Source of the DNA: Colwellia sp. TT2012
Lineage (GTDB): Bacteria > Pseudomonadota > Gammaproteobacteria > Enterobacterales > Alteromonadaceae
Length of the DNA stretch: 64,000 nucleotides
Assembly: GCF_001440345.1 (NCBI RefSeq)
Contig: NZ_LJYX01000006.1
Coordinates: forward strand, 248,001-312,000
Reading direction: 5' to 3'
A program made the translations under genes and the position numbers. Shown piece after piece: positions 1-64,000 of the stretch. The notes beneath the pieces were generated by a model. It ran no database searches, had not been told where the DNA came from, and worked only from the letters and a program-made list of their open reading frames with translations. Numbering within the stretch: position 1 is the first letter of the stretch; every line of letters begins with the position of its first letter.

Positions 1-191
1 TTGAGCCAAAGCAGCAAGGTAAAGTTACACCAGCAAGTAACCAGCAAAATATGTTATCGGGTGAGGCTATTCATTTTGATACCTACACTCAAACCAGTGG
101 CTGGTGGCTTTGGAAAAGCAATTATCTTTATGTGCAAAATTCCAAAAATGACAGCATGTCAACGCTGATTTATGACGCGATCCCTAACTAA
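1..191 (+). CDS. 3' end of an unidentified protein
   Basis: The frame starting at base 3 is open from the window edge and stops with TAA at 189-191, leaving 62 residues. The visible part is polar and then aromatic (SGWWLWKSNYLYVQN) and ends STLIYDAIPN. I recognise no family. The 5' end lies outside the window. The next gene on the same strand starts 77 bases downstream, so the two may be co-transcribed. Confidence 0.6.
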   Translation, partial: EPKQQGKVTPASNQQNMLSGEAIHFDTYTQTSGWWLWKSNYLYVQNSKNDSMSTLIYDAIPN

Positions 192-268
192 AAAATATGC
201 ATAGCTGTTCATCGTTGCTACTAATATTGGCAAAGGTTAACAGCTGATAAATCAGGAAAAAATGAGTT

Positions 269-1327
269 ATGAAAAATACCCAGTTCTTAAAGCGAATGGT
301 GGTGATGAGTATTGTTGTTGTCACTGTTTGGCTTTTTTGGCCATCAATGCCACAACAACAACAACAAATAATGGTGAATGACGCTCTGATAAAAAGACTG
401 CAAATAGAAGCCATAAATCTGCCAGCAGCCGCCGTTCAGAAAAAAACTACGCTTGCGCTAACGCCAGAAAAAATAACCTTAAGCGATTCGGCAACATTAG
501 TCGCTAAAGTGTATGCCGCGACATTAAAATTTCCAATATACTCTCAACCGCTGACCGATAAAGATTTTGACCGTTTGCAACCAAACCATTTCAATCCACA
601 ATCGATTCCTGTTGATGATGCTGGCAGTCAAGTCACTGCTGCCTTATCACAATATCGTTACACCTATCCTGAGCCTGTTTTCGCGACCCTTACCGGCGTA
701 AATATCGATAATGCCGAGCTTCAGCTCGTTGACATAGCTACTGGCAAGGTGTTGTTAACCAGTAAGTTTGAACAGGATGAAGATAACTGGTATGCACAAT
801 TTGAAGGTAGGCGAAACTTGCCAAGGCAACTGCAAGTTACCATAACAGCATTGATTAATGGTAAGTATATTACTATTGCTCTGGCACTCAAGTATGTTGA
901 TTCAATCGCCACACTCGAAGGGTTCAATGCACCATTTCATCAAGATGCAGATATGGTGCTGCAAGCCAACTTAACCACAAGAGAGCAAGGTCTTTATAGA
1001 ATACGCGCAAACTTATTTGATGCCAACAATCAACCTATCGCCCACTTAGTTGCTAAAGAAAAGCTTAGTAAAGGCAGTAGTCATATAAACCTAAAAGTTC
1101 ATCAATCAGTATTAAAAGGCAAACAAGCGCCATTCTATTTAGCTACTTTCTCAATCGAGTTAATGTCGCCAGCAGCCGGTAAACCGACAAAATATGGCAA
1201 CAGCGCGATTAAGAAATATGAAATTAAAGATTTTGCAATATCTAGCTTAAGTGATATTCCTTATCAACCTTCTGCTCAGGAAAAACAACGATTGCAGCTA
1301 TTGCAGAATATGGCGGCGGGGAGGTAA
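269..1327 (+). CDS. Membrane-anchored or secreted protein of unknown function
   Basis: The 352-residue protein opens with two basic residues and a hydrophobic segment (about residues 8-26), so it is probably exported or anchored by an uncleaved signal. A run of five glutamines, encoded by repeated CAA, follows the segment. The rest alternates beta-type hydrophobic patterns; residues about 220-310 look like an Ig-like or DUF4785-type region, but I cannot confirm that. The ATG at 269 has AGGA about 12 bases upstream. A perfect 12-bp inverted repeat follows the stop. No catalytic motif is visible. It may belong with the truncated gene upstream. Confidence 0.65.
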   Translation: MKNTQFLKRMVVMSIVVVTVWLFWPSMPQQQQQIMVNDALIKRLQIEAINLPAAAVQKKTTLALTPEKITLSDSATLVAKVYAATLKFPIYSQPLTDKDFDRLQPNHFNPQSIPVDDAGSQVTAALSQYRYTYPEPVFATLTGVNIDNAELQLVDIATGKVLLTSKFEQDEDNWYAQFEGRRNLPRQLQVTITALINGKYITIALALKYVDSIATLEGFNAPFHQDADMVLQANLTTREQGLYRIRANLFDANNQPIAHLVAKEKLSKGSSHINLKVHQSVLKGKQAPFYLATFSIELMSPAAGKPTKYGNSAIKKYEIKDFAISSLSDIPYQPSAQEKQRLQLLQNMAAGR

Positions 1328-1354
1328 ATAAATGAAATTTGGTGATATTAATGA

Positions 1355-1389
1355 AAACTAAGTTTGCTCAATTTACTCAAACTTAGTTT
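1355..1389. terminator. Hairpin between convergent genes
   Basis: AAACTAAGTTTG at 1355-1366 is the exact reverse complement of CAAACTTAGTTT at 1378-1389, with an 11-base loop. It lies after the 269-1327 gene and before the end of the oppositely oriented sulfur fusion gene. The arms carry short A and T runs but there is no long T tract. Confidence 0.5.
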
Positions 1390-1508
1390 GCCATAATATT
1401 TAAAGGGGGCTAAGGCAGCCAAACATTGCTGCTTTAGTCAATACAGCTTGCTCGGCAAGGCTCAAGTCACTTGGATTGTCATGGTAACAATGGTCTTTGC
1501 ATGAGCGA

Positions 1509-3848
1509 CTAATATTGATGAAAAGCGTAACCACCGGTTAAATGCCCAACTTGTTCAAAGCCCAGACGCCCTAATGCCTGCGCGGCCAAATGAGAGCGAC
1601 TACCACTGCGACAAATCAGTACCAATGGTACTTGTTTATCATCTTGGTGCTCTTGCACAAACTGCACTAGTCGAGTTAAAGGTACATTGTAGGTGAACTT
1701 TTCATCGTGTTGTAGTGCGTATTCGTGAGGCTCACGGATATCAATTAACTTAATCGTATTCGAGAGTTTCATTGCCTCAGTTAAGCTGGCGCTATCATAT
1801 TCACGCACAGAAACTTTATCTCCAGCACAGATCAAAGCACCACACATAATTTCACTGCCAGTTTGGTCGGTAATATGGGCATCCAGGATGACTTTTTTCT
1901 GGCTAAATTCTTCGCAATTTATCTTATTGTTAAGTACATCGCTAAGTAGCGGGTTACGTGACATTTCCGCGGCCATGTTGGTGGTAAATTCATTGTTATA
2001 ATCGTGACTAGGGCAAATAAGACTCTTTGTACCGATAAGGGTATTTAACAATTGTAAACTGGTAAACATCGCGGCGGCACTACTGGTGTCGAAGTTTGTG
2101 CGGCCAAGGCTGTTCATTAAAATTAAGTCACCGCAAAAAGCATAGAGCACAACTAATTTATCGCTTGAATCAGTAACTGGCTCGCATAGTAATAAGCTTA
2201 TGCTGTCCTCGGTATGCCCAGGTGTAGCGACTTTAAGCAACCACTTATCGCCCAGCGTGAGGTACTGGTATTCATTACCATTAATGTTTGTTGTTGGCGT
2301 GTTTTCTGGCCAGCCTAGTGTGTCAGCTTGTTGCTCGGCTAAGCACGCTTTGGCGATACTGGCACGACAAGAGACATGATCGGCATGGCCATGGCTATCA
2401 ATAATAGCGACTAACGTAAGGCCTTGACAAGTCAGCATGGTTTGCAAGCGATCGGCTACTTCCGGTAAGGGATCGATAACGAGTGCTGACTTGGTTTTGT
2501 GATCGACATATAGCCAGCTACAACTGCCCGCTACTTTGAATTGCACTAAACCCTCTAATGCCTTGTTATCGGTTATTACCTTGCTACCCATGGTCTTTAT
2601 GTCAATGCTATTGGTATCAATAGTCAGGCAACTTTGCCGTAATGCTTGCGCCACAGAGACAATTCGACTACAGGTCTGGTCAACTAGCTCTTGCGTCATG
2701 GCGGGTCCAAACGACATTCTAATTGCCGCCTCACTTTGCCAGGAGGGCAGCCCCATTGCATCTAAGACAAAACTGCGCGTTACCTTAGAGCTACAAGCTG
2801 ATCCTGAACTAACTCGGACATTGGCTGCATCAAATAAATCCATAATTTCTTTCGAGCTAAAGCCAGGGATAGCGAAATTAATGGTGGTTGGCACTGAGTT
2901 TTCAAAACTATGATTAAAAACGATATTAGGGAATGCTTGAATCAATGTTGCCACTATCTGTTGATGGAATAAGTGCAGCGATTTCACTGGCGTAAAGCTA
3001 TGTTCACTTTCGCCGGTGAGCATATCAAATATAACGCTTAAGGCCGCTAACCCAGGTAAATTTTCCGTGCCCGAGCGTAAGCCGCCTTCTTGGCCCCCAC
3101 CAGCAATAACGGGCGTGAATGGCGCGTTGTCTTTAATATAGATAAAACCTATGCCTTTAGGCGCATAAAGTTTGTGGCCACTAAAGGGCGCATAATCAAT
3201 ACTGGTTTGCGCTAAATTCAAGTCTTGTTTACCTAAAGCTTGCACACAATCTACCATCCAAGCAATATTGGTATTATTAGCACGTATGGTTTTGTCTAAT
3301 AGGTTAAGGTCTTGATAGACCCCCGTTTCGTTGTTAACGGCCATGGTACAAATCATCAGGGCGTTAGGGACTTCTTTAGCGATAAAATCCATATCAAGGC
3401 GGCCCATTTTATCTACCGGGATTGCTGTCACTTCGGCGTTAATCTCAAGAATTTCATTCCAATGCTTGAGTGACTCTGGTACCGCCTTATGCTCGGTGGC
3501 ACCGTACAAAAGACAATATTTTTTACTTCTGTTAGCGGTTATCTCAAGGGTCTTTTTGGCCGCAATCAAGGCGGATAGAATTGCTGTTTGAATCCCTTCG
3601 GTAGCGCCACTGGTAAATATAATTTCACCCTCGCCAGCACCAACAATCTGTTTAGCTTGTTGCCTTGCTTTTACCATTATTTGCTGCGCTTGCAGGCCGG
3701 TAATATGACTACTGCTTGGATTGCCAAAAAAAGTTTCCATGGTGGCTAAAGCTGCCGCCGCTGCTTGCGGTAAAACTTGCGTGGTCGCATTGGCATCAAG
3801 ATAAATTAAGCTCAGTGGTTGTTTTACATTGGTAGGTAAATTAGTCAT
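1509..3848 (-). CDS. Cysteine desulfurase - persulfide dioxygenase (ETHE1-like) - rhodanese fusion
   Basis: Three enzymes on one chain; numbering is from the GTG at 3881 (790 residues). Residues 24-415 are a class V aminotransferase fold of the NifS/IscS group, with the PLP lysine in SGHK (K237) and the catalytic cysteine in SGSACSS (C363). Residues about 440-650 are a metallo-beta-lactamase fold with HGHADH (497-502), TPGH (H556), CGD (D585), GRTN (593-596) and PSHDY (H626). This is the persulfide dioxygenase pattern, with Asn where ETHE1 usually has GRTD. Residues about 695-790 are a rhodanese domain with active site CRSGSRS (C757). In these families the steps would be cysteine to alanine plus persulfide, glutathione persulfide oxidation to sulfite, and sulfane sulfur transfer; coupling them is inference. 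I prefer the ATG at 3848 (779 residues), preceded by AGAG, over the GTG at 3881. No signal peptide, so cytoplasmic. An FNR-type box lies upstream. Confidence 0.9.
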   Translation of the reverse strand: MTNLPTNVKQPLSLIYLDANATTQVLPQAAAAALATMETFFGNPSSSHITGLQAQQIMVKARQQAKQIVGAGEGEIIFTSGATEGIQTAILSALIAAKKTLEITANRSKKYCLLYGATEHKAVPESLKHWNEILEINAEVTAIPVDKMGRLDMDFIAKEVPNALMICTMAVNNETGVYQDLNLLDKTIRANNTNIAWMVDCVQALGKQDLNLAQTSIDYAPFSGHKLYAPKGIGFIYIKDNAPFTPVIAGGGQEGGLRSGTENLPGLAALSVIFDMLTGESEHSFTPVKSLHLFHQQIVATLIQAFPNIVFNHSFENSVPTTINFAIPGFSSKEIMDLFDAANVRVSSGSACSSKVTRSFVLDAMGLPSWQSEAAIRMSFGPAMTQELVDQTCSRIVSVAQALRQSCLTIDTNSIDIKTMGSKVITDNKALEGLVQFKVAGSCSWLYVDHKTKSALVIDPLPEVADRLQTMLTCQGLTLVAIIDSHGHADHVSCRASIAKACLAEQQADTLGWPENTPTTNINGNEYQYLTLGDKWLLKVATPGHTEDSISLLLCEPVTDSSDKLVVLYAFCGDLILMNSLGRTNFDTSSAAAMFTSLQLLNTLIGTKSLICPSHDYNNEFTTNMAAEMSRNPLLSDVLNNKINCEEFSQKKVILDAHITDQTGSEIMCGALICAGDKVSVREYDSASLTEAMKLSNTIKLIDIREPHEYALQHDEKFTYNVPLTRLVQFVQEHQDDKQVPLVLICRSGSRSHLAAQALGRLGFEQVGHLTGGYAFHQY

Positions 3849-3990
3849 AAAATTCTCTGGAGTTATGCAGTTAGCTTTCACTGCTTACTAGTCGACTTAA
3901 CGGTGGCGTTGATAGAGAAATTATTTCACGTATTGCTTGGTATATTTTTGCTTACTTAACCTTAATAGAGTAATAATTTGGTGTTCTATT

Positions 3991-4004
3991 TTGATTTATA
4001 TCAA
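3991..4004. promoter_or_regulatory. Perfect FNR-type operator
   Basis: TTGATTTATATCAA matches the FNR/EtrA consensus TTGAT-N4-ATCAA at all ten positions. It lies between the divergent sulfur fusion gene (start 3848) and the SYLF gene (start 4255). On the minus strand a TATTAA -10-like hexamer at 3962-3967 would put the box near -41.5, the usual class II activation position. Regulation itself is inferred. Confidence 0.55.
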
Positions 4005-4254
4005 TAAAGGGGAAAACAATTCCTAAAGACCTTAAAGTGAAGGGTAGTCAGTCTAACTAAATGCTTATTTAGGAAATTGAATTCCCAAAGCGAATTATGT
4101 TATAGCGACTTTAACCGTAACAAATTTATAAACAATTTAGCGTGTTTAGTACTTGGGTAAATGATAAAAACAGTCATGCAATGGCTATAACATTGGTTCG
4201 TTTTTAGTGATCTAGTAACGGGCTTTTATAAAATTTTAATACTATGGAGAAAAT

Positions 4255-4821
4255 ATGAAAAAATTACTTTTATCGTTAATCACTGTGCTCGTTTTAGTTG
4301 TGGGCTTTACTGTGCAAGCAGATGACTACAGTCAAACTATTGATAATTTCAAATCATCACCAGCGACTAAAGACTTTTTTAGCAAGGCTTACGGCTATGC
4401 GGTTTATCCCACTATTGCTAAGGCAGGGATAGGTATTGGGGCTGCTCATGGTAAGGGTCTAGTTTATTTGCATCATAAAAAGGTCGGAAAAAGTAGTATG
4501 ACGCAACTATCTATTGGTTTTCAATTAGGTGGTCAGGTATATAGTCAAATAGTGTTCTTCCAAGATAAACGTTCATTTGATGAGTTTACTTCCGGAAATT
4601 TTGAATTTTCTGCCAATGCTTCAGCGGTCGCCTTAACAGCGGCGGCTCAAGCGCAAGTAGGCTCTTCAGGGATAAGCTCAAGCAAAGGTGCTGATTCGAG
4701 TTCGACTAAACAAAACAAAGCTATCTATCACAAAGGCATGGCGGTGATGACTTTAACAAAAGGCGGCTTTATGTATGAAGCGGTATTAGCAGGGCAAAAA
4801 TATAGTTATATAGCGCTGTAA
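4255..4821 (+). CDS. SYLF/YSC84-family lipid-binding protein, exported
   Basis: The 188-residue protein has a signal peptide (residues 1-22, cleavage after VQA) and then one SYLF (Ysc84) domain: the GYAVYPTIAKAGIGIGAAHGKG stretch, QLSIGFQLGGQVYSQIVFF, and the terminal block with GFMYEAVLAGQKYSY. Family members bind lipids, and bacterial ones are periplasmic or outer-membrane associated. GGAG lies 8-11 bases before the ATG. A low-complexity Ser/Gly loop (SSGISSSKGADSSS) sits at about 140-155. The gene stands alone between the FNR-box region and a terminator about 210 bases downstream. Confidence 0.88.
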   Translation: MKKLLLSLITVLVLVVGFTVQADDYSQTIDNFKSSPATKDFFSKAYGYAVYPTIAKAGIGIGAAHGKGLVYLHHKKVGKSSMTQLSIGFQLGGQVYSQIVFFQDKRSFDEFTSGNFEFSANASAVALTAAAQAQVGSSGISSSKGADSSSTKQNKAIYHKGMAVMTLTKGGFMYEAVLAGQKYSYIAL

Positions 4822-5033
4822 TTTTTATCTTTAATAGACATGCCAACGGCTAAAAGCTGAGGTATGCACTTTGTTTATGGCTCAAGAGGTATTATTTATG
4901 AAGCCACCGGCAGTACCTTGTAACAACTCAATGGCAGCGGCTCAACTTTACCCTGAGCCATTGAGGTCATAACGTTGGCCTGAGCGAGAAATTAATTAGC
5001 TTAGTAAGCACCACATTATTGATTTTTTGATAT

Positions 5034-5063
5034 AAAAAAACAGTCCATAAGGGACTGTTTTTA
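5034..5063 (+). terminator. Rho-independent terminator
   Basis: CAGTCC (5041-5046) pairs with GGACTG (5052-5057) and is flanked by seven A upstream and five T downstream, so it could work in both directions. It lies about 210 bases after the SYLF stop. In between, 4926-4968 holds an imperfect hairpin built on CTCAATGG...CCATTGAG. Confidence 0.7.
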
Positions 5064-5112
5064 GGCAGACTGTGCATCAAAGGGAGTAAAAACTCCGCTT
5101 ACTGCGTATAAG

Positions 5113-5178
5113 CCCGTTACCATTCAAAGTGCTCAAGCACTCTGAAACATGCATATTGAATGGTAACGGGTATAAGCC
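5113..5178 (+). repeat. Dispersed palindromic intergenic repeat, copy A
   Basis: CCCGTTACCATTCAA (5113-5127) and TTGAATGGTAACGGG (5156-5170) form a perfect 15-bp inverted repeat. Bases 5131-5178 match copy C (54871-54918) at all but two positions. Copy B (47071-47153) is the same element in the opposite orientation. Confidence 0.8.
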
Positions 5179-5190
5179 GCTTTAAAGGGA

Positions 5191-5580
5191 TTAATCTTTA
5201 AGTTTTTTTATGATTGATGATGAATCAATTAGAGGGTTTCTCGGTACATAGCGCATAATACCCATTTTGTGCGGTAACTTGTACATATGTTCCATGTTAT
5301 CACCGGCAACATGAATATCAATCTTATGTTTTTGGTAAAAACTTGCATCATTATCCGGGGTAAGTGGGGCAACAATTACCTCATCAACACCCTTAATGTT
5401 CCGAATTATTTCACAGCGTTGTTCACAAGAAATAATAGGTGAACGCTTATAAGATTTAACGTCTTCGTCTGAATGTACGCCAACAATAAGGTAGTCGCCA
5501 AACTCTTTTGCTTTTTGTATAACCGATAAATGTCCTACGTGAAACAAATCAAATACGCCACTGGTATATACTCTTTTCAT
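5191..5580 (-). CDS. Small cytidylyltransferase (phosphoethanolamine/glycerol-phosphate type)
   Basis: The 129-residue protein is a complete nucleotidyltransferase domain: N-terminal YTSGVFDLFHVGHL with the CTP-binding H14-x-G-H17, then GVHSDEDVKSYKR, and a C-terminal SSSIIKKL in place of the usual ISTT motif. The family makes CDP-activated head groups (CDP-ethanolamine, CDP-choline, CDP-glycerol); the RYVPRNPLIDSSSII ending looks closest to ethanolamine- or choline-phosphate enzymes, but the substrate cannot be fixed from sequence. It lies 270 bases downstream of a CDP-alcohol phosphatidyltransferase on the same strand, the enzyme type that would use its product. Cytoplasmic. Confidence 0.85.
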   Translation of the reverse strand: MKRVYTSGVFDLFHVGHLSVIQKAKEFGDYLIVGVHSDEDVKSYKRSPIISCEQRCEIIRNIKGVDEVIVAPLTPDNDASFYQKHKIDIHVAGDNMEHMYKLPHKMGIMRYVPRNPLIDSSSIIKKLKD

Positions 5581-5809
5581 CTTTATTACTCCTATACATA
5601 TCGAACATATAACAGATATTTTTGCTATATGTTTTATTAAAATCGTCCGCGCTGCAAACTCACTCTGTGGTGAAAATGTCGGGGGATAGCGAATAGTTCG
5701 CTGTTAAAGATCCATCTCAGTACCTAAACCGTGTTTACTAACTACGGTAACTAAGGGTACTTATTTATTGAATAGCTATGGCTTTAGGCACCACGCATCA
5801 TTATCCTTA

Positions 5810-5840
5810 CCTGAGTGATAGTTAAAAATTATCACTCAGG
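5810..5840. terminator. Hairpin downstream of the CDP-alcohol phosphatidyltransferase gene
   Basis: CCTGAGTGATA (5810-5820) and TATCACTCAGG (5830-5840) form a perfect 11-bp stem with a 9-base loop just past the stop at 5851. No clear T tract follows, so full termination is uncertain. It would separate the gene from the cytidylyltransferase downstream. Confidence 0.45.
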
Positions 5841-5850
5841 TGCAAATATT

Positions 5851-6504
5851 CTAGACTAGTAACCGGCCATAAGCCACAGTGATAAATAAAGTGTATAGAG
5901 CAAGAACATAATACCAACTACCACTGAGTTTTGGTGTTCTTATCGAGGCTACATTGAGAGCGGCTATTACCAGGATGGTAATATAAAGGACGATAGTGAA
6001 CGCCGAAGTCGTGATAAAACTCTCTAACAGAAAAACAAAAACAAGAATGATAGCATTATTATCAGAGGCAAGACCTTGATAGGTCGATTTTCCATCTAAG
6101 CCATAAACATTAAAATAACTTAGTCGTAAGACACAAGCGGCAACAATAATAAAAGCACCGGGGAAAAATATAGGATCATAATTGCCATAGCTCAATAAGA
6201 TAACGGCCGGGCAAACTCCAAAGCTGACAAGGTCGATGAGTGAATCTACTTGTCCACCCACTTGACCTTGTTTAGCCGTTCTATTCTTCATTTTTCGAGC
6301 AATTTTACCATCATTCCAATCAAAAAATACTGCCCAAATTAATCCTATCATCGCGGCAGGGTATATGCCGATCAAGGCAAAGTATAGTGCTAATAATGCT
6401 GAAAAAAGACCAACCAAAGAACAAATGTTAGGTAAGTCAAAGGCAAGTGATAATATCGAAGGAGGTGTTGTCGACGGATTACTATCTGTTTTTACTGATG
6501 GCAT
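5851..6504 (-). CDS. CDP-alcohol phosphatidyltransferase, phosphatidylserine-synthase-like
   Basis: The 217-residue integral membrane protein has about six hydrophobic segments and the family catalytic motif: D65-G66-x2-A69-R70, then G83-x3-D87-x3-D91. The gap between R70 and G83 is 12 residues where the canonical motif has 8. The following SLIDLVSFGVCPA is typical of the CDP-diacylglycerol-serine branch. The family transfers a phosphatidyl or phospho-alcohol group from a CDP donor in the inner membrane. The cytidylyltransferase downstream suggests the pair makes a CDP-head group and transfers it, which is inference. A PLD-type PssA is also in this window (58019-59347). Confidence 0.85.
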   Translation of the reverse strand: MPSVKTDSNPSTTPPSILSLAFDLPNICSLVGLFSALLALYFALIGIYPAAMIGLIWAVFFDWNDGKIARKMKNRTAKQGQVGGQVDSLIDLVSFGVCPAVILLSYGNYDPIFFPGAFIIVAACVLRLSYFNVYGLDGKSTYQGLASDNNAIILVFVFLLESFITTSAFTIVLYITILVIAALNVASIRTPKLSGSWYYVLALYTLFITVAYGRLLV

Positions 6505-7028
6505 GAATCACTCTCATTGTGAATTAATAATATTTTTGGGATATTTAATCTAAAGAGTGAACAACTAGTGGGTATTGTTATCGATACGAGTTTTTTAATG
6601 CAGTTAATTTTCTTACGGGAAGTTTTTATAACATTAAATTACTTTGTCTATAAAATATTTGTCATCAATAGATAATTTGGCATGAATATAGCATATTTTT
6701 CATACTCAATCTTGTTTATTTCTACTTATCTTTATATTAGCTAAGATAAAAAGGTAGCTATCATTCTCGTTTTTTTACTAATTATTCTGTAAGTAAATGT
6801 TTATATTATATTTTAGTATATTCGGCGACATGAGATAAAGCCTGCTTTGACTTAAAGGTAATATTTATGGCAAATATTACCCACTAATACCATTCAGCAT
6901 AAAGAACTCTCGCTAAGTGATCACTTTCTTATACTGATTGCTATAAAGTATTCACTACGCACTAGGCCAATTGAGCTATTTATCCACGGGCTAGTCGAGT
7001 TTTGTTGTTTTTGATGGTAATAGGCTTA
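6505..7028. other. Gene-free AT-rich stretch
   Basis: The 524 bases between the phosphatidyltransferase start and the end of the LrgB fragment are very AT-rich. They should hold the promoter of the phosphatidyltransferase. I found no convincing ORF, RNA or strong hairpin. Confidence 0.5.
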
Positions 7029-7310
7029 TTAAAGCATTGAAAATAAAACAATAACGACAGTTGTTAATAAGCCGTTTAAGCACATAGCTAATACTGAAAA
7101 TGCGGCACATTGCTCACTAATTTGTACCGCAGAGGATGTTCCTATAGCGTGTGAGGCAATACCCAGTGATAAGCCCTTACTTATATCGTGTTTTATTGCT
7201 AGCAAGGAAAATAGTGGCGTTGCTAATGCGGCGCCAATAATGCCACCAACGAGCTTAGTAATATCAATAGCAATAGGCGAGGAATAAATTGGGTGTTGAG
7301 TAAGTGCCAC
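7029..7310 (-). pseudogene. LrgB/CidB-family C-terminal fragment
   Basis: The 93 residues match only the last third of LrgB-family membrane proteins: VGGIIGAALATPLFSLL, then the conserved LSLGIASHAIGTSSA and a final SVLAMCLNGLLTTVVIVL helix. The family is usually about 225-240 residues. The only start is a GTG at 7310, and no upstream LrgB sequence is visible in any frame before the plus-strand gene at 7381. A truncated, probably non-functional remnant; a short membrane protein cannot be excluded. Confidence 0.75.
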
Positions 7311-7380
7311 TTATTCATAGTTCAGGTTATCTGGCTATACTAAGGTTAGTCGTTAATTAATTGCTAAATAGGATGCTACT

Positions 7381-7605
7381 ATGCATGTACAACTTCTAGT
7401 AACACAAACTGATTTTTGTTTGCCTAACCTTATGCGTGAACTTGAAGATGTCGGCATAAATTATAGTGTTGAATATATTGAAGATAATCCTGAATTAGTT
7501 GCCAGTCACCATATACGACATTCACCCAATATACTGATTAATGGCAGCTTGATCTTTAGATCTCAGCCGAGCATAGGAGAGCTGCGGACATTCTTTTTGG
7601 GTTAA
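7381..7605 (+). CDS. Thioredoxin-fold protein with a single active-site cysteine
   Basis: The 74 residues fit a minimal glutaredoxin/thioredoxin-like fold: beta strand MHVQLLVTQ, C13 in TDFCLPNLMRELEDVG, a second strand YSVEYIED, then a loop with SPNILINGSLIFR where thioredoxin folds carry the cis-proline. C13-L-P-N lacks the second cysteine of CxxC, so it would act as a monothiol or not as a redox enzyme. It ends 13 bases before the VOC gene, probably in one operon. GGAT lies 9-12 bases before the ATG. Confidence 0.7.
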   Translation: MHVQLLVTQTDFCLPNLMRELEDVGINYSVEYIEDNPELVASHHIRHSPNILINGSLIFRSQPSIGELRTFFLG

Positions 7606-7618
7606 TGGTGTAATTATT

Positions 7619-8011
7619 ATGGCTTGTTTAACTCATATTGCTTTGCATGTTAAAGATGTAGCTAGTTGTGTCACTTTCTACCAAGACTATGCCGACATGC
7701 AGTTAGTACGCGATCGACACGTTAATGGTAAACACATTATTTGGTTAGCTGAGCCAGGTAAAGCCGCGCAATTTATTTTTGTCATATTACCTGATGGACC
7801 AGGACATCAACAATCCTCAATGGATTTTTCTCATTTTGGTTTTGCCTTGGCAAGTCAGCAACAAGTAGATGCGATAGCTTATAAAGCTGAAAAAGAGGGC
7901 CGACTATTGTGGCCGGTAAGGCAAGAGCCATACCCTGTTGGCTATTATTGTGGTGTGTTAGATCCTGATGGTAATCGAGTAGAGTTTAGTTATGGTCAGC
8001 CATTAGGATAG
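7619..8011 (+). CDS. VOC (glyoxalase/bleomycin-resistance) superfamily protein
   Basis: The 130 residues form one vicinal oxygen chelate domain: LTHIALHVKDVASCVTFYQDY at the N-terminus with a candidate metal His, FSHFGFALAS in the middle, and VLDPDGNRVEFSYGQP at the C-terminus with the usual metal Glu. The pattern is closest to lactoylglutathione-lyase-like members; the substrate is unknown. It probably shares an operon with the thioredoxin-fold gene 13 bases upstream. Its last 19 codons and about 57 bases of trailer are repeated in tandem downstream. Confidence 0.85.
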   Translation: MACLTHIALHVKDVASCVTFYQDYADMQLVRDRHVNGKHIIWLAEPGKAAQFIFVILPDGPGHQQSSMDFSHFGFALASQQQVDAIAYKAEKEGRLLWPVRQEPYPVGYYCGVLDPDGNRVEFSYGQPLG

Positions 8012-8358
8012 CCTTGCTTCATTTTGTTAAGCAAAGCGTTAAATCCCTTCGGCTGTATATTTTTCGGAGTGTTAGATCCTGATGGCAATAGAGTAGAGTT
8101 TAGTTATGGTCAGCCATTAGAATAGCCTTGCTTCATTTTGTTAAGCAGAGCGTTAAATCCTTTCGGTAGTATATTATTGTGGAGTGTTAGATCCTGATGG
8201 TAATCGAGTAGAGTTTAGTTATGGTCAGCCATTAGGATAGGCTTGCTTCATTTTGTTAAGCAAAGCGTTAAATCCTTTCGGCTGTATATTTCTGCGGTGT
8301 GTTAGATCCTGATGGCAATAGAGTAAAGTTTAGTTATGGTCAGCCATTAGGATAGCCT
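7955..8358 (+). repeat. Tandem array of the 3' end of the VOC gene
   Basis: The block beginning GTGTTAGATCCTGATGG starts at 7955, 8069, 8184 and 8299, giving periods of 114, 115 and 115 bases and a partial last unit of about 60. Each unit carries the last 19 codons and stop of the VOC gene; the first three also carry the trailer ending CTTCATTTTGTTAAGC...TTTCGG. Units 1 and 3 read GGTAATCGAGTA, units 2 and 4 GGCAATAGAGTA, so the array probably grew by doubling a two-unit block. The only coding-type changes are LG to LE in unit 2 and VEF to VKF in unit 4. Confidence 0.95.
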
Positions 8359-8386
8359 CTTCACTTTGCCAATATAGAGATAAACT

Positions 8387-8605
8387 CTACAGGGTGTAAA
8401 CCTCTGAGTCTGAACGTTTATGCATTTCGCCTCGATTAAGCAAGCCATCTACAGCCGTTTGTACTTGGGCAATATTGTGGAGATATTTTTCATTGCTAAG
8501 CCATTGATTACAAATCCCTTGAACCGATGCTGAAGCATTAGGGTGGGCTGAAAGGTAATTGATAATACCCGTTTGAATTTCACTGTGAATGTCTTTCATT
8601 TTCAT
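8387..8605 (-). CDS. Small conserved protein, possible winged-helix fold
   Basis: With the ATG at 8605 (AAGGG 10-14 bases upstream) the product is 72 residues. The pattern IINYLSAHPNASASVQGICNQWL, then VQTAVDGLLNRGEMHKR and a terminal YTL resembles a small family with a helix-turn-helix-like core, but I cannot name it. The frame is open back to 8695, but that part has no ribosome site and covers the likely promoter. The function is unknown. It faces the tail of the VOC repeat array. Confidence 0.6.
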   Translation of the reverse strand: MKMKDIHSEIQTGIINYLSAHPNASASVQGICNQWLSNEKYLHNIAQVQTAVDGLLNRGEMHKRSDSEVYTL

Positions 8606-8745
8606 TATGAGTGCCCTTAATGTATCGTGTTTCATATACAAGCTTAGTGTATTATGGACTTTTTTTCCTGCCCTGATCTTAGTGAAAATATACACTCTTA
8701 TTATTGTTTTTTCACTTAAGCGACTATTATTAAATGGGGGGCTCT

Positions 8746-8958
8746 ATGAAATATGACCGAAATAAAATAGAGATTGGCCATTATTTGTCTAAGACCAATA
8801 TTCATTTACGTGATGACAATGTGAAAATAGCTTTTGGTGATGAATTTGATATAACCGATGTGTTAAAAAACAATCAAGTTGAAATTTTATATCATCATAA
8901 AAACTACACTTTTGATAAGGATATTTTAGAGAACGCTATTATTGCCTTAAGTCACTAG
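8746..8958 (+). CDS. Small protein of unknown function
   Basis: Starting at the ATG at 8746, just after the run GGGGGG (8736-8741) as a ribosome site, the product is 70 residues, acidic and soluble. It contains GDEFDITDVLKNNQVEILYHHKNYTF. An alternative in-frame ATG at 8734 lies within the purine run and is less likely. No known domain was recognised. It is divergent from the 8387-8605 gene across a short AT-rich promoter region. Confidence 0.55.
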   Translation: MKYDRNKIEIGHYLSKTNIHLRDDNVKIAFGDEFDITDVLKNNQVEILYHHKNYTFDKDILENAIIALSH

Positions 8959-9066
8959 CTGCTTTAAGCCACTAGCTGCTTGAAGTCACTGGCGAGTTGA
9001 TCATTTCTGAGGCTGACTAGTTCCATGGATGGTTATGGCTAAATTTCACCAAGGTTTTATAGCGCT

Positions 9067-9597
9067 TTATTTAGCTAATGCTCTGTCATAACTCGTGAGT
9101 ATTTCTTTACGGGCATGTTCAATGCCTTGCCAGCCTTCTATTTTTACCCATTTGTTTTCTTCAAGATCTTTATAACATTCGAAAAACAAAGTGATTTGTG
9201 CCGTTAATAGTTTAGGTAAGTCGCCAACATCGCCTATATTTTCGTATTCACTACTAAGGGTATTATGGGGCACAGCAATTATCTTGGCATCTTCACCCGA
9301 TTCATCCGTCATTTTTAATACCGCTACCGGGCGACAACGAATCACACAACCTGGCTGTAAAGGGAAGGGCGTAGGCACTAAAACATCAAGAGGGTCGCCA
9401 TCGAGTGACAGGGTATGATTTATATAACCATAGTTACAAGGGTTATACATAGGTGCCGACATAAACCGGTCGACAAACAATACGCCAGTATCTTTGTCTA
9501 CTTCATATTTTATTGGTAAGGCATTAGCGGATATTTCAATAATGACATTAATATCATCAGGCAACTGCCTCCCTGCGGGCACAGTATTTAAACTCAT
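9067..9597 (-). CDS. ppa: Inorganic pyrophosphatase
   Basis: From the ATG at 9597 the product is 176 residues, the usual length of the family I soluble enzyme, and it aligns with E. coli Ppa along its whole length: [40 protein letters not shown]-type [13 protein letters not shown], and the metal-binding [18 protein letters not shown]. It hydrolyses pyrophosphate to two phosphates in the cytoplasm and drives biosynthetic reactions. The frame extends three codons to a GTG at 9606, which is not needed. A 3' fragment of fbp lies about 3.2 kb away inside the transposon. Confidence 0.97.
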
Positions 9598-10237
9598 ATT
9601 TATCACCTATTATTCAGTTAAAAAGAAACTTAATAAGTAAAATAATAGCCTACAATTGGCCGCTGCATACACCCTAGTCATTGTAAATAGCCAGACACTA
9701 ATCAAATAAAAAACAGTTATTGTTGAAATTTATTGTGGATAGCCACTGTTTTCATTTTATGACAGTGACATCCCATTGATAAATTTAAATTAACTCGAAC
9801 TAGATATCAATAAATAACATTTGCTCTGTTGCCACTTACTTTGTTCTACCTTATTTAGAGTTATTTGTTTAATTACCATGCAAATTCAGTGGTTTACTCG
9901 GACATTTCCGACTAAAGCCATGCCCGTTTTTGCCTGTTAACTAGGCATTAACTGTTCCATAAGTTGCCAATAGAGTAATACAATCTATTGGGCGAGTTTA
10001 GGAAAGAAAACAGTCTATAAGTCAATGCTAGCCTATGTTGTTTAGTCTGATGGAACTTGCCATACTTTTGTGAATTTTCTTTCATCCACATAATATGAGT
10101 CACCTGTGGTTTTTGAAAAACACTTTCTGAACTACAAACTGTCTAGTGGAATCTGAGAGTCAACTTTTACCACATAGCTGACATTCTTTAGGTACTTAAA
10201 AAGCGACGAATAAATAGCTAAGCAATAACCTATAAAG

Positions 10238-10267
10238 CCCTATCCGACGAAAGTCGCTAGGGATTTT
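10238..10267 (+). terminator. Orphan terminator hairpin with GAAA loop
   Basis: CCCTA (10238-10242) pairs with TAGGG (10258-10262); after a small internal bulge CGAC (10245-10248) pairs with GTCG (10253-10256) around a GAAA tetraloop, and ATTTTT follows. No protein gene precedes it on this strand, so it may end a small RNA. Confidence 0.5.
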
Positions 10268-10361
10268 TCATCTTTTAGCTTTATTTTTAATCATCATGTT
10301 TTCGGCTGACTCAGCAATATTAAAGCTTGCCTTGGGCGTTAAGCGGCAGTAATTATTTGAT

Positions 10362-10381
10362 AGTGTCAGTTTTTTTTACAG
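10362..10381 (+). promoter_or_regulatory. 20-bp AGTGTC motif, copy 1
   Basis: AGTGTCAGTTTTTTTTACAG, one of four copies in 10.3-14.6 kb (the others at 12342-12362, 14511-14530 and 14553-14572). It lies about 550 bases upstream of the secreted protein at 10933 and points towards it. Confidence 0.55.
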
Positions 10382-10828
10382 TGTATTTTGCTTAAGTAAG
10401 GGGATTATTGTATTACATTCCATCTCTAAACTCACAGGTGAAATTTTTTGCTCAGCAAAGTGCGGAGAAAACAGTATTTCGCTTGCTTCGCTACGCTCTA
10501 GCTAGAAAGAAGAGTAACCATGCCGTAAATAATGGTCATATGAAATATATGATTAAGCTTAAAATTAAACTATCGAATAATTTTACACTTTTAACTTTAC
10601 ATCATCTGTCAATTATTGCTTGCTAAGTTAACAACATGAAAATTCTTGTGAATATGATTATTGCACAAATTATGCCTGAAATTATGAATAAAATTTAGCT
10701 GCTATTTTATTTTTCTTTACATTGCTTGGTATGGTGAATCTATTCATATTTGTACTTAATTAACATAGAAAGTTATTTAACCAAAGACATTAGCAGCGAG
10801 TATGAAATAACAGGTTGCACGGTGATAA

Positions 10829-10864
10829 CATTAAACATTAATGCTTAATGCTTAATGTTTAATG
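10829..10864. promoter_or_regulatory. Inverted repeat upstream of the secreted protein gene
   Basis: CATTAAACATTAA (10829-10841) and TTAATGTTTAATG (10852-10864) are exact reverse complements with a 10-base spacer, 69 bases before the ATG at 10933. It could be an operator or a 5'UTR hairpin. Confidence 0.4.
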
Positions 10865-10932
10865 GTAAAAAGTATATTGAAAATCCGTAAGTGCCTGTTT
10901 AATGATATTTAACTCTAAACTGGCGATTTAAT

Positions 10933-12003
10933 ATGAAAAAATTCACTATGTTTTCTATATTTGCAGTTGTCATTAGCTTGATTGCAAATTCTTTTTTTTC
11001 CGCACCTCCTGCGGGTAAAGGAAAAAACAAAAATGTGGCCATTACCGTGTTTGGAGACTCGCCAGTTGCCTGCGAGACAGGCACTGTTGTCGCAACAGTA
11101 GACGGAACTATTATGGTCGGCTCAACTATGCCTCAGTGTTATAAATACTCCCTTATGATTCCGTCTGGATATAAAATGGGTACAAAAATTTTAGAGCAAC
11201 TGACTTCTACTTTTAATCTCTCACCGGGCGCCGAAGACGCTGCGACACCATCGATTACAGGTTGTCCTGATGATGCTGGATTTGTGTGCGACGCCGTAAC
11301 AAGCTCTAATAGCGCGATTTGCAAAGTTTATACCTCACGTCCCGATAGTGCCGTTAAACTAATTAGCGGTAATAGCGGTAATAGTGGCAATATACCCGCC
11401 CATCAGGATGAACTGGTCGTTATCTCTGTATTGGAAACTGGAATTGGCTGTGACGTAACCATCTATGCCATTACCGATGGTGCTCAGGAGGGATTCTATG
11501 AGGATGAAGACGAGACTGGTTATGACTTGTTCCTACCCACCAGCTGCACGCCACTACGCATGCATACCCGCTATGATATCGATGGCGATGGTATGGCTGA
11601 ATTAGCAGGAGATACTAATAATGATGGATCCGTAGATGAGTTAGACAAATTAGTCGGCATTATAGCCAATGGCGCTGGTTTACCTTTTGTTGAGTATATC
11701 CCACTGACTACTGGCAGCCGCGTTTTCCCTGATACTACTTTCTTGCACCTCACTGGCGGAAACAGAAACGGAACCGGTGGCTTTGCTATGTTCCGTTCTT
11801 TGCAGTTACAACCCATCGGATGTGATACTGATGGAGATGGCCTGACAGACGCTGAGGAAAGGGTGTTAGAGACAGACCCATTGAATCCTGACACCGATGA
11901 TGACGGCCTGTCAGATGGTGAAGAAGTCAATAATGGTACAGATCCGAATGATAGCGAGGATCCATGCGACGAGAATCCGATACCTGGGTGTATTTTTTTA
12001 TAG
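10933..12003 (+). CDS. Secreted protein with calcium-binding-type Asp repeats and an undescribed Cys module
   Basis: 356 residues with a signal peptide (1-23, cleavage near FFSA). Residues 130-205 carry a module, ICKVYTSR...[10 protein letters not shown]...LPTSC, shared with the protein at 13195-14382. Residues 213-240 contain [22 protein letters not shown], an EF-hand or dockerin-like acidic block. Residues 297-342 carry two thrombospondin-type-3-like calcium repeats, [12 protein letters not shown] and [20 protein letters not shown]. About eleven cysteines suggest disulfides after export. No enzyme motif and no C-terminal sorting signal are visible. Probably an extracellular or cell-surface structural or binding protein. 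A good terminator follows the stop. Confidence 0.75.
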
Positions 12004-12040
12004 CCAGAGATAATCTGTCGGCTAAAGCAGGTTAACAACA

Positions 12041-12074
12041 GAGCCGCAGGGAACTTCTTTGCCGCGGCTCTTTT
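12041..12074 (+). terminator. Rho-independent terminator
   Basis: GAGCCGC (12041-12047) pairs with GCGGCTC (12064-12070), followed by TTTTA, 37 bases after the stop of the secreted protein gene. Confidence 0.8.
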
Positions 12075-12341
12075 ATATCAGGTGTGGATAACTAAAAAAA
12101 TCCGCTGCTAACGATTACTTTAAACGACCAGTTGACGGATTAGTCATAAGCAACTATTGTATTTTCTGCGTAACAATACCGCTAATTTGTTGGTAGTTGA
12201 ATGTACACCCCTAAAATTTAAGTATGCCTTAATATTTTTAAACGCTTACGTAAACTGTACAACTTTCTTGAGAACCATTTATGCCAAACAGATCTCAATA
12301 TTGCTTCTAAACTAATGAGTCTGCTTACTAGTCTAAAGCAG

Positions 12342-12362
12342 ACTGTAAAAAAAGTTGACACT
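12342..12362 (-). promoter_or_regulatory. 20-bp AGTGTC motif, copy 2
   Basis: On the minus strand it reads AGTGTCAACTTTTTTTACAG, matching the other three copies at 16 or more of 20 positions. It lies 20 bases outside the left boundary of the composite transposon. The rest of 12075-12341 shows no gene. Confidence 0.5.
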
Positions 12363-12382
12363 ATCAAAGAGCTACTTCTGCT

Positions 12383-12392
12383 TTGCGCACCA
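12383..12392 (+). repeat. Left 10-bp target-site duplication
   Basis: TTGCGCACCA lies directly outside the terminal inverted repeat of the left IS remnant (repeat starts at 12393). The same ten bases, in the same orientation, lie directly outside the right end at 16640-16649. Confidence 0.75.
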
Positions 12393-12714
12393 CAATGTCA
12401 TTAACTTAAGGATTTAATACATACGTTTATAATTCATTGGGTACTTATTTGTCTTGTTTCTACGGTCTTGTCGAACAAACTTACGATTAGGTCGAATAAC
12501 ACTTAAACTCTTTGATATTTTACTTATCAATAATTCATATAGCTCATGATCAGCTAGTTTCATGGTGAAGCGAACAATATTATCTTTGAGCAGATTTGTC
12601 GCAAAAGTGAAGTTGATCTTATAATCATAGAGCCTATGCTTTGTAGGCTTCTTTATTTTTCGTTTTGCATCATGGATTGCAGAAGCAGCAAGGTTTTTAG
12701 TCAATAGCTAACTA
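12393..12714 (-). mobile_element. Truncated IS4-type element, 3' end only
   Basis: The segment keeps the terminal inverted repeat (one mismatch in 20) and the last 96 transposase codons (12414-12704), from KNLAASAIHDAKRK to NKYPMNYKRMY. Homology to the larger copy (15230-16639) stops near 12714. The 5' two thirds, including the catalytic aspartates, are missing, so it cannot transpose alone but could serve as an end for the other copy's transposase. Confidence 0.9.
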
Positions 12715-12802
12715 TTGTAAGTAAAAACAACACTGATAGGCACTTAAATAGCGTTATTGAGAGAATTCGCTTATCCGCAGCTCAGGTTAATTAATAAATG
12801 GG

Positions 12803-13048
12803 CGTGTTTTATCTCGCGGTGGCATTTTCACTTACCCTGCCGACAGCAGAAAAGCCGAGCAACCTTACAAATTACGCTTGATGTATGAAGCCAACCCTAT
12901 GTCCTTCTTAATTGAACAAGCGGGCGGTTTAGCAATGACCAGTGAAGGCCGTATTATGGACATTGAACCCGATAGCATTCACCAGCGTGTCGAAGTGATC
13001 ATGGGCTCTAAAAATGAAGTAGAGAAATGTTTGAATTATTATAAGTAA
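12803..13048 (+). pseudogene. fbp: Fructose-1,6-bisphosphatase class I, C-terminal fragment
   Basis: Reading from CGT at 12803 to TAA at 13046-13048, 82 codons give [47 protein letters not shown] and GSKNEVE. These are the last quarter of class I FBPase, including the product-binding [15 protein letters not shown] block. There is no start codon or ribosome site, and the upstream sequence is unrelated. A terminator follows (13090-13113), as expected for the native 3' end. It sits inside the composite transposon and was probably carried in from the fbp locus; an intact copy should exist elsewhere. Confidence 0.9.
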
Positions 13049-13089
13049 CTTGCCTTTATGACTGCCTGTACAATAAATCCTTACACAAA

Positions 13090-13113
13090 AAAGCCTTACA
13101 TAAGTAAGGCTTT
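13090..13113. terminator. Bidirectional terminator
   Basis: AAAGCCTTAC (13090-13099) and GTAAGGCTTT (13104-13113) form a perfect 10-bp stem with loop ATAA, with A and T runs on both sides. It is placed between the fbp fragment and the convergent gene tail. Confidence 0.8.
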
Positions 13114-13129
13114 ATTAAAGATGCTAAGC

Positions 13130-13200
13130 TTAGTTTAGCTGCGCTAGGCCATAAGCCTCTGCTGCACGATTAGCTATCAATTTATCATCGGCCATCACCT
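13130..13200 (-). pseudogene. Possible 3' tail of an unidentified gene
   Basis: On the minus strand the frame ends ADDKLIANRAAEAYGLAQLN and TAA (13130-13132). It looks like a real C-terminus convergent with fbp and sharing its terminator, but it has no start and runs out of frame into the end of the secreted-protein gene at 13195. It could be chance; the family is not recognised. Confidence 0.3.
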
Positions 13201-14382
13201 TACTACGAGACCGCCGCCGTCATCGTCATCGTCATCGGGCTCATCACCACACCAACCATTGTCACCTGATCCATCACTGAAAATCAACTGATCATCATCT
13301 AAAAATAGAAAGTTCATTAAACCATCAAATACTTTGACACCACTGTTTAACTCTACATCGCAAGAAGTCGGCGTGGCACTTTTTTTATGATCCGCCTTAT
13401 CGGTTACGACATAAACTGTTATGGTACATGAATCATCAGCAGCTAGCGTAGTAGTGATATTCAATAATTCAGGCTCTAGTTTTTTACCAGCATTTTTACC
13501 TTTCATCGCGCCGTTAGTTCGACTTGCTTCTACATCGCAAGTGGGAACGTCGCCACTGACAGTGTCGTCAGTGACAACAATAACAATGCCATTGCATTTT
13601 GCCCCATCATCACAGTCTTCTTCGTCATCAAAATCACCATCATTATCATTATCAGTAACACCATCCATAAAGGCTTCCGCAGCAGCATCTAAATCAAATT
13701 CTGCCGGTACTGCATCGGTAAAAATCAAACCAGCCCACGCATCCCCCAGACCTGAATTATTTGCAATGGTGATAGAGAAGGCTTTGTGTTGAAGGGTGTC
13801 ATCATCTTTTTCTCTGATATAGATATTTTTCATCTCAGTATTATCATTGCCATCCAGTGGGTTATAAACAAACATTTTGCTGATATCTCCGGTGATATCT
13901 GAGGCAACAAAAGAGGATAGGCACTCCACCGCATCAAGTTCAAGGCCTGGTACTACTCCACCGTTAGAGGTACTAATGATCATAGCCTGATTAAATATCG
14001 CTCCCGACGCAACAGCACTTAAGTCAACCATTTCACCATTATTACCGTAACCAGCAACAGGGTCAGATAAAGACCCTCCCTGCATGCCGACTGCAACGGT
14101 AAAAGGCTCAGTACCCAAATATTCGTACACCGTTATATCGGCAGGCCCGTCACCCGTTTCAAAACAATAGTGATCAAAATTTACCGTCACCCAACTATCC
14201 AGTGGAAGATTGACATAGCCGGCATTCGTATCATCTGGCTCACCAAGTGCATTTGTTACATCACCGACTGTGCCAGCTGAGCCGGCAATCGCAGCGGCAT
14301 AGTCGTCGGTGGCATAGGCATAAGGCATGGTTAGTGCTAGACCCACCAGTAGTATTTTTAAAAAATTTTTGCTTGAATCCAT
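13195..14382 (-). CDS. Secreted acidic protein sharing the Cys module of the 10933 protein
   Basis: 395 residues with a signal peptide (1-24, cleavage at AYA-TD). Residues 26-150 (ALGEPDDTNAGYVNLPLDSWVTVNF...DGPADITVYEY) resemble an adhesin-type beta domain found in bacterial surface proteins. Residues 241-258 (GVTDNDNDGDFDDEEDCDD) are a calcium-binding-type block. Residues 282-342 (TCDVEASR...CTITVYVVTD...TPTSC) match the module of the 10933 protein. The C-terminus is D6-GGG-LVVR, like the lead-in to a GlyGly-CTERM sorting signal but without its helix and Arg cluster, possibly lost at a junction. A -24/-12 promoter and two motif copies lie upstream. Lies inside the composite transposon. Function unknown. 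Confidence 0.75.
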   Translation of the reverse strand: MDSSKNFLKILLVGLALTMPYAYATDDYAAAIAGSAGTVGDVTNALGEPDDTNAGYVNLPLDSWVTVNFDHYCFETGDGPADITVYEYLGTEPFTVAVGMQGGSLSDPVAGYGNNGEMVDLSAVASGAIFNQAMIISTSNGGVVPGLELDAVECLSSFVASDITGDISKMFVYNPLDGNDNTEMKNIYIREKDDDTLQHKAFSITIANNSGLGDAWAGLIFTDAVPAEFDLDAAAEAFMDGVTDNDNDGDFDDEEDCDDGAKCNGIVIVVTDDTVSGDVPTCDVEASRTNGAMKGKNAGKKLEPELLNITTTLAADDSCTITVYVVTDKADHKKSATPTSCDVELNSGVKVFDGLMNFLFLDDDQLIFSDGSGDNGWCGDEPDDDDDDGGGLVVR

Positions 14383-14433
14383 CTTAATTCTCCAATTATA
14401 AATTAAAGATAATAAAATCTGCAGGAAAAAAGC

Positions 14434-14451
14434 TGCATATTTAGCGCCAAT
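14434..14451 (-). promoter_or_regulatory. Candidate sigma-54 promoter
   Basis: On the minus strand TTGGCGC, TAAAT and ATGCA place the invariant GG (-24) and GC (-12) exactly 10 bases apart. The start of transcription would fall about 40 bases before the ATG at 14382. The -24 box has one mismatch (TTGGCAC) and the -12 box one (TTGCA). Confidence 0.45.
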
Positions 14452-14510
14452 TTTAAAAGCTGATTATAATCAGTGACCTTGATAAGCTAGGTAATTACTG
14501 GCCAACTAAA

Positions 14511-14530
14511 GTGTAAAAAAAACCGACACT
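14511..14530 (-). promoter_or_regulatory. 20-bp AGTGTC motif, copy 3
   Basis: Reads AGTGTCGGTTTTTTTTACAC on the minus strand. With copy 4 it forms a head-to-head pair 22 bases apart, 60-140 bases upstream of the candidate sigma-54 promoter, as expected for an enhancer-binding-protein site. Confidence 0.55.
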
Positions 14531-14552
14531 TTAACCGAGAGCAAGCGCTTAT

Positions 14553-14572
14553 AGTGTCAGTTGTATTTACAC
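14553..14572 (+). promoter_or_regulatory. 20-bp AGTGTC motif, copy 4
   Basis: Reads AGTGTCAGTTGTATTTACAC, with two bases changed in the T run compared with copies 1 and 3. The AGTGTC halves of copies 3 and 4 face each other. Confidence 0.5.
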
Positions 14573-15054
14573 ATCTTCCCAGCAAGGCATATGCCTTTAT
14601 AAGCACAACCGAGCTAATTTACTTAGCTGGCACTTTGCTTAGCAGAGACGTTATCCGCACATGCTGGTTTGTACAATGCTAGCCTTGAAAAATGCATGTT
14701 ACCGAGTTTGCCGAGTTGCTATCGTTTGAAGGGTTTGAAAAATTTGCAGAGTTTCAATAGTTTGCGAGGCTTCAAGATCAGGGCAGTACTTGCCGCCCAT
14801 AGTCTTTTCGTTATGGCTTAAGTTTACGCCAAGCTACTAAAAATTCCGTGTGCTGTGCACCGCCATTATTTGCATCCATGCAGACAACATCAAGCGCATT
14901 TCCACGTCAAAATGCACAAGATAAGCCAAATCACAAGCAGCTTCTATGTACTAAAAGCTTAAAGGGTAAAGGAATTTCTTTACTTTCACCCTGAGCAGCT
15001 AGCTAAGCTTTGATTTGCTAAAATATCGAATTATCAATGGTTCAACTATAACGA
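14573..15054. other. Gene-free stretch inside the composite transposon
   Basis: About 480 bases without a convincing ORF, RNA or terminator. It links the promoter region of the secreted protein gene to the TonB receptor fragment. Confidence 0.5.
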
Positions 15055-15226
15055 TTATAATTGATAGCTCAGACCAAACTTAATGGTTCTGGGTTTGCCA
15101 ATATTCACTTCACCGTTTTCACCGCCACCGAAATAATCGACATCAAATATATTTTCAACATTTAATCTCAGTTGTAAATCATTACCGCCTAGTGCCACAC
15201 ATAATTAATACCGACATCTATGCGCA
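15055..15226 (-). pseudogene. TonB-dependent siderophore receptor, C-terminal fragment
   Basis: The minus strand ends LGGNDLQLRLNVENIFD, VDYFGGGENGEVNIGKP, RTIKFGLSYQL and TAA (15055-15057). This is the last-strand pattern of TonB-dependent outer membrane receptors of the ferrichrome or siderophore type. Upstream, DVGINYVWH lies in another frame, so a frameshift or small deletion is present near 15190. The IS begins at 15230 and no receptor sequence continues beyond it, so the rest was lost. Confidence 0.75.
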
Positions 15227-15229
15227 GAT

Positions 15230-16639
15230 CAATGTCATTAACTTAAGGGTAAATTATGCATTTACAATGGTTTAGCTAGTTGCTAACCTGCCTATGAATT
15301 AAAAATAGTGAGAATTAACCAATGAGCTGTTCAGTATTTAATTCAAATAGTACAAAAATTAACCAATAAAATTCATTCAACTGAGTTTTTAGAAAATCAC
15401 CGTAAAAAACCTACCGATTTCACCCGAAATCGCACCCTTACTTTCCCTCGTTTAATGAGTTTTATGTTGAATGCGCTCAATGGTTCAATTCAGGCTGAAC
15501 TCGTTCGGTTTTTTAATGTTATTGATGATAGCTACTTGTCAACAAAGTCAGTTAGCACCGCTGCTTTTTGTAAAGCCAGAATGAAACTCTCTCATCAAGC
15601 ATTTATTGAGCTAAACGATGATTTAGTTCGAGCGTTCTATGAAGTTGCAACCATTGATAAATGGCAAGGCCATAGACTGTTAGCTGTTGATGGCTCAGTC
15701 ACACAATTACCTATATCGGACGAACTACTTAAGCATTTTGGTAAAGCTCGTTCACATGCTGCTATGCCTGCCGTTCGTCTTTCTCAACTTTATGATGTTA
15801 AGAATAATATTACCCTAGATTTACAGGGTGAAAGCCATTCAACAGGAGAGCGTGAAATGGCGCTAAAGCATTTAAATAAAACCCAAACAGGTGACTTAGT
15901 TGTTTATGACAGAGGTTACCCTGCCGTTTGGTTTTATAAATACCATCTGCTAAAAAATGTTGATTTTTGCATGCGTATTGTTAAAAGCTCTAATGTTGTT
16001 AAAGCCTTTTTAGAAAGTGGTAAATATAGTGATATCGTTGATTTTCCTGGTACTGAGAAGTCTCTTCAATGATGTAGAAAAGATAAAATATCGACCGAAT
16101 CACTACGGTTAAGATTAGTGCGAGTTGACTTGCCATTAGGTGAACCAGAGGTTTTGGTTTCATCATTAACAGACTTGAAAGCTTATCCTACTTCTATTTT
16201 CGCTAATCTATATCACCAACGCTGGGGAGTTGAAGAAGATTACAAAGTATTAAAAAGTCGCCTCAATATTGAGAATTATTCTAGTGTTTCTGTTGAAGGT
16301 ATTTTACAAGACTTACACGCTAAGCTGTTGACTAAAAACCTTACTGCTTCTGCAATCCATGATGCAAAACGGAAAATAAAGCAGCCTAAAAAGAATAGGC
16401 TATATGATTATAAAATCAACTTCACCTTTGCGATAAATCAGCTCAAAGATAATATTGTTCGCTTCACAATGAAGCTAGCTGATCTTGAGCTATATGAATT
16501 ACTGATAAGTAAAATATCAAAGAGTTTAAGTGTTATTCGACCCAATCGTAAGTTTGTTCGCCAAGACCGTAGAAACAAGACAAATAAGTATCCAATGAAT
16601 TATAAACGTATGTGTTAAACCCTTAAGTTAATGACATTG
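15230..16639 (+). mobile_element. IS4-family insertion sequence, 1410 bp
   Basis: The ends are perfect 20-bp inverted repeats: CAATGTCATTAACTTAAGGG at 15230-15249 and its reverse complement at 16620-16639. One transposase frame, interrupted by a stop, fills the interior. The inner flank (15220-15229) does not match the outer flank, which fits this copy now being one end of a composite unit. Confidence 0.9.
15326..16618 (+). pseudogene. IS4-family transposase with in-frame TGA
   Basis: The frame opens at 15326 and encodes the usual N-terminus (EFLENHRKKPTDFTRNRTLTFPRL) before the first ATG at 15455. The catalytic residues are Asp in LLAVDGS (codon at 15689), Asp in VVYDRGYP (15908) and Glu in YHQRWGVEEDYKVLK (16232). 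The last shows the Y-x2-R-x3-E-x6-K signature of the IS4 family. A TGA at 16070-16072 splits the gene without changing frame; the downstream part (GTG at 16118) continues to 16618. No clear ATG with a ribosome site precedes the N-terminal region. Probably inactive unless the stop is read through. Confidence 0.88.
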
Positions 16640-16649
16640 TTGCGCACCA
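16640..16649 (+). repeat. Right 10-bp target-site duplication
   Basis: TTGCGCACCA follows the terminal inverted repeat directly and is identical to 12383-12392 beyond the other outer end. Confidence 0.75.
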
Positions 16650-16751
16650 AGAAGTCCTTAGCAGTGACCTGTTTTTAGCTGGTCATTTGATTACGAGTTA
16701 AGGCTCACTGTTACCACTATAGAGGCATGGCATCAGTCTATACTTTAACAA

Positions 16752-16790
16752 TAATGCCAGTCAGCTCATCACTGACTGGCATTAATTTTT
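16752..16790 (+). terminator. Terminator between the IS and hmp
   Basis: TAATGCCAGTCAG (16752-16764) and CTGACTGGCATTA (16772-16784) form a perfect 13-bp stem followed by ATTTTT on the plus strand. It sits just past the hmp stop and could end transcripts from both sides. Confidence 0.8.
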
Positions 16791-16829
16791 CAGTGCCTTA
16801 TATGGTAAAAGTTGAGGGTTTAACTGTTG

Positions 16830-18026
16830 CTACAAGTCAGCATGTGGACCAAATATTTCATAATGAATATTTGTCGCCACTACTCCTAGATTTAGTAATT
16901 GTTGCTTGGCAAATTGCATAAAAGCAATCGGGCCGCAAAGGTAAAAATTGCCTTGTTCAACGGGTAAGTCTAGCTGCGATAAATCCATCATGCCGTGATG
17001 AATATGCGCTTGTGCTACCACTTCATTACGATACCAAATGTTTTGCTGCCAGTTATTTTCTTCAATAAGCTTGGTAGTTCTGGCTGCGAAAGAATGTTGC
17101 TCGCTATTTTCACAGGCATGTAAATAATGCACTGACTCGTTATAACCTTGCTGGGCTAGTGTCTCTAGCATGGCTTGCATGGGGGTTATACCTACTCCCG
17201 CAGAGAGTAGCACCACAGGTTTTTGGCGGTCAGTAAAGAAAAAATCTCCTGCGGGTGCGTACAAATTAATTTCATCACCAATATGTATTTGGTCATGTAA
17301 ATAATTAGAGACTATGCCAGTGGCAATTGTGCCGGCAACTTCAGTAGTTTCTCGCTTTACTGAAATTCGATAAGTCTTATGATTAGCTTTATCAGATAAA
17401 GAATATTGACGTATTTCTTTAAACTGCCAGTTTTCATCAGTCAGTTCTATACCTAAGTACTGGCCTGGTTGATAGCCAATGACTGACTTTTTATCTAGAG
17501 GAGCAAAAATAAAGCTGGTGACTAATTCCGATTCAACTTTCTTTTCTATGACAGTGAATGCTCTAGCGTCGCGCCAACCGCCTAATGTTTCGGCGCGCGC
17601 TTGGTATAACTCCGCTTCTCTATCAATAAAAATTTGCGCTAAAAATTGATAGGCTGCTGTCCACGCTTCTTCAACATCAGCAGTAAAATCTTCGGCGGCT
17701 AACTCACGCAGTGTCTCAATCAGATGGTGGCCAACAATGGCGTAGTGCGGTGCTTTAATATTAAAGCTGGTATGCTTTTGGGCAATTCGCTCTATCGCCG
17801 TGGTTAACGCCGCTAAATTGTCGATGTTTTTAGCATAGGCGGCTATGGCTTCAAACAAAGCCACTTGCTGCCTACCTGAGCGTTGATTGGCCATATTGAA
17901 GATATCTTTCAGCTCAGGGTTATGGGTAAAGAGTCGTTGATAGAAGTGCTCCGTTAAAGCGGGGCCAGCATTCTCTAGCAGGGGAACGGTACTTTTTATA
18001 ATGTCGATATGTTTATCAGTTAACAT
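16830..18026 (-). CDS. hmp: Flavohemoprotein, nitric oxide dioxygenase
   Basis: 398 residues, the normal length. The globin domain (1-140) has the distal Y29 (HFYQRLF), Q53 and proximal H85 (AQKHTSF). The FAD domain follows with RQYSLSD, and the NAD domain has AGVGITPM and CGPIAFM with the terminal YEIFGP. It converts NO and O2 to nitrate in the cytoplasm using NAD(P)H. It lies 131 bases after nnrS on the same strand, probably in the NorR-controlled operon. GGAG lies about 8 bases before the ATG. Confidence 0.98.
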   Translation of the reverse strand: MLTDKHIDIIKSTVPLLENAGPALTEHFYQRLFTHNPELKDIFNMANQRSGRQQVALFEAIAAYAKNIDNLAALTTAIERIAQKHTSFNIKAPHYAIVGHHLIETLRELAAEDFTADVEEAWTAAYQFLAQIFIDREAELYQARAETLGGWRDARAFTVIEKKVESELVTSFIFAPLDKKSVIGYQPGQYLGIELTDENWQFKEIRQYSLSDKANHKTYRISVKRETTEVAGTIATGIVSNYLHDQIHIGDEINLYAPAGDFFFTDRQKPVVLLSAGVGITPMQAMLETLAQQGYNESVHYLHACENSEQHSFAARTTKLIEENNWQQNIWYRNEVVAQAHIHHGMMDLSQLDLPVEQGNFYLCGPIAFMQFAKQQLLNLGVVATNIHYEIFGPHADL

Positions 18027-18061
18027 AATTACTCCTAAGGTAAACTGAAATGAAAAATGAG

Positions 18062-18083
18062 TCCTAGGAAAAATGACCTAGGA
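18062..18083. other. Intercistronic hairpin between nnrS and hmp
   Basis: TCCTAGG (18062-18068) and CCTAGGA (18077-18083) form a perfect 7-bp stem. In the direction of transcription no T tract follows, so it may affect RNA stability rather than stop transcription. Confidence 0.4.
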
Positions 18084-18157
18084 TGTTTTTAATGTTTTTT
18101 TTTGCTTTTTCTTTGGTTTTTCTTGGCGTTGCTTAGTAATGTTTTGTGTTGATATTT

Positions 18158-19447
18158 CTAGCGGTTAAAGTGCTTGTCAATTTTTTTAGTGGTCAAAATA
18201 GGCAGATAAACCTTTAAGAATAAAACCCCGGCGATTAGCCAGGCTAAGGCACTAATATTCCAAGCAACTAGTGTTTGATTCATTAATATTGGTAAAAATG
18301 ACAGTGATGGCAGAATCACTCGCGCCAGTGCTGAAATCATAATAAGAAAAAATATCCAAGAGACTAACTTACTCGGTGTTAATGTTCTGCCGGTGTGGCC
18401 AAGAGATACTCGGCTCATCATGGCAAAGATCATTAAGCCCATTGCCGCTATGGTGATCATATGTAGCGCATCGCCAAAGGGTATTGTCAGCTGAATAAAG
18501 CCAGTAGCACCTGTAGGCAGATAGCTCATGCCCATTAATATCAGCCCTAAGCCAAGCGAAAAATAGGATAAGTGTAAGGACCACAATAAAGCGATATTTC
18601 TGGTGGCAAAGCTACGCCAGTAACATTGTCTAATAAGGTGCAGTAGTCCGGCCGTTATCATTAAGCCAGCCGGACTAAAGGGCAAATCAATAAATGCCGA
18701 ACTAAAAAATACCAGTACAGCTAAAATTGCAGTGATAGTGAGTAATGGTGTCAGCCAACTTGGTACTTTGATAGCCTCTAGCTTAGCGCCAGAGACAGTA
18801 AAGAAGGGAATAACTCGGCCTGCTAAAATCCCCATCAACAAGCAAAACATTAAAACACTGGTGCTAGCAATATGACGGGTTAACTGGTGTTCTCCGTAAA
18901 AGTCCAACAGCAATAGCGCAATATTGAGTAGCATTAACACTGCTAGCAGCGGAATAAATAGGTAATTGCGGCGGTTGCTACTTTTCACGACTAAACCAGT
19001 AAAGACAAATATTGCCCCCAGCCACCAAAAGCTTTGTAATACTATGGCGATGATAATGGTGCTAGGTAAGTTAATGACTAAGGCTACTCGTACCAGCAAC
19101 CATAAGGCAATAAAGGCCAATATCGGCAAACCTTTTATGCTGGGCTGGCCGGTCCAAGTTTGTGCGGCAGTGAGAATAAAACCAACGGCTACGGTGGCGC
19201 CAAAACCAAAAATCATTTCATGAATATGCCAAGTCAGCGGAGTAATGCCATTACCGGTAAACGTGAAATAGCCATTTAAATAGGCTAGCCATATGCCAAG
19301 CGCGAACATCGAACAAGCAACCGCGAGTAAAAAGAAGCTTCTAAAAGGTAAGTCTAAGACCGGATGTTGTTTTAAATAGTTGAGTGGGCTAGCACCTTGT
19401 TGATCATAAGTTAGTTGAGCTATCTCTGGATCTTGAATCTGTAGCAT
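18158..19447 (-). CDS. nnrS: NnrS-family haem/copper membrane protein, NO resistance
   Basis: From the ATG at 19447 the product is 429 residues with about 12 membrane segments. Family features include the N-terminal PFRSFFLLAVACSMFALGIWL, WHIHEMIFGFGATVAVGFILTAAQTWTG with paired histidines, and HMITIAAMGLMIFAMMSRVSLGHTGR. NnrS proteins are inner membrane haem proteins that protect against NO stress. The frame runs on to 19579, but that part overlaps the upstream gene; AAAGGAA lies about 7 bases before 19447. The upstream gene stops one base before this ATG, which suggests translational coupling. Confidence 0.93.
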   Translation of the reverse strand: MLQIQDPEIAQLTYDQQGASPLNYLKQHPVLDLPFRSFFLLAVACSMFALGIWLAYLNGYFTFTGNGITPLTWHIHEMIFGFGATVAVGFILTAAQTWTGQPSIKGLPILAFIALWLLVRVALVINLPSTIIIAIVLQSFWWLGAIFVFTGLVVKSSNRRNYLFIPLLAVLMLLNIALLLLDFYGEHQLTRHIASTSVLMFCLLMGILAGRVIPFFTVSGAKLEAIKVPSWLTPLLTITAILAVLVFFSSAFIDLPFSPAGLMITAGLLHLIRQCYWRSFATRNIALLWSLHLSYFSLGLGLILMGMSYLPTGATGFIQLTIPFGDALHMITIAAMGLMIFAMMSRVSLGHTGRTLTPSKLVSWIFFLIMISALARVILPSLSFLPILMNQTLVAWNISALAWLIAGVLFLKVYLPILTTKKIDKHFNR

Positions 19448-19448
19448 G

Positions 19449-19721
19449 TTAGAAATTCCTTTGGCCAAAACCATGTAAAGCAACACAACGCAAAACATAA
19501 CCAATTTTGAGTAAAGCAGCGAAAACAATAGTGGCAATATGTGCCGATATTTGCGTTGCCATGGTAAAGTTTTCGTCATAGCCGAAGGTGATAAATATGC
19601 AGCCAGTTACCACTAAAAAAGAGGTCAGCATTAGGTAATTGCCAATAAGTAAACATTTTTGCAAGCTTAAAGCGTGACTAATGTTAGGTAGTTGACGAGC
19701 GATAAAAAATTGCGAATACAT
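19449..19721 (-). CDS. Small membrane protein, first gene of the NorR-controlled operon
   Basis: 90 residues with two long hydrophobic segments (about 27-48 and 56-75): LIGNYLMLTSFLVVTGCIFITFG and ISAHIATIVFAALLKIGYVLRCVALHG. I recognise no named family, but a small protein with HIxTIVxAxxxKIGYVxR next to NO genes looks conserved. It lies directly downstream of the sigma-54 promoter and its stop abuts the nnrS start, so a role in NO response or NnrS assembly is inferred. Several His and Cys could bind haem or metal. Confidence 0.75.
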   Translation of the reverse strand: MYSQFFIARQLPNISHALSLQKCLLIGNYLMLTSFLVVTGCIFITFGYDENFTMATQISAHIATIVFAALLKIGYVLRCVALHGFGQRNF

Positions 19722-19759
19722 GCTGGTCTCTGTTCTGACTGATTTATTTACCTTCTATA

Positions 19760-19778
19760 TAGCAAAGCAAGTGCCAAC
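19760..19778 (-). promoter_or_regulatory. Sigma-54 promoter of the nnrS-hmp operon
   Basis: On the minus strand GTTGGCACTTGCTTTGCTA contains TGGCAC-N5-TTGC, a perfect -24/-12 match, about 40 bases upstream of the ATG at 19721. Confidence 0.85.
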
Positions 19779-19829
19779 TATTTTTACTGTTAAAATTCAT
19801 ATGGTTATATTTTTTATATGTTTAGTGTA

Positions 19830-19840
19830 GTCTTAATGAC
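19830..19840. promoter_or_regulatory. NorR-type enhancer site 1
   Basis: GTCTTAATGAC fits GT-N7-AC, the core NorR recognition pattern. It lies about 60 bases upstream of the -24 element and between the divergent nnrS operon and norR. Confidence 0.6.
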
Positions 19841-19854
19841 TCAGTATTATTGTG

Positions 19855-19865
19855 GTCAATATGAC
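19855..19865. promoter_or_regulatory. NorR-type enhancer site 2
   Basis: GTCAATATGAC is a perfect palindrome in the GT-N7-AC pattern, 25 bases centre to centre from site 1. A third site, as at E. coli norVW, was not found. Confidence 0.6.
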
Positions 19866-19944
19866 ACTTTCGTGTTATTTTATCTTATGCGTAGGGCTAT
19901 TTGGCGCTGGGCTATATTAGTTAAGCGTATTACCAGGACGAACC

Positions 19945-21531
19945 ATGAAACAAATATCATCCACGGCAATTATTGAGCTAGCACTGAATCTTGCGACTAG
20001 CTTAAATAGCAAAGATAGGTTTGATCGGTTATTAGATACGGTAAGAAAGACGATTACTTGTGATGCGGTGGCATTACTCTCCTATCATGGCGATGTACTG
20101 AAACCCATCGCGCTACAAGGCTTAAGTCGAGACACCTTAGGGCGACGTTTTCATATTGCTGAGCACCCAAGATTTCTCGCTATTTGTCAGTCAAAATCGC
20201 CCATTCGTTTTGCCGCTGACTCACCGTTACCCGATCCCTATGATGGCCTATTGATAGACCGTGCTGGTGATTTACCGGTACATTCATGCATGGGCTTGCC
20301 CTTGTATTATGATGATAAGTTGTTGGGTTTATTAACCATAGATAGCTTGACGCCACATGACTTTGAAGATATTGAAGTGCGTACCCTTGAGGTTATATCG
20401 GCCATGGCAGCAGCAACGCTTCATACCGCATTGCTACTAGAGCAACTTGAAAGTAGAGCTGATCATTCACAACGTGTGGTCGCAGAGTTAACCGAAGGAG
20501 CGTGGAAACGAGATGGTGGGGAACTCATTGGTGATAGTCCCGTCATGGCTCAGCTCAAACAGGAAGTAGACATAGTCGCCAGCTCTGATTTTAATATCTT
20601 AATCTATGGCGATACTGGCGTAGGTAAAGAGTTAGTTGCCCGCACCTTACACCAAAAATCACACCGTCGACATGGCCCAATGGTTTATGTAAATTGCGCT
20701 GCCTTACCGGAGAACTTGATTGAAAGTGAGCTATTTGGTCATGTAAAAGGCGCTTTTACTGGCGCTGATAGAAACCGTGCCGGTAAATTTTTACTCGCTG
20801 ACGGTGGCACTTTATTTTTAGATGAAATTGGCGAGTTGCCCCTAGCCGCTCAGAGCAAGATATTAAGAGCGATACAAAGTAATGAAATTCAGCCCGTCGG
20901 CCAAGACCATGTTGAAGAAGTGAATGTTCGTATTATTGCTGCCACCAATAGAGACTTAAAAGAAGAAGTGGCGCAAGGGCGTTTTCGTGCCGACTTGTAT
21001 CATAGGTTAAGTGTCTACCCCATTAGGGTACCAAGTCTTTATGAACGAGTTGGCGATGTGCAATTGTTGGCAGGATATTTTATCGAACAAACACGACGCA
21101 AGCTCGGCATTACTCAGTTAAAAATTACCGAACCAGCGATTGCGCATTTAACACAATATGACTGGCCAGGTAACGTCCGTGAATTAGAGCATGTTGTTAG
21201 TCGGGCAACGCTAAAGGCGCGTGCCCGTCAGCGTGGTAAGGTAATAATCGTAATCGAGCCAGAGGATTGTGGTGCACTTAATGCTAGTGGAGTTGCTCTG
21301 CCGATAGATCTTATTGCTGAAAATGGCTTGTCATTGTCAGTAGATAAGCAGACTAATCAATTGCCGTTAAAAGTGGAAACAGAAAACTTTCAACGACAAT
21401 TGATTAGTCGAGTGCTTAAAGAAGAAGAGGGTAATTGGGCCGCAGCGGCACGGCGATTATCAACCGATAGGGCGAATTTAAATCGTATTGCCAAACGTTT
21501 AAATATTAAGGTGGTGAAGTCAGTAGTTTAA
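19945..21531 (+). CDS. norR: NO-responsive sigma-54 activator NorR
   Basis: 528 residues. The GAF domain (1-170) carries PLPDPYDG (D97, D100), HSC (H113, C115) and D133, corresponding to the iron centre that binds NO in E. coli NorR. The AAA+ domain has Walker A GDTGVGKE (222-229), GAFTGA (269-274) for sigma-54 contact and Walker B LFLDE (290-294). A Fis-type helix-turn-helix lies near 490-525. It activates transcription when NO binds the iron. Divergent from the small membrane gene, nnrS and hmp, which it should control. AGGACG lies 5-10 bases before the ATG. Confidence 0.97.
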
Positions 21532-21569
21532 GTTCCATAGAATAGAATGCAGACGGTACAGGAGTCCCT

Positions 21570-21612
21570 ATTAGATAATGCAAGAGCAATTATCCTGAGC
21601 TTATTCTCCTGG
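21570..21612 (-). repeat. 43-bp dispersed repeat
   Basis: The reverse complement matches 47152-47194 at 39 of 43 positions (core AGGAGAATAAGCTCAGGATA here). It sits between norR and the convergent amidohydrolase gene. Confidence 0.75.
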
Positions 21613-21689
21613 ATATAGCTGTTAAAACATGGATTGCCGACAAGGCACCTCGGCAATGACTGGGTGAAAGTCTAGGCTTAGCTTTGGAC

Positions 21690-23018
21690 TTAGTTAGCCA
21701 AAATAGTTAACACGGCACTGTTCATCGCTCGTGTTGCCGTGCTAATAACTTTTTCAGCATCAGGCGCCCAATATGGGCTATGCAAGGAGGGTAAAGCTTC
21801 GCCAGTTTCTTGGGCTGCTTGCCACTTATCGTGCGGTACACCACCTACCCAAAATATCATACTTTTTATGCTGGTATCAGCGCGATAATAACGGCCAAAA
21901 TCTTCACCCGCCATTACCGCTGGAACTTCAATAACGCGATTTTTACCTAGCTCGGCAGTAAATACCGCGGCCATTTTTTTTGTGAACTCAGGTGCATTAT
22001 AAGTCGCTGGGGTGAATTCATCTTTCACCGTCACTACCGGCAGTAATTTTTCCGGTAAACCCATGGCGATACCTTCGCCTTTAGCTATTCTAGCTATGCC
22101 ATCAAGCAAGGTTTGACGTGTTTCATCTGAGTAGCTGCGCACGGTTAATAACAATAACGCCTGATCAGAAATAATATTGTGCTTAGTGCCTGATTGAAAA
22201 CTTCCGACGGTGACTACTGCAGGGTCTTGCGGATTTAATTCTCGACTAACTAAAGTTTGTAAAGCGCCAACAATGCGCGCACCCAAAACAATGGGATCTT
22301 TAGTTGTGTGTGGATAAGCGCCATGACCACCAACGCCTTTAACAAGGATATTGACACTATCGACATTAGCAAAAGTATAACCTGGGGTATAACCAATAAT
22401 ACCGGCTTTTAAGCTGGCTGAATTATGAAAGGCTAAAGCATAGTCAGGTTTGGGAAAACGTTTATATAAACCGTCAGCCAACATATCCTTTGCACCACGG
22501 CCACGCTCTTCAGCAGGCTGTAAAATCATCACTAAAGTACCGGACCATTTTTCTTTGTTTTCACTGAGTAATTTCGCCGTACCCAACCAGCTAGTCATAT
22601 GGGTATCGTGGCCACAGGCATGCATAACATGGGCTGATAAGCCTTCCTCAGTAGTAGTGATAACTTGGGAAGCAAAGGCTAAACCGGTTTGCTCTTTTAC
22701 CGGCAGTGCATCCATATCAGCGCGAATTAATACCGTCGGGCCTTTACCATTTTTTAATACGGCAACAACACCGGTACCACCGACATTTTCCGTGACGGCA
22801 AAGCCTAACTCACGGGCTTTTATGGCAAGCTTTTTTGCGGTGTTAAATTCGACACTCGACAGCTCAGGGCTTTGATGTAAATCTTTATATAGCATCATCA
22901 ACTCAGGCATGACAGCTTGCACTAACTTAGCATTAGTACTAGCAGTATTCGTGGCAGCATAAGCTAATGAGCTGCTGGCAAGGCATAAAACAGAGGTTAT
23001 AAATGTTATATACTTCAT
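21690..23018 (-). CDS. Exported M20-family amidohydrolase
   Basis: 442 residues with a signal peptide (1-21, cleavage at AYA-AT). The M20D pattern is clear: RADMDALPV (99-107), HACGHDTHM with metal ligands C135 and H137, PAEERGRGAKDML, and VMAGEDFGRYY near the C-terminus. Relatives hydrolyse N-acyl amino acids, hippurate or aminobenzoyl-glutamate; the substrate here is unknown. The signal peptide places it in the periplasm, so it probably scavenges acylated amino acids. It is transcribed alone, downstream of the S10 operon terminator. Confidence 0.92.
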   Translation of the reverse strand: MKYITFITSVLCLASSSLAYAATNTASTNAKLVQAVMPELMMLYKDLHQSPELSSVEFNTAKKLAIKARELGFAVTENVGGTGVVAVLKNGKGPTVLIRADMDALPVKEQTGLAFASQVITTTEEGLSAHVMHACGHDTHMTSWLGTAKLLSENKEKWSGTLVMILQPAEERGRGAKDMLADGLYKRFPKPDYALAFHNSASLKAGIIGYTPGYTFANVDSVNILVKGVGGHGAYPHTTKDPIVLGARIVGALQTLVSRELNPQDPAVVTVGSFQSGTKHNIISDQALLLLTVRSYSDETRQTLLDGIARIAKGEGIAMGLPEKLLPVVTVKDEFTPATYNAPEFTKKMAAVFTAELGKNRVIEVPAVMAGEDFGRYYRADTSIKSMIFWVGGVPHDKWQAAQETGEALPSLHSPYWAPDAEKVISTATRAMNSAVLTILAN

Positions 23019-23189
23019 GGTATTACTCAGTGAGATATTAAAAAATTATCTTAGCTGAATAGAAAGAAGGCTTCAATGGCTATATTTTCCAGTTAAGCTG
23101 GTGTTGTTAAGTTGTTCGATGAATATTGCATCATAGCTAATTAGCTCAACTAACTATCGCCATTTCTTTTACTTTCTTTCACACATAAA

Positions 23190-23223
23190 AAAAGACCTTA
23201 ACAAATAAATGTTAAGGTCTTTT
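23190..23223 (-). terminator. Terminator of the S10 operon
   Basis: AAAAGACCTTAAC (23190-23202) and GTTAAGGTCTTTT (23211-23223) form a perfect stem with a T run on the minus strand, about 35 bases after the rpsQ stop. It closes the operon before any spc-type gene. Confidence 0.88.
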
Positions 23224-23259
23224 GGTAACTATTTAAAGTTAATTAAGTATAAATACTAA

Positions 23260-23511
23260 TTAAGCTTTAGTAATTACGTCAACTAATTTCCAGTTTTTAG
23301 ACTTAGAAATTGGCGCAACTTCAGTAATCGTTACGATATCACCTTCGTTACATACGTTAGTTTCATCATGAGCTTTCAACTTAGTTGAACGCGTGATGTA
23401 TTTACCGTACATAGGGTGCTTAACGCGACGTTCGATCATTACAACGATAGACTTATCCATCTTGTTACTGATAACAACGCCTTGTACTGTGCGGATTCTA
23501 ACTTCGCTCAT
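23260..23511 (-). CDS. rpsQ: 30S ribosomal protein S17
   Basis: 83 residues (84 in E. coli). It contains [18 protein letters not shown], the conserved KHPMYGKYI and the [12 protein letters not shown] loop. It binds 16S rRNA helix 11 early in 30S assembly. Last gene of the S10 operon; its start overlaps the rpmC stop by one base (TAATG), and a terminator follows. Confidence 0.98.
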
Positions 23512-23702
23512 TACTTACCTGCCTTTTCAGTGATGATAGTCTTAACACGTGCAATATTGCGACGTACGATTTTTAGCAAATGAGTTTGTGCTAATTGACC
23601 AGTGCTTGCTTGCATGCGGTAGTTAAACTGCTCGCGAAGAAGTTCTAGTAATTCAGCATTAAGCTCTTCAATGCTTTTTGCTTTAAGTTCGCTTACTTTC
23701 AT
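23511..23702 (-). CDS. rpmC: 50S ribosomal protein L29
   Basis: 63 residues, as in E. coli. It begins [30 protein letters not shown] and ends with the helix [15 protein letters not shown]. It lies near the peptide exit tunnel. Overlaps rplP upstream and rpsQ downstream by one base each, a sign of coupled translation. Confidence 0.98.
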
Positions 23703-24115
23703 TACAATGCCGTCCTAGTTACGAAGGTAGTTTTGAACGGAAGTTTAGCAGCGGCTAAAGCAAATGCTTCACGTGCTAATTCTTCAGAAACACCTTCCAT
23801 TTCATAAAGAACACGACCAGGAAGAACTTGGCAAACCCAATATTCTACAGAACCCTTACCTTTACCCATACGAACCTCAAGAGGTTTTTTAGTAATTGGC
23901 TTATCAGGGAATACGCGTATCCAGATTTTACCTTGACGTTTAACATGACGAGTCATGGCACGACGAGCGGCTTCAATTTGGCGCGCAGTCATACGACCAC
24001 GTTCAAGTGATTTTAAACCGAAAGTACCGAAGCTAACTGAGCTACCGACGTGTGCAAGACCACGGTTGCGCATTTTAAATTGCTTACGGAATTTAGTACG
24101 TTTTGGTTGTAACAT
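23702..24115 (-). CDS. rplP: 50S ribosomal protein L16
   Basis: 137 residues (136 in E. coli). It contains [15 protein letters not shown], the [18 protein letters not shown] helix and [14 protein letters not shown], where R82 corresponds to the arginine hydroxylated by RoxA in E. coli. It lies near the A-site tRNA and is needed for late 50S assembly. Twelve bases separate it from rpsC. Confidence 0.98.
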
Positions 24116-24127
24116 TACTTATTCCTC

Positions 24128-24823
24128 TTACTTCGCTTTGCGGTTGTTTTTTCTTTTAGGTTTAGCAGCTGGTTGCTCTGCTTGCAATGGCATTGGGCCA
24201 ATGATTTCACCTTTAAAGATCCAAACTTTCACACCAATTACACCATAAGTCGTGTTGCCACGCGCAATCGCGTAGTCGATATCAGCACGTAAAGTATGTA
24301 AAGGTACACGACCTTCACGATACCATTCTGCACGTGCAATATCAGCGCCGCCTAAACGACCACTAACTTGAACTTTGATGCCTTTAGCGCCAAGACGCAT
24401 AGCGTTTTGAACGGCACGCTTCATAGCGCGACGGAACATAACACGACGCTCTAATTGACTAGCGATACTGTCAGCAACAAGCTGCGCATCCATTTCTGGC
24501 TTACGTACTTCAGCAATGTTGATTTGAGCAGGAACACCAGCAATTTTAGTAATCGCTAAACGTAATTTCTCAACATCTTCGCCTTTCTTACCGATAACAA
24601 CACCTGGACGAGCCGTGTGAATTGTTACGCGGATAGATTTAGCTGGACGTTCGATAACTACTTTCGATAGTGAAGCGCGCTTAAGCTTTTCTTTTAAATA
24701 TTCGCGAACCTTGTGGTCGCCGTCTAAGTTGCTAGCAAAATCTTTGCTGGTAGCAAACCAAGTAGATGCGAAAGGTTTCGTGATCCCTAGGCGTATACCG
24801 ATAGGATGTACTTTTTGACCCAT
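24128..24823 (-). CDS. rpsC: 30S ribosomal protein S3
   Basis: 231 residues. N-terminal [14 protein letters not shown], the KH domain with [13 protein letters not shown], and [23 protein letters not shown] are all present; the tail is lysine-rich ([11 protein letters not shown]). S3 lines the mRNA entry channel and has helicase activity there. Eleven bases from rplV. Confidence 0.98.
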
Positions 24824-24834
24824 ACTAATATCTC

Positions 24835-25167
24835 CTAAGAATCAGACACAATCACAGTAATGTGACTAGTGCGCTTAATGATGCGATCGGCACGGCCTTT
24901 CGCACGAGGTCTAATACGCTTCATTGTTGGACCATCGTCAACCAATATGATTTTAACGAATAATTCATCAATATCTGCACCTTCGTTATGCTCGGCATTT
25001 GCGATAGCTGAGTTAAGTACTTTTTTAACTAATTCAGCAGCTTTCTTGTTGCTGTAAGTTAAAATTTCAAGTGCTTTCTCAACATTTACGCCACGGATTT
25101 GATCCGCAACTAAACGCGCTTTTTGAGCAGAACCACGGGCAAATTTATGTATAGCTATTGCTTGCAT
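24835..25167 (-). CDS. rplV: 50S ribosomal protein L22
   Basis: 110 residues, as in E. coli. It contains [17 protein letters not shown], the beta-hairpin region that reaches into the exit tunnel ([16 protein letters not shown]), and ITVIVSDS at the end. Mutations in that loop give macrolide resistance in other species; nothing unusual is seen here. Confidence 0.98.
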
Positions 25168-25177
25168 TTAATTTCCC

Positions 25178-25453
25178 CTATTTCTTCGCTTTCTTATCAG
25201 CGACATGACCGCGAAAAGTACGAGTTGGTGCAAATTCTCCTAATTTGTGACCGATCATTTCTTCGGTTACAAATACAGGGACGTGTTGACGGCCATTATG
25301 GACAGCGATGGTCAATCCGATCATTGTAGGAATGATCATTGAACGACGGGACCAAGTTTTAATTGGCTTTTTATTCCCGCTTTCCACCGCTTTCTCTACC
25401 TTCGTCAACAAGTGTAGGTCAATAAATGGACCTTTCTTGAGGGAACGTGGCAT
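25178..25453 (-). CDS. rpsS: 30S ribosomal protein S19
   Basis: 91 residues. It begins [12 protein letters not shown] and contains [35 protein letters not shown] and TFRGH. S19 sits in the 30S head next to S13. The gap of 83 bases to rplB upstream is the widest within the operon but shows no terminator or promoter. Confidence 0.98.
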
Positions 25454-25536
25454 GGTGAATCCTTATATATTCAATTCTTCATGTTGAACTCAGCAAGCTA
25501 AGTCCAGCAATCAGAATATTAATTTAATGTACTAAA

Positions 25537-26361
25537 TTACTTAGTACGACGACGTACGATAAATTTATCAGTACGTTTGTTCGAACGAGTTTTGTAACCC
25601 TTAGTTGGTACACCCCAAGGTGATACCGGGTGACGACCGCCAGATGTTTTACCTTCACCACCACCGTGTGGGTGATCAACTGGGTTCATGGCAACACCAC
25701 GAACAGTTGGGCGAACACCGCGCCAGCGTGCAGCACCAGCTTTACCAAGTTGGCGAAGCATGTGTTCAGCGTTGCCGATCTCACCTAAAGTAGCACGACA
25801 ATCTGCTTCAACTTTGCGCATTTCGCCAGAGCGAAGACGTAAAGTAACGTAAGCACCTTCTTTCGCAACTAATTGTGCGTAAGTACCAGCAGCACGTGCG
25901 ATTTGCGCACCTTTACCTGGTTTAAGTTCGATTGCATGAATAACACTACCTAAAGGTAGGTTACGCAACGGCATAGTGTTACCAGCTTTGATTGGAGCAT
26001 CTACACCAGACTGGATAGTATCACCAGCACTTAAGCCTTTAGGGGCTAAGATGTAACGACGTTCACCATCTGCATATAAAACTAATGCGATGTTAGCGCT
26101 TCGGTTTGGATCGTATTCTAAACGTTCTATTTTGGCTGGAATGCCATCTTTATTACGTTTAAAGTCAATAATACGATAATGTTGCTTATGACCACCACCA
26201 ATGTGACGAACCGTAATGCGACCATTATTGTTACGACCACCACTCTTAGACTTAGTGTCTAATAATGGTGCATAAGGCTTACCTGTATGAAGCTCTTTGT
26301 TTACCACTTTAACTAGGTGACGACGACCCGGAGAAGTAGGTTTACATTTTACTATAGCCAT
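25537..26361 (-). CDS. rplB: 50S ribosomal protein L2
   Basis: 274 residues (273 in E. coli). It contains [22 protein letters not shown], the RNA-binding core and [18 protein letters not shown] with the conserved histidine near the peptidyl transferase centre. It is required for subunit association. In normal operon order between rplW and rpsS. Confidence 0.98.
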
Positions 26362-26373
26362 TTTAACTGCTCC

Positions 26374-26676
26374 TTATGATTCCGCGCCAACGAAGTCGAT
26401 GTCACTACCTTCTGCAAGAGTAACGTAGGCTTTTTTCCAGTCGTTACGACGACCAAAACGAGATCCAGTACGTTTTACTTTACCCTTAACATTAAGTGTG
26501 CGAACACCTTCAACAGAAACTTCGAAAAGTTTCTCTACTGCCGCTTTGATTTCAGCTTTAGTCGCATCTGTAGCTACTTTGAAAACAACAGTGTTGTTTG
26601 CTTCAGCAGCGGTAGTTGCTTTTTCAGAAATATTTGGTGCTAAAAGCACTTTCAACAAACGTTCTTCGTTTATCAT
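26374..26676 (-). CDS. rplW: 50S ribosomal protein L23
   Basis: 100 residues, as in E. coli. It contains [18 protein letters not shown] and the [13 protein letters not shown] end. L23 lies at the tunnel exit and docks trigger factor and SRP. Its ATG overlaps the rplD stop by four bases (ATGA), giving translational coupling. Confidence 0.98.
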
Positions 26677-27278
26677 GCTAAAATCCCCTCAATTTCTTTA
26701 ACTGCATCCGCAGTGATTAAAACTTTTTCGAAGCCAACTAAGCTTACTGGGTCGATTGCTGCAACGTCACGAACGTCAACTTTGTACAAGTTGCGTGCTG
26801 ATAAGAATAAGTTCTCATCAACTTCTTTCGTTACAATCAATACGTCTTTAAGCTCTAAACCTTTTAGCTTTGCAACTAATTCTTTAGTTTTAGGCGTTTC
26901 TACCGTGAATTCATTTACCACGATCAAACGATCTTGACGAACTAATTCAGAAAGGATGCTTCTAATTGCACCACGATACATTTTACGGTTAACTTTTTGG
27001 CTATGATCTTGAGGTTTAGCAGCGAATGTTACGCCACCAGAACGCCAGATTGGACCACGAGTAGTACCAGCACGTGCACGGCCTGTACCTTTTTGACGCC
27101 ATGGTTTTGCACCACCGCCACTAACTTCTGAGCGAGTTTTCTGAGCACGAGTACCTTGACGAGCACCAGCTGCATAAGCAACTACTACTTGGTGTACTAA
27201 CGCTTCATTAAACTCACGTCCAAAAGTTGCTTCGGATACTTCAAGAGTACCTGATGCGTCTTTTAATGATAATTCCAT
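26673..27278 (-). CDS. rplD: 50S ribosomal protein L4, operon regulator
   Basis: 201 residues from the ATG at 27278, matching E. coli; the frame runs one codon further to a GTG. It contains [48 protein letters not shown] and WRSGGVTFA. In E. coli L4 binds the S10 leader and represses its own operon by attenuation and translation block; the leader hairpin near 28300 suggests the same here. Confidence 0.98.
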
Positions 27279-27294
27279 CACAAAATCTCCTGGA

Positions 27295-27933
27295 CTAAGC
27301 TTTAACAGCTGGTTTGATGATTACATTGCCATTGATAGCACCCGGAACTGCACCTTTAACAAGTAGCAAGTTACGTTCGGTATCAACGCGAACCAATTCA
27401 AGGTTTTGTGTAGTCACGCGCACAGCACCCATATGACCAGACATTTTTTTGCCTTTGAAAACGCGACCTGGTGTTTGACATTGACCTAACGAACCGTTAG
27501 ATCTATGTGCTAACGAAACACCATGCGTTGCATGTTGCATAGTAAAGTTCCAGCGTTTAATACCGCCTTGGAAACCTTTACCTTTCGATGTACCAGTTAC
27601 GTCTACTAATTTAATGTCATTGAAAATCTCAACAGTGATTTCACTGCCGGCTTTAATGTCGCTACCTTCATTTTCGTCTAAACGGAATTCCCACAAGCCG
27701 CGGCCTGCTTCGATACCTGCTTTAGCGAAATGTCCCGCTGCTGGTTTTGTTACACGGCTTGCTCTACGCTTGCCAGTAGTAACTTGTAGCGCTGAATAAC
27801 CATCGTTAGCTACAGTTTTAACCTGAGCAACACGGTTCGCTTCAACTTCTAGAACGGTTACAGGAACTGATACGCCATCTTCTGTGAAGATGCGAGTCAT
27901 ACCCACTTTACGTCCAACTAGACCTATAGTCAT
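27295..27933 (-). CDS. rplC: 50S ribosomal protein L3
   Basis: 212 residues from the ATG at 27933 ([16 protein letters not shown]); AGGAG lies about 9 bases upstream. The frame extends to 27984 into rpsJ, but no homologue has that extension. It contains [16 protein letters not shown] and the [17 protein letters not shown] loop that reaches the peptidyl transferase centre and carries the glutamine methylated by PrmB. Starts 13 bases after rpsJ. Confidence 0.97.
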
Positions 27934-27946
27934 GTTAAAACTCCTC

Positions 27947-28332
<386 letters not shown>

Positions 28333-28472
28333 AACTAAAAAACATTCAACTCAAAATTAGAGCTGCTGTGAAACAAACAAGAATCTAGTTCTTCTCTATT
28401 TAGTGCTATAAGGCATTACTATGAGTAAAGTCTTTAGCAAGACACACTCAATTTGGCTGAATGCGAGCGCGT

Positions 28473-28500
28473 ATTATACAAGGAAGTAGGTTATGTGCAA
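28473..28500 (-). promoter_or_regulatory. Promoter of the S10 operon
   Basis: On the minus strand TTGCAC (-35, 28495-28500), a 16-base spacer and a perfect TATAAT (-10, 28473-28478), followed by the GC-rich discriminator ACGCGCTCGC. That discriminator is typical of ppGpp-controlled ribosomal promoters. The leader to rpsJ would be about 208 bases. Confidence 0.75.
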
Positions 28501-28644
28501 GCTATTTGTCGCTTGTTATTGAATGGTTTTTCTGGCAGGGGATAAACACGGTCTGACTTTCGCGGTGAGTGAATGGCACGCCATTATTAATACTAGGTAA
28601 ACATCACGGTTTTTCAGTTTTGCTATTTTTGTTCTTACTCTATT

Positions 28645-28679
28645 AGCCATCTGTTTAGATTTTATTTTAACAGATGGCT
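28645..28679 (-). terminator. Hairpin downstream of cstA
   Basis: AGCCATCTGTT (28645-28655) and AACAGATGGCT (28669-28679) form a perfect 11-bp stem ten bases past the cstA stop. Only a weak T-rich tract follows on the minus strand. Confidence 0.55.
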
Positions 28680-28688
28680 TCATCCTAG

Positions 28689-30164
28689 CTAAATGCTAGC
28701 CGGTACCCTAGACTGTCGTTTAATATGTAAAAAGCTTAAGGTTGTTAACAGTAATATTGCCACGCCAATACCTATATATTGGCTATAGTTGGCGGGCAAA
28801 TTAAAACCAATGCCAGTGGTCATGATATACGATACCGTAACACTGGTACCAATGACTGCCGGGATACTGACTATCCAATGAAAGGTGCCACGGTCAAATA
28901 AGTACTTAGTCGCCAGCCATAGTACGCTGGTTGAAAGTAACATATTTGAAAAAGCAAAGTAGCGCCAAATGAGTGAGAAATCTATTTTAGTCATAAAGTA
29001 AGCAATCACTAAAATGGGTACCGCTAACAACAGTCTGTTACGCATGTTTTGTGGGATGTCAAAAGCATCAACAATGGTTAAGCGCAAAGCTCTAAAAGCG
29101 GTATCACCTGAGGTTATAGGGAACACCGCAACAGCAATAATGGCCATAATACCACCTAAAGCACCGAGGTAACTGGTGGCAATATGATTAACGACTTGGC
29201 CTGGTCCACCTTGATCTAACATGGCTTTAAGTTCAGTGTAGCCATCAGGGAAAGCGGCAATACCAGCAAGTGCCCAAACACAACCCACTATACCTTCACA
29301 CATCATAGCGCCATAATAAACAGGGCGAACATACTTTTCATTGGTTAAACAGCGCGCCATAATAGGGGCTTGAGTCGAGTGAAAGCCACTAATAGCTCCA
29401 CAAGTGATGGTAACAAAGAGTAACGGCCACACGGGTAAACCATCAGGATTTGGCTCTAAGAAATCATGACTAAAGTGATCATGATTAAAGTAACCGAGAA
29501 AATCACCCATAACAGGTAAATTCGGCGCGTTGAATAATAATGACACTGCAATTAGCGTCGTCATTATTATCATGAGTGCGCCAAAAAACGGATAGAGCTT
29601 AGTAATTATTTTATCAATAGGCAGTAGTGTCGCGAGGAAGTAATAACCTAATATAACCAGTACCCAAAAAGTGTTGCCAGCAAGAAAAGTTCCTTCAAAA
29701 TAGCTTAAACTACTCAGTAAACCTGCAGGACTCATAATAAAAACAACGCCAACAAAAAATAGCAACATGGCAGTAAAAATTAGCATGATGCCTTTGAAGA
29801 ATATATTAAAATACTTCCCCGCTATTTCAGGCAGGCTCTTACCATCTTCTTTGATACTCATGACACCAGAGAAATAATCATGGACGGCGCCGCCAAGAAT
29901 ATTACCCACTACAATCCAAACTAGGGCTATAGGGCCATACATAGCACCAAGAATTGGCCCAAAAATAGGCCCAACCCCAGCAATATTTAAAAATTGGATG
30001 AGAAAGGCTTTCACCGGGTGTATGGCGACATAATCTACGCCTTCTTCAAAGCGTACTTGCGGGGTTTTTACGTCAGGATCTATACCTGCTTGCTTTTCAA
30101 CAAAGGGACTGTAAAATTTATACCCTAAAATTAACAGCGTTATACATATAAAAAAAATAATCAT
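28689..30164 (-). CDS. cstA: CstA-family pyruvate/peptide transporter
   Basis: 491 residues, the short CstA form (E. coli CstA has 701). About 13-14 membrane segments. Hallmarks: HPVKAFLIQFLNIAGVGPIFGPILGAMYGP near the N-terminus, GAVHDYFSGVMSIKEDGKSLPEIAGKY, GAISGFHSTQAPIMARC and FPITSGDTAFRALRL. Family members import peptides or pyruvate during carbon starvation. It is transcribed alone; no clear CRP site was found in the 460 bases upstream. Confidence 0.93.
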   Translation of the reverse strand: MIIFFICITLLILGYKFYSPFVEKQAGIDPDVKTPQVRFEEGVDYVAIHPVKAFLIQFLNIAGVGPIFGPILGAMYGPIALVWIVVGNILGGAVHDYFSGVMSIKEDGKSLPEIAGKYFNIFFKGIMLIFTAMLLFFVGVVFIMSPAGLLSSLSYFEGTFLAGNTFWVLVILGYYFLATLLPIDKIITKLYPFFGALMIIMTTLIAVSLLFNAPNLPVMGDFLGYFNHDHFSHDFLEPNPDGLPVWPLLFVTITCGAISGFHSTQAPIMARCLTNEKYVRPVYYGAMMCEGIVGCVWALAGIAAFPDGYTELKAMLDQGGPGQVVNHIATSYLGALGGIMAIIAVAVFPITSGDTAFRALRLTIVDAFDIPQNMRNRLLLAVPILVIAYFMTKIDFSLIWRYFAFSNMLLSTSVLWLATKYLFDRGTFHWIVSIPAVIGTSVTVSYIMTTGIGFNLPANYSQYIGIGVAILLLTTLSFLHIKRQSRVPASI

Positions 30165-30627
30165 CTCAAGTTGTCCTGATGTTAAGTTGAATTACTACTT
30201 TATTGGTAGCGAAACATAGTTTTCCGATTGTATGGTAAACATTATGGATTACTGAAAACAATACAATGTGAAGGTTAAATAATGCTATAGCTGATTATGA
30301 AACTCTAAAAGATGTTTCGATATTAGACCTTTAGCTAAGCTAGGGGGTGTCGATCTTTAGAGATTGTTTTAATCGCGACTTGTTCGGTATTTATATCAGG
30401 CAGAGCCTTGGTAATGTCTGCCACATAAAAAGCGAGAACGCAGTAAAAATTCCTAACAAGCACTGCCTGAAAAGCTTGGCTAAGAACGCTTTACTTTTTG
30501 TTAAGCATGATTTTTTAGAGTGACTAGGCTACACACCATTAGCCACGATTAACAGGTTTTTAGCTCGAACAAAATGCAACCGCGAAAGTTAAACAACGCT
30601 AAGTTAAATTGCCAAAGGCCAAATACT
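30165..30627. other. Gene-free stretch upstream of cstA
   Basis: This 463-base region should hold the cstA promoter. I see no ORF, RNA gene or strong inverted repeat. It ends at the stop of the aldehyde dehydrogenase remnant. Confidence 0.5.
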
Positions 30628-30950
30628 TTACCGATAGATATCTTCTAAACCATACTTATGAGCCTCTCGGCGATAACCTGACTGTTTAATGCCAGCAAAG
30701 GGAGCAGCCGAATTAGCAATAAAGCCGTCGTTTATACCGACCATGCCAAAAGCTAACTGTTGCGAAACACGGCAAATACGGTTGCTATTTTGACTATAAA
30801 TAAGCGGATAGGCCATAGTTAGTACCATTGGCCATAGCAATAACCTCACTTTTATTCGCTGTTTTTGCTGAGCAAAGGGCCAGGACATTTGGTGCACTAT
30901 ATATAGCAAGAGTAACTTCTTTTGTTCCCGCATCGAAGATTTGCGCAATG
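30628..30950 (-). pseudogene. Succinate-semialdehyde/aldehyde dehydrogenase, C-terminal remnant
   Basis: The last 50 residues of the frame ending at 30628 (LAFGMVGINDGFIANSAAPFAGIKQSGYRREAHKYGLEDIYR) are the C-terminus of the GabD-type aldehyde dehydrogenase family. Just upstream, KSEVIAMANGTNYGLSAYL lies in another frame and ends in TAG, so a frameshift near 30800 splits a continuous dehydrogenase sequence. The first 380 or so residues are missing, including the catalytic Cys and Glu. Not functional. Confidence 0.85.
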
Positions 30951-31277
30951 ACCTAATTTGAGGCGGGGTTGCTTACCGGAAATTTTTTTCATCTAACTGC
31001 CAAATGTCATTGTTGAAACTACGGGGTATTTAACCAATCGTTATCAGTTAATTTATCTATAGACGGATTTTACCACTGCGGTGATTTAAATTTATCTTTA
31101 TAAAAGTCTTTTGTTTGAGCATCCACTTGCTCTATATAATAAATAGAAGTTTAGGAGGGGGAAATATTCAGACTGAAAAACAATGTGCAAGGTCGAGTAT
31201 CCTAAGATTAGATAATAATAAATTCAACAGCTTTAATAATTTATTTATCAATCTTCTATGGGTTTGCTTTTGTTAAT

Positions 31278-31285
31278 GGTATACT
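31278..31285 (+). promoter_or_regulatory. Extended -10 promoter of fusA2
   Basis: TGGTATACT is a TGn extended -10 with the GC-rich discriminator CGCGCGC, as seen at growth-rate-regulated promoters. No good -35 at 17 bases is visible. About 100 bases of leader follow. Confidence 0.5.
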
Positions 31286-31305
31286 CGCGCGCAAATTTTC
31301 AACAG

Positions 31306-31362
31306 TTCTGCTTTCTTATATTTATTATTTTGATAGCACTATATAAGTATAAGAAAGCAGAA
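31306..31362 (+). promoter_or_regulatory. 15-bp inverted repeat in the fusA2 leader
   Basis: TTCTGCTTTCTTATA (31306-31320) and TATAAGAAAGCAGAA (31348-31362) are exact reverse complements with a 27-base loop. The stem ends 27 bases before the ATG, close to the ribosome site. Confidence 0.6.
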
Positions 31363-31389
31363 TAGACATTAACTAAATAGAGTAAAGTA

Positions 31390-33495
31390 ATGGCAGATTT
31401 ATCCAAATACAGAAACATTGGTATCTTCGCTCACGTTGATGCGGGTAAAACCACAACAACTGAACGTATCCTTAAATTAACCGGTCAGATCCATAAAACT
31501 GGTGAAGTACATGATGGCGAGTCAACCACCGACTTCATGGTACAAGAAGCTGAGCGCGGTATTACTATCCAGTCTGCTGCTGTTACTTGTTTCTGGAAAG
31601 GTCACCGCTTTAACGTTATCGATACTCCTGGTCACGTTGATTTCACTGTTGAAGTTTACCGTTCATTAAAAGTACTTGATGGCGGCATCGGTGTATTCTG
31701 TGGTAGCGGTGGTGTTGAGCCACAATCAGAAACTAACTGGCGTTACGCGAACGACTCTGAAGTTGCACGTATCATCATGGTAAACAAGTTAGACCGTTTA
31801 GGCGCTGATTTTTACCGTGTTTGTAAGCAAATTAAAGAAGTACTAGGTGCTACCCCATTAATCATGACCTTACCAATTGGTGAAGAAGATGATTTCGTTG
31901 GTTTAGTTGATTTATTATCTGAAAAAGCTTACATCTGGGATGAGTCTGGCGAGCCAGAAAACTATGAAATCGTGGATATTCCAGCAGACATGGTAGAAAA
32001 AACTGCTGAATACCGTGAGCTATTAATAGAAACAGCTTTAGAAGTTGATGAAGACATGTTGATGGAGTTCTTAGAAGGGGAAATGGTTCCTACTATAGAG
32101 CAAATCAAAAAATGTATCCGTGCTGGTACACGTGATATGACTTTCTTCCCAACTTACGGCGCATCAGCATTTAAAAACAAAGGTATTCAATTAATTCTTG
32201 ATGCAGTTGTTGATTACTTGCCTTCACCTACCGATGTTGATCCACAACCACTTACTGATGAAGCAGGTGAGCCTAATGGTGAGTACGCAATCGTTTCTAC
32301 AGATGAAACATTCAAAGCGTTAGCATTCAAAATCACGGATGACCGTTTTGGTACATTAACTTTCGTACGTATCTATTCAGGTACATTGAAGAAAGGCGAT
32401 ACCATCCTTAACTCGTTCACAGGTAAAACTGAGCGTGTTGGTCGTATGTGTGAAATGCAAGCTGATGATCGTACTGAACTTACTTCAGCACAAGCTGGTG
32501 ATATCATCGCAATTGTTGGTATGAAAGGTAATGTTCAGACAGGTCACACCTTATGTGATCCTAAGAACCCAATTATCCTAGAAGCTATGGTATTCCCTAA
32601 GCCGGTAATTTCAATTTCTGTAACACCAAAAGATAAAGGTTCAACGGAAAAAATGGGTATTGCTATCGGTAAAATGGTTGCAGAAGATCCTACCTTTAAA
32701 GTTGAAACTGACCAAGATTCAGGTGAAACGATTCTATCTGGTATGGGTGAGCTTCACCTAGATATCAAAGTAGATATTCTAAAACGTACCTACGGTGTTG
32801 AATTAGAAGTTGGCAAACCTCAAGTTGCTTACCGTGAAACTATCACCAAAGAAATTGATGATTCTTATACCCATAAGAAACAATCTGGTGGTTCTGGTCA
32901 GTTCGGTAAAATTGATTACATCATTAAGCCCGGCGAACCTGGTTCTGGTTTCGTTTTCACCTCAAAAGTTGTTGGTGGTAATGTACCTAAAGAATTCTTC
33001 CCGGCAATCGAGAAAGGCTTCAAAGGCATGATGGAGACTGGTGTTCTTGCTGGCTTCCCGGTATTAGACGTTGAAATTGAATTATATGATGGTGGCTTCC
33101 ATGCGGTCGATTCATCTGCTGTTGCCTTTGAACTTGCAGCTCGTGGTGCTTTCCGTCAGTCAATTCCAAAAGCGGGTGCTCAGTTAATCGAACCTATCAT
33201 GAAAGTTGATGTGTTTACGCCTGATGATCACGTTGGTGATGTTATTGGTGATTTAAACCGTCGTCGTGGCATGATCAAAGATCAAGTCCCAGGTGTTTCT
33301 GGTGTGCGTATTAAAGCAGACGTACCGCTTTCAGAAATGTTCGGTTACATCGGAACATTACGTACAATGACATCAGGTCGTGGTCAATTCTCTATGGAAT
33401 TCTCTCATTACCTGCCTTGTCCTAATAACGTAGCTGAAGAAGTTATTGCTGAAGTTAAAGCGGCAAAAGCGGTTAAAGACGCTGCTAGAAAGTAG
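31390..33495 (+). CDS. fusA2: Elongation factor G 2 (second EF-G paralogue)
   Basis: 701 residues with GTPase motifs AHVDAGKT (14-21), DTPGH (78-82) and NKLD (132-135), and all EF-G domains, ending with [16 protein letters not shown]. The N-terminus [20 protein letters not shown], with [15 protein letters not shown] and CFWKGHR, is the EF-G2 type of Vibrio and Alteromonadales rather than the str-operon FusA. It should catalyse translocation or ribosome recycling. It stands alone, without rpsL, rpsG or tuf. A strong promoter-like region and a perfect terminator suggest high expression. Confidence 0.93.
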
Positions 33496-33535
33496 AAAAT
33501 AGTTAACGTCTTTTAATTAAGATAAGCGTTAATAC

Positions 33536-33563
33536 AAAAAAGGATGCTTCGGCATCCTTTTTT
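33536..33563. terminator. Bidirectional terminator
   Basis: AAAAAAGGATGC, loop TTCG, GCATCCTTTTTT: a perfect 12-bp stem with an extra-stable tetraloop, serving fusA2 and the convergent methyltransferase-like gene. Confidence 0.92.
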
Positions 33564-33596
33564 ATTGCTTGAAATAAAGCGGTCACTAGAACGTTA

Positions 33597-34358
33597 TTAA
33601 TTGAGCTGTTGACCATGGCGCCAAAATTTTCGCCAGCGTTGTAATTTCACTTGAGGCAGGTAACTGTGTTTATTGCGCTTGATCAACCGATGCAGTTGCC
33701 AATGTTTAGGCGTTAACTGAATAACTATATTAAGATAATTTGGGATATTAAAGTAAGTGATATGGTGGTCTGGTTGTAACTGCTGCAATATGGTTAGGCA
33801 CAAGTTAATATCGCTATCGCTAAGGTCAGGTAAATTAATCGACAAACATGCTTGTAAGTCTAGCTTGCTGGTTAGCGTTTCAAGTTGCTTGACGATAGTA
33901 TCAAAACCAAATTCCTGCGACTGGTAAACATCACAAATAATCCAATCAAGTTCAGCAGAATTTTTCTCTGTTAACCAGGTCATGCCATCCGCACAGACTA
34001 TGTCTAGTTCAGCATGTTCAGGGTTAAAATATTGCGCAAAGCTGTCAATGACACCTTGACTATGATCTATGGTAGTCAATATTATATCGGGTGATAAATT
34101 CTGTAAAAACCGAGTGAGGTTACCACCACCTAAACCCAATTCAATGATACGGGTTGGCCGAAAAAAAAGTAGCGGTAAAAGCAGGGCAATTTGGTGGGGT
34201 AGGGTTAATTGCCAAGGTTTACGTTTGTGCATCACACTTTGCACTACGTCACTAAATGCCATCCAACGGTAATGGTCGTTTTCACTGACCGTTATTGCAT
34301 CTTGTTGTTGGCTTAAATACACTAAGCGACCTTGGGCTAAATGTTTTGCTAACTGCAT
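33597..34358 (-). CDS. Spermidine-synthase-like methyltransferase-fold protein
   Basis: 253 residues with a Rossmann-type methyltransferase core: IIELGLGGGNLTRFLQ (SAM or decarboxy-SAM loop, about 70-85), IDHSQGVIDSFAQYF, VCADGMTWL and DWIICDVYQSQ. The pattern is that of spermidine-synthase-family proteins, but the N-terminal domain is short and polyamine-binding residues cannot be confirmed. The substrate is unknown. Divergent from the GNAT/thioesterase gene, with 40 bases between starts. Confidence 0.75.
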   Translation of the reverse strand: MQLAKHLAQGRLVYLSQQQDAITVSENDHYRWMAFSDVVQSVMHKRKPWQLTLPHQIALLLPLLFFRPTRIIELGLGGGNLTRFLQNLSPDIILTTIDHSQGVIDSFAQYFNPEHAELDIVCADGMTWLTEKNSAELDWIICDVYQSQEFGFDTIVKQLETLTSKLDLQACLSINLPDLSDSDINLCLTILQQLQPDHHITYFNIPNYLNIVIQLTPKHWQLHRLIKRNKHSYLPQVKLQRWRKFWRHGQQLN

Positions 34359-34398
34359 AAGCCATCCTAAATTTAATCAATAAGCGTAAGAATAGCCA

Positions 34399-35373
34399 AT
34401 GAACGTCTGTAGGTCACCAAAAAGTTCTGTAGAGTTTGAGCAATATTATCAACTGCGCTGGCAAGTACTGCGCCAACCTTGGGGGCAAACCTTAGGCAGT
34501 GAACGAGATAAGCTAGAGCAAGAAAGTATTCATCGTATGGTTATCGATGAAAATAATAAGGTGCTAGCCGTTGGCCGGCTAGAAAAGTCTAGCCAGTTCA
34601 GTGGTCAAATTCGCTTTATGGCAGTAAGCCCAGCAGCGCAAGGACAAGGCTTAGGTAGGCAAATTATCAAAGCGCTAGAGCTGCAAGCGCAAAAACTCGG
34701 TATTACTAACTTGACTTTAAATGCTAGAGAAAGTGCTTTGGCTTTTTATCAAAAGCTTGGTTACCAGTCACACGGTTTCTCGCATCTATTGTTTGATGAA
34801 ATTAAGCACTTTGCCATGAGTAAAACGTTAACCCCTGCTCACAACCATCAGCTAACATCCTCAAAGGCACTGCAAGATGTTTGGCATGATACTATTCCGC
34901 TCAGTAAAGCGATGAACATTCAAATCAGTTATTTTGATGGTCAACAACTTATTACTCATTGTGATAAAAGCTTTAATAAAAACTTACATAACACTATGTT
35001 TGCCGGCAGTATTTATACCTTGGCTACTTTATCGGGTTGGGGCTGGGTGTACCTGCAGTTACAGCAACTAGAGCTTAAAGGTGACATTGTCCTAGCCAAG
35101 GCTAATATTGACTACCATGCCCCGATAACCGGGCTTGCTTATGCAAAAGTTTCTGCTGAGTCTGTCTCGGCTGACTTCTCTCGATTAGATGAGGGGAAAA
35201 ATGCTCGTATTCATTTAACGGTACATATTTATAGTGGCGAGAACGTTGCCGCGACCTTTACCGCTAGTTATGCGGTTTTAGCACCTAGACCCAAGCCAGA
35301 GCTTAAAACAGAAGCCAAACTTAAAGCCGCAGCCAAACTTAAAGCCGCAGCCAAAGCTAATTTTGAAAGTTAA
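34399..35373 (+). CDS. GNAT acetyltransferase - YiiD-type thioesterase fusion
   Basis: 324 residues. Residues 1-140 are a GNAT domain (RWQVLRQPWG; acetyl-CoA loop AVSPAAQGQGLGRQIIKALE; LNARESALAFYQKLGYQ). Residues about 150-295 are a YiiD C-terminal hotdog domain (FAGSIYTLATLSGWGWVYLQLQQ, ANIDYHAPI). E. coli YiiD has the same arrangement; the C-terminal domain is proposed to act on acyl-ACP or acyl-CoA. The tail holds an imperfectly coded Lys/Ala repeat (KLKAAA twice) from an 18-bp tandem repeat at 35316-35355. Upstream of an NTF2-like gene 15 bases away. Confidence 0.85.
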   Translation: MNVCRSPKSSVEFEQYYQLRWQVLRQPWGQTLGSERDKLEQESIHRMVIDENNKVLAVGRLEKSSQFSGQIRFMAVSPAAQGQGLGRQIIKALELQAQKLGITNLTLNARESALAFYQKLGYQSHGFSHLLFDEIKHFAMSKTLTPAHNHQLTSSKALQDVWHDTIPLSKAMNIQISYFDGQQLITHCDKSFNKNLHNTMFAGSIYTLATLSGWGWVYLQLQQLELKGDIVLAKANIDYHAPITGLAYAKVSAESVSADFSRLDEGKNARIHLTVHIYSGENVAATFTASYAVLAPRPKPELKTEAKLKAAAKLKAAAKANFES

Positions 35374-35387
35374 CAAGTGAGTAAATC

Positions 35388-35885
35388 ATGAAAAAGTATT
35401 ATTACCTCGTTATAGCGCTATTTTGGGGCTTAACTTGTGGATTGTTGAGTGTTAACGCCTTTGCCACAACGGATGAGCAAAGCATAGCTAAGGTGTTAAA
35501 TAACTTTCATCATGCGGCGGCTAATGCCCAGACCAAGGTCTATTTCAATCTATTAAGTAAGGATGCTATTTTTTTGGGTACTGATGCTAGCGAGCGCTGG
35601 AGCAAAGAAGAGTTTAAGGCTTTTGTGGTACCCTACTTTGCAAAAGGAACTGGCTGGTTATATACCCCGACAGAGCGGAATATCAGTGTTATTCAAGCGG
35701 GGCAAGTAGCCTTTTTTGATGAGTTACTGCTTAGCGAAAGTTATGGTACTTGTCGTGGCTCAGGAGTATTAATAAAGACAGAGCAGGGTTGGAAAATCTC
35801 TCAATATAACTTATCAATCCCTATGCCTAATGGTCTAGCTAAAGCGCTAGTTAAACAAATAAAAGCTTTTGAGCAGCCTAAGTAG
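35388..35885 (+). CDS. Exported NTF2-like (SnoaL-type) protein
   Basis: 165 residues with a signal peptide (1-26, cleavage at AFA-TT) and a single NTF2-like domain: IAKVLNNFHHAAANAQTKVYFNLLSKDAIFLGTDASERW through GSGVLIKTEQGWKISQYNLSIPMP. The fold is found in many small-molecule enzymes and binding proteins; no catalytic residues can be assigned. Starts 15 bases after the GNAT/thioesterase gene, probably in one operon. Periplasmic. Confidence 0.85.
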   Translation: MKKYYYLVIALFWGLTCGLLSVNAFATTDEQSIAKVLNNFHHAAANAQTKVYFNLLSKDAIFLGTDASERWSKEEFKAFVVPYFAKGTGWLYTPTERNISVIQAGQVAFFDELLLSESYGTCRGSGVLIKTEQGWKISQYNLSIPMPNGLAKALVKQIKAFEQPK

Positions 35886-35950
35886 TCGCTTGGTTACTCA
35901 GTAACACTAAACAAAAACAGAGTCTAAGCACAGTAACGAGAATAGTAACG

Positions 35951-36886
35951 ATGAATAAAGCAGTGAGCAATAAAGTAACTTCTTCAGTCGACATTTCAGT
36001 GGGTCTTTCTGTCGGTATTGTCGGTTGTGGATGGTTGGGCAGCGCGTTAGCACAGCAACTAATAAAAAAAGGGGTAAAGGTACTTGCTACGCGTAGCAAT
36101 ACGGATAATGCCGAGCAGTTAAATAGCCAAGGTATTGCAGCGCAAGTATTATCCTTACCGACAGAGCAAGCGCAGTTAAATAGCCATGCTATTTTTAACC
36201 AGCGCTGTTTAGTCATCGCTATTACGCCACAATTTAGACAAGGTCGTGTTGATTACGCTGAAAAAGTACAGCAGCTAGTTACCGCAGCTAAAGAGAGTGG
36301 TAGCGTTGAAAAAATTATTTTATTGAGCAGCAGCGCCATATATAACGGCTTATCAGGAAAAGTTGATGAAAGTATCACCTTAGATTTATCCGCTGATAAA
36401 GTCGCGCTATTAAACCAAGCTGAGCAAGCCGTACTTAATTTTAATCAGGCATATAGTAATGAGCACGGCTTTAATGATTCAAAGCAGCAAGCCGGTAAGA
36501 GTCGTGGCTATGTACTACGTTTAACAGGCTTAGTTGGGCCAAACCGCCACCCAGGTAAGTTTTTGCTCAATGGTCGACTGCTCAAAAGTCCACAAGCCAT
36601 TGTTAACTTGATTCATCAACAAGATGCCGTTGGTCTAATTCAAGCATTACTCGCAAGTGAGCTTGATGGCGCTATTTTTAATGGTGTTAGTCCAACACAG
36701 GTAACAAAACAGCAATATTATCAAGCCGCAGCAACAGCCTTAAAACTACCAGCTCCTGTTTTTGAAGAAGAAGCGATGTTGTCAGGGGATAAGCCCAAGA
36801 TCGTTTCAGCTACAAAAACACAAGCAGCATTGAACTATCGCTTTGTTTATGCCGATTTACTTAGCTGGCTTACAGACGGTGAATAG
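35951..36886 (+). CDS. NAD(P)-binding SDR-type epimerase-like protein (YeeZ group)
   Basis: 311 residues. The N-terminal Rossmann motif is VGIVGCGWLGSALAQ (G-x2-G-x2-G), followed by LLSSSAIYNGLSGKVDE and LRLTGLVGPNRHPGKFL, the pattern of the extended SDR/YeeZ group. The classical YxxxK is not clearly present, so catalysis is uncertain. Same strand as the two genes upstream, 65 bases after the last. Confidence 0.8.
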   Translation: MNKAVSNKVTSSVDISVGLSVGIVGCGWLGSALAQQLIKKGVKVLATRSNTDNAEQLNSQGIAAQVLSLPTEQAQLNSHAIFNQRCLVIAITPQFRQGRVDYAEKVQQLVTAAKESGSVEKIILLSSSAIYNGLSGKVDESITLDLSADKVALLNQAEQAVLNFNQAYSNEHGFNDSKQQAGKSRGYVLRLTGLVGPNRHPGKFLLNGRLLKSPQAIVNLIHQQDAVGLIQALLASELDGAIFNGVSPTQVTKQQYYQAAATALKLPAPVFEEEAMLSGDKPKIVSATKTQAALNYRFVYADLLSWLTDGE

Positions 36887-37041
36887 TTTAGCTTTCCTTG
36901 GTGGAATGATTGTTATAGCCAAGCGATATATTTCCTTTTAAGTGATTTAAATCGCAACTGAATCAATTAGTCCCATTGCTATGATACGGTCAGCCGGTAC
37001 TTTTGTTATACTAGCGCCGTTATTTATTAAAGAGCCTACTT

Positions 37042-37320
37042 TTGAATTTACTGCCAATAAACTTTATTACTCGCCATCAAGCTAAACTGCTGTTTCTTGT
37101 GTTTTGGGGTCATGTCACTATTTTGGATCTTTTTTACGTTAGTTATGCGGGGCCGATATTTTTTTGGCAAGAAAATTTCCAAGCCTTCACCATACTTATT
37201 CACTTAACAGTCGCCTCGTTAACCTTAGTTTTTTACTTTATGCTGATTAAACTAATGACTCGCTTTCGGGCAAGTAACAGCGCCAAGCAAATGCAATCTA
37301 ACAATAGCTCCCCCTACTAA
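37042..37320 (+). CDS. Small membrane protein of unknown function
   Basis: 92 residues starting with TTG at 37042. Two hydrophobic segments (about 15-38 and 46-70) and a polar tail. No family recognised. Its stop overlaps the dusC start by one base (TAATG), so the two are probably co-translated. The TTG start is chosen because no ATG precedes the first membrane segment; AAAGAG lies about 10 bases upstream. Confidence 0.6.
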   Translation: MNLLPINFITRHQAKLLFLVFWGHVTILDLFYVSYAGPIFFWQENFQAFTILIHLTVASLTLVFYFMLIKLMTRFRASNSAKQMQSNNSSPY

Positions 37321-38252
37321 TGCGTGTCGTACTAGCGCCTATGGAAGGTGTACTGGATTACAGAATGCGTGACTTACTTACCCAAGTCGGTAGTTATGAT
37401 CTTTGTGTCACTGAGTTTATTCGTGTGGTTGACCAAGTACTTCCCGAGCGTGTTTTTCATCGTTACTGCCCAGAGTTAATTGATGCTGGTGTTTACGGTA
37501 GCTGCACTAAAGCGGGCACACCTGTTCGTGTGCAGTTATTGGGTCAACACCCGGAGTATATGGCTGAAAATGCCGCTAAAGTGATTGAGCTTGGTTCCAG
37601 TGGCATCGATTTAAACTTTGGCTGCCCCTCTAAAACGGTGAATAAAAGTCGTGGCGGCTCTATTTTATTGAAAGATCCCGAAAATCTTTATCAAATAATA
37701 AAAGCCGTTAAAGACGCTGTACCTAGTGACACCATTGTCAGTGCTAAAATTCGTTTGGGTTATGAAGATAAGGCCCTTGCCATAGAAAATGGTCAAGCGG
37801 TTGAGGCTGCTGGAGCTCATGAACTGACCGTGCATGCCCGTACTAAAGTAGAAGGTTACAAACCCCCTGCACATTGGCACTGGATTGCTAAAATTAAAAA
37901 TGCCATTAATATTCCCGTTATCGCCAATGGTGAGATTTGGAATTTAGCCGATGCCATTAAGTGTCGAGAAATTTCTGGCTGTACTGATATTATGGTTGGC
38001 CGTGGTGCGTTAACTATTCCTAATTTAGGACAGGTCATTAAACAAGAAAGCAATATTATGCCGTGGTCCGATGTACTGGCTATATTATCTGCCTATACAG
38101 AATTTGAAACTCACGGCGACAAAAGTAAGTATTACTGTAATCGTATCAAGCAGTGGCTGAAATATTTAAAAAATCATTATCAAGAAGCGGATGCCTTATT
38201 TGTCGAAATAAGAAGGTTAAAAACGGCAGAAGAGATTAGAGCTGCGTTTTAG
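37320..38252 (+). CDS. dusC: tRNA-dihydrouridine(16) synthase
   Basis: 310 residues. FMN-dependent TIM barrel with APMEGVLDYRMRDLL at the N-terminus, catalytic C102 in NFGCPSKTVNKSRGGS, and IPVIANGEIWN near the flavin phosphate. The DusC type is supported by FHRYCPEL and the C-terminal helical domain (KQWLKYLKNHY). It reduces U16 of tRNA in the cytoplasm. Its 3' end overlaps that of the convergent LysR gene by four bases. Confidence 0.95.
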   Translation: MRVVLAPMEGVLDYRMRDLLTQVGSYDLCVTEFIRVVDQVLPERVFHRYCPELIDAGVYGSCTKAGTPVRVQLLGQHPEYMAENAAKVIELGSSGIDLNFGCPSKTVNKSRGGSILLKDPENLYQIIKAVKDAVPSDTIVSAKIRLGYEDKALAIENGQAVEAAGAHELTVHARTKVEGYKPPAHWHWIAKIKNAINIPVIANGEIWNLADAIKCREISGCTDIMVGRGALTIPNLGQVIKQESNIMPWSDVLAILSAYTEFETHGDKSKYYCNRIKQWLKYLKNHYQEADALFVEIRRLKTAEEIRAAF

Positions 38253-39148
38253 CCAAAAGAATGACAGCGCTTAATTTCTTCTATCAGCGCATTTGCCAGC
38301 GGTGAAAGGATGTTGTTTTTTGTAGAAATTAACATTATTGGAATTTGATAAGAATATTTTTTAGGCAGAATCGACTTAAATAAGCCCTTATCAAGCCAAT
38401 AGTTCGCATAGTGTTCAGGTAAATAACCGATAAACGCACCCGATAATATTAGATGAGCTATGCCTTCGTCATGGTAGGCAGTTGCACTGTTTTGATAATT
38501 TAAGCCATCGTTTCGTACTTCTTTATCACGCATATAGTTACTGGTGATCACTTCAGCTACTTCAAGTCGTTTATTTACTTCTGCCGGCTTACAGTCGAAC
38601 AACGGGTGGCCTTGCCCGCAATATAAATAGTTAGTTTCATTGTGTAAGGGGTAATAATCTAAGCCGCGTAGATGATGACGACTAACCCCTAGGCCAACTA
38701 GTGAACGACCATTAGCCACGGATGTTTCTACTTCACGTGCTTCACAGACATTAATATCAAATTGAATATTACCGCCTTTTGCCTTTAATGCCGAAATAAC
38801 ACGGGCGACACCACAACGAGGATCACTCACTAAAGTACCTATAGTGGCAATCGTTACCCTGCCTGAAAGTTCATTTTTAGAGCTGGCGACAGTACTGGCA
38901 AAAGCTTCGCATTGTTGTAGTAATTCTAGTGATGCTTGATAGGTCACGCGCCCAGACTCTGTTATCTCAAAACCACTCCGGCCGCGTTTACATAATTTAA
39001 TGCCTAAACGAACTTCTAAGTCGGATAAATGGGAACTAATGGTAGAGCGGCCTATATTTAAACGGGACTCTGCCGCGGACAAACCGCCACATTCAACAAT
39101 AGCGACGAATATTCTGAGTAAACGTAAATCAACGTCATGAACTTGCAT
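38249..39148 (-). CDS. LysR-family transcriptional regulator
   Basis: 299 residues with an N-terminal winged helix (LRIFVAIVECGGLSAAESRLNIGRSTISSHLSDLEVRLG) and a C-terminal effector domain (RVTIATIGTLVSDPR onward). It lies divergent from hutH with 135 bases between the starts, so it may control hutH-hutU or sense a histidine breakdown product. hutC, the usual hut repressor, is also present, so the LysR may act on another trigger. Confidence 0.9.
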   Translation of the reverse strand: MQVHDVDLRLLRIFVAIVECGGLSAAESRLNIGRSTISSHLSDLEVRLGIKLCKRGRSGFEITESGRVTYQASLELLQQCEAFASTVASSKNELSGRVTIATIGTLVSDPRCGVARVISALKAKGGNIQFDINVCEAREVETSVANGRSLVGLGVSRHHLRGLDYYPLHNETNYLYCGQGHPLFDCKPAEVNKRLEVAEVITSNYMRDKEVRNDGLNYQNSATAYHDEGIAHLILSGAFIGYLPEHYANYWLDKGLFKSILPKKYSYQIPIMLISTKNNILSPLANALIEEIKRCHSFG

Positions 39149-39283
39149 TTTTTAGCCTTAGTTCGATAAAACCGGAATGAATTACGATTATTATGTATTT
39201 ATAAAACATTAAGAGCAAGTTAAAATCACTATATAAATAGCTATTATGCTACACAAAAAAACCAAATAATTAGGAGCATTAAG

Positions 39284-40801
39284 ATGACATTTAAATATGG
39301 TGTTGACCGCCTGAATCTTGATATTGTCAATGGTATTGCTGATGGCAGTATCAAAGCCGAGCTTTGCCAAGAAGCTTTAGATAAAATCAATATAAGTCGC
39401 CAAAGAGTAGAGAAAATGGCTGCTTCAGATAAAGCCGTATACGGCATCAATACCGGTTTTGGCCCGTTATGCGATACACAAATTTCACCTGAAGATACTA
39501 ATTTATTACAAAAGAATCTACTCATCACTCATGCCGTCGGTGTGGGCGAGCCAATCGCTAAATCTATTTCCAAGCTGATGTTGATCACTAAGGTGCATGC
39601 TTTAAGTCAAGGTTTTTCGGGTATTCGCCTGGAAGTGATAGAACGCATGTTGGCCTTTATCAAACTTGATTTGATCCCCGTGGTACCAGAGCAAGGCTCG
39701 GTAGGTGCATCGGGTGATTTAGCACCACTTTCTCACTTATTTTTACCTTTACTTGATGAAGGTGAGTTTTGGCAAAGTAAAGAGGGGCAAGACGACAAAA
39801 TTGTCGCGGCAGCACCGCTACTTCGCCAACATGGTTTAGATATTATGGAGCTGCAGGCAAAGGAAGGCTTGGCATTAATTAACGGCACCCAATTTATATT
39901 ATCTCATGGCATCACCGCGTTAACTAAAATGCGTTACTTATTAGACCTAGCCGATATGACGGGTGCCATGAGTATCGAAGGCATGCAAGGCAGCCAATCG
40001 CCCTTTAGAGACGAGCTACATCAATTACGTGCCTTTAAAGGTAACCTTGTCGTTGCCGCACGCATGAGAAGACTTTTTAAAGATTCTGAAAACATGGCGG
40101 ATCATGCAGAATGTGACCGTGTACAAGACCCTTATTCATTACGATGTATTCCACAAGTGCATGGCGCATCACGTAATGCCTATTATCACTTAGAAGAGTT
40201 AGTTGAAATTGAAATGAACTCTGTCACTGATAATCCCATTATTATCAGTAGCGAAGAAGCGATTTCTGGCGGTAATTTCCATGGTCAACCACTGGCTATG
40301 GTGCTTGATTATACTTCGATTGCCGCATCAGAATTGGGTAATATTTCCGATCGCCGTTGTTACCTATTATTAGAAGGTATACACGGTTTACCGAGATTAT
40401 TGACCTCTGCCGGTGGCTTAAACTCAGGCATGATGATCCCGCAATATACCACTGCTTCTCTGGTCACAGAAAATAAATCTCTTTGTTTCCCACCTTCTGC
40501 TGATAGTGTACCTACCTCTATGGGTCAGGAGGATCATGTCTCTATGGGTAGTATTTCGGGTCGACAATTAAATCAAATCTTAGGTAATTTAGAAAAAATA
40601 TTGGCTATCGAGTTAATGTATGCGGCACAAGCTATCGAATTTAGACGCCCTAATAAGTGCTCAGACATTATCGAACTTAACTTGAAAGTGATCAGAGCAA
40701 AAGTTGCTAAGCTGGAAGAAGATAGACTATTGAAGCCTGACATCGATGCCATGATTACCATGGTTAAGACACAAGCGTTTACCGTAAGCTTTAACCATTA
40801 A
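39284..40801 (+). CDS. hutH: Histidine ammonia-lyase
   Basis: 505 residues, usual length. The MIO prosthetic group forms from A142-S143-G144 in SVGASGDLAPLSH. Also present are YGINTGFG (53-60), GNFHGQPLAM and FRRPNKCSD. It converts L-histidine to urocanate and ammonia, the first step of histidine breakdown. AGGAG lies 8-12 bases before the ATG. Sixteen bases before hutU, so clearly one operon. Confidence 0.98.
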   Translation: MTFKYGVDRLNLDIVNGIADGSIKAELCQEALDKINISRQRVEKMAASDKAVYGINTGFGPLCDTQISPEDTNLLQKNLLITHAVGVGEPIAKSISKLMLITKVHALSQGFSGIRLEVIERMLAFIKLDLIPVVPEQGSVGASGDLAPLSHLFLPLLDEGEFWQSKEGQDDKIVAAAPLLRQHGLDIMELQAKEGLALINGTQFILSHGITALTKMRYLLDLADMTGAMSIEGMQGSQSPFRDELHQLRAFKGNLVVAARMRRLFKDSENMADHAECDRVQDPYSLRCIPQVHGASRNAYYHLEELVEIEMNSVTDNPIIISSEEAISGGNFHGQPLAMVLDYTSIAASELGNISDRRCYLLLEGIHGLPRLLTSAGGLNSGMMIPQYTTASLVTENKSLCFPPSADSVPTSMGQEDHVSMGSISGRQLNQILGNLEKILAIELMYAAQAIEFRRPNKCSDIIELNLKVIRAKVAKLEEDRLLKPDIDAMITMVKTQAFTVSFNH

Positions 40802-40817
40802 TAAAGGGGTCATTGCT

Positions 40818-42860
40818 ATGACAACAACGATGAATGTTCAAGAGCTAACGCTGTTAAAAGAGACTATTAAGCAAGGCATCCCTAGCCAATTACCACCAGT
40901 AAGGGTTTATCCAGCAGATGCCAATCGTGCTCCTAAGCGTAAAGACATTCTATCAGCTGACGAAAAACAGTTGGCCGTTAGAAACGCCTTACGTTACTTC
41001 CCGAAAGAATGGCATCAAGAATTGGCGGGTGAGTTTGCTCAAGAACTAAAAGATCTTGGTCGTATCTATATGTACCGATTCAAGCCAAATTATGCTTTAA
41101 AAGCACGCCCACTTAGCGACTATCCTGCACAATGTACTCAGGCCGCGGCAATCATGTTAATGGTTGATAACAACCTAGATCCTGCCGTTGCTCAGCATCC
41201 ACAAGAGCTAATTACTTATGGCGGTAATGGTGCAGTTTTTCAAAACTGGGCGCAATACTTGTTGGTAATGAAGTATTTAAGTGAAATGGAAAATGACCAA
41301 ACCTTGCATATTTATTCTGGCCACCCAATGGGGTTATTCCCGTCATCGCCAGATGCGCCTCGTGTTGTGGTAACTAATGGCATGATGATCCCTAATTACT
41401 CAAAACCTGATGACTGGGAAAAGTTCAATGCCTTAGGTGTCACGCAATACGGGCAAATGACGGCCGGTTCTTTCATGTATATTGGCCCACAAGGCATTGT
41501 CCATGGCACCACAATTACGCTGATGAATGCCTTTCGTAAAGTCCTTAATAATGGTAAGAACAAAGGCGAAACGACTAAGGGTAAAGTATTCCTAACATCA
41601 GGCTTAGGTGGCATGAGTGGTGCGCAACCTAAAGCGGGTAATATTGCTAACTGTATTACTGTCTGTGCAGAAGTGAATGAAAATGCAGCCACTAAACGTC
41701 ATCAGCAAGGTTGGGTTGACGAGCTTATTGATAACATGGATGAACTGGTAACACGCGTCAAAGCAGCACAAGCAAATGAAGAAGTCGTCTCGATTGCCTA
41801 CATAGGTAATATCGTTGATGTATGGGAGAGTTTCTATGAAAAAGACGTTTTCATTCACCTAGGCTCAGACCAAACGTCATTACATAACCCATGGTCAGGC
41901 GGTTATTACCCAGTAGATATTAGCTATGAAGAATCGAATCGATTAATTCGAGAAGAGCCGGAAGTGTTCAAAGTTAAAGTACAAGAAACACTTAAGCGTC
42001 ATGCCGATGCAATAAATAAACATACCGCTAAAGGTACTTATTTCTTCGATTATGGCAACGCTTTCTTACTCGAAGCCTCACGCGCCGGTGGCGATGTTAT
42101 GGCTGAAAATGGCATTGACTTTAAATACCCATCCTACGTGCAAGACATCTTAGGGCCAATGTGTTTTGACTATGGTTTTGGACCATTTCGTTGGGTATGT
42201 GCTTCGGGTAAATCTGAAGATCTAGATAAAACTGATGTTATTGCCGCAAGCGTGCTTGAAAAAATTATGCAAGAGTCGCCAGAAGAAATTAAGCAACAAA
42301 TGCAAGACAACATTACTTGGATTAAAGACGCGAAGAAAAACAACTTAGTGGTTGGCTCACAAGCTCGAATTCTTTATGCGGATGCCCAAGGCAGAATGGA
42401 AATTGCTAAAGCCTTTAACGATGCCATTAAAAGTGGTGAAATTGGCCCTATAGTACTTGGTCGTGATCACCATGATGTCAGTGGTACAGATTCACCATAC
42501 CGTGAAACGTCTAATATTTATGATGGTAGTCGCTTTACTGCCGACATGGCTATTCATAATGTTATTGGTGACAGCTTCCGTGGTGCCACTTGGGTTTCTA
42601 TCCATAATGGTGGCGGGGTAGGTTGGGGTGAAGTAACCAACGGTGGTTTTGGTATGCTACTTGATGGAACTGATGATGCCGAACGCAAACTTAAATCTAT
42701 GCTGTTATTTGATGTTAACAATGGTATTGCCCGTCGTAGTTGGGCACGAAATGAAGAAGCCAATTTTGCTATAAAACGAGAAATGGCCAGAACGCCTAAG
42801 CTTAAAGTTACCTTAGCTAGCCGAGTTGATGACGATATTATAAATAACTTATCACTGTAA
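40818..42860 (+). CDS. hutU: Urocanate hydratase, long form
   Basis: 680 residues, longer than the common bacterial form (about 556) and near the size of the animal enzyme. Features: ITYGGNGAVFQNWAQYLL, LYSGHPMGLFPS-type IYSGHPMGLFPSS, LTSGLGGMSGAQPKAGNI (NAD binding), FDYGFGPFRWVCASG and VSIHNGGGVGWGEVTNGG. It hydrates urocanate to imidazolonepropionate with NAD as electrophile. Second gene of the hutHU operon; hutC lies convergent downstream. Confidence 0.97.
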   Translation: MTTTMNVQELTLLKETIKQGIPSQLPPVRVYPADANRAPKRKDILSADEKQLAVRNALRYFPKEWHQELAGEFAQELKDLGRIYMYRFKPNYALKARPLSDYPAQCTQAAAIMLMVDNNLDPAVAQHPQELITYGGNGAVFQNWAQYLLVMKYLSEMENDQTLHIYSGHPMGLFPSSPDAPRVVVTNGMMIPNYSKPDDWEKFNALGVTQYGQMTAGSFMYIGPQGIVHGTTITLMNAFRKVLNNGKNKGETTKGKVFLTSGLGGMSGAQPKAGNIANCITVCAEVNENAATKRHQQGWVDELIDNMDELVTRVKAAQANEEVVSIAYIGNIVDVWESFYEKDVFIHLGSDQTSLHNPWSGGYYPVDISYEESNRLIREEPEVFKVKVQETLKRHADAINKHTAKGTYFFDYGNAFLLEASRAGGDVMAENGIDFKYPSYVQDILGPMCFDYGFGPFRWVCASGKSEDLDKTDVIAASVLEKIMQESPEEIKQQMQDNITWIKDAKKNNLVVGSQARILYADAQGRMEIAKAFNDAIKSGEIGPIVLGRDHHDVSGTDSPYRETSNIYDGSRFTADMAIHNVIGDSFRGATWVSIHNGGGVGWGEVTNGGFGMLLDGTDDAERKLKSMLLFDVNNGIARRSWARNEEANFAIKREMARTPKLKVTLASRVDDDIINNLSL

Positions 42861-42873
42861 CAGGCTAAACCCT

Positions 42874-42903
42874 AGAGCTATTCCGTATGATCGGAATAGC
42901 TCT
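42874..42903. terminator. Hairpin between hutU and hutC
   Basis: AGAGCTATTCCG and CGGAATAGCTCT form a perfect 12-bp stem with a 6-base loop, 14 bases after the hutU stop. No T tract follows, so it may act as a transcript end or stabiliser. Confidence 0.6.
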
Positions 42904-43011
42904 ACAATTCCCCCCCATATACAGTGCTCTTTTACCATTTCTTATACTATTTTTTATACCGAGTAATATCAGCTACTCATCTAGGCTAAAGTGTCTATTT
43001 TTGGCAGCACT

Positions 43012-43785
43012 TTAAAATTTAAGATGGCTACCTAAACGGTACTTATCGCCTGGCGATGTTAAAATAGCGAAACTCACTACGCCTTGTTTTGACCAGGTAC
43101 GACGTTTTACTTGTAAGCAGGGGATATTTGTTGCGATCTCTAATAGCTGACAAATTTCTGTGCTTGCTAATATCGCTTCTACTTCATGAGTTGCTTCTGT
43201 TAATGGCGCCACGGATGACAGGTACTCATGCGGGGTAATCATGGTGAAGTTTTGTAATAAATATTCAGGCACTAAACTGGCATTAACATAACGCTGCTCT
43301 AATTGAATAGCCTCACCATTTTCAAGATGTAAAATCTCCGAATAAAAGACGTGTTCATTATTTTTTAAATTTAATAAAATGGCTAATTCTTCGGTAACAG
43401 CTATTGATTTGAGTAATAATTGTTTGGCTTTATGTTGGTGGCCACGCTCACTAATTTCATCACTAATATTACGAATTTCTAGTAACGATGATTGCGACTT
43501 AAACGTTGCGACAAAGGTGCCGGCGCCTTGTGATCGTACTAAGATGCCTTGCTCAGTTAAATCTTGTAAAGCACGTCTTGCGGTCATACGACTAACATTG
43601 AATTGTTGAGTTAATTCATTTTCAGAAGGCACCTTGGCATGCTGTGGCCATTCACCTGACTCAATATTTTCACGGATATATTGTTTAATAATAGTATACT
43701 TAGCAGGCTTATCTTTTTTGCTTGAGTTATGGTCAGTGCTGTTACTAGAATGAACAGTAAAAGGGGCAGTAGAATTGGCAGTCAT
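43012..43785 (-). CDS. hutC: Histidine utilisation repressor, GntR/HutC family
   Basis: 257 residues. The N-terminal winged helix (KVPSENELTQQFNVSRMTARRALQDLTEQGILVRSQGAGTFVA, about 45-95) and the UTRA effector domain (LQVKRRTWSKQGVVSFAILTSPGDKYRLGSHL at the end) mark the HutC group, which senses urocanate. The first 25 residues are Ser/Asn/Lys-rich and probably disordered. It is divergent from hutI across an operator with the HutC-type GT-x-TA-x-AC core. Confidence 0.95.
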   Translation of the reverse strand: MTANSTAPFTVHSSNSTDHNSSKKDKPAKYTIIKQYIRENIESGEWPQHAKVPSENELTQQFNVSRMTARRALQDLTEQGILVRSQGAGTFVATFKSQSSLLEIRNISDEISERGHQHKAKQLLLKSIAVTEELAILLNLKNNEHVFYSEILHLENGEAIQLEQRYVNASLVPEYLLQNFTMITPHEYLSSVAPLTEATHEVEAILASTEICQLLEIATNIPCLQVKRRTWSKQGVVSFAILTSPGDKYRLGSHLKF

Positions 43786-43848
43786 GATTATATTTGAGTG
43801 TGTTGAACTTCTTTACACCATCTCACATCTTTAATAAAAAGGCAAGAG

Positions 43849-43860
43849 TTGTATATACAA
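43849..43860. promoter_or_regulatory. HutC operator
   Basis: TTGTATATACAA is a perfect palindrome containing GTATATAC, the GT-N-TA-N-AC core of HutC-subfamily sites. It lies between hutC (start 43785) and hutI (start 43945). No equally good copy was seen upstream of hutH. Confidence 0.75.
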
Positions 43861-43944
43861 GTTGCGTATTGGTTATTTAAAAGGTAAAATTTTTCTATCA
43901 TAGTGGACATGTTCACTTTCATCATTTTTTCATTAGGTCGCGGT

Positions 43945-45204
43945 ATGATAAATTTTAAACAATGGCAAACTCTTTATATCAATGTAAATCTAGCCACCAT
44001 GACTGATGGCAGCAATAGCTACGGTGAAATTACTCAAGCAGCATTAGCAATCAGTGATGGTAAAATTGCTTGGTTAGGCAAAGAAAGTGACTTGCCGGAC
44101 GCTTTATTAGCTAAAGATAGCAACAGCTCGAGTCAGGCAGCAATTGATATTATCGATGGTAAAGGGCAATGGTTAACGCCAGGTTTAATCGATTGTCATA
44201 CTCACCTTGTTTATGGTGGTAACCGTGCCAATGAATTTGAAATGCGCTTACAAGGCAAAAGCTATGAAGAAATAGCTAACGCTGGCGGTGGTATCGTCTC
44301 CACTGTGGCAGCTACGCGTAAGGCTAGTGAGCAAGAATTACTCGCCAGCGCTTTGCCGCGTTTAACCGCTTTGCATCAACAAGGTGTCACTACCGTTGAA
44401 ATTAAATCAGGTTATGGTTTAGATACGGTTAACGAAATTAAAATGTTAAAAGTCGCTGGCCTGTTAGCGGCTGAACTGCCAGTGACCATCAAGCGTACTT
44501 TTCTTGGCGCCCATGCTTTGCCGACTGAGTATAAAGATAATGCCGATGGCTACCTTGATCTTGTTTGCAATGAAATGTTGCCGCAAGTTGTTAAGGAAAA
44601 CTTAGCCGACGCTGTTGATGTGTTTTGTGAAGGTATAGGCTTTACACTTGAGCAAACCAAGCGTGTTTTTGATGCCGCCCAAGCGCATAACTTACCGATT
44701 AAAGTTCATGCCGAGCAATTATCTAACCTCGGTGCTTCTGAGCTTGCGGCAAACTATGATGCCTTGTCTTCTGATCATATTGAGTTCTTAGATGAAGCCG
44801 GCATTAAAGCGATGAAAAAATCAGGCATGACCGCAGTATTATTACCCGGTGCTTTTTACTTCCTGCGTGAGACACAATTACCACCAATAGACTTGCTTCG
44901 TAAACATCAAGTACCTATGGCCGTGGCCACCGATGCCAACCCAGGCACCTCTCCCATTCATAATATTCATTTGATGCTTAATATGGCCTGTACCTTATTT
45001 AAGTTAACACCAAGCGAGGCATTGGCAGGTATTACTTGTTATGGCGCTAAAGCATTAGGACTGACAGATTCTAAAGGTCAGCTTGCAGTTGGCTATGATG
45101 CGGATATTGCGCTATGGAATATCGAGCAACCGGCAGAGCTGTGTTATCAGTTTGGCGTCAACCCACTAGCGGCTCTGTACCAAGCAGGAAAAAGAGTTAT
45201 TTAG
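43945..45204 (+). CDS. hutI: Imidazolonepropionase
   Basis: 419 residues from the ATG at 43945. The longer frame starts at a GTG at 43903 and is not supported by homologue length. Amidohydrolase features: [26 protein letters not shown], the metal ligands in [20 protein letters not shown] and [11 protein letters not shown]. It hydrolyses imidazolonepropionate to formiminoglutamate, the third hut step. No hutG or hutF lies nearby, so the last step is encoded elsewhere. Confidence 0.96.
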
Positions 45205-45260
45205 TTGCGCTAATTTCTTTGACGTTAAGCCACTAACCGCTTTGTAGCAAGCACTATGTA

Positions 45261-45977
45261 CTAAGCTGAGTGGCTCGTTATTTGTTGTAAATATTGCCTA
45301 GCTTGAGCGGGGTTGTTGGCAAAAATTCCATCTACCCCTAATGCTTTCATCTTTTTAATGTCAGGTAATTTATCCACAATATAAACATAAACCTTTAGCC
45401 CTCGTTGGTGAGCATCACTAACAAACTCAGCACTAACATAGTCGACCACAATATGGACGGAATAAGCGGCTAACTGCTCCGCAAATTTAGCATGTTCTAG
45501 TGGCAGGCAAGCGGTTAAGGCACCAAGATTAAACTCAGGCCTATGGCGATAGATTACTTGTAATAAGTGATGGTTAAATGAGGATAGTAGTATTTTATTA
45601 AAGTCTAATTTAAGCACAGCCTTAGCATCATCTAAGTATTGGAATAAGAGTGAAAGATCTTCTATTGCAATACCTTTGAGCTCAATATTAATAATGCATT
45701 GCTGAGCAACTACCGCTAAAGCTTCGTCTAGGGTGGGAATTACCGCTCCGTTACCCGCATCAAGTTGGCGTAATTGGACAAAGTTATGCGCTATTAATAA
45801 ACCACTTCCTGAGGTGGTGCGCTCAAGATAGCGATCATGTATAACCATTAACTTGCCATCTACCTGATGGATATCAAATTCAACTGCAACGGTATCAGCC
45901 GTACATGCGGCGTTCAATGCTGGTAGGGTGTTTTCTGGTTCAAGGGCACTGGCGCCGCGATGTGCAAAAATTAGCAT
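45261..45977 (-). CDS. Cytoplasmic glycerophosphodiester phosphodiesterase
   Basis: 238 residues from the ATG at 45977 (MLIFAHRGASALEPENTL). The longer frame to 46052 has no homologous extension. Catalytic motif HRGA...PENT, then EFDIHQVDGKLMVIHD and NIELKG; the final block is KALGVDGIFANNP. No signal peptide, so it resembles the UgpQ type that releases glycerol-3-phosphate from deacylated phospholipids inside the cell. Divergent from rluF with 90 bases between starts. Confidence 0.92.
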   Translation of the reverse strand: MLIFAHRGASALEPENTLPALNAACTADTVAVEFDIHQVDGKLMVIHDRYLERTTSGSGLLIAHNFVQLRQLDAGNGAVIPTLDEALAVVAQQCIINIELKGIAIEDLSLLFQYLDDAKAVLKLDFNKILLSSFNHHLLQVIYRHRPEFNLGALTACLPLEHAKFAEQLAAYSVHIVVDYVSAEFVSDAHQRGLKVYVYIVDKLPDIKKMKALGVDGIFANNPAQARQYLQQITSHSA

Positions 45978-46066
45978 AGTGTTTTGCAGATGATTAATAC
46001 ATTGGTGATACTTTTGAGTATAATAGTGATAATTAAAAATGCACCAAAACATAAGTAGCGATTACA

Positions 46067-47029
46067 TTGACCACATCAATCTTCCCAAAACGTTTAAACA
46101 AATACATTAGTGATTCTGGTTTCTGTTCGCGCCGTAGTGCCGATAAAATGATAGAAGATAACCGTGTCACCATTAATGATAAAGTGCCAGAGCTAGGTAC
46201 CAAGGTGTTAGAGGGGGATGTCGTTAAAGTAGATGGCTATAATATCGAGCCAATTAGTGATGATAAATCGGATCGTATCTATATAGCTTATAACAAGCCT
46301 ACTGGTATTACCTGTACTACGGAGAAGCATGTCAGAGGCAATATTATCGATGCTATTGGTCATAAAAAACGCATATTTCCTATTGGTCGTTTAGATAAAC
46401 CCTCTGAAGGTTTGATCTTTCTCACCAGTGATGGTGATATTGTTAATAAGATATTAAGGGCAGAAAATGCCCACGATAAAGAATATATAGTGACAGTGGA
46501 TAAACCCATCAGCGAACGCTTTATTTTGCGTATGTCTCGTGGTGTACCTATTCTAGGCACCATTACTAAACCTTGTATTGTGCGGGTGGAAAGTCGTTTT
46601 GTTTTCACTATTGTATTAACTCAGGGGTTAAATCGTCAAATTCGCCGCATGTGTGAATACCTTGATTATGAAGTGCTAAAACTTAAACGTTCACGTATTA
46701 TGAACGTTGAACTGGGCAATTTAAGTCCAGGGCAGTGGCGAGATTTAACGAAGGAGGAAATGGCAGAAATTAATGCTGCGGTGCAGCACTCTAGTAAAAC
46801 CGCGATTGATACCGCTCAGCCTAAAGCGCCATTAGATATGGATCAACTGACAAAAAAAATAGATGAAGACCTTAATATAAGTCAGTCGACTCCGTATCTG
46901 TACACGCCTAAAAAAACCACAGCAACTAATCAAGATACAGCCAAAAAATTGAGCCCTAGTGATATCTGGCCTACTCATGATAGTAAACCAGCAGAGAGAA
47001 ATACGCTTAAACTAAACCCTAAGAAGTAG
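46067..47029 (+). CDS. rluF: 23S rRNA pseudouridine synthase, RluF type
   Basis: 320 residues starting with TTG at 46067; no ATG lies before the S4 domain. S4 RNA-binding domain at 8-60 (KRLNKYISDSGFCSRRSADKMI). The catalytic domain has the active Asp in PIGRLDKPSEGLIFLT, plus LNRQIRRMCEYLDYEVLKLKRSRI. It matches RluF, which modifies U2604 of 23S rRNA. The tail after residue 240 is low-complexity and Lys/Thr/Pro-rich. Confidence 0.9.
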   Translation: MTTSIFPKRLNKYISDSGFCSRRSADKMIEDNRVTINDKVPELGTKVLEGDVVKVDGYNIEPISDDKSDRIYIAYNKPTGITCTTEKHVRGNIIDAIGHKKRIFPIGRLDKPSEGLIFLTSDGDIVNKILRAENAHDKEYIVTVDKPISERFILRMSRGVPILGTITKPCIVRVESRFVFTIVLTQGLNRQIRRMCEYLDYEVLKLKRSRIMNVELGNLSPGQWRDLTKEEMAEINAAVQHSSKTAIDTAQPKAPLDMDQLTKKIDEDLNISQSTPYLYTPKKTTATNQDTAKKLSPSDIWPTHDSKPAERNTLKLNPKK

Positions 47030-47070
47030 GTTTAGTGGGCTTTTTCCATGGAATTCACCTCAATATATAT

Positions 47071-47153
47071 ATACCCGTAACCATTCAAGATGCCTATTTC
47101 AGAGTGCTTGAGCAATTTCAATTCAAGGCGCTGTGATGAAATAATGGTTGTTC
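47071..47153 (-). repeat. Dispersed palindromic intergenic repeat, copy B
   Basis: The reverse complement, from ACAACCATTATTTCATCACA through CTCAAGCACTCTGAAA to GAATGGTTACGGGTATA, matches copy C (54771-54918) with few changes. It lies just after rluF. Confidence 0.85.
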
Positions 47154-47194
47154 AGGAGAATATGCTCAGGATAATTGCTCCTGCATTATCTCAT
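47152..47194 (+). repeat. 43-bp dispersed repeat, second copy
   Basis: Matches the reverse complement of 21570-21612 at 39 of 43 positions. It follows directly on copy B of the palindromic repeat, so this intergenic region is a mosaic of repeat units. Confidence 0.75.
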
Positions 47195-47203
47195 GAACTA
47201 AAA

Positions 47204-47371
47204 ATGTTCACTGCCGCACAACTAGCGCGAACAAGTTCCCGCCTACGGGGTTCACCACAGGCAGCTTAGAAATATCGCCACGCATTGAAAAAGGCTAACG
47301 GATGCTAAAAACAATACTCTATGTTCACTGCCGCACAACTAGCGCGAATAAGTTCTCGCCTACGGGGTTCA
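47204..47371 (+). repeat. 51-bp direct repeat pair
   Basis: ATGTTCACTGCCGCACAACT opens both 47204-47254 and 47321-47371, and the 51-bp units differ at only two positions (AACAAGTTCCCG versus AATAAGTTCTCG). Each ends CGCCTACGGGGTTCA. No ORF runs through them. Confidence 0.85.
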
Positions 47372-47697
47372 GGTAGCTTAATAAGTATGAGATAACAATG
47401 AGTAATTATAGTGACGCTTAAGTATTAGACTTTAGCCTAATACTTAGTCAATTGATTGATGCCTTTAGATAAGTTGATAAAGAAATTTTTAAAAATATTA
47501 TTGAAAAGTACATGTCTGCCGATAAATATAATAACCACTACTACCTCGTAAGTAGTGGTTACTCACCTAAGAAAATAAGAATTTAATCAATGTTTACCGA
47601 CAGAAAATTAATAGTTGCCTACAATTATTTATTAATCATTTGGTGACATTTATTGCTTTAAATGAAAAATATCCCTTACCAGTTTGGAGAGAAATTA
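47372..47697. other. Region upstream of the chemotaxis receptor
   Basis: No gene seen. TAACCACTACT (47532-47542) and AGTAGTGGTTA (47551-47561) form a perfect 11-bp hairpin without a T tract. The MCP promoter should lie between this and 47690. Confidence 0.5.
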
Positions 47698-49353
47698 ATG
47701 GCTTTTTTAAGTAATGTTTCAGTAAAGATGAAAATAAGTTTGTTAACTGGGGTTTTGCTATTAGCACTTATTTCAGTAGCTAGCTTTTCTATTATGCAAC
47801 TTTTATTAATTAAGAGTGCTTTTATGCAATTCAGTCAAAGTGCCGTTGTATTAGAAACAACCATTCTAGAAGTAAATCGTGATTTGAATTATGTCTCGCG
47901 TTTAACGCGTAGCATTATGCTAGGAGATAATTATCAAAAAAACCACAATAAGCTTGAGCAGAGAATCAATGATATTTCTGGACACTTTGATAAATTAGCT
48001 CATACCGTAAAAATTGTTAGTGATGAACAAGTTAAATCTCAGTTGACTTCTTTAACATTAAAGTCGAAGCAGTCGACAATGAAATTCTTAAACGAAAGCT
48101 TACGTTTAATGAATACGCTGTCGGAAACAAGTAGCATATCAGAACAGCAAGCAGCGTGGAAAAAGTATAAAAAGGAGTTCAGTCCGCTAGCGAACAGTTC
48201 TAGAACGGACTTTGCCTCATTAAGGACGTTGGTTGATAACAATAAAGTCGTTATTTATCAGACCTCAGCAGATGCAGTCGAATCATCGTTGTCCGTGACA
48301 ATAATCATTTCAATTACCGCTGTTTTAGTGTCAGTGCTACTTGGTTTTTTTACCATGAAAAGTATCATTACCCCACTTGAGAAGCTTAGACGTGCCTTTG
48401 AAGAAATTGAGTCTAGCTCTAACTTAACTATTCGTACTAACGTTGATTCTGGTGATGAGCTTGGCGCAGTAAGTAGGGCTTTTGATTCATTATTACAAAA
48501 ATTTCATCATACCCTAACGGAGGTGGTTAGTATTGTTAATCGCTTACATAATGCCTCAAACCAATTGGCCAACTCTAGTGAAACCACCAGCTCACATATA
48601 CGAAGTCAACGTCTGGAAACGGATATGGTTGCTACAGCTATGAATGAAATGGCAATGACAGCACAAGAAATTGCACAAAATGCTGCTAATACGGCTACAG
48701 GTGCAGAAGATGCTAACCAACAGGCGCTGCAAGGACGTGAGATAGTTTCAAATACAGTTAAGGGTATCTCTGATTTAGCATCAGGCATTCAAACGGCCTC
48801 AGAATCAATTGATAAAGTATCTAGTGATAGCCAAGAGATAGGTCGGGTTTTAGATGTCATTAAAGGTATTGCTGAGCAAACTAACTTACTCGCATTAAAT
48901 GCTGCTATTGAAGCTGCAAGGGCAGGAGAACAGGGGCGTGGTTTTGCTGTAGTTGCTGATGAAGTTAGATCATTAGCATCTCGCACAGAAACTTCTACGC
49001 AAGAGATTCAACAGATGATTGAGCGCTTACAACAAGGCTCAGAACATGCAGTAATACTGATGAAAAAGAGTAATCAACAAGTGGAGAAGTCTGTTGAGCA
49101 AGCTAGCTCAGCGGGTGATGCACTGCAGAAGATTACAGAATCTGTTGCCTCCATAAATAATATGGCGGCGCAAATTGCTACTGCTGCAGAAGAGCAAACG
49201 AGTGTTAACGAGGAGATTAATCGTAATATTACTAACATTTCAACTATATCAGATAGTACTTCTGTTGAAGCTGAAAATACTCAGCACTCAAGTAAAGAGT
49301 TGGCTGAGCTGGCGAATAATTTGAATTTATTAGTGTCGGAATTCAAAGTATAA
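47698..49353 (+). CDS. Methyl-accepting chemotaxis protein
   Basis: 551 residues from the ATG at 47698, which has GGAGAG 6-11 bases upstream; an earlier ATG at 47662 lacks one. One transmembrane segment near the N-terminus and a second near residues 200-220 frame a periplasmic helical sensor domain of about 150 residues. A HAMP domain ([24 protein letters not shown]) and a long signalling hairpin follow, with the invariant tip [34 protein letters not shown]. The ligand is unknown. No chemotaxis genes lie nearby. Confidence 0.95.
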
Positions 49354-49413
49354 AGACTTTGTTTAATTAGCGTATGAGTACTTTAACATACGCTATTATT
49401 TGCAAGGATTAGC

Positions 49414-49947
49414 TTAGCTATTCAATGACATTTGATAATGAACCGCATCAAAATCGCCGATGGGATCAGTATGTAAATAAGCTCTGACAAAGCTCATGCC
49501 CATTTTTTTCATCACGCCGATTGAACCGGCATTATCGGCAACAGCTAGCGCCGAAACATGGCTAACATCCGTATTCGCGACCACGGCGTTTTTAACGGCT
49601 TCTGTGGCGTAACCCTTGCCCCAAGTGCTTTGGAAAAAACGCCAGCCTAATTCTAAATCTTTAACGTTGGGCGAGTCAGTAAAAAATGCCATAGGGCGGA
49701 TTAATACCCAGCCTAAATACTCATCGGTTAATTTGTTGGATACTTGCCAAATTCCCCAGCCTAACTTGCTATCACGGTATTTCTCCATCCTAGGGATAAA
49801 AACACTATTAACTTGCTCCATACTAGTTGGCTTACCACCGTTCAGATATTTCATCACTTGTGGGTCTTGATCTATCTGCCACAAGGCTTGGGCATCTTGA
49901 GCGTCCATTAGCCTAAATTTAAGGCGTTCACTATTGTTGATATGCAT
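49414..49947 (-). CDS. GNAT acetyltransferase, RimJ/RimL-like
   Basis: 177 residues from the ATG at 49947, with AGG upstream. Pattern: RLKFRLMDAQDAQALWQIDQD, LGWRFFQSTWGKGYATEAVKNAV (acetyl-CoA loop) and VADNAGSIGVMKKMGM. This is the Acetyltransf_3 type that acts on protein N-termini or small amines; the substrate is unknown. The longer frame to 49983 runs into the uvrA terminator and is not preferred. Confidence 0.88.
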   Translation of the reverse strand: MHINNSERLKFRLMDAQDAQALWQIDQDPQVMKYLNGGKPTSMEQVNSVFIPRMEKYRDSKLGWGIWQVSNKLTDEYLGWVLIRPMAFFTDSPNVKDLELGWRFFQSTWGKGYATEAVKNAVVANTDVSHVSALAVADNAGSIGVMKKMGMSFVRAYLHTDPIGDFDAVHYQMSLNS

Positions 49948-49976
49948 AATAAACCTGTTGAGAAAGGATAAGAAAG

Positions 49977-50007
49977 CAAGCATAACGGAGAACGTCCGTT
50001 ATGCTTG
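49977..50007 (-). terminator. Terminator of uvrA
   Basis: CAAGCATAACGGA (49977-49989) and TCCGTTATGCTTG (49995-50007) form a perfect 13-bp stem, eight bases past the uvrA stop, followed on the minus strand by a T/C-rich tract. Confidence 0.8.
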
Positions 50008-50014
50008 GTTGGTA

Positions 50015-52846
50015 TTAGGATTTTTGCAGTAAGGGTTTTAAAAATCTCGCCGTATGTGAAGTTTTATGATCAGCTACCTGCTCGGGTGTGCCAGCCACTA
50101 ATATTTCACCACCACCGGCACCACCTTCTGGACCTAAATCAATGATCCAGTCGGCAGTTTTTATCACATCTAAGTTATGCTCAATCACCACTACGGTATT
50201 ACCATGGTCACGTAATCGATGAATAACATGCAGTAATTGTTTTATATCGTGAAAATGTAAACCCGTGGTCGGCTCATCTAAAATATATAAGGTTTTGCCA
50301 GTATCTCGTTTAGATAACTCTTTTGATAGTTTAATGCGCTGGGCTTCACCACCAGAGAGGGTTACTGCCGATTGGCCCAATTTTATATAACTTAAGCCAA
50401 CATCCATTAAGGTTTGCAACTTGCGCTTTATCGACGGGATGGCCTGGTAAAATTCAAAGGCATCTTCAATGGTCATATCCAATACTTGATGGATATTTTT
50501 ACCCTTGTACAATACTTCTAAGGTCTCACGGTTATAGCGCTTACACTTACAGACATCACAGGGCACGTAAACATCAGGTAAAAAGTGCATTTCAACCTTG
50601 ATCATGCCATCACCTTGGCAAGCTTCACAGCGACCGCCTTTAACATTAAAGCTAAAACGTCCTGACTTATAACCCCGTGAACGTGATTCTTGTGTGGCGG
50701 CAAAGATGTCACGTACCGCGGTAAATATGCCGGTATAAGTGGCCGGGTTTGAACGTGGCGTTCTACCAATCGGGCTTTGATCAATGTCGATAACTTTATC
50801 TAAATGCTCTAAACCGTGAATGCTTTTATAGGGGGCAGGCTCATCAATGGTGGCACCATTTAGCTCAATATGAGCAAGTTTGTATAAGGTGTCGTTAATC
50901 AGTGTTGATTTTCCTGAGCCTGAAACCCCGGTAATACAGGTCATCAAACCGGTTGGAATCACTAAATTAACATTCTTTAAGTTGTTGCCGCTGGCACCTT
51001 TTAGCTCTATCACGGCTTTTTTATTAAAGGTATGACGCTTTTTTGGTATTTCAATTCTTTCTACGCCAGAAAGGTATCTACCCGTGAGTGACTCTTTACA
51101 GGCTAAAATATCCTCTACTGTGCCTTGGGCGATAATTTCACCGCCATGTACTCCAGCTCCAGGGCCTATATCAATGATGTGATCAGCCGCGCGAATGGCC
51201 TCTTCATCATGCTCAACCACAATAACGGTATTACCTAAATCACGCAGGTGTATTAAGGTGCTAAGCAAGCGTTCATTATCTCGTTGATGTAAGCCAATAG
51301 AGGGCTCATCTAGTACATACATAACGCCAACTAAACCTGCGCCAATTTGGCTTGCAAGGCGTATGCGTTGTGCTTCACCCCCCGATAGGGTGTTAGCACC
51401 GCGTGATAAATTTAGGTAATTAAGGCCAACATTAACCAGAAAGCCTAAACGTTGGTTTATTTCTTTTAATATCTTCTCGGCTACTTGGCCTTTTTGACCG
51501 GTGAGGGTCAAACCTTGGAAAAAAGTGAGGGCATCACTGATGGATAATTCAGCGATAACCGGTAACGGCGTATCATCAATAAAGACATTACGGGCCTCTA
51601 ACCGTAAGCGACTACCATTACAGTCAGGACAATGATGTGAATTAAGATATTTGCCTAGCTCTTCACGCACCGAGTTGGACTCGGTTTCTTTATAGCGGCG
51701 CTGCATATTATTGATGATGCCTTCAAAGGGATGTTTACGCATCACCACATCACCACGGTCGTTCATATATTTAAATTCAATTTCTTGTTTACCACTACCA
51801 TAAAGTACAACTTTTTGCGCTTCCGCGGATAAGCTGTTAAAAGGTTTATCCACTTTAAAGTTATAATGTTCGGCCAACGCTTGTAGCATTTGAAAGTAAT
51901 AAAAATTACGTTTGTCCCAGCCACGGACCGCACCGTCAGCAAGGCTTAATTTTTCGTTGGCGATAACGCGACTACTATCGAAAAATTGTTCAATACCTAA
52001 ACCGTCACAGGTTTGACAAGCGCCGGCGGGATTATTAAAGGAGAATAAGCGCGGCTCTAATTCTTCCATGCTGTAACCACAATGTGAACAGGCAAAATTA
52101 GCCGAGAACAGTAACTCTTCTCGGTCTGGCTCATCCATAAAGGCAACTTTTGCGGTCCCCCCGGTTAAGCCTAAGGTTGTTTCAAAAGACTCAGAAAGGC
52201 GTAACTGAATCTCATCACGCACTTTTAAACGATCAACGACAACTTCTATGGTGTGTTTTTTCTGTAATTCTAATGGCGGAGGATCGGATAAGTCACAAAT
52301 TTCACCATCAATGCGGGCACGAATAAAACCTTGCGCGGCTAAGTTATCAAGCAGCTTTACATGTTCGCCTTTACGGTCTTGGATAATAGGAGCAAGTAGC
52401 ATCACTTTTGTGCCTTGTTCAAGGGCTAAAACCTTATCAACCATTTGTGAAACCGTTTGTGCTGCGAGTGCTTGACCATGCTCGGGACAACGCGGCTCAC
52501 CAACTCGGGCATAAAGTAAACGCAAGTAATCGTAAATCTCAGTGGTGGTTCCTACGGTTGAACGTGGATTATGAGAGGTTGATTTTTGTTCAATAGAAAT
52601 AGCCGGCGATAAACCTTCAATATGATCAACATCAGGTTTTTCCATTAACGATAAAAATTGACGGGCATAAGCTGAAAGCGACTCAACATAACGGCGTTGT
52701 CCTTCAGCGTAAAGCGTATCAAAGGCAAGAGAAGATTTTCCTGAGCCAGAAAGACCGGTAATAACCACGAGTTTATCTCGAGGAATTGTTAAACTAATGT
52801 CTTTGAGGTTGTGTGTGCGCGCCCCTCTGACTTCAATACTTTTCAT
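50015..52846 (-). CDS. uvrA: Excinuclease ABC subunit A
   Basis: 943 residues, the usual length. Two ATP-binding cassettes: Walker [36 protein letters not shown] near the N-terminus and [16 protein letters not shown] later; signature [14 protein letters not shown] and [15 protein letters not shown]. Zinc motifs CSHCG...CQTCDG and [27 protein letters not shown]. It finds DNA lesions and loads UvrB. Only 77 bases separate its start from the first in-frame codon of the divergent MFS gene. No LexA-type box was seen upstream. Confidence 0.98.
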
Positions 52847-53031
52847 GCGTTTTTTAAACTCAACTAGCGATAAAATAGAACCGACTATTATGTCATAAAA
52901 ACAACGCTATAAAAACTAGTCTCATGCTATTGCTCTTGTTTTCATCGTGGGCATTTTGTTGTGCAACTTTGCGTGTTAAACTAGCGGCCATTTTTCCTAG
53001 TTCTTCATTTTATTTAGGTTTTAGCAACGTT

Positions 53032-54396
53032 ATGAGTGTTTCAGGTTTAAACCGTATTGAGAAAATAGCCGCCATCACCTTAGCCAGTGTCTTTGGTGTG
53101 CGCATGTTAGGCTTATTCATGATACTACCCATCTTTGCCATCTATGGTGAGCAACTTACGGGATATAGCCCTATTTGGTTAGGATTAGCAATTGGCGCTT
53201 ATGGCTTAACGCAAGCTTTATTGCAAATACCTATGGGTATGCTTTCAGATAAGTTTGGTCGGAAACCCGTCATTCTGGCCGGTTTAGTGGTCTTTCTTAT
53301 TGGTAGTATTGTCGCGGCAATGTCCGAGACTATATATGGTGTCGTGCTCGGGCGAGCAATTCAAGGTATGGGCGCTATTGCTAGTGCAGTACTCGCCTTA
53401 GCGGCCGATTTAAGTCGTGAAGAGCAGCGACCCAAAGTGATGGCAACCATTGGCATGTTTATCGGTTTATCCTTCACCCTTGCCATGATTTTAGGGCCAA
53501 TAGTAGCTGATGTTGTCGGGTTAAGTGGTTTATTTTGGTTTACCGGTTTTCTGACCATTTTAGCCATGGCTATGATCCAATTTATGGTGCCTAACTCGGT
53601 GAATAAAGCTCCGCGTGGTGATCATGTCGCCTTACCAGCACAAATAAGCCGTTTAATACGTCATCCACAATTATCTCGATTAAATTGGGGCGTGTTCATT
53701 TTACATATGGCCTTAACAGCTTGTTTTGTTACCTTGCCGAAGCAGTTTGTTGCCAGTGGCTTGGCGCTGGAAAACCATTGGCAAATATACTTGCCGGCCT
53801 TACTCGGCTCTTTCTGTTTAATGGTGCCTTTTATGATTTTTGCCATTAAGAAGCAAAAAGAAAAACCTATGTTTAGCGCTGCTATTGCGCTATTAGCTTT
53901 GGCGCTATTTTTACTTTGGTTATTACCCAGTGGCTTTTGGAGTCTAATACTGTCAGTGGTGATGTTTTTCACCGCCTTTAACTATTTAGAAGCAACCATG
54001 CCGTCAATCTTATCTCGTATAGCGCCTGCCGGTGTTAAAGGTAGTGTTATGGGGGTTTATTCAAGTAGCCAGTTTTTAGGCGCGTTTGTCGGTGGTATTG
54101 TCGGTGGTTTTATTGCCAGTCAGTATGGCGAGCAAACTATTTTCTTAGTGATGGCTGTGGTCACTGTGATTTGGTTGTTATTAAGTTTTGGCATGCAGCC
54201 ATTAAAAAAATCAAAAAGTTTTAGCTTTGCCACCAATATTACCGGTGAAGAAGAAGCCAATAAAATGGCTGAACTATTAATTAATATGCCTGGCGTTATC
54301 GAAGCAACACTCGTTCATACTGAATCGGTTGCTTATTTAAAAGTGGATGATAAAAAGGTTGATTTAGTCGCGATTAAAGCCTTGCTACAAAGCTAG
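53032..54396 (+). CDS. yajR: MFS transporter of the YajR type
   Basis: 454 residues from the ATG at 53032, exactly the length of E. coli YajR; the frame extends 36 codons further upstream without homology. Twelve membrane segments; motif A in GMLSDKFGRKPVILAG; RAIQGMGAIASAVLALAADL. Residues about 385-454 form a soluble C-terminal domain (MAELLINMPGVIEATLVHTESVAYLKVDDKKVD), the ferredoxin-like YAM domain of YajR. Proton-driven export of an unknown compound from the inner membrane. Divergent from uvrA. Confidence 0.92.
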   Translation: MSVSGLNRIEKIAAITLASVFGVRMLGLFMILPIFAIYGEQLTGYSPIWLGLAIGAYGLTQALLQIPMGMLSDKFGRKPVILAGLVVFLIGSIVAAMSETIYGVVLGRAIQGMGAIASAVLALAADLSREEQRPKVMATIGMFIGLSFTLAMILGPIVADVVGLSGLFWFTGFLTILAMAMIQFMVPNSVNKAPRGDHVALPAQISRLIRHPQLSRLNWGVFILHMALTACFVTLPKQFVASGLALENHWQIYLPALLGSFCLMVPFMIFAIKKQKEKPMFSAAIALLALALFLLWLLPSGFWSLILSVVMFFTAFNYLEATMPSILSRIAPAGVKGSVMGVYSSSQFLGAFVGGIVGGFIASQYGEQTIFLVMAVVTVIWLLLSFGMQPLKKSKSFSFATNITGEEEANKMAELLINMPGVIEATLVHTESVAYLKVDDKKVDLVAIKALLQS

Positions 54397-54553
54397 GTCA
54401 GCGAGAGAGTTTTTCCTTGCCTAAAGGCATTTTAACTGCCACTGATATCCTTCATTTTGATTGGTAACGGCTATAGTCTAATCTCACCGAGCAAACGAGT
54501 AAAAGCACGCTAAACTAAGGGTTACCTTGTCCCTTAATTTAGCGAGTGCACTC

Positions 54554-54769
54554 ATGTCTAATCATCACACTTACAAAAAAATTGAAATGGTTGGTTCATC
54601 GACAACCAGTATCGAAGATGCTATAGAAAATGCCTTGGCTGAGTGCAATAAAACAGTCAGCAATATGGATTGGTTTGAGGTCACAGAAACCCGAGGTCAT
54701 ATTGTCAATGGCTCGGTCGGCCATTATCAAGTGACGTTGAAAATCGGTTTTAAAATAGTGTCTAGTTAA
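54554..54769 (+). CDS. Dodecin flavin-binding protein
   Basis: 71 residues from the ATG at 54554 (MSNHHTYKKIEMVGSSTTSIEDAIENAL...). The frame extends to a TTG at 54527 without need. The conserved MDWFEVTETRGHIVNGSVGHYQVTLKIGF is the dodecin core, with the flavin-stacking tryptophan and the Gln contacting the ring. Dodecins form hollow dodecamers that store or buffer flavin. Stands alone after yajR. Confidence 0.95.
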   Translation: MSNHHTYKKIEMVGSSTTSIEDAIENALAECNKTVSNMDWFEVTETRGHIVNGSVGHYQVTLKIGFKIVSS

Positions 54770-54770
54770 T

Positions 54771-54918
54771 ATATACCCATCGAAGCAGCGTTTGAGCAAC
54801 ATCACTTCGTCGTTGCTGTAACTCATAATGGAACAACCATTATTTCATCACAGCGCATTGAATTGACATTGCTCAAGCACTCTGAAACATGCATCTTGAA
54901 TGGTTACGGGTATAAGCC
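54771..54918 (+). repeat. Dispersed palindromic intergenic repeat, copy C (longest)
   Basis: The 148-base element starts directly after the dodecin stop and includes ACAACCATTATTTCATCACA, CTCAAGCACTCTGAAACATG and TTGAATGGTTACGGGTATAA. It shares its last 48 bases with copy A and most of its length, inverted, with copy B. Confidence 0.88.
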
Positions 54919-54973
54919 AACTCAGTTTTTATTTAACTTTGCTTTTCTCCGCTGAAGGAGGGATTTATTGAGC

Positions 54974-55459
54974 CTATTTGAGCGCAGCAATATAATCTTT
55001 TTTCTTATTAGCGCCGAGCGTAACTTCTATATCATCATCTTGTTGCTTGCCCAGTAGTGCCATGCCCATAGGGGATTGTGCTGTTATGACGGTAATATTT
55101 TGTTGAGCTAGTTTACAGCGGAAGCCACCTGCGGCAGGACCGATAAAGAACCAGTGGTTCATTGCCGTATCTGCAGATAATTGTACTAAAGCGCCTAAGG
55201 CGATATAGCTATTGTTGTTGAATGCCTTGGTATCTAGTGCTTTATAGGCATCGATATCCTGTTGTAAGTCAATTACTCGCTTAGATTGCCCCTCAGCTAA
55301 GTAGCTAGCCTCTATCGCTAGGGTATCATATTGTGTTTCCGCGACACTTTGATCATTAACCGCAGCGGCATGTGCTACATTGGCGGCACCAATGGCTTGT
55401 TGAAGGTCTTGTGTTAATGCAGTAAGCACTAGGTCAATTAATTGTTTTTTATTGGGCAT
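54974..55459 (-). CDS. GreA/GreB-family C-terminal-domain protein
   Basis: 161 residues. The N-terminal half is a helical hairpin (DLVLTALTQDLQQAIGAANVAHAAAVNDQSVAETQYDTLAIEASYLAEGQSKRV) and the C-terminal half a small beta domain (YIALGALVQLSADTAMNHWFFIGPAAGGF, VITAQSPMGMALLGKQQDDDIEV) that matches GreA/GreB and Rnk. The acidic coiled-coil tip needed for RNA cleavage is not evident, so it may bind RNA polymerase without cleavage activity. Transcribed alone. Confidence 0.8.
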   Translation of the reverse strand: MPNKKQLIDLVLTALTQDLQQAIGAANVAHAAAVNDQSVAETQYDTLAIEASYLAEGQSKRVIDLQQDIDAYKALDTKAFNNNSYIALGALVQLSADTAMNHWFFIGPAAGGFRCKLAQQNITVITAQSPMGMALLGKQQDDDIEVTLGANKKKDYIAALK

Positions 55460-57902
<2,443 letters not shown>

Positions 57903-58018
57903 CGGCATTCCACACTTATCTACCGATGTCCTAGCGGTTAACCGAAGAAAAAGTCTATATTTCTTCGGTTTATTATTGATATACTGTTGCGAATTAATTC
58001 TTTTTTAGATAGAGCACA

Positions 58019-59347
58019 GTGCAAGAAATAATTGTCGATGGCGGTGATATTAAGTTTTTTACCAGCCCTAAAGAATATAAGCAGCAGTTGTTATTATTAA
58101 TTGCAGGCGCGCGTCAGCGTATTTTCATTACTGCTTTGTATTTACAAGATGATGACGCGGGTCGGGAAATTCTCCATGCGTTATACCAAGCGAAAGCAAA
58201 TTTTCCCGAGCTAGAGATTAATGTTTTTGTCGACTTTAACCGCGGTCAACGTGGCTTAATTGGTGAAAAATCGAGCTTAGGTAACCGTGCCCTGTATTTA
58301 CAGCTAGCGCAAGACTACCCACAAACGATTAATATCTATGGCGTGGCGGTAAAGCGCAAAGAAATCTTTGGTGTTTTGCACCTTAAAGGCATGGTCTTCG
58401 ATAATAAGCTCTTTTATACTGGCGCAAGTATTAATGATATTTATTTACACCAGGGCGAGCGATACCGCTTAGACCGCTACTGTACTATTAATAGTGTCGC
58501 CTTAGCCGATAGTTTTTGTCATTACTTGAGCGCTACCTTTATTGATTCAGGCCTAGCACCACGGCTTAATCAAGCAAACTTGCCTGATGCCACTGAGCAA
58601 AAGAAAAACCTTGCACAGTTAAAGGTCCAGTTAAGAAAATCTCATTACATCGTAGCTTCGCAGCAAAATATTAGTCAGCCAAAGCTAGTCAATGAGAAAG
58701 TATTTATTACGCCGCTAGTAGGTTTTGGTCGCCGTAAAAACCAGCTTAACCAAGCTACCCGGCATCTAGTACAAAACGCTAACGATAACATGGTACTTTA
58801 CACGCCTTATTTTAATTTACCGCATGCACTTGCCCGAGATGTTATCAAAGCATTAAAACGTGGTGTTAACATCACTGTGGTTGTTGGGGATAAAACGGCC
58901 AATGATTTTTTTATCAGTAATGCGGACGACTTTAGTACTATCGGTATTATTCCTTATGTTTATGAAATGTTATTAAAACGTTTTGTTAAGCGCTACCAAA
59001 ATTTTATTGATAAAGGTTTATTGAATATTCATTTGTGGAAAGATAAAGATAATAGTTTCCACCTTAAAGGTTTACGTGTGGATGATCGCTACCATTTAAT
59101 TACCGGCAGCAATTTAAATCCGCGTGCATGGGCACTGGATTTAGAAAATGGCTTACTTATTGATGATGCAAGTCAGCAGCTTTTAGCAACTACTAATGAT
59201 GAATTACTCGATATTTTAGTGAATACCACTAAAATAGTGCATCATGCTGATATTGAATCAGTTAATGACTACCCGGAAAAACCACAAAAATTATTGAAAA
59301 AAATACGCATTGCCCAAATTGATAGGATTTTGAAGCGATTTTTATAG
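58019..59347 (+). CDS. pssA: CDP-diacylglycerol-serine O-phosphatidyltransferase, PLD type
   Basis: 442 residues (451 in E. coli), start GTG. Two HKD motifs: H121-L-K123 in GVLHLKGMVFDNKLFYTGASIND and HLKGLRVDDRYHLITGSNLNPRAWALD near the C-terminus. Also the conserved FVDFNRGQRG. It makes phosphatidylserine, the precursor of phosphatidylethanolamine, at the inner membrane face. Unrelated in fold to the CDP-alcohol phosphatidyltransferase at 5851-6504. Convergent with the outer membrane protein gene. Confidence 0.96.
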   Translation: MQEIIVDGGDIKFFTSPKEYKQQLLLLIAGARQRIFITALYLQDDDAGREILHALYQAKANFPELEINVFVDFNRGQRGLIGEKSSLGNRALYLQLAQDYPQTINIYGVAVKRKEIFGVLHLKGMVFDNKLFYTGASINDIYLHQGERYRLDRYCTINSVALADSFCHYLSATFIDSGLAPRLNQANLPDATEQKKNLAQLKVQLRKSHYIVASQQNISQPKLVNEKVFITPLVGFGRRKNQLNQATRHLVQNANDNMVLYTPYFNLPHALARDVIKALKRGVNITVVVGDKTANDFFISNADDFSTIGIIPYVYEMLLKRFVKRYQNFIDKGLLNIHLWKDKDNSFHLKGLRVDDRYHLITGSNLNPRAWALDLENGLLIDDASQQLLATTNDELLDILVNTTKIVHHADIESVNDYPEKPQKLLKKIRIAQIDRILKRFL

Positions 59348-59424
59348 AACACCTCTTAGTTACTGTGAAACAAACGCCGTAAAAATGGTTGCAGGGAAAG
59401 TTACTTTTATGGCTAAATAATCGC

Positions 59425-61263
59425 CTAGAAAGATTTTTTTGCTTGCACCCTAATTTCAAAACTATTAATAGTGGGATTGTCACTTTGTGGCAAGGCAAAG
59501 TCGATATGGATAATGGGATGGTTACCGCCCGAATGTGGGGAGTGCAAGCGCAGACCCAAACCAACGGAGCCTAGCCAACCCTCCTCGATATTTTTAACCG
59601 TCGACTCTCCGTACGTTCGACCGGCATCGACAAAAGCAACAGCGGCTAAATCAAAGAGTTTAAAGAGATTGATTTGTGGATAGTACCTAATTTCTGCCGT
59701 GGCTTTAATGCTACTTTTTCCATGTTGATATTGTAAAGGGAAACCACGTAAACCAGTATTTCCGCCCATAGTCACTGGCTTATCTAAGTATTGATTTTTA
59801 CTGGCTACATTGGTATTGCTTAAATAAAATCCCCAACGCTGATTGAGCTGATAAAAATACTCCGCTGTTAGCTTTACCAATAAACGACTATCCCTATGTT
59901 GATAAATATCATTCGCTAGTGCGAAGTCGAGTAATAGCAAAGCATTGTTATGTAGGTTAAAGCCTTTTTTTATCCGCATGTTCCAGATCGTCCATGCGGC
60001 GTTTTCTTTATTGCCATTACCTATACCTAGGCGAGAGTTAAGTTGCCAGCCATGGTTAAAGTCTTCTATTTGCGTGATCAAATGGACGTTGGTCAGCTTT
60101 CTAAAATCTTTTTCTATATATTCAAAAGCAAACCATGGGTAGAGTAAATCTCTATCTTCAGGTCGAACATTAGTGAGGGACGGGACGGTTAAATCATTAT
60201 AGTGCTCACTTGTTAGCGCTGAAAAAGTGTTTTTATCTTGTGTTATGCCGACACGGTATCGTAGTAAACGACTGTCACTATTAAAGTTTAACCAGGCATA
60301 GTTAACTGCTTTGAAACTAATATCATGGCGATAAATACTTTGATCTTGACCATTTTGAAAAAGGGTATCGTTACGCGACTCTTCATTAAAACCTAAGTTA
60401 TAAGCTGTTTTGGTATGAAAACCGGCAAACATTTTATGCAGAAATAAACTATATTGTTGACCATCATCATTATCGGCAAACCGTAACTTAACCTCGGTGT
60501 TTTGTTTTTGAAAAAGAGGGATGGTGGCGAGTAATTTATAACCCGAACGCTGGGTGTTACGGTATGCCTCAACTTCAGTATCTATGCCTAGGCCGAGCAA
60601 ATTACTTTCTTTAATGCCAAAGCTATAAGTGTTTATGCCACCTTTACGGCCAAAACTTACCGTTGGCATCAATGACCAGTTATCCCAAGTAGTAATGGTG
60701 ATATTTTCTCTACCATCATCACGGCTAACTTTGGCATCTCTGAGGTATTTTCTACTGCGTAAATGGCGTTCAAGCTCTGCCATATCAGCAAAGGTTTTTA
60801 TACATTTATTGATAAAAAAACTGGCTTCGTTTTCTAGGGTGACAATTTTGGTATCAATGTGAATAGCATTGGCCCAGCGATGTAAAAAAGTAATGCCTTC
60901 TTCGTTTTCATCAAAGATTGTTTGGGGGTTGAACCTTATTTTTGGCTGATTGCTATTGCAGAGGATAGCTTCGTTTACGGCCTCTATCGCTGATTTTTCG
61001 GCGGTCTGTTTACTGACTGAATAATTGTGTGAGGCAGTGGCTGAGCTCGAGGTGTTCTTTACTGGTTCAGCTGCTTGTTTAGCTACTTGCTCGGCGGCAG
61101 AGACCGCACCACACAAAGCAGCAGTCAGTAGACCGGCCATGAATAATGAAGGTAGGCTTGTTATTGCATTATCTCGCCAAATAAGTGGGATGTTTTTTAT
61201 AGGGGTTGGCGATAGGACATGACATTCTTTTATTTTTGTTATAGCTGCTAATAAAAACTGCAT
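59425..61263 (-). CDS. BamA/TamA-family outer membrane beta-barrel protein
   Basis: 612 residues. A hydrophobic stretch at about 40-56 (MAGLLTAALCGAVSAAEQ) looks like a signal sequence preceded by an unusually long N-region, so the true start may lie downstream of 61263. Residues about 110-180 resemble a single POTRA domain; residues 180-612 are barrel, with GGNTGLRGFPLQYQHGKSS (the VRGF/Y-type motif) and VGLGLRLHSPHSGGNHPIIHIDFA, ending in Phe. Fewer POTRA domains than BamA (five) or TamA (three). Probably surface protein or lipid assembly; partner unknown. Confidence 0.82.
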   Translation of the reverse strand: MQFLLAAITKIKECHVLSPTPIKNIPLIWRDNAITSLPSLFMAGLLTAALCGAVSAAEQVAKQAAEPVKNTSSSATASHNYSVSKQTAEKSAIEAVNEAILCNSNQPKIRFNPQTIFDENEEGITFLHRWANAIHIDTKIVTLENEASFFINKCIKTFADMAELERHLRSRKYLRDAKVSRDDGRENITITTWDNWSLMPTVSFGRKGGINTYSFGIKESNLLGLGIDTEVEAYRNTQRSGYKLLATIPLFQKQNTEVKLRFADNDDGQQYSLFLHKMFAGFHTKTAYNLGFNEESRNDTLFQNGQDQSIYRHDISFKAVNYAWLNFNSDSRLLRYRVGITQDKNTFSALTSEHYNDLTVPSLTNVRPEDRDLLYPWFAFEYIEKDFRKLTNVHLITQIEDFNHGWQLNSRLGIGNGNKENAAWTIWNMRIKKGFNLHNNALLLLDFALANDIYQHRDSRLLVKLTAEYFYQLNQRWGFYLSNTNVASKNQYLDKPVTMGGNTGLRGFPLQYQHGKSSIKATAEIRYYPQINLFKLFDLAAVAFVDAGRTYGESTVKNIEEGWLGSVGLGLRLHSPHSGGNHPIIHIDFALPQSDNPTINSFEIRVQAKKSF

Positions 61264-61356
61264 CGCGTACCTGAGTTAAGGCTAGAGTTAAATGTGTGAT
61301 ATTTAAAACATTACTCATTTAACTATAGCCTTAACTAGTCAATTAACCGTTTTTAT

Positions 61357-62973
61357 TTAGTGTTTTGCTCGTTTAATACTATCAATTTTTTTGATTTTAG
61401 CGTCGTTAACCATTGTTCTTACTTGCTCAAGTAATAACTTGGCATCATAAACAATCCCGTCTTTTATGGTGTAATTTATGCCACCTGCGCGGATAGGCTT
61501 ATTATTTTCATCTAAACGAAAATGTCCGGTGCCATAAAGCACTTTAAAATTACGCAATGGATTTTCGGCCACTATCACCAAATCTGCTTTTTTACCAACA
61601 CGGATAGAGCCTATTTCGTCGCTCATGCCAAGTGCTTCTGCGCCATTGATGGTGGCTGATTGAATAACTTCTAAGGCATTAAAACCGGCTTCTCTTAGTA
61701 ACTCTAATTCTCGAATATAACTGAAACCATAAATTTTAAAGATATAGCCTGAGTCTGAGCCTACGGTTACTCGACCACCATGGTTTTTATAATCGTTAAC
61801 AAAACTCATCCATAGTTGGTAGTTTTTCTTCCACGCTATTTCATCATCAGTGGTCCAATCAAACCAATATGAACCATGAGCATTACGGTTAGGTTGGAAA
61901 AAGTCCCATAAGGTTGGCAGGGTATATTCTTTATGCCAGTCGGCATTCATATCACGCATTAAATCGCGATTTGCTTCATAAATGGTAAAGGTTGGATTTA
62001 AGGTGAAATCTAAACTGAGTAATTCATCACGCACGCTTAACCATTTCTCGCTATTTTGTTTTGCTGCCTGTTGCCATAACCGACCCGCCTCAGCAAACCT
62101 ATGTTGTTCATTATTATAATTGTAATCTGGCGAGTAATTTTGAATTTGCTGATGTTCAAATAATGCTTCCGGAAGACCGTACCAATGCTCCATTGAGGTC
62201 AGCCCTAAGCGGGCTGAATCAAGGACATTCATATTGGTGACGTCAAGTTGCGCATGATGCATCATGCTACCTAAACCCTGTTTTTTCGCTGCGCTAAGTG
62301 CTGCTGTCATTATCTCGGGTGTTGCGCCAAAGAACTTAATTCCTTTAGCGCCTTTTTTAGCAATAGACTTAACCCATTGCTGCGCTTGTTTTACTGTCGT
62401 TATACTTTCATCTAAACCTAAACCAAAGCTAAAGTAGGGCATAATACGTGGTGCAGCTATAGTGTTTTCTTCACTACGCTTGACATGATCCATAACCCAC
62501 TCAATACCATTAAAACTGCCTGGCTCTCGTACTGTGGTAATACCGTGAGCTAGCCAGAGTTTAAAGACATACTCAGCCGGAATGTTATCGGCACTGCCAC
62601 CAATATGGCCATGCATATCAATAAAACCAGGCAGTACATATTGACCCTCAATATTAATTTCTTTATCACCTGGGCGAGCTATGGGACGTCGTGTTGGCGC
62701 AATAGGCACACCGGGGTTGCCCACATTGACTATTTGTACAATGCGATCATTTTCAATGACAATATCCATGGGTCCACGCGCGGGTGCACCTTCGCCATTA
62801 ATGATAATACCGCCCCGAAGAATCAGTCGTTTATAAGGACCTTGACCTGTGGCTCTTTCAGGGGCTTTGGCATCAGCAGAGGCAAAGGCCAGCGTGGCAG
62901 TGCTAATATTCACTACTAAGGTGAACACTAGGTAAGCACAAAAATAACTAAGTAAGGTTAACGACTTATTCAT
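61357..62973 (-). CDS. Exported amidohydrolase-family enzyme
   Basis: 538 residues with a signal peptide (1-32). Metal-dependent hydrolase motifs: VLPGFIDMHGHIGGS, KFFGATPE with a likely bridging Lys, MMHHAQLDV, TSMEHWYG, VGSDSGYIF and GKKADLVIVAENPL. It resembles periplasmic imidazolonepropionase- or prolidase-like amidohydrolases of marine bacteria; the substrate is unknown. Divergent from a thioesterase gene across a twin palindrome that probably controls one or both. Confidence 0.85.
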   Translation of the reverse strand: MNKSLTLLSYFCAYLVFTLVVNISTATLAFASADAKAPERATGQGPYKRLILRGGIIINGEGAPARGPMDIVIENDRIVQIVNVGNPGVPIAPTRRPIARPGDKEINIEGQYVLPGFIDMHGHIGGSADNIPAEYVFKLWLAHGITTVREPGSFNGIEWVMDHVKRSEENTIAAPRIMPYFSFGLGLDESITTVKQAQQWVKSIAKKGAKGIKFFGATPEIMTAALSAAKKQGLGSMMHHAQLDVTNMNVLDSARLGLTSMEHWYGLPEALFEHQQIQNYSPDYNYNNEQHRFAEAGRLWQQAAKQNSEKWLSVRDELLSLDFTLNPTFTIYEANRDLMRDMNADWHKEYTLPTLWDFFQPNRNAHGSYWFDWTTDDEIAWKKNYQLWMSFVNDYKNHGGRVTVGSDSGYIFKIYGFSYIRELELLREAGFNALEVIQSATINGAEALGMSDEIGSIRVGKKADLVIVAENPLRNFKVLYGTGHFRLDENNKPIRAGGINYTIKDGIVYDAKLLLEQVRTMVNDAKIKKIDSIKRAKH

Positions 62974-63017
62974 GTATTTATCTCTAATATTTATGAAATT
63001 TCTAATGATAGTTAAGA

Positions 63018-63058
63018 TACTTTATCTTATAAAATATAGTATCTTATAAGATAAAGTA
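63018..63058. promoter_or_regulatory. Twin TATCTTATAAGATA operator
   Basis: TATCTTATAAGATA (63040-63053) is a perfect 14-bp palindrome; TATCTTATAAAATA (63023-63036) is a second copy with one change, 17 bases upstream. The whole is also a 15-bp inverted repeat, TACTTTATCTTATAA (63018-63032) and TTATAAGATAAAGTA (63044-63058). Located between two divergent genes. Confidence 0.6.
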
Positions 63059-63114
63059 ATATAGCTGTAGGTAAATGAGTTGCAGTTAAGCTTAAAATGA
63101 TAAAAAGGTTAGTT

Positions 63115-63519
63115 ATGTTCAGTGAAAAAATGATGCCACACTTTAGTGATACCGATGCTTTAGGTCATATAAATAATACTAAACCACCCGTTTGGTTTGA
63201 AGGGGCACGAGCTGCTATTTTTAAGTTTTTTACCCCTGATTTGGATCCGAAAAAATGGCAACTGATCATCGCTAAAATTGAAGTGTCTTATCATGGTCAG
63301 TTATTTTATGGTCAAGAAATTGAGATAAAAACTTACATTAGCCGTATTGGTGGTGCCTCATTTGATGTTTATCAAGAGCTATGGCAACACGGTGAAAAAT
63401 GCGTTTCGGGTACGGCTACTATGATACATTATGATTATAAAGCGCAAAATTCTAAAAAAATCACCGATGATATTCGAGCACAACTGGCCGAACACCTCAT
63501 TGAAAATAAGGCAGCTTGA
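63115..63519 (+). CDS. 4HBT-type acyl-CoA thioesterase
   Basis: 134 residues from the ATG at 63115, with AAAGG upstream; an earlier ATG at 63097 lacks a ribosome site. The hotdog motif is FSDTDALGHINNTKPPVWFEGARAAIF, with the catalytic-type Asp, followed by IAKIEVSYHGQLFYGQEIEI and the TATMIHYD end. Such enzymes hydrolyse acyl-CoA thioesters; the substrate is unknown. The NTKPPVWFE segment replaces the usual NNxxYxxWFE, so substrate contacts may differ. Probably shares regulation with the divergent amidohydrolase. Confidence 0.88.
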   Translation: MFSEKMMPHFSDTDALGHINNTKPPVWFEGARAAIFKFFTPDLDPKKWQLIIAKIEVSYHGQLFYGQEIEIKTYISRIGGASFDVYQELWQHGEKCVSGTATMIHYDYKAQNSKKITDDIRAQLAEHLIENKAA

Positions 63520-63829
63520 GCGACAATTTGTTAGCTTGTTAGGGACAAACTTGAATGATTTGCTATTAATTCTTTGCGATAACAATTAATTAGTGTTGAA
63601 AATCATCGTGGTTATTATAGGTGACTGCTGCTAAGCAATAGCCTTGAATATTTCTATAGTGAATTTAAATTAAATAAATGTGCTTTTTAACAAAAAATCA
63701 CTCGAATTTGATCGCCGCTCACTATAGAATTACTCCCCTTAAACTAAATCTCAAAGACAAACTTTCTTTCTCTTAAAATAGGTAAAGAAACAGCGGTTGT
63801 CTTAATAGCTCAATCAATAGGATATTTTC
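63520..63829. other. Gene-free stretch upstream of ssb
   Basis: About 310 bases with no ORF or clear hairpin. No LexA-type box (CTG-N10-CAG) was found, although ssb is SOS-linked in some relatives. Confidence 0.45.
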
Positions 63830-64000
63830 ATGGCGGGTGTAAATAAAGTAATCATTATAGGTAACTTAGGTAAAGATCCTGAGGTCCGTTTTATGCCAAA
63901 TGGCAGCGCAGTAGCAAATATTACTGTTGCAACGTCAGAATCATGGAAAGACAAACAAACTGGTGAGCAAAAAGAAAAAACTGAATGGCATCGTGTTGTT
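63830..64000 (+). CDS. ssb: Single-stranded DNA-binding protein, 5' part
   Basis: 57 codons from the ATG at 63830 to the window edge, in frame throughout. [20 protein letters not shown] and [34 protein letters not shown] are the start of the bacterial SSB OB fold. AGGA lies about 9 bases before the ATG. It coats single-stranded DNA in replication and repair. In many relatives ssb sits next to uvrA and an MFS gene; here about 9 kb of other genes lies between. Confidence 0.97.

Follow-up and report, generated by a model that had tools for sequence, protein, structure and literature searches.

Cysteine desulfurase, persulfide dioxygenase and rhodanese domains on one chain in Colwellia and relatives: conserved outer sites around an apparently dispensable dioxygenase

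We analyzed a stretch of Colwellia sp. TT2012 DNA of 64,000 nucleotides, referred to here in its entirety as the window. Close to one end of the window, a minus-strand gene that reads as a single open frame without interruption encodes a 779-residue protein composed of a cysteine desulfurase (CD), an ETHE1-like persulfide dioxygenase (PDO) and a rhodanese domain, in that order (Table 1). In the ORF reading of the window an upstream in-frame GTG at position 3881 gives a 790-residue version; the methionine encoded by the ATG is the start of the alignment for many homologues. An earlier note on this DNA had described three sulfur enzymes on one chain with their active-site residues present, and on both points it was right: the three parts lie in one frame, are called by Pfam and have matches among PDB sequences, and the residues are in place. 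The note had left the strand unstated and had numbered the residues on the GTG version while giving the coordinates of the 779-residue version; subtracting 11 yields the numbering used here (K226, C352, H486-G-H488-A-D490-H491, H545, D574, H615 and C746, with GRTN at 582–585). The public record for one copy of the gene carries the label "aminotransferase class V-fold PLP-dependent enzyme".

Table 1 Features of the fusion gene and its surroundings (window coordinates unless a locus is named)
Feature	Position	Strand	Details
CD-PDO-rhodanese fusion gene	1509..3848	minus	779 aa; ATG 3848 to stop 1509
Cysteine desulfurase domain, group I (NifS/IscS-like)	2634..3812	minus	residues 13-405
PLP lysine	3171-3173	minus	K226 codon
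CD catalytic cysteine	2793-2795	minus	C352 codon, in SGSACSS
Persulfide dioxygenase (ETHE1-like) domain	1869..2552	minus	residues 433-660
PDO iron triad	2391-2393; 2214-2216; 2127-2129	minus	H486; H545; D574
GRTN motif	2094-2105	minus	
PDO H615	2004-2006	minus	
Rhodanese domain	1527..1778	minus	residues 691-774
Rhodanese active-site loop CRSGSR	1611-1613	minus	C746
Palindrome GAAATAATTTC	3917..3927		79 bases upstream of ATG; candidate regulator site, weak
FNR-like box TTGATnnnnATCAA	3991..4004		upstream of the fusion; candidate oxygen control, weak
nqrM-adjoining locus L109	5474-5689		
nqrM-adjoining locus L110	7640-7945		

All three parts of the window protein score above their Pfam cut-offs (Aminotran_5, 187.8 bits against 21.5; Lactamase_B, 25.5 against 22.7; Rhodanese, 37.0 against 22.2), and the rhodanese carries the CxxGxR signature of a sulfurtransferase. 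Among PDB sequences, the N-terminal part matches NifS-like proteins, IscS and NFS1, and the remainder matches the PDO-rhodanese fusion BpPRF (E 1.7e-23), with H486, H545 and D574 aligned to the 2-His-1-carboxylate iron triads of BpPRF and of 4ysb. For NifS or IscS equivalog status, the protein misses the cut-offs of all NCBIfam desulfurase models among the matches listed (269.9 against 530.75 bits for NifS, TIGR03402; 201.5 against 643.2 for IscS, TIGR02006), and the fusion is ~29–37% identical to stand-alone desulfurases. It nonetheless has the marks of a group I desulfurase, and H120, D200 and Q203, which we take to be the PLP-site His, Asp and Gln, occur in 85 of 85 aligned rows. In the PDO, the second-sphere residues H488, D490, H491 and H615 are present together with R583, and a Ser occupies the position of the Thr that precedes the first iron ligand (T56 of AcPDO). 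An AF2 model built on 40 family members reached a pLDDT of 83.8 and a pTM of 0.80, and the best 50 rows listed from a fold search with it are desulfurases and related PLP enzymes, selenocysteine lyase for example, which confirms the CD part only. We considered and set aside an identity as selenocysteine lyase, which appears in the PDB lists but is not the best match there and has nothing else in its favor.

The same architecture is found at full length in Colwellia, Shewanella, Pseudoalteromonas and relatives. In a sample of 61 relatives, 17 of 37 same-genus genomes, the window's own included, carry the fusion (E = 0); of 394 genomes sampled evenly across the order, 43 have a match at E <= 1e-100, which in 41 spans almost the full protein. 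A scan of genome contigs kept 80 of 90 loci, from Colwellia, Paraglaciecola, Pseudoalteromonas, Shewanella, Parashewanella, Arsukibacterium, other relatives and one Pirellulaceae metagenome-assembled genome (MAG). The class sample returned the window's own genome alone (1 of 274), the phylum sample 10 of 398 genomes at E <= 1e-60, and the phylum of the Pirellulaceae MAG the MAG itself alone (1 of 294). A match outside the window's order (locus L125 in genome G1244) led to a family referred to here as f204; in the order of G1244, the matches were G1244 and one 37%-identical stand-alone desulfurase-like frame (2 of 200 genomes). Apart from f204, then, the fusion is rare outside its order. Because homologues of full length lie in one frame, several of them in single-contig assemblies, the fusion is due neither to chance nor to a frameshift; that separate genes were joined by an assembly error, or by the sequencing frameshift that the earlier note had raised against its own reading, has in our estimate virtually no chance of being correct. 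The note had also allowed that many closely related and characterized homologues might exist. Many homologues there are, but no characterized CD-PDO-rhodanese chain was found in the literature searched, which comprised papers available in part and few subscription journals.

The copy on the Pirellulaceae MAG contig (L103, 6016-8418) has an intact GRTD motif, and the gene adjoining it bears a planctomycete export motif that is weak and below the Pfam cut-off. Given that motif beside the fusion, a cross-phylum transfer is possible, as is contamination.

We counted the conservation of catalytic residues over 141 aligned members, leaving out L025 (at a contig end) and L171 (interrupted by a run of N). 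K226 and C352 of the CD and C746 of the rhodanese are kept in 141 of 141, a count that favors a conserved CD, since members were gathered mostly by CD similarity. The PDO iron triad, by comparison, is intact in 108 members and decayed in 29, and 4 members lack the whole domain. A function shared by all members therefore cannot be oxidation. The PDO thus appears, from these alignments, to be the dispensable part of the family, with the CD and rhodanese fixed. Loss of the triad follows the branches: it affects all 31 f204 rows (27 remnants and 4 without the domain), whereas 108 of 110 non-f204 rows keep the triad, the exceptions being the alteromonad-side members L109 and L110. One f204 member (L175) retains two of the three iron ligands and is intermediate, and 8 of the 108 intact-triad members are missing either a second-sphere residue or the arginine of GRTD. 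At E 0.01 Pfam gave no rhodanese call for L110, and the rhodanese of L174 scores beneath the Pfam cut-off; both proteins have the CxxGxR cysteine.

In f204, judged betaproteobacterial from class and G+C content, 49 of 175 genomes match, G1244 included, and 32 of the 49 loci were analyzed (L125, L148-L158 and L160-L179). Their proteins are 510–842 residues long. Four of them (L160-L163, 510–534 residues) are plain CD-rhodanese proteins without a PDO domain, and the 511-residue L160 shares 53% identity with the window protein in the CD and 35% in the rhodanese. With E values up to 0.01, Pfam made no metallo-beta-lactamase call in L148, L166, L173, L174 and L175, nor in L109 and L110 of the alteromonad side, and it found no PDO domain between the CD and rhodanese of L160 and L163. 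Because a profile of the middle region of 24 f204 members (L173-L175 left out) matched the intact PDO profile with a probability of 100 (E 2e-41), against ~1 for the rhodanese control in the same comparison, this region is, as judged from its profile, a dioxygenase remnant. That the remnants match the PDO profile yet lack the ligands also gives the direction of change, which is loss of the PDO. The four members without the domain are most simply deletions, and it is possible that some of them never had one. Downstream of the fusion in 8 of 12 f204 loci with long flanks there is also a very large open frame on the same strand (>1,400 codons), which forms one cluster (L184-L190 and L193) and reaches the end of the locus.

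Pairwise comparisons of substitution rates are consistent with relaxed constraint on the decayed PDO. We obtained omega for 18 of 20 planned pairs (two lost a sequence on duplicate removal), several of them with saturated dS. Within the PDO domain, omega was 0.07–0.20 in five of nine intact pairs, the other four having saturated dS, and 0.20–0.60 in nine decayed pairs. The relaxation is moderate, because CD omega is also higher in decayed pairs (0.04–0.24) than in intact pairs (0.02–0.11). A tree of 87 CD domains requires at least three changes of the intact-PDO label, two of which are forced by starred branches. A root taken from IscS/NifS-like outgroups fell on a PDO-less row and was rejected; the outgroup branches, at 2–3 changes per column, are too long for the root to be trusted.

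The earlier note had also pointed out that the GRTD motif of ETHE1-like enzymes is GRTN here and had suggested an altered binding of thiols. The substitution is real: with N585 in place of Asp, the window copy lacks the Arg-Asp pair of GRTD. It is not peculiar to this copy. Position 585 is Asn in 92 of 112 aligned rows, and thus an established state of one large clade, and Asp in 15, which include the more divergent L103 and L114; 89 of the 92 Asn rows share the pattern of the window protein at all twelve sites checked. Asn at 585 therefore looks like a derived trait of a clade rather than a lesion of the window copy. An effect on activity is plausible: the Asp of AcPDO at this position is paired with the Arg, the D141A variant retains 1.5% of activity, and activity is low or absent in alanine variants of D61, H62, H171, R139 and D141, according to the accessible part of that study (PMC6060420). 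In the portions of the literature available to the search, no report of an Asn form at this Asp was found. These data bear on the view that the window PDO is already weakened or inactive through GRTN, leaving the protein as a CD-rhodanese sulfur donor like its f204 relatives. The 1.5% activity of D141A and the frequency of PDO decay in the family speak for this view, which we nevertheless consider improbable, given the spread of Asn through a clade of one uniform pattern and an omega that is low, unlike that of decayed copies.

Immediately upstream of the fusion in 29 of 32 f204 loci (all but L173, L174 and L175) lies a divergent gene for an AsnC-type regulator. The same divergent regulator occurs at three alteromonad loci with an intact PDO (L141-L143), that is, at 3 of 137 non-f204 loci, a set that is partly redundant and in which 11 loci have <1 kb upstream; none of the three is in the window's genus. 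In pairwise comparisons the L184 and L142 regulators each share 50% identity with E. coli DecR, as against 39% and 35% with Lrp, and by tblastn those of L141, L143 and L125 are 44–48% identical to DecR and 34–37% to Lrp. The comparison with DecR covered these five; the other f204 regulators are 74–94% identical to that of L184. The best PDB match of the regulator is the AsnC-family protein 3i4p, ahead of Lrp. DecR (also CyuR or YbaO) is described, in the part of the source at hand, as a cysteine sensor that activates genes for cysteine desulfidase (PMC9040844). Because a DecR-like regulator adjoins its relatives, the window protein fits a cysteine-consuming route, with the caveat for cysteine control that the strong linkage sits in the branch whose PDO is decayed or absent. 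A homologue of the L142 regulator, with 76% identity, is encoded in the window genome away from the fusion.

Two palindromes upstream of the fusion are weak leads as regulatory sites. The exact sequence GAAATAATTTC occurs once in the window, where 0.08 copies are expected and 7 of 100 shuffled versions contain a copy. With one mismatch allowed, 10 of 111 upstream regions on the alteromonad side have it (shuffles: mean 1.2, maximum 5), several of them from close relatives, whereas 0 of 34 f204 upstream regions do, and it does not occur at the DecR-like gene of the window genome itself (L198). It is thus rare across the family, and in the regulator-linked L142 and L143 it lies 55–73 bases before the start of the match. 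The second palindrome, TTGATnnnnATCAA, was called as an FNR-like box on what we take to be the FNR consensus; allowing one mismatch, 16 of 111 upstream regions carry it (shuffles: mean 3.3, maximum 8) and 0 of 34 from f204 do, and the window contains one further exact copy at another place. Seven Shewanella members have a similar, one-mismatch box 95–115 bases ahead of the point where their match begins.

On the alteromonad side, genes picked and clustered automatically gave no neighbor whose place is fixed across genera, and so no conserved operon; closer inspection covered a subset of the clusters and genes. The two alteromonad members with a decayed PDO, L109 and L110, lie directly downstream of nqrM, which follows an nqrF-like gene, with apbE present as well in L109. 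By this position just 3' of nqrM they may be linked to Na+-NQR maturation. Elsewhere in the window, a cytidylyltransferase-like gene beside a CDP-alcohol phosphatidyltransferase called by Pfam (5191-6504) may form a small lipid or polyol-phosphate pair that has no relation to the fusion. Elsewhere in the genome (L181, 1279-2241, G000:C103) there is a separate PDO-like gene of 320 residues, which matches the dioxygenase half of Blh (NF040641) below the cut-off and whose motifs presumably resemble those of a type II PDO.

The neighborhoods raise the possibility that the fusion is a sulfur donor for biosynthesis (Fe-S clusters, lipoate, NQR maturation or tRNA), with the PDO as a safety valve against persulfide build-up. 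Such a role would accord with invariant CD and rhodanese core residues around an expendable PDO, with nqrM at L109 and L110, lipB-lipA-like genes after L114, a TusA-like gene two genes before L102 (below the Pfam cut-off) and an annotated one before H3, and a cysteine-synthase-like PALP gene before L085; the CD-rhodanese protein of Pseudorhodoferax, moreover, hands its sulfur to a protein acceptor in the available account (PMC8931425). Each sulfur-related neighbor is, however, a single case, the one neighbor found in both f204 and the alteromonad order is the DecR-like regulator, and the window genome has another desulfurase match (C1:546417, 34% identical), so that we hold a biosynthetic role to be unlikely, although worth keeping in mind. 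Still less probable, in our judgment, is that the protein serves sulfide or persulfide detoxification, with the PDO-rhodanese half acting on glutathione persulfide of any source, as in BpPRF or CstB, and the CD as an accessory. That half does match BpPRF over its length, and CstB is described as countering sulfide stress in the accessible text (PMC12856154); yet it is the CD and not the PDO that is most conserved, an argument that rests on conservation, and the genome has its separate PDO-like gene.

From the domains, catalytic residues, conservation, decay and regulator linkage in relatives, all read from the sequences, we infer the reaction steps, the sequence in which sulfur is handed on, what the protein does in the cell, and control of the window copy by cysteine, as follows. 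The N-terminal CD would convert L-cysteine to alanine with a persulfide on C352. The sulfur would pass from C352 to rhodanese C746, the conserved core relay, and from there to glutathione or another thiol. Where the PDO is intact, as in the window protein, it would use O2 to oxidize the thiol persulfide to sulfite, which the rhodanese could combine with sulfane sulfur to give thiosulfate. In relatives with a decayed or absent PDO, the chain would end at the relay and act as a persulfide donor. The gene would most likely serve to remove surplus cysteine and to keep sulfane sulfur in check with no release of free sulfide, and its expression would respond to cysteine. We give roughly even chances to this reading, in which the protein disposes of cysteine through a core CD-to-rhodanese relay and the PDO is an oxidizing outlet to sulfite or thiosulfate.

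The one-protein route from cysteine to sulfite or thiosulfate proposed in the earlier note survives in part: three intact domains across genera and a DecR-like regulator beside relatives are in line with it, but the PDO is dispensable, and cysteine sulfur may or may not be channeled directly to sulfite. More tentatively, and at somewhat less than even chances, we propose the wider picture of an aerobic one-protein route from cysteine to sulfite or thiosulfate that forms no free sulfide, is tied to a DecR/CyuR-type sensor and is an alternative to CyuA and CdsH, together with a family whose middle enzyme goes from active to pseudo-enzyme to loss between fixed flanking sites. If this is correct, cysteine sulfur would be stripped, carried and oxidized on one chain, avoiding the sulfide released by cysteine desulfidases. 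The series of intact, metal-less and missing PDOs would be a natural control for what the PDO adds, and the family would offer a possible evolutionary origin for CD-rhodanese fusions.

Several known systems resemble parts of this protein; published work is described here from the accessible parts of the sources. The CD shares its fold, PLP lysine and SGSAC-loop cysteine with group I desulfurases of the NifS/IscS type, and differs from them in being fused. PDO-rhodanese fusions are known, as the earlier note had it: BpPRF (PDB 5ve3-5ve5), an ETHE1-like PDO followed by a rhodanese, aligns over both domains of the window protein but has no CD and carries GRTD, whereas the window protein has an N-terminal CD and GRTN, and S. 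aureus CstB is a further such fusion. The order rhodanese-PDO has been reported from cable bacteria (PMC13047784). A CD-rhodanese fusion is known from Pseudorhodoferax sp. Leaf274 (Selles et al. 2022; WP_056898193.1); it is bifunctional, with sulfur proposed to move from Cys334 to Cys466 (PMC8931425); there is biochemical evidence for the CD-to-rhodanese relay (PMC8931425; PMC12319549), and such a fusion has been built into the CyReB cysteine sensor (PMC12319549). Like the window protein it has a CD followed by a rhodanese on one chain; at 54 kDa it is without the dioxygenase that lies between them in the window protein. Its two cysteines occupy positions similar to those of C338 and C479 in L160, and by size, domain order and cysteine placement it is likely a member of this family. 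Cysteine is also consumed in the degradation controlled by CyuR/DecR through CyuA and CdsH (PMC9040844), and a DecR-like regulator adjoins relatives of the fusion; CyuA forms pyruvate, ammonium and sulfide, whereas the fusion is predicted to form alanine and a persulfide. What is new here is a family in which the outer CD and rhodanese sites are fixed while the PDO between them decays or is lost.
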